Assembly (NCBI GenBank): GCA_027031505.1
Contig: JALVQH010000203.1
Span: 1 to 13,793 of the forward strand
DNA from: Campylobacteraceae bacterium
Lineage (GTDB): Bacteria > Campylobacterota > Campylobacteria > Campylobacterales > Sulfurovaceae
Direction of reading: 5' to 3'
DNA length: 13,793 nt
Made by a program: the position numbers and the translations under genes. Positions within the stretch are counted from its first letter, which is position 1. The number at the start of each line of letters is the position of its first letter. The notes under the pieces were generated by a model that ran no database searches, had not been told where the DNA came from, and saw only the letters and a program-made list of their open reading frames with translations. Shown here one piece after another: positions 1 through 13,793 of this stretch.

Positions 1-286
1 GATCACCGATCTCGATCTCATCGTCGTACTCGAGAGCTTCATTGAGTGGTATGTAACTGTCCTTCTGTTCGGCAAGTCGCTCATCGTCATCGGCTACGAC
101 GGTGATCACTTTCTGGATGCTGTAAGTGCGGGTATCGGGATCGATATGCACCTCAAACGTACTCTCAGGTGACGTAAGGCGCTGGGCAGTTTTGACCACT
201 GCTTCTTTAAATGCCTCGACAGCATTCTCTTCGGAAAGGTTTTTTTCGTGCGCCATCGCCTCAATAATGTCCAGGATCTTTTCCAC
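1..286 (-). CDS. nusA: Transcription termination/antitermination factor NusA, N-terminal part (cut by window edge)
   Basis: Reading leftward from a GTG at 284-286 gives 95 uninterrupted codons beginning (V/M)EKILDIIEAMAHEKNLSEEN and continuing with EAFKEAVVKTAQR and an acidic stretch ending in LEYDDEIEIGD, where the window ends. This is the start of the NusA N-terminal domain, which contacts RNA polymerase and acts in pausing, termination and antitermination. The S1 and KH RNA-binding domains would lie outside the window. The GTG start is supported by AAAGGA eight bases upstream on the minus strand (295-300) and by the family's usual EKILDII-type beginning; no ATG start is available in this frame. 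The other minus-strand frame here (106-345) is a shadow. The gene diverges from the HP0268-like gene. Family assignment is by recognition of the N-terminal sequence; confident but partial. Confidence 0.88.
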   Translation of the reverse strand, partial: MEKILDIIEAMAHEKNLSEENAVEAFKEAVVKTAQRLTSPESTFEVHIDPDTRTYSIQKVITVVADDDERLAEQKDSYIPLNEALEYDDEIEIGD

Positions 287-378
287 TGAGTCAGTCCTTT
301 TTGATATTTTGCCAGAACGATGCCATGAACCAAACAGTAACACATCGAGCGGGATTTTTATTTTTATTGCAGAAGGTG

Positions 379-384
379 ATTATA
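379..384 (-). promoter_or_regulatory. Putative -10 box of the nusA promoter
   Basis: The minus strand reads TATAAT here, about 93 bases upstream of the nusA GTG start, in an AT-rich patch. No good -35 hexamer is seen, which is usual for housekeeping promoters in Campylobacterota. The start site would fall near 372. Confidence 0.5.
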
Positions 385-412
385 TCTAAAGCTCCCTTTA
401 CCCGAAATAAAG

Positions 413-418
413 TATAAT
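413..418 (+). promoter_or_regulatory. Putative -10 box for the HP0268-like/miaB/recombinase group
   Basis: A perfect TATAAT lies 46 bases upstream of the ATG at 464, following an AT-rich run (CCCGAAATAAAG). No clear -35 box is seen. It stands back to back with the minus-strand TATAAT at 379-384, so the 177-base gap at 287-463 looks like a simple divergent promoter region. Confidence 0.55.
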
Positions 419-463
419 CCTGCCAAATATTGCACCATCGATTTAATACAAGGACACAATAAT

Positions 464-703
464 ATGAAGCTGAAATTGGCGAGAACCACTCTGAAAGCAA
501 AGCCTAAAACCATTGAACTTTCCACAATCGAAAAACAACTGGATAACCAATCGATCTATTACTTCGACAAAGAAAACTCCCACAAAGATATCCTGGCGCT
601 TATGGACTATTTCGATACCCGGGGCTGTAACGTCTATATGCGTGAGATCACATACGGCCTGAGCGAAGGTGAATTTATTTATGAGGTGCACATTGTCCGA
701 TAG
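464..703 (+). CDS. HP0268-family small protein (putative nuclease)
   Basis: This 79-residue protein matches the H. pylori HP0268 pattern: MKL(K/V)LA start, a central YYFDKENSHKDILALMDYF segment, and an E-F-I-Y-E-V-H-I ending close to HP0268's FLYELHII. HP0268 has been described in the literature as a small alpha/beta protein with nicking endonuclease and ribonuclease activity; that activity is known for the family, not shown here. An AAGGA at about 451-455 precedes the ATG at a normal distance. It sits 38 bases before miaB, the same neighbour as in H. pylori (HP0268/HP0269), suggesting a conserved transcription unit. No signal peptide or membrane segment; probably cytoplasmic. Confidence 0.82.
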   Translation: MKLKLARTTLKAKPKTIELSTIEKQLDNQSIYYFDKENSHKDILALMDYFDTRGCNVYMREITYGLSEGEFIYEVHIVR

Positions 704-741
704 TGCGCTCGTCTCTTTGAAGCATTCTCCTCTCTTTCTCC

Positions 742-2046
742 ATGTCTAAAAAACTCTACCTTGAAACACTCGGCTGCGCGATGAATCAACGTGACAGTGA
801 GCACATCATCGCCGAACTCAATCGCGCAGATACGTATGAATGTACCGACAGACTCGATGAGGCCGATCTGATTCTGATCAACACATGCTCAGTGCGCGAA
901 AAGCCGGTTTCCAAGCTCTTCTCCGAGATCGGAGTCTTTGCCAAACATCGAAAAGAGGGTGCCAGGATCGGGGTGTGCGGCTGCACGGCCAGCCATCTTG
1001 GCGCGGAGGTGATCCGGCGGGCACCGTCGGTCGACTTCGTCCTCGGCGCCCGTAATGTCTCGAAGATCAACGACGTAATGACCCGCCACCATGCGGTGGA
1101 GGTAGACATCGACTACGATGAGAGCACCTATCCGTTCGGCGAGTACCGCACTACCCGGTACAAAGCGATGGTCAACATCACCATCGGGTGCGACAAAAGC
1201 TGCACCTACTGCATCGTCCCCCATACCCGGGGTGAAGAGATCTCGATCCCGAGCGATTTGATCGTACGGGAGATCGTCAGAGCCGTAGAGGGTGGCGCCA
1301 GAGAGGTGCTGCTGCTGGGGCAGAATGTCAACGGATACGGGCGGCGTTTTGGAGTTGGAGTGGTCGAAAACGTGAAAAATTTTACCGAATTGCTTCGCAC
1401 AATCAGCCGCATTGAGGGGCTGGAGCGGATCCGTTTTCAGTCGCCCCATCCTCTCCATATGGACGATGCGTTTCTCGAAGAGTTTGCAACCAATCCGAAG
1501 ATCTGCAAACAGATCCATGTTCCGCTCCAGAGCGGATCGACCCGGATCTTGCGGGCAATGAAGCGGGGGTACACGCAGGAAAATTTTCTCGAACGGTGTG
1601 CAAAAATCCGCCGACTGGCACCCGAGGCGGCTATCTCGACCGATGTGATCGTGGGCTTTCCGGGGGAGACCGACGAAGATTTTGAGGCGACCATGGCGGT
1701 GCTTGAAGCGGTGCGGTTTGAGCAAATGTTTTCGTTCAAATATTCGCCCCGACCGCTGACCGAAGCAGCGGAGTTTGAAGGGCAGGTGGACAGTGCCATC
1801 GCCGGCGAACGTCTCAAGCGGATTCAGGCACGGCACAATGCGATCCTTGATGAGGTGATGCACGCTCAAATGGGACGGATACATCGGGTCTATTTCGATG
1901 AACGCAAACCGGAAGGGCGGATTGCCGGACGTACGGATGACGGAAAACTGGTTTTTGTCTCGGGAGGCGAAGAGCTTCTGGGACAGATCCGTGATGTGGA
2001 AATCATCCGAACCTCCCGTACGGCACTCGACGGCAGGGTGATCTGA
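742..2046 (+). CDS. miaB: tRNA-2-methylthio-N6-dimethylallyladenosine synthase MiaB
   Basis: MiaB converts i6A37 to ms2i6A37 in tRNAs reading UNN codons, using two iron-sulfur clusters and S-adenosylmethionine. The 434-residue protein has the expected order: an N-terminal MTTase domain with cluster cysteines C12 (ETLGCAMN), C49 (INTCSVRE) and C81 (VCGCTAS), then the radical-SAM motif GCDKSCTYC giving C150, C154 and C157, followed by PHTRGEE, a radical-SAM barrel, and a C-terminal TRAM RNA-binding domain from about residue 375. Length is normal. The [12 protein letters not shown] start is the usual one, although no strong Shine-Dalgarno is seen before the ATG. The following recombinase starts one base after the stop, so the two are likely co-transcribed. 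A 386-codon open frame on the opposite strand (889-2049) is a shadow. Confidence 0.96.
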
Positions 2047-2047
2047 C

Positions 2048-2905
2048 ATGACTCCCGATCTTTCGGATCTGATCGAACAGTTTCTCGTCTATCTAACCCG
2101 AGTACGAGGGTACAGTGAAGCGACAGCAACAACATATGCCACGGCACTCCGCCAGATGGAGCAGCAGTGCAATTGGTATGAAGAGGAGGGGCGGTGGATA
2201 CTCGATATCATGCCCTGGCGTCTGGCGATCCGATCCCTTTCCAGGCGGAGCATCCATGCCAAACTGACCGCCATTCGTTCCTTTGTCCGCTACGTAAATG
2301 ACCTCACGCCTCTTACGGTCAAAACGCTTGGGGACGAAACAGTCAAGACCCCGCAAACCCTTCCCAAACCTGTTGAAGAGCGTACGATTGATGAAGTGAT
2401 GGAAGCAGCTGCACCTCAGGATCGGCTCGTAATCGCAATGTTGTATGGTCTGGGATTGCGGATCAGTGAATTGGCTTCTTTGAAACTGGAGCAGATCGAT
2501 GCAGAGTGGGTTCGGGTTCTCGGAAAAGGAAACAAAGTACGCCAGATTCCTCTGCTGCCTTATCTGCGCGAGCTCATTGTGCAGCATCGGCGGAGCCAAT
2601 CACCCCAAACCTATCTGTTTGAAAAAGAGGGTAGACCCATGACGGCAGCCCAGCTGCGCTACCGTCTGACGAAAGTGTTTCGCGCACACGGCTTCAAAAC
2701 GACCCCCCACCAGCTTCGCCACTCTTTTGCGACCCATCTTCTGGCTCACGGTGCCCGTATCGCCGACGTGAGCGAACTCCTTGGTCATGCTTCCATGGCA
2801 ACGACGCAAGTCTACACCAAACTCGGCAGTGTAAAAAAGATGAAAGAGTATATGGGAGCACATCCGCTGGCAGGATTCACCCCTCCCCCCGTATCTGATA
2901 TGTAA
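2048..2905 (+). CDS. Tyrosine recombinase, XerC/XerD-like
   Basis: A 285-residue site-specific recombinase with an N-terminal SAM-like core-binding domain (about residues 5-85) and a C-terminal catalytic domain. All catalytic residues are visible: R138 in GLGLRISEL, K160/K163 in GKGNK, H221 and R224 in PHQLRHSFATHLL, H247 in LLGHASM and the nucleophile Y256 in TTQVYTKL. Such enzymes resolve chromosome dimers or integrate mobile DNA. The chromosomal Xer of many Campylobacterota (XerH) is longer, about 350 residues; this compact form is closer to XerC/XerD in size, so whether it acts at the chromosomal dif site is unknown. No phage or integron genes are nearby and its tight spacing to miaB suggests a resident housekeeping gene. 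Its last 29 bases overlap the 3' end of murC on the other strand. Confidence 0.85.
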   Translation: MTPDLSDLIEQFLVYLTRVRGYSEATATTYATALRQMEQQCNWYEEEGRWILDIMPWRLAIRSLSRRSIHAKLTAIRSFVRYVNDLTPLTVKTLGDETVKTPQTLPKPVEERTIDEVMEAAAPQDRLVIAMLYGLGLRISELASLKLEQIDAEWVRVLGKGNKVRQIPLLPYLRELIVQHRRSQSPQTYLFEKEGRPMTAAQLRYRLTKVFRAHGFKTTPHQLRHSFATHLLAHGARIADVSELLGHASMATTQVYTKLGSVKKMKEYMGAHPLAGFTPPPVSDM

Positions 2906-4190
2906 TGTCCCCGGCTCCAAATGCCGTGATCAGTCCTTTGCTGTATTCACGGATCACATGTCCGTCCCGCACTACTTTGACGATGCCGTCCTCTCTGATG
3001 ATCCGGTCGGCCATGAGGAGTTTGTAGCGGCTGAAGGCCCCTTTGAGGTCGATATCCACTTCGATCTCACCGGCGGCCCAGATGGGGAGAATTACCAATT
3101 CATCTACCCCTTCGAAACACTCGACAAATCCCGGGAGATTGTCGAGCGTTCGACTGTATTTGTGAGGCTGCCAGATGGCAGTGAGGGTACGAAGACCCCG
3201 AAGATTCTGGTAGGTTTTAAGTGCCTGAATGGTCGCTTTGATTTCGGTAGGGTGGTGGCCATAATCGTCGATGACGACACATGTATCCCGGTTCTGAATC
3301 ACATCAAAGCGTTTTTTGATCCCCCGATACTCCAGAAGGCGGATACGGATGTTTTCGATCGATACTCCGATTTCCAGCGCTGCGAGGATTGCCAGTGCTG
3401 CATCGAGTGCGATATGCTCTCCGAAACCAGACACTTCAAACACCCCGTAATCCCGAAAACCAAACCGCGTGTGGGGCTCACCGTCCACCAGCACATACTC
3501 AATCTGCGTGATATCCCGGGAAGGATACAGACGCACCGCTTCCAGATCCAAAGAAGCCAGAAACGGATCCTCCCCATTGACCACCCGGAGGGTTGCCATC
3601 TCGAGAAAACGTCGGTAGGCGTTGTAAAACCGCTCTTCATCGTATCCATAATACTCCATGTGCTCGGGCTCGACGTTGGTGACGACGGCGAGCCAGGGGT
3701 GGGAGTTGAGGAAGCTTTCATCGCTCTCGTCGGCTTCGAAAACCACTCGGTTGTTGTCGTAATGGCGCACATTGGAGCCGAACTGTTTGGCGATGGCGCC
3801 GATGAGTGCATTGGAGTGAGGGAGCAGGGCTGCGAGCATCGCTGAGGTAGTGCTTTTGCCGTGTGCGCCGCCGACGGCATACACCTCCTGATCGGCGAGG
3901 ATGAAAGTGAGCGCCTCTTTACGTGAGAAGACTTCGATCCCCAGCTCTCTGGCGCGGATATACTCGACATTGGTGGGACGCACCACCGCCGAGTGGATCA
4001 CCCGCTCGGCTCCCTCGACGGCATCGGGGTGGTGGGGGATGGTGATCTTGATGCCGAAGTTGGTCGCCAGATCGTCGGTGATCTCAGTCTGCTTGATGTC
4101 GCTGCCGCTGACGGTGTGTCCCTGTCCGACGAGGAATTTCGCCAGAGCTGACAGGCCGATACCTCCGATTCCAATAAAATGTATTCGCAT
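2877..4190 (-). CDS. murC: UDP-N-acetylmuramate--L-alanine ligase MurC
   Basis: MurC attaches L-alanine to UDP-MurNAc with ATP, the first peptide step of peptidoglycan synthesis in the cytoplasm. The 437-residue protein begins MRIHFIGIGGIGLSALAKFL (Rossmann-type UDP-binding domain), has the ATP-binding P-loop VGGAHGKSTTSAML at about 107-119, EADESDESFL at 152-161, TNVEPEHMEYYG at about 171-182, DDYGHHPTE at 308-316 and the C-terminal-domain motif QPHKYSRT at 341-348. The P-loop has S where many bacteria have T, and the usual HN motif of the central domain appears as GEHI at 257-260; both look like lineage features, though this was not checked. AGGGG five bases before the ATG is the ribosome site. 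It follows the unknown gene at 4199-4810 by eight bases and closes the minus-strand envelope cluster. Confidence 0.96.
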   Translation of the reverse strand: MRIHFIGIGGIGLSALAKFLVGQGHTVSGSDIKQTEITDDLATNFGIKITIPHHPDAVEGAERVIHSAVVRPTNVEYIRARELGIEVFSRKEALTFILADQEVYAVGGAHGKSTTSAMLAALLPHSNALIGAIAKQFGSNVRHYDNNRVVFEADESDESFLNSHPWLAVVTNVEPEHMEYYGYDEERFYNAYRRFLEMATLRVVNGEDPFLASLDLEAVRLYPSRDITQIEYVLVDGEPHTRFGFRDYGVFEVSGFGEHIALDAALAILAALEIGVSIENIRIRLLEYRGIKKRFDVIQNRDTCVVIDDYGHHPTEIKATIQALKTYQNLRGLRTLTAIWQPHKYSRTLDNLPGFVECFEGVDELVILPIWAAGEIEVDIDLKGAFSRYKLLMADRIIREDGIVKVVRDGHVIREYSKGLITAFGAGDITYQIRGEG

Positions 4191-4198
4191 CGTTTCCC

Positions 4199-4810
4199 CT
4201 AATTGTTATCGAGTGTTTCAAGCTCTTTTTTGCCTGCTTCAATGTGTCGAGACCACATCGCCATGATCATATCGTTGGGCTGAACAAATTCGGTGATAAA
4301 GATGCTTTTGGGATCCTCGGGATCGAGAGAGGTCACGTCGGCGAACTCGTCGATGAACGTCTCAAAACCGATCCCCTCCATCACCGCGGCGGCATGGATC
4401 ATCATCGCGTCATGTATGTCGGGCTCTTCGATCTGATGGTGCAGAACGAGGAAGATCTCTTTGGCACCCTTTTTATCGTTTTCGCTGTAGCGCTGGATCC
4501 CGTGCTCGTAGATCGCCCGGGCCGTGGCATACTCTTCGGGGTCGGAGAGGTCAAACTTTTTGTGCCTGGTAAGGTACTCGGCGAGGAGATCAAATGCCCG
4601 GTTGACAATGAAAGTAAAAAGATCATTGATCGTATCCTCGTCCTCCTGCATCGCCAGCTTGATGTCCAGAAGCTGATATCCCCTGGCGATGGAGTTGTGT
4701 TCGCGCATCTCTTGTTCGAGCCGCCGGACATTGTCCTGAAACTCAGCGTCGTTTTTCAGCGCCTCGATGTCGAGGTTCTCCTGCGTCATACTTGTATCGG
4801 GGGTCGTCAT
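4199..4810 (-). CDS. Conserved-looking hypothetical protein between dapC and murC
   Basis: Encodes 203 residues with no recognised domain. The sequence is strongly acidic and mostly helix-forming (for example residues 14-40 and 50-85), without a signal peptide, membrane segment or cysteine cluster, so a soluble cytoplasmic protein is likely. Its ATG overlaps the dapC stop (ATGA), with AAGGAG placed seven bases upstream inside dapC, and its TAG stop is eight bases before murC. Such coupling argues that it is a real gene translated together with dapC and murC. A role related to cell-wall precursor synthesis is only suggested by position. A second in-frame Met at residue 8 could be an alternative start, but the Shine-Dalgarno favours the first. 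Confidence 0.8.
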   Translation of the reverse strand: MTTPDTSMTQENLDIEALKNDAEFQDNVRRLEQEMREHNSIARGYQLLDIKLAMQEDEDTINDLFTFIVNRAFDLLAEYLTRHKKFDLSDPEEYATARAIYEHGIQRYSENDKKGAKEIFLVLHHQIEEPDIHDAMMIHAAAVMEGIGFETFIDEFADVTSLDPEDPKSIFITEFVQPNDMIMAMWSRHIEAGKKELETLDNN

Positions 4811-5943
4811 AGTATCTCCTTGTTGAAACGTGCGATGGTTTCGAGTGTCCGGCGCATGGTCTCCTCTTCGTAGACGAGCGCCAGCCGGACGTAGCCGCGC
4901 CCCTGACCGTTTCGGCCGAGGAATGAACCGGGCAGCACTTTGATGTTGTGGCGACGGTAGAGCTCCTGCGTGTAGCGGAGCTCATCCCCCGCTTCCATCC
5001 AGATGTAAAAGGTCGCTTCGGGGATCACGGTGCCAAGGAGCGTATTGGCCAGGACAAAATTGCGGCGATATTTTTCCCGGAACGCCTCCACATGCTCCTG
5101 ATCAGCCCACGCCACGGCGGCGGCATGCTGGAGCGGCAGAGGGGCGGCACACCCGACATAGGTGCGGTAGGTCATGTATTGTGAGAGGATTTCGGCATCT
5201 CCGGCGATGAATCCACTGCGCAGCCCCGGCGCCGAGGAGCGCTTGGAGATAGAGTTGACCACGAGAATATTTTTGAACGCAGGATTGCCCGCTTCGATGC
5301 TGGCATTGAGAAGTGAGGGGATCGGATCGTGGAGGTAGAGATCAACATAGCACTCGTCGTTGAGGAGGACAAAGCCGTACCGCAGTGCCCGCTCCACCCA
5401 CTGCACCATCTGCTCGAGGCTCAACACCGAAGCGGTCGGATTGTCGGGGGAATTAAGGATTACCAAATCGCAATCAGCCAATTCCTCCTCGTCGACCGTC
5501 GGCTGAAAACGGTTCTCAGCGGTAAGGTTGAGGTAGAGAACCCGGGCGCCACTCACTTTCGCCGCCCCTTCGTAGATCTGATAAAACGGATCAGGAAACG
5601 CCATGACTGGATTGTCAATCCCGTCGAGGAGAAACTGCGGAAAGTTAAACAGCACCTCCCGCGTCCCAAACGTGGGGATGATCTGCCGATCCTCCAGCAA
5701 GACGCCAAACCGCTTGTCAAGATACGTCAGCATCCCCTGCCGAAGAAAGTCTTCACCGGCGGTTTTGGGGTATTTGTTGAACAGAGGGGCATGCTCCCGC
5801 ACCGCATCGAGGATAAACGCCGGCGTCGCAAACTGCGGCTCCCCGATCGTCAAACTGATCGCCTCTGTACCCTCCGGTGGCTCGATGCCGGCGAGCAGAC
5901 GGTTGAGTTTCTCGAACGGATACGGTTCAAATTCGGTTTTCAT
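4807..5943 (-). CDS. dapC: Succinyldiaminopimelate aminotransferase-like PLP enzyme (DapC)
   Basis: A 378-residue fold-type I, class I/II aminotransferase. Visible features are SLTIGEPQF at 30-38, the substrate/cofactor motif NSPDNPTAS at 164-172, NDECYVDLY at 195-203 with the PLP pyridine-binding D196, the Schiff-base lysine K234 in NSISKRSSAPG, and R242 in LRSGF for phosphate binding. The FEPYPFEKLNRLL start is typical of the Campylobacterota protein annotated as DapC, which transaminates N-succinyl-2-amino-6-ketopimelate toward meso-diaminopimelate for peptidoglycan and lysine. Substrate is inferred from family and from the neighbouring murC; related aminotransferases differ in substrate. 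A modest GGGAAAAG precedes the ATG. The upstream gap (5944-6048) holds repeat island A, and its stop overlaps the next gene by four bases. Confidence 0.83.
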   Translation of the reverse strand: MKTEFEPYPFEKLNRLLAGIEPPEGTEAISLTIGEPQFATPAFILDAVREHAPLFNKYPKTAGEDFLRQGMLTYLDKRFGVLLEDRQIIPTFGTREVLFNFPQFLLDGIDNPVMAFPDPFYQIYEGAAKVSGARVLYLNLTAENRFQPTVDEEELADCDLVILNSPDNPTASVLSLEQMVQWVERALRYGFVLLNDECYVDLYLHDPIPSLLNASIEAGNPAFKNILVVNSISKRSSAPGLRSGFIAGDAEILSQYMTYRTYVGCAAPLPLQHAAAVAWADQEHVEAFREKYRRNFVLANTLLGTVIPEATFYIWMEAGDELRYTQELYRRHNIKVLPGSFLGRNGQGRGYVRLALVYEEETMRRTLETIARFNKEIL

Positions 5944-5962
5944 CTCTTTTCCCTGTTACCAT

Positions 5963-5980
5963 GGTGTGCAATGGTACACC
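5963..5980. repeat. GGTGTGC hairpin, copy 1 (repeat island A)
   Basis: GGTGTGCAATGGTACACC has seven-base arms (5963-5969 and 5974-5980) that pair fully if one G-T wobble is allowed, around a four-base centre. An 18-base counterpart with the same ends is at 8988-9005. It lies 19 bases upstream of the dapC ATG, so in dapC mRNA it may be leader sequence. Confidence 0.6.
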
Positions 5981-5999
5981 CAATCTTTTATTCAGAAAG

Positions 6000-6016
6000 G
6001 CGTTGCAAAGCAACGC
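6000..6016. repeat. GCGTTGC/GCAACGC hairpin in the dacB-dapC gap
   Basis: A perfect seven-base inverted repeat (6000-6006 and 6010-6016) around AAA. Read from the minus strand it follows the dacB stop by about 33 bases and is followed by CCTTTCTG, so it could be a weak terminator, but the T-run is poor. It is the middle module of repeat island A. Confidence 0.55.
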
Positions 6017-6024
6017 AATCCCTA

Positions 6025-6052
6025 AACTCCTCATTCCTCATTCCTGATTTAT
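6025..6052. repeat. 7-base tandem repeats abutting the dacB stop (island A)
   Basis: Four consecutive 7-mers on the plus strand: AACTCCT, CATTCCT, CATTCCT and GATTTAT. The last one contains the complement of the dacB TAA stop (6049-6051). The AACTCCT unit also occurs in the array at 9134-9167, which ends on the secF stop in the same way. Confidence 0.65.
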
Positions 6053-7446
6053 TTGCTCCGCACCAGCCATTCGATGATCTGATTTTGCAACGCGCTTCCC
6101 TTCCAGTGCTCCCGGCCGTTGTATAAGACCGCTACGGCGTACAGTTTGCCCGATCGGCCACGGACATAGCCAGTGATGTTTTTGGCGTTGTTGAGAGTAC
6201 CAGTCTTCATCCAGGCACGCCCTTTGGCAATGCTGCGGCGAAAACGGCGCCTGATAGTGCCGTCTTTGCCGGCAATGGCCAGAGTCTGCATCCAGCGTGA
6301 ACCAAGGGTTTTGTAGGCATCCCGCAACAGATGAACCAGAACATTGGCCGTAACGTAAGAATGGCGTGAGAGACCGCACCCGTTTTGGATACGAATGTGA
6401 TTGTTCCAGAGACCTCGGGCAGCGAGAACACTGCGAACAGCTTTTTCCCCTTTGGCTTCGGTCGCCGGAGCACCTTCCCGCTGTGCTCCGAGGAGAAGAA
6501 AAATGTGTCGAGCGTAGAGGTTGTTGCTCTTTTTGTTAGTTTTGGCCACGATCTGCAGCAGAGTACGGGAGCGGTGGATGATCAGTGCCCGTGCCGAACG
6601 GGGGATGCGCCCCAGAACCCATGTGCCGTCAAGACGGATGCCCGTACGTTTGAGTGCCGACCGAAACGCGTAGTAAAAACTCTCGTGGGGGCGGGTCAGC
6701 ACCTTTGAAATCACCCGGCGGGGACAATGAGTTGAGAGAGTACCTGAGAGAATGACCCGGGGGCGTATTCCTGTGTTGTCAATCTGAATCCGTGGCCACG
6801 AGCGGCTCCCTTTGCAACTTTTTGATGTCGGCTTCAGGTGATTGATCAGTGTATAGGCATCCTCTTCGATCCCTTTATGGGCAACAATCGTTTCTCCGCG
6901 AGGCTGCACTACAATCCGGTTGAGGTGATCATCCAGCATCAAGGCATCAGGCATAGCGTTGTATTCACTATAACGGTTGCGGTCAAATCCGGAGCTGACA
7001 CGATCCTGTGTTCCGAAAAAGCTGAGATCAATCAGTAGATTACCTGTAATGTGTCGTATCCCAAGCCGTCGGAGCCGTTTGGCGATTCGGGACAGATCCC
7101 GGGAGCTCAGCGTCGGATCCCCGAATGCTTCGACCGCCAAATCTCCATGGATTACCCCGCGACTGAAACGACCGGTATAATAAAATTTGGTCGGCCAGCG
7201 AAATTCTGTTCCCAGATCCAACAAAGCACTATAGGTTGTCAGCAGTTTCATAACTGATGCCGGTGTACGCCGCTGATCAGGGCGATGGGAGGCGATGATC
7301 TTTCCGCTTTTGAGTTCACGGATAAGAATGCTGATGCGAGAGGGGTCAATTTTATTGGCGGTTACCATGTCAGCGATACTCTGAGGTACAGCTGCCCATA
7401 TCCCTGCAGACGCAATAAGTCCCACGATTAGCAGCCGACCTGTCAT
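6049..7446 (-). CDS. dacB: D-alanyl-D-alanine carboxypeptidase/endopeptidase, PBP4 type (peptidase S13)
   Basis: DacB trims peptidoglycan peptides in the periplasm by removing terminal D-Ala or cutting cross-links. The 465-residue protein has a signal peptide (MTGRLLIVGLIASAGIWAAV) and the penicillin-binding triad: S64-x-x-K67 in TPASVMKLL, S307-N-N in KKSNNLY and K414-T-G in AWMKTGTLNN. The long stretch between the first two motifs (roughly 80-290) matches the inserted domains typical of S13 enzymes. The region usually read as DGSGLSR appears as NGCGLSRHS (355-363), a mild deviation. The protein is notably rich in arginine. Its ATG overlaps the stop of the upstream aminotransferase (ATGA), implying coupled translation. 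The stop codon is embedded in repeat island A. Confidence 0.92.
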   Translation of the reverse strand: MTGRLLIVGLIASAGIWAAVPQSIADMVTANKIDPSRISILIRELKSGKIIASHRPDQRRTPASVMKLLTTYSALLDLGTEFRWPTKFYYTGRFSRGVIHGDLAVEAFGDPTLSSRDLSRIAKRLRRLGIRHITGNLLIDLSFFGTQDRVSSGFDRNRYSEYNAMPDALMLDDHLNRIVVQPRGETIVAHKGIEEDAYTLINHLKPTSKSCKGSRSWPRIQIDNTGIRPRVILSGTLSTHCPRRVISKVLTRPHESFYYAFRSALKRTGIRLDGTWVLGRIPRSARALIIHRSRTLLQIVAKTNKKSNNLYARHIFLLLGAQREGAPATEAKGEKAVRSVLAARGLWNNHIRIQNGCGLSRHSYVTANVLVHLLRDAYKTLGSRWMQTLAIAGKDGTIRRRFRRSIAKGRAWMKTGTLNNAKNITGYVRGRSGKLYAVAVLYNGREHWKGSALQNQIIEWLVRSK

Positions 7447-8603
7447 GCCTGTCCTTTGACGGCTTTTTTCAGCTGTGTGAGTGCCCGGCGGAGGATCGTA
7501 CGGGAGGTGCCGATATTCAGGCGCATAAAACCCGATCCGGCCTCTCCGAAACTGGTGCCGGGATTGAGCGCCAGCCCCGCCCGGTCAAAGACAAGTGCCT
7601 CTGTCTCGGCATCGTCCAGCCCCAGTGCCCGGAAATCAAGCCAGTTCAGGAAGGTCGCCTCGGTTTCTACCGGGACGATTCGGGGGAGATGTTCTGCCAG
7701 ATAGCTTCGGACGAATGCAATGTTGTCCCGGAGCACCTCCATCAAATCGGTTAACCAGGCAGCACCTTCCGGGGTGTAGGCGGCCTCGAGTGCTGCGATG
7801 CCGAAAGGGTTGCCCTGCGACAAACCGATTTGATCGTACCGTTTCTGGTAGGCTGCACGCCATGCAGAATTCGGGATGATCGCATACGAAGTGTTCAATC
7901 CGGCGATATTGAATGTTTTGGAAGGGGCATGCAGTGTCAGGGTGATCTCCTGCGCTTCGGAGAGCCGTCCGATCGGGAGATGGGGACGGTCATATACGAT
8001 ATCACTGTGGATTTCATCAGCGACGATGATCACATCATTGTCCCGGCAGATTCGAGCCATACGCTGCAGCTCTTCCGGGTGCCAGACACGGGTAGTGGGA
8101 TTGTGGGGGGAGCAGAGAAGAAACATCCGGGCTTCCCGGGCTTTGGATTCGAAATCGTCCCAGTCAACCGTATAGCGCCCCTCGAAATAGTGCAGACGAT
8201 TCTCCAGCAGAATCCGCTTGTTGGCTTCTACTGCCGTCATGAAAGGGGGGTAGATCGGCGTCTGGATCATGATGCCGTCTCCGGCATTGGTCAAGGCAGT
8301 GATGGCGGTGTTGATCGAGACGACGACGCCATGATCGGGGACGATCCACTCCCGATCAATTTTCCAGTCAAACCGTTCGGCATACCACCAGCGGATCGCC
8401 TCAAAAAAGCGTTCACCAAAAAGCGTGTACCCATAAACAGGGTGATCGAGACGGGTCTGCAGCGCTTCCCGTACGATCTGTGGCGCGGCAAAATCCATGT
8501 CGGCCACCCACAGAGGCAGCACATCTTCCCGCCCGAACCGCCGGAGAGTATCGTCCCACTTGAGTGCACCGGTTCCCCGACGATCAATTGCATCAAAACC
8601 CAT
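7443..8603 (-). CDS. patB: PatB/MalY-family aminotransferase (putative cystathionine beta-lyase)
   Basis: A 386-residue PLP-dependent enzyme. It opens with FDAIDRRGTGALKWD and LPLWVADMDFAAP, the standard start of the MalY/PatB family, followed by VYGYT (57-60), SPHNPTTRVWHPEEL at 165-179, VADEIHSDIVYD at 194-205 with cofactor-binding D196, and the PLP lysine K229 in HAPSKTFNIAGL. The family carries out C-S beta-elimination of cystathionine or cysteine conjugates; E. coli MalY also has a regulatory role not expected here. The usual NPTG glycine is threonine (residue 171). AAGGAT overlapping the stop of the preceding small membrane protein gene serves as ribosome site. It is coupled to dacB by an ATGA overlap, but whether it works in envelope metabolism or methionine synthesis is open. 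Confidence 0.88.
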   Translation of the reverse strand: MGFDAIDRRGTGALKWDDTLRRFGREDVLPLWVADMDFAAPQIVREALQTRLDHPVYGYTLFGERFFEAIRWWYAERFDWKIDREWIVPDHGVVVSINTAITALTNAGDGIMIQTPIYPPFMTAVEANKRILLENRLHYFEGRYTVDWDDFESKAREARMFLLCSPHNPTTRVWHPEELQRMARICRDNDVIIVADEIHSDIVYDRPHLPIGRLSEAQEITLTLHAPSKTFNIAGLNTSYAIIPNSAWRAAYQKRYDQIGLSQGNPFGIAALEAAYTPEGAAWLTDLMEVLRDNIAFVRSYLAEHLPRIVPVETEATFLNWLDFRALGLDDAETEALVFDRAGLALNPGTSFGEAGSGFMRLNIGTSRTILRRALTQLKKAVKGQA

Positions 8604-8611
8604 GTTGATCC

Positions 8612-8950
8612 TTAGAATTCTATCTGCTCTTTGGAACTCTCAATAAGGCTGACAATGAGTGTATAAGTGTTGGCAATGACTGCCCCGATCACCATCCCGA
8701 TTGCCAACCGATCTGCATGATAAAAATACATGGCAAAAAAAGCAGGTATGAGATGTAGGTCTGCTACAAACGAACCGGCCAGCAACTCGGCTGAGAGAAC
8801 ATTGCGCACTCCGATCTTGAGCAGAGTAGATGCCATATTGATGCTGCCGGCGAGAAAGAGAGCAAAGAGGGTATTTTCATACAAAAACCCCGCACTCGTC
8901 GTCAAACTCATTAACGTGAAGAATACATAAAAGACCTTTCCCCATTTCAT
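8612..8950 (-). CDS. Small integral membrane protein (DUF6394-like)
   Basis: A 112-residue hydrophobic protein with about three to four membrane segments: near residues 5-24 (FYVFFTLMSLTTSAGFLY), 26-44, 52-76 (around LLAGSFVADLHLIPAFFAMY) and 82-104 (LAIGMVIGAVIANTYTLIVS). The MKWGKVFYVFF start and the SAELLAGSFVADLHLIPAF block resemble a conserved Campylobacterota protein that I recall as DUF6394; that label is from memory and not checked. Function unknown. An excellent AAGGAGC lies before the ATG. The TAA stop is eight bases from the patB start. It follows secF across repeat island B, so it may be read from the sec transcript or from its own promoter within 8951-9060. Confidence 0.78.
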   Translation of the reverse strand: MKWGKVFYVFFTLMSLTTSAGFLYENTLFALFLAGSINMASTLLKIGVRNVLSAELLAGSFVADLHLIPAFFAMYFYHADRLAIGMVIGAVIANTYTLIVSLIESSKEQIEF

Positions 8951-8987
8951 CGTGGATGCTCCTTAATTATTTTGGATTAGGTGTCTT

Positions 8988-9005
8988 GGTGTGCAACTGC
9001 ACACC
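8988..9005. repeat. GGTGTGC hairpin, copy 2 (repeat island B)
   Basis: GGTGTGCAACTGCACACC has perfect seven-base arms (8988-8994 and 8999-9005) around AACT. It is the partner of the element at 5963-5980: same length, same GGTGTGCAA start and ACACCC end. It lies 37 bases upstream of the ATG at 8950 on the minus strand. Confidence 0.65.
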
Positions 9006-9069
9006 CTGCGCGATTTCTAATGTTCAACATGCCCCTATCCTGCAAGTGGCAAAATTTATCCGATCTAAA

Positions 9070-9113
9070 GGCAGGGTTTCAACCCTGCACGACGGGACTG
9101 AAGTCCCTGCTCC
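9070..9113 (+). repeat. 44-base double-hairpin repeat, copy 1 (island B)
   Basis: Two adjacent stem-loops: GCAGGGTT/AACCCTGC (9071-9078 with 9081-9088) and GGGACT/AGTCCC (9094-9099 with 9102-9107), ending CTGCTCC. The first GCAGGG can also pair with the final CCCTGC, giving an alternative long fold. The reverse complement of 13340-13383 is the same element with 40 of 44 bases identical. It lies in the 214-base gap between secF and the small membrane protein gene. The arrangement resembles REP-type repeats, but no REP-associated transposase is in the window. Confidence 0.85.
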
Positions 9114-9133
9114 AGATGAGACAACTACCTAAC

Positions 9134-9167
9134 AATTCCTAATTTCTAATTCCTAACTCCTAATTTA
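9134..9167. repeat. 7-base tandem repeats abutting the secF stop (island B)
   Basis: Plus-strand 7-mers AATTCCT, AATTTCT, AATTCCT and AACTCCT, then AATTTA, which contains the complement of the secF TAA stop (9165-9167). It shares unit sequence and position at a stop codon with the array at 6025-6052. It resembles short tandemly repeated heptamers described in cyanobacteria, a comparison only. Confidence 0.7.
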
Positions 9168-10136
9168 CACAGTTCCCTGCTCATACATGGCACGCATCTT
9201 TTCCTTCTCTTTTTCGCGGCGCAGCTTGTCGGCTTCACGTGCGCGAAACCCTTTGACATCGAAGCCGAGCCACATCAGGATCGGTGAGGCGATAAAGATC
9301 GACGAATAGGTACCGACGATCACACCCACCAGCAAGGTGAAGCTGAAACTGTTGATGATCTCTCCACCGAAAAGGTACAGTGTCAGGACAACAAAGAAGG
9401 TGGTCAGCGACGTGAGGGTCGTCCGGGAGAGGGTGCGGGTGATCGATTCATTGATGATCCCGGCCAGATCAGGATTTTTGATCGTACGGATCCCCTCCCG
9501 GATCCGGTCAAAGACGATGATGGTATCATTGAGCGAGTATCCCAGCAGAGTCAGGATGGCCGCAAGCGTGTCGAGGTTGACCTCGATCCCGAAGAGGACA
9601 ATCGCCCCCGATGCGATGCTCACATCGTGCACGAGCGCCAGTACGGATGCAACCGCAAACCGCCACTCGAAACGGAACGACACGTAAACGAGGATCCCGG
9701 CAATGGCAAGGAGCATCGCCATGAGTCCCTTGGTACGGAGTTCATCGCCGATCCTGGGTCCCACCATGTCAACACGGCGCACCTCAAATTTTCCGGTCTC
9801 TTTGAGGAGGGTGCGCACCTCATCACCGACATCGTTGCCGACCACTTTGGAGCTGGTCTTGGTGCGGATGACGATCTCATTGTCGCTGCCGAAGAAGGTA
9901 ACATTGGCGCCTTTGAAGGCGGGACTGGCTTTGAGCGCTCTCCGCACCTTCGTGATGGGGGCTTTGGTGTCATACTTGACCTGGATCAGCGTCCCCCCGG
10001 CAAAGTCGATTCCGTAGTTGAACCCTCTGGTCAGCAGCAATCCCCACGAGAGGAGGACGAGCACCAGTGAGAGGAGACCGAACGTGCGGCTGACCCCCAT
10101 GAAATTGATCGGTTTTCTGTAGTGAAAAAGTTCCAT
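9165..10136 (-). CDS. secF: Protein translocase subunit SecF
   Basis: SecF works with SecD and YajC at the SecYEG channel, using the proton motive force to help export in late stages. The 323-residue protein begins with a first membrane segment (residues about 16-36) and has the signature NYGIDFAGGTLIQVKYD (40-56), a periplasmic P1 domain to about residue 130, then five further membrane segments including LLGYSLNDTIIVFDRIREG, the conserved RND-type motif. A charged tail (READKLRREKEKEKMR) is cytoplasmic. Length is normal. The ATG follows the secD TAA directly (TAAATG), with a GGGGG-containing ribosome site inside the secD end. The stop lies within the heptamer repeats of island B. Confidence 0.96.
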   Translation of the reverse strand: MELFHYRKPINFMGVSRTFGLLSLVLVLLSWGLLLTRGFNYGIDFAGGTLIQVKYDTKAPITKVRRALKASPAFKGANVTFFGSDNEIVIRTKTSSKVVGNDVGDEVRTLLKETGKFEVRRVDMVGPRIGDELRTKGLMAMLLAIAGILVYVSFRFEWRFAVASVLALVHDVSIASGAIVLFGIEVNLDTLAAILTLLGYSLNDTIIVFDRIREGIRTIKNPDLAGIINESITRTLSRTTLTSLTTFFVVLTLYLFGGEIINSFSFTLLVGVIVGTYSSIFIASPILMWLGFDVKGFRAREADKLRREKEKEKMRAMYEQGTV

Positions 10137-11720
10137 TTATTTCACCCCCTCTGTCTGAATGCCGAACCAGCGGCGAAGTTTGTTCTTGTGGATGGAAGGG
10201 AGCAGCATCTGATAGATACCGTGTGTCCCGAGAATCGCTGTAAGCATAGAGGCAAGGATCCCGATACTCATCGTCAGAGCAAATCCCTTGATCGGACCGG
10301 TACCGTAGGCATACAGCACAATCGACGAAATGAGTGTCGTGATGTTGGCATCCCAGATTGCGGTGAAGGCGTTGTCGTAGCCCTCCTCGATCGCTTTGGG
10401 GATCGATTTGCCCGCGTAGAGCAATTCCCGAATCCGTTCGTTGATGATGACGTTGGCATCCACCGCCATCCCCACGGTGAGGACGATCCCCGCCATTCCC
10501 GGCAGGGTCAGGGTCGCGCCAAAGAGCGCCATCACCGACAGGATCAGGAAAAGGTTTCCGATCAACGCAATGTCGGCAATGATGCCGGCATAACCGTAGT
10601 AAAGAATCATAAAGATAACGACGAGGACAAATCCAAGCGCCAGCGCGAGGGTACTGGCCTGAATGCTGTCGGCTCCAAGGCTGGGTCCGACGCTCCGCTT
10701 CTCCATCACATAGACTGGAGCAAGCAGGGCTCCCGAACGGAGGGCAATGGCGACATCGTTGGCTTCGTTGAGGGTAAAGTTCCCCGAGATCTGCCCCCGT
10801 CCACCACCAATCCGCTCCCGGATCACCGGGGCGGAGTAGACTTTGTTGTCCAGCACGATAGCCATCCGCTTCCCGACGCTCTTGCCGGAGAAGTCGCCGA
10901 AGATTCGCGCCCCTTCACCGTTGAGAACGAAGTTGATCACCGGCTGATTGTTGCGGTCGAAGCCCACTTTGGCATCGGTGAGCATCGATCCGTCGAGGAT
11001 CGGGATCTGGCGCAGGAGGTATTTTCGCTTGGAGTCTTTGACATCGGGTAAAATAATATCCCGATATTTTCTGGCTTCATCAGGGCTCATGGTATAGACC
11101 CGAGCTGCACGGTCTTCGTCAACGGCCATCATCTGCAAATGAGCCGTACGGGCGATCAGCTCCCGGATCCGCTGCTCATCAGCTGATGTTTTGATCCCCG
11201 GCACCTCTACGAGGATCTTCTCTTCCCCCTGCTGCGCGACGGTCGGCTCTGCCAGACCAAACTGATCGAGCCGGTTTCGGATCGTATCTACGGCCTGTTT
11301 GATCGCATTCTGTTTGGTGCGCCCGATCTCTTCGGGAGTCAATGCAATTGCAAAGTCTGCACCTTGAGCCTTCGGAACCGTTCCGGTCAACTCTTTTTCA
11401 AGAAGGCTTTTTGCTTTGGGTATATCATCTTCGTCAAGCAGTTTGAAGTGGATAATGTTGTTTTCGATGCGCAGATCATCCATAACCATATCGTTATCAT
11501 CGAGGAGGTACTTGACCGTTCCGGCAATGGCTTTTATCCGGGAGGTGATCGCTTCGTCGCTTTTGACTCCGAGAAGCATATGCAGCCCCCCCTGGAGGTC
11601 GAGCCCCAGCGTGATCTTCCTGCCGCTTTCGCTCTGCACAAGCGACGGGATCGAAAAGACCACTCCGAAGATCAACGCAAAAATGAAAATCACCACCCGG
11701 TAATTCAATCGGCTTAACAT
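10137..11720 (-). CDS. secD: Protein translocase subunit SecD
   Basis: SecD is the larger partner of SecF in the RND-like export-assisting complex of the inner membrane. The 527-residue protein has a first membrane segment at about 8-28, the motif TLGLDLQGGLHMLLGV (37-52), a large periplasmic region with P1 base and head domains (about 55-350; note TDAKVGFDRNNQPVINFVL), and five C-terminal membrane segments, including GMAGIVLTVGMAVDANVIINERIREL, which carries the conserved aspartate/asparagine pair of the proton path. AAGGAA upstream of the ATG is the likely ribosome site. It lies 12 bases after yajC and its stop touches the secF start. A plus-strand open frame at 10122-11051 is a shadow. Confidence 0.97.
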   Translation of the reverse strand: MLSRLNYRVVIFIFALIFGVVFSIPSLVQSESGRKITLGLDLQGGLHMLLGVKSDEAITSRIKAIAGTVKYLLDDNDMVMDDLRIENNIIHFKLLDEDDIPKAKSLLEKELTGTVPKAQGADFAIALTPEEIGRTKQNAIKQAVDTIRNRLDQFGLAEPTVAQQGEEKILVEVPGIKTSADEQRIRELIARTAHLQMMAVDEDRAARVYTMSPDEARKYRDIILPDVKDSKRKYLLRQIPILDGSMLTDAKVGFDRNNQPVINFVLNGEGARIFGDFSGKSVGKRMAIVLDNKVYSAPVIRERIGGGRGQISGNFTLNEANDVAIALRSGALLAPVYVMEKRSVGPSLGADSIQASTLALALGFVLVVIFMILYYGYAGIIADIALIGNLFLILSVMALFGATLTLPGMAGIVLTVGMAVDANVIINERIRELLYAGKSIPKAIEEGYDNAFTAIWDANITTLISSIVLYAYGTGPIKGFALTMSIGILASMLTAILGTHGIYQMLLPSIHKNKLRRWFGIQTEGVK

Positions 11721-11732
11721 CTCCGGGCTTCC

Positions 11733-11996
11733 TTATGCATCGAGTTTGCGTGCGACATAGGCACGGTCAAGTTTGGCAACAGCACCGTCACTCAGTTTGA
11801 TTTTGATAAAATCCTCTTCGACCTTGACGATTTCTACTATCAAGCCGCCGCTGGTGACGATCTTGTCCCCTTTGGTCAACGATTCAAGCATCGCTTTGTG
11901 CGCTTTTTGCTGCTTCTGCTGTGGACGAATGATCAGAAAATAAAAGACCGCAAACAGCAGAATCAATGGTAAAAGTTGAGCCATCCCTTGTGACAT
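11733..11996 (-). CDS. yajC: Preprotein translocase subunit YajC
   Basis: An 87-residue single-pass membrane protein: membrane segment LLPLILLFAVFYFLIIRP at about 8-25, the family's RPQQKQQKAH motif just after it, then a cytoplasmic beta-rich domain with LTKGDKIVTSGGLIVEI, the usual YajC core. It associates with SecD and SecF. Its start is set by AAAGGA in the shared palindrome at 11997-12006, six bases before the ATG. First gene of the minus-strand run; only 14 bases separate it from the divergent lnt. Confidence 0.95.
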   Translation of the reverse strand: MSQGMAQLLPLILLFAVFYFLIIRPQQKQQKAHKAMLESLTKGDKIVTSGGLIVEIVKVEEDFIKIKLSDGAVAKLDRAYVARKLDA

Positions 11997-12006
11997 AGGA
12001 TATCCT
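11997..12006. promoter_or_regulatory. Palindrome carrying ribosome sites of both divergent genes yajC and lnt
   Basis: AGGATATCCT is a perfect 10-base palindrome in the 14-base gap between the yajC and lnt starts. Read leftward it gives AAAGGA, six bases before the yajC ATG; read rightward it gives AGGA, ten bases before the lnt ATG. The promoters for both genes must therefore lie inside the coding sequence of the opposite gene. Confidence 0.65.
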
Positions 12007-12010
12007 TTGT

Positions 12011-13312
12011 ATGAAAGTTAGCAAACATTTTACCACTTCAGCTCTAACAGCAGGCTTGTTCATCGCTCTGACCGGCTCGGTGTGGCTCTATGCCGCATGG
12101 ATGAAATGGGATTTCCCGATGCTGACGACCTTTGCCGGGCTCCTTTTTTTAACCTTCCTTCTTGGCGCGAAGCGACCGACGTGGTTCTGGATAGGTTTTT
12201 TTATCGGAGTGTTCTGGTTTGGGTGGATCGGGGTGAGTTTCTATTACTACCATCTTGCCTGGCTTATCCCGGTTGCAATCCTCGGTGTTGCCCTTATATA
12301 CGGTTTCATTTTCTATGCAATCGCATACCTCTCTGAAAAAATCCCCCATTCAGTCATAAGTTTTGCGGAGAAAAACCAACCAAAACCATTCACTATTCAC
12401 TATTCACTATTCACTCTGACACTCAGAAGCTTCATGCTTCTGAGTGTCAGCTATCTCCACCCCTTCGGCTTTGACTGGTTCAAGCCCGAATTGGTCTTCG
12501 TCCACAGTTATCTCGGCGTCGCGAAGTGGCAATTCGCCCTCATCCTCACCGCCCTCATCCTCGCCCTCTGGCGCAGAAAACCCCTGTTTCTGCTGCTGGC
12601 GATGCTTGCGTACTCCCCCGTCGAAGTGGAGCGCCTCCCGACCGATCCCACCCATACCTTCAAACTCATCACCACCCACACGACGATCGCCGACAAATGG
12701 AACCCGGAGAAAATCCCCAAACATATCGATCGTGCTCTGCACGCAATCGACCGGGCGATCGCGGAGGGATACCCGGCGGTGATCCTCCCCGAGTCGATCT
12801 TCCCCTTCTTCCTCAACCGCCGATCCGATATCTTCGGAGCCCTCATAGCCCGCTCACAGCAGATCGACATCATCATCGGCGCCCTCTACCTCGACGGTAC
12901 CATCCACCGCAACGCCACCTATCACTTTCACCGGGGGCGCTACACCGTCGCCGACAAAGTGGTACTTGTCCCCTTTGGCGAAGCCAATCCTCTGCCCGAA
13001 TTTGCCAGCCGGTGGGTCAATCGGATCTTTTTTGACGGCGCCATCGACTATACTGCTTCCGCCCAACCTACCGATTGGGATATCCGGGGACAACGCTACC
13101 GAAACGCCATCTGCTACGAGGCCACCAGCGAGACCCTCTACGCCGACCGCCCCGGGCGCATGATCGTCACGAGCAACAATGCCTGGTTCGTCCCCTCGAT
13201 CGAACCGACATTCCAGCGCCTCCTGCTATCATATTATGTTCGCAAATACGGCACGACGATCTACCACGCGACTAACATGAGCCCGGCGTATGTTCTGCGA
13301 CGGAAGCATTGA
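12011..13312 (+). CDS. lnt: Apolipoprotein N-acyltransferase Lnt
   Basis: Lnt adds the third acyl chain to the N-terminal cysteine of lipoproteins in the inner membrane. The 433-residue protein has N-terminal membrane segments (about 14-30, 36-52, 58-78, 82-106, 140-152, 175-198) and a nitrilase-type periplasmic domain with the catalytic triad E261 (VILPESIFPFF), K316 (VADKVVLVPFGEANP) and C368 (NAICYEA), followed by SNNAWF and YGTTIYHATNMSP. The SYLHPFGFDWFKPEL block is the form seen in Campylobacterota. Residues about 126-148 are unusual: they are encoded by four tandem 7-mers and a perfect inverted repeat (12387-12450), an apparent in-frame insertion between membrane segments. The catalytic residues are intact, so the gene is probably functional. 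Divergence from yajC matches the Campylobacter arrangement. Confidence 0.93.
   Translation: MKVSKHFTTSALTAGLFIALTGSVWLYAAWMKWDFPMLTTFAGLLFLTFLLGAKRPTWFWIGFFIGVFWFGWIGVSFYYYHLAWLIPVAILGVALIYGFIFYAIAYLSEKIPHSVISFAEKNQPKPFTIHYSLFTLTLRSFMLLSVSYLHPFGFDWFKPELVFVHSYLGVAKWQFALILTALILALWRRKPLFLLLAMLAYSPVEVERLPTDPTHTFKLITTHTTIADKWNPEKIPKHIDRALHAIDRAIAEGYPAVILPESIFPFFLNRRSDIFGALIARSQQIDIIIGALYLDGTIHRNATYHFHRGRYTVADKVVLVPFGEANPLPEFASRWVNRIFFDGAIDYTASAQPTDWDIRGQRYRNAICYEATSETLYADRPGRMIVTSNNAWFVPSIEPTFQRLLLSYYVRKYGTTIYHATNMSPAYVLRRKH
12387..12414 (+). repeat. Four 7-base tandem repeats inside lnt
   Basis: CATTCAC followed by three exact TATTCAC units, coding for about PFTIHYSLFT. Because 7 is not a multiple of 3, unit number changes would shift the reading frame. 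The array directly abuts the inverted repeat at 12416. Confidence 0.85.
12416..12450. repeat. Perfect 15-base inverted repeat inside lnt
   Basis: CTGACACTCAGAAGC (12416-12430) and GCTTCTGAGTGTCAG (12436-12450) are exact reverse complements around TTCAT. It codes in frame for LTLRSFMLLSVS (residues 136-147). There is no T-run after it, so it does not look like a terminator. Confidence 0.9.
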
Positions 13313-13314
13313 TG

Positions 13315-13323
13315 TGCTACAAT
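13315..13323 (+). promoter_or_regulatory. Possible extended -10 promoter element before the small gene/yidD
   Basis: TGCTACAAT fits the extended -10 form TGnTATAAT with one change. It lies just after the lnt stop, so transcription would start near 13330 and include the double-hairpin repeat (13340-13386) in the leader of the gene at 13405. Confidence 0.4.
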
Positions 13324-13339
13324 GAGATATCCTACATCA

Positions 13340-13386
13340 GGAGCAGGGACTTTAGTCCCGTCATGCAGGGCTGAAGCCCTGCCTCC
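13340..13386 (-). repeat. Double-hairpin repeat, copy 2 (inverted relative to copy 1)
   Basis: On the minus strand this is the same element as 9070-9113: stems GCAGGGCT/AGCCCTGC and GGGACT/AGTCCC, with four base differences over 44. Two of these form a compensatory pair in the first stem (T-A to C-G), one is in the second loop and one in the linker. It fills most of the 92-base gap between lnt and the small gene, ending 18 bases before its ATG. Confidence 0.85.
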
Positions 13387-13404
13387 AAACAAGCAAGGAA
13401 CAGC

Positions 13405-13608
13405 ATGCTTACCCTTCACGATAACCTTTCAGACACACATCTGGAATGTCTCAAAAAGTCATACGACAATGGTGTGCCCGGCCTCTACATCCCAATCCAT
13501 TCCCAGATCCAACAATCGGTTCATCGATCTTTGGAACAGATCAAAAAAGGTGAAGTGATGGGCATCGATGAAGCCTTCAAGCGTGCTATGGAATCCTATC
13601 GCCCATGA
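13405..13608 (+). CDS. Small hypothetical protein upstream of yidD
   Basis: A 67-residue protein starting MLTLHDNLSDTHLECLKKSY and ending EAFKRAMESYRP. AAGGAA seven bases before the ATG and a four-base ATGA overlap with yidD support a real gene. I do not recognise it. The second half (about residues 30-65, QIQQSVHRSLEQIKKGEVMGIDEAFKRA) is helical and loosely like the linker and tail of small antitoxins, where a short region after KGE would bind a partner, but no toxin gene is adjacent and the DNA-binding part is not evident, so this is only a hint. No membrane segment. A leader containing the double-hairpin repeat is likely. Confidence 0.7.
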   Translation: MLTLHDNLSDTHLECLKKSYDNGVPGLYIPIHSQIQQSVHRSLEQIKKGEVMGIDEAFKRAMESYRP

Positions 13609-13793
13609 CGCCTCCCCGTTTCAAACGCTTTTTCATCGCACCCATCGAAGCATACCAGTACCTCTCCCGTATGCTCCCGGGCTCCTGCCGCTATTATCCC
13701 ACCTGTTCCGAATATGCCAAATGGCAGTTTACGTTCAACGCTCCCCACCGAGCTCTCACCGCCAGTACCCTCCGGATCCTTCGCTGCAATCAG
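13605..13793 (+). CDS. yidD: Membrane protein insertion efficiency factor YidD, N-terminal part (cut by window edge)
   Basis: Sixty-three codons to the right edge encode a YidD protein: FFIAPIEAYQYLSRMLPG, then the family core CRYYPTCSEYAKWQ with paired cysteines, and TLRILRCNQ where the window ends. YidD is a small membrane-associated protein that assists YidC-dependent membrane insertion. It is normally found between rnpA and yidC; here it instead follows lnt and a small unknown gene, overlapping the latter by ATGA. Only a short C-terminus should be missing. Confidence 0.93.
   Translation, partial: MTPPRFKRFFIAPIEAYQYLSRMLPGSCRYYPTCSEYAKWQFTFNAPHRALTASTLRILRCNQ

Follow-up and report, generated by a model that had tools for sequence, protein, structure and literature searches.

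The DNA analysed here (the window) is a stretch of 13,793 nucleotides from a Campylobacteraceae genome of the family Sulfurovaceae. It contains two copies of a 47-bp repeat, one in the gap 3' of secF and one in the gap 3' of a gene which we take to be an lnt-like apolipoprotein N-acyltransferase gene and for which a Pfam search at 1e-3 gave no match. Each copy consists of two REP units that are inverted with respect to each other, with the tags pointing outward and 5 nt in between. REP-A is a unit of the type GGAG-CA-GGGACTTYAGTCCCG, i.e. a tag, a CA spacer and a short hairpin, and the two REPs within one element have unlike stems (GGGACT vs GCAGGG). The features are as follows:

9067..9113, minus strand: REPIN copy 1, 47 bp, in the gap 3' of secF; the minus strand opens with REP-A
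9094..9113, minus strand: REP-A of copy 1, tag GGAG, CA and stem GGGACT/AGTCCC; 9094-9099 pairs with 9102-9107; loop TC (minus-strand reading)
9067..9088, plus strand: REP-B of copy 1, decayed tag and stem GCAGGGTT/AACCCTGC; 9071-9078 pairs with 9081-9088; loop TC
9165..10136, minus strand: secF (PF02355, E 3.5e-69; PF07549), neighbour outside the element
12011..13312, plus strand: presumed apolipoprotein N-acyltransferase-like gene, neighbour outside the element
13340..13386, plus strand: REPIN copy 2, 47 bp, in the gap 3' of the lnt-like gene, whose stop codon lies 27 nt before
13340..13359, plus strand: REP-A of copy 2, tag GGAG, CA and stem GGGACT/AGTCCC; 13346-13351 pairs with 13354-13359; loop TT
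13365..13386, minus strand: REP-B of copy 2, tag GGAG (13383-13386) and stem GCAGGGCT/AGCCCTGC; 13365-13372 pairs with 13375-13382; loop TC (minus strand)

An inverted-repeat comparison of the window confirmed the original prediction that a 44-base element at 9070-9113 recurs in opposite orientation with four differences, two of them a compensatory exchange between T-A and C-G in the GCAGGG hairpin, with one each in the other loop and the linker. The best ungapped inverted pair (9069-9118 and 13335-13384) spans 50 nt with 90% complementarity; the next longest is 26 nt. The full unit measures 47 bp (9067-9113 and 13340-13386) rather than 44 bases; over this length another two positions differ, and both belong to the outer tag of copy 1, which reads AAAG at 9067-9070 on the plus strand compared to GGAG in its counterpart on the minus strand of copy 2; one end of copy 1 has therefore decayed. 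With up to 3 mismatches, GGAGCAGGGACTTNAGTCCC occurs 2 times in the window, compared to a mean of 0.01 in 200 shuffled sequences, none of which contained 2. Folding of the four strands (two copies, both strands) as single-stranded DNA gave z values of -2.7 to -3.3. The neighbourhood of envelope genes, which had been pointed out for both copies, may be incidental, and a link of the repeat with such genes is unsupported.

A search of the full genome, as proposed with the original prediction, yielded copies far beyond the two in the window. GGAGNAGGGACTTNAGTCCC matched 103 sites in the same genome at up to 2 mismatches vs 0 for the reversed pattern. GGGACTNNAGTCCC was found at 190 places vs 24 for its reversed control. 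Variants of REP-B occur genome-wide as well (24 sites for the REP-B pattern vs 0 in the control). REP-B of copy 2 matches this pattern exactly; REP-B of copy 1, with its decayed tag, is not among the matches. At 1 mismatch, GGAGNAGGGACTTNAGTCCC gave 49 matches in the genome of the window and 52, 42 and 93 in three congeners. Matches were present in 9 of 60 sampled genomes, including the own one, and the other five of these had 1 to 5 each, i.e. abundance of the repeat is limited to the genus within this sample.

For 42 distinct copies of 47 bp, collected with a pattern favouring GG[AG]G, the ends are common: TCA precedes GGAG at one end, and CTCC is followed by A at the other. Stem 1 and its tag carry 1.8-1.9 bits at most positions and the 5' flanking TCA about 1 bit each, and from the fourth flank base outward the values stay below 0.5 bit. 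Units at most 70 nt apart have their tags outward in 26 of 30 pairs, which makes the inverted arrangement the dominant one. The units are mostly extragenic: 26 of 93 lie inside ORFs, although simple ORF calling with a minimum of 100 aa assigns 81% of the bases to ORFs. In the 42 copies, a palindrome follows the tag at once or after a few nt, and 95.9% of the cells are paired. Covariation was found in hairpin 2, where 22 cells had both partners changed, compared to 8.5 in shuffles (0 of 500 reached this number), and where the column pair 31-38 is G-C in 20 cases and A-U in 15; hairpin 1 varies little, partly because the search pattern had fixed it. An alternative pairing of GCAGGG with CCCTGC, also put forward originally, is possible and is the lowest-energy structure for one strand out of the four (copy 2, plus), but the long pairing is not clearly above shuffles. 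Its cells are paired in 91.7% of cases, and 29 to 178 of 500 shuffles do at least as well, depending on which of the five measures is used. The outcomes named beforehand as speaking against the prediction were a family of only two copies, or an alignment without covariation and conserved boundaries; neither occurred.

A Y1 transposase gene of the REP-associated tyrosine transposase (RAYT) type that is flanked by the element was found in the congener G002 and in Sulfurovum sp. NORP77, not in the genome of the window. The RAYT of G002 (175 aa; PF01797, E 3.3e-14, 53.5 bits vs a cut-off of 23) has the REP on both sides, and the one of NORP77 is 65% identical to it over 170 aa and flanked by the same REP. 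On the NCBIfam RAYT model NF047646, the two proteins score 78.6 and 69.4 bits, respectively, both below the cut-off of 80, and two other Y1 proteins of the own genome score 71 and 74, so that this model does not separate the two groups. No close RAYT was found in the own assembly, a MAG that is 95.8% complete and may lack about 4% of the genome; the best match to the RAYT of G002 (E 3.6e-10) is a gene of another kind. The own Y1 genes, L001 and L002, were ruled out as source of the cognate enzyme, as they are of the long NHYH / YIE[QL]NP type with GGGGTCAGG repeats nearby (L002 ends at a contig end and its surroundings were read on one side). A syntenic counterpart of the RAYT locus of G002, a lutB-lutC-type junction, is present in the own genome and contains a leftover REP and no RAYT. 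The same junction gave no match in G003 and 23 bases only in G001, and the comparison does not polarise RAYT loss vs gain.

Among 18 loci with a close RAYT, five lack such a hairpin within 420 bp, and two with a hairpin (L093 and L094) share the GGGACT core; REP and RAYT therefore do not track strictly. The RAYT motifs are NH[VI]H and YIKNNP at several loci and YIKYNA or YIKFNA at several others. A PDB search by sequence gave weak matches only, the best being 4er8 (TnpArep, E 0.11). In this weak pairwise alignment (E 0.11), the positions of the guide-reading residues Q95 and H101 of the E. coli enzyme are occupied by E/S/A and K/R in those 14 of the 18 loci in which the motif could be located.

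Orthologous gaps differ in presence and absence of the repeat among congeners. Copy 1 has an orthologue in the same secF gap of G002, with a G-T pair in stem 1, and copy 2 has one in the same lnt gap of G003, where stem 2 contains two mismatches. For each copy there are relatives that lack it in the matching gap. Copy 2 is absent from the lnt gap of G002, which is too diverged for reading a footprint, and none of the locus comparisons examined contained a clean empty site of the 47-bp REPIN. In one comparison, the site of one REP doublet is occupied by a different one (L016 vs L208); a second comparison shows partial loss (L239 vs L210).

Taken together, the number of copies, the covariation in hairpin 2, the common boundaries, the RAYT flanked by the element in relatives and the differences between orthologous gaps support the REP/BIME reading of the original prediction. 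The two sites are very probably copies of a REPIN, a 47-bp non-autonomous mobile element presumably copied in trans by a RAYT encoded elsewhere. The family is a high-copy, parasite-like repeat of the known REP/REPIN kind and, by its tag, an unusual variant. The RAYT, a Y1 HuH transposase, would recognise the REP unit, i.e. the 5' GGAG tag plus the short hairpin with CTTYAG apex, on single-stranded DNA, cut there and insert new copies between genes, preferring sites with TCA on the 5' side of the tag. The lineage of the window appears to have lost its RAYT, and both window copies would now be passive, decaying passengers.

Alternatively, the repeat could have spread mainly as cargo of another miniature element, some 131 bp long and bounded by terminal inverted repeats (TIRs; GAG[AG]CTGTGAAAGAAC), with a REP pair at wide spacing inside it, and not through a RAYT; the enzyme of this element would, at a guess, be a DDE transposase. 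The own genome contains 19 such TIR ends, compared to 0 in the control, and 13 of the 14 TIR-bounded copies among the loci examined contain REP-like hairpins (weakly at L204). Three TIR-bounded copies have an identical 8-nt direct repeat outside, and an uninterrupted palindrome is present at the matching site in one relative. We nevertheless regard this route as improbable, since the flank consensus of the 42 copies of 47 bp is without such a TIR and the 19 ends are far below the 103 REP sites. In addition, the one long TIR pair (1.5 kb, C167) was rejected as autonomous parent, as inspection of its ORFs by eye revealed no transposase.

Still less probable is a transcript-level role, for which the repeat would be retained as a structured RNA or as an element of mRNA 3' ends (terminator, stabiliser or riboswitch-like). 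In its favour, a co-directional gene precedes each window copy, with REP-A as the part closest to the stop, and all four strands fold better than shuffles; the text of PMC3733652 mentions hypotheses that REPs act in terminating transcription and stabilising mRNA. However, for the 19 of 26 REPINs with both neighbours called, there was no orientation bias (9 ++, 8 --, 1 +- and 1 -+), neither window copy has a terminator-like site, Rfam gave 0 matches in the window at gathering score, and each copy is missing from the same gap in some relatives. The suggestion of a mobile structured RNA, made along with the REP/BIME reading, is not supported, given the empty Rfam result, the orientations of 9 vs 8 relative to co-directional neighbours and the lack of terminator-like sites. 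Two copies in one window would on their own fit local duplication, but an origin by chance or by gene conversion of a local palindrome, with no mobile system involved, has a negligible probability in view of the 103 sites vs 0 in the control, the common ends of the 42 copies and the presence of this sequence beside RAYT genes of two genera.

Within the REPIN reading, the tag deserves attention. The REP definition in the text of PMC3686654 includes a 5' tetranucleotide GT[AG]G, which is not the constant tag of this family: REP-A opens with GGAG in 41 of the 42 copies and with GGAA in 1, the GGAG standing 8 nt before the loop. GTAG occurs in 6 of the 42 copies, carried by GGAGTAGGG variants, and there overlaps the stem foot, as it does in three of the four units counted beside the RAYT of G002. 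When the tag was left free in 41 RAYT-flanking units, the four bases 8 nt before the loop were GGAG (16), GGGG (7), GGAA (6), GAAG (5), GGAT (3) and four others (1 each); 8 of these 41 contained GT[AG]G at some position within the 16 nt preceding the loop. Several Pseudomonas REPs listed in Table 1 of PMC2817692 read GTAGGAGC; GGAG beside the stem was therefore already known, and what is new is the absence of the preceding GT. No GGAG-tagged REP turned up in searches of the open literature or in word searches within the main text of PMC6006769, PMC3733652 and PMC8266576. The CGTC-tagged repeats, described in the text of PMC3733652 with a CGTC tag and no transposase association, were ruled out by GGAG or GGGG at the tag position and by the flanking of RAYTs in relatives.

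Tentatively, and with the balance leaning somewhat against it, we propose that a RAYT clade in this Campylobacterota family switched the REP guide tag from GTAG to GGAG/GGGG, with changes at the guide-reading positions of E. coli TnpAREP, the CTTYAG apex kept 8 nt away and the stem drifting, and that REPs were in addition captured in the 131-bp inverted-repeat element and can persist after loss of the RAYT. The switch is weakened by the overlap of GTAG with the stem foot beside the RAYT of G002. If the capture took place, one repeat family would have two ways to spread.

Since REPs are defined by GT[AG]G and the survey described in the text of PMC6006769 searched for this tag, populations with a GGAG tag can escape notice. 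A natural experiment on substrate reading and choice of the cut site is offered by related RAYTs with REPs that have a GG-tag at a fixed distance and mostly unlike stems, and a REPIN-rich genome without the RAYT that its sister has at a common locus allows REPIN decay after RAYT loss to be tested.

As far as the text of PMC3116915 describes them, the Pseudomonas GI-GIII REPINs with their cognate RAYTs resemble the family in the inverted REP pair, the conserved ends, the compensatory changes, the mostly extragenic location, the high copy number and the presence of a RAYT in a close relative. They differ in that the constant tag here is GGAG/GGGG and not GT[AG]G, the unit has 47 bp with a 5-nt linker and REP stems that differ (GGGACT vs GCAGGG), and no cognate RAYT was found in the own genome. 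The E. coli BIMEs and the TnpAREP REPtron with Y and Z REPs, according to the text of PMC6006769 and PMC8266576, likewise have unlike REP subtypes inverted around one HuH Y1 gene; their stems are bulged, whereas those here are short and perfect with a 2-nt loop at the CTTYAG apex, and the enzymes here are, unlike TnpAREP, of the MPNH[VI]H type. TnpA-Y1 subclass 2.4 (NH[IFV]H and YIxNNP; PMC6006769, Table 1) is the best fit for the HuH and Y motifs of several RAYTs here, with hairpins around most genes, but the REPs published there have GT[AG]G, and several of our proteins have YIKYNA/YIKFNA and not NNP. The own L001 and L002, with NHYH, YIEQNP/YIELNP and a long C-terminal part, resemble TIRYT / TnpA-Y1 subclass 2.1 as presented in the text of PMC3733652 and PMC6006769, and the GGGGTCAGG repeats near them fit the GGGGWSAS of that group; these genes are not flanked by the window element and do not encode its cognate enzyme.

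The MAG of which the window is contig 203 comprises 1.67 Mb in 373 contigs, with a completeness of 95.8%. The window holds two REPINs, each made of the inverted units REP-A and REP-B:

9067-9113, minus strand: REPIN copy 1, 47 bp
13340-13386, plus strand: REPIN copy 2, 47 bp

The original prediction had counted four differences between the copies, which is correct across the 44 bases compared; across 47 bp there are two extra ones, both from the decayed tag of copy 1. In the own genome (G000), the hairpin GGGACTNNAGTCCC was found at 190 places with at most two mismatches, compared to 24 for the reversed control, the tagged unit GGAGNAGGGACTTNAGTCCC at 103 sites and, with at most three mismatches allowed, the partner unit GGAGGCAGGGCTTCAGCCCTGC at 24, compared to 0 for the control in either case. 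At one mismatch, GGAGCAGGGACTTYAGTCCC was present in 9 of the 60 genomes searched, the own genome counted in, with 49 copies in the latter, 52, 42 and 93 in three congeners and 1-5 in each of five other genomes; thus, in that sample, the element is highly abundant only within this genus. In a contig scan, the 21-mer REP was also found, among the matches listed, in Sulfurovum and other Campylobacterota MAGs as well as in one Schekmanbacteria, one Lysobacterales and one Saprospiraceae MAG. The respective stretches are L119, L151, L154, L155, L157, L166 and L216 (Candidatus Schekmanbacteria JACRJN, some copies lying within larger inverted repeats), L123 (Lysobacterales) and L179 (Saprospiraceae), and none of those examined had a related RAYT near the REP. 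Transfer, binning error or convergence may account for the REP in these unrelated MAGs.

Unit anatomy was assessed in 71 own-genome stretches, left after dropping five overlapping ones and, except for the window, all picked for holding a match. A finder requiring a GG[AG]G tag and the apex T-TY-A returned 115 tagged units (70 GGAG and 45 GGGG). The tags of neighbouring units at most 70 nt apart pointed outward in 26 of 30 pairs, in tandem in three and inward in one, and the REP subtypes have a common apex on different stems. Doublets were collected with a pattern that allowed few substitutions in hairpin 1 and at the base of hairpin 2, and any base at the eight inner positions of the latter. 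Of the 51 found, 42 measured precisely 47 bp (20 from the own genome and 22 from the three congeners, G001-G003) and were aligned, and the nine of other lengths were excluded. Their consensus reads TCA, GGAGCAGGGACTTCAGTCCCGTnATGCAGGGCTGAAGCCCTGCCTCC and A in succession. The information content was 1.8-1.9 bits at most positions of stem 1 and its tag, 1.0-1.6 bits in the 3' tag and about 1.0 bit at each position of the 5' TCA; farther into the flanks, it did not exceed 0.7 bit over the first five bases on the 3' side and was about 0.2 bit or lower from ten bases outward. The values at the ends and the TCA bear out conserved boundaries of the element.

The predicted covariation was likewise found for the two-hairpin structure, as judged against shuffles that take no account of kinship among copies: 95.9% of the cells were paired compared to 93.6% in shuffles, 22 cells were changed on both sides compared to 8.5, and the covariation score was 0.126 compared to 0.079, each reached by 0 of 500 shuffles. 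The number of pairs with changes on both sides (three; reached by 53 of 500) and of pair types (12; reached by 22 of 500) was less unusual. The covarying columns are 31-38 (G-C 20, A-U 15) and 32-37 (C-G 31, U-A 5, G-C 1), both free in the search pattern. For a long hairpin spanning the whole element, 91.7% of the cells pair, but depending on which of the five measures is taken, 29 to 178 of 500 shuffles do as well.

The proposed comparison of orthologous gaps revealed differences for both window copies. The gap 3' of secF holds the element in G000 and the congener G002, with a compensatory T-A to G-C change between the two and one G-T pair in stem 1 of the latter, and lacks it in four genomes where the gap is followed by the same gene (G006, G007, G008 and G041). 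The gap 3' of the lnt-like gene holds it in G000 and G003, where stem 2 has two mismatches, and lacks it in G002; in G001, the contig ends at this gap. Each window copy thus also occurs in one congener and is not universal. A structured RNA, the other reading suggested originally, is disfavoured, since we found no terminator-like site at the window copies and no matching Rfam family in the window, and the 19 REPINs compared do not favour either orientation, which argues against a conserved RNA role. Most likely, both window copies are passive, slowly decaying non-autonomous elements.

A Y1 transposase flanked by the element, as anticipated, was found in G002, whose 175-aa RAYT has the window's REP on both sides, and in Sulfurovum sp. 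NORP77, whose RAYT, 65% identical to it over 170 aa, is flanked by that REP as well. The G002 RAYT is unlike the own-genome Y1 kind. PF01797 identifies two genes in the own genome, on C126 and C208 (L001, L002). Both encode NHYH, YIE[QL]NP and an extended C-terminal part and have GGGGTCAGG repeats close by, which fits subclass 2.1/TIRYT enzymes with GGGGWSAS repeats as described in PMC6006769 and PMC3733652. These long TIRYT-like Y1 transposases constitute a second, separate Y1 system in this genome. Searched with the G002 RAYT, G000 gave as best match (3.6e-10) a subclass-2.1-like gene, and 91 of 150 family genomes matched at 1e-5. Among the loci examined, however, near full-length close relatives number only 18, the query itself plus 17 with 43-55% identity. 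At least one CTTYAG hairpin lies within 420 bp at 13 of these loci and none at the other five; 41 such hairpins occur in nominally 15.1 kb near the RAYT genes compared to 8 in 35.6 kb farther away, uncorrected for the larger share of gaps in the near part. Most RAYTs have hairpins with stems of their own (CATGGACT, GCGACT, ATGAGACT, GTGACACT and others), a GGGACT core is common to L093 and L094, and a search with the apex left open found CTNNAG hairpins at six loci (L087, L089, L091, L092, L094 and L095). The congener RAYTs L068 (G001:C182) and L071 (G003:C302) are accompanied by a different REP type, GGAAGTG-GAGACTTCAGTCCCACCC with its variants, in several copies spaced by about 60-100 bp.

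At one junction, between genes which we take to be lutB and lutC, G002 (L067, C92) has a REP-RAYT-REP block, and G000 (L221:900-1060, C225) has one orthologous REP without the RAYT; the flanks are 84% identical over 1,053 bases upstream and 74% over 149 downstream. Neither G001 nor G003 settles the direction at this junction. Loss of the RAYT in the window's lineage is favoured over gain, because the own genome has more than 100 REPs and no close RAYT was found in it; RAYT loss leaving REPs behind is discussed likewise in PMC3686654.

The window's REPs may have a second vehicle, an element bounded by TIRs with the ends GAG[AG]CTGTGAAAGAAC:

L231:930-1092 (G000:C278, about 8830-8990): TIR element
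L025, L036, L229, L234, L238, L124, L142, L162, L190, L204, L206, L214: more copies of the TIR element

Of the 14 copies seen, seven are in G000. The element measures 131 bp in 11 of the 14 and in 13 encloses two REPs at wide spacing (weakly in L204; L257 has a different interior); it often sits at the apex of outer palindromes that vary. Its ends occur 19 times in G000 compared to 0 for the control. An identical 8-nt direct repeat lies just outside three copies (L124, L231 and L257); in the others, it is absent or near-identical. In L310/L311 (G000:C167:59-1563), two ends enclose 1.5 kb of ordinary genes among which no transposase is evident, as if formed by recombination of two TIR-element copies.

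REPs are defined by a GT[AG]G tag in PMC3686654 and PMC6006769. In the 42 aligned copies, REP-A starts with GGAG (41) or GGAA (1) and REP-B with GGAG in 30. With the tag left unconstrained, the tetranucleotide 8 nt ahead of the loop in 41 RAYT-flanking units is GGAG (16), GGGG (7), GGAA (6), GAAG (5), GGAT (3) or one of four others (one each). The constant feature of the units is GGAG at a fixed distance. The GGAGTAGGG variant contains a GTAG overlapping the stem foot, in 6 of the 42 copies and in three of the four units counted beside the G002 RAYT. Of the 41 RAYT-flanking units, 8 have GT[AG]G somewhere in the 16 nt that precede the loop; an overlapping GTAG could conceivably play a role in some units. 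Several Pseudomonas REPs have GTAGGAGC (PMC2817692, Table 1). According to PMC8266576, E. coli TnpAREP accepts GTAG in unaltered form only, while altering the tag of a group 3 enzyme changed its cut site. At 14 of the 18 RAYT loci, a weak pairwise alignment places E/S/A where E. coli has Q95 and K/R where it has H101; the motif search demanded W, D or E at position 100 and R at 104, which therefore carry no evidence, and four loci did not match it. Tag and guide-position residues may have changed together. Under the literal GT[AG]G definition, the window element is not a canonical REP; in its arrangement and its link to RAYTs, it behaves as a REP does, in agreement with the REP/BIME-like nature first proposed.
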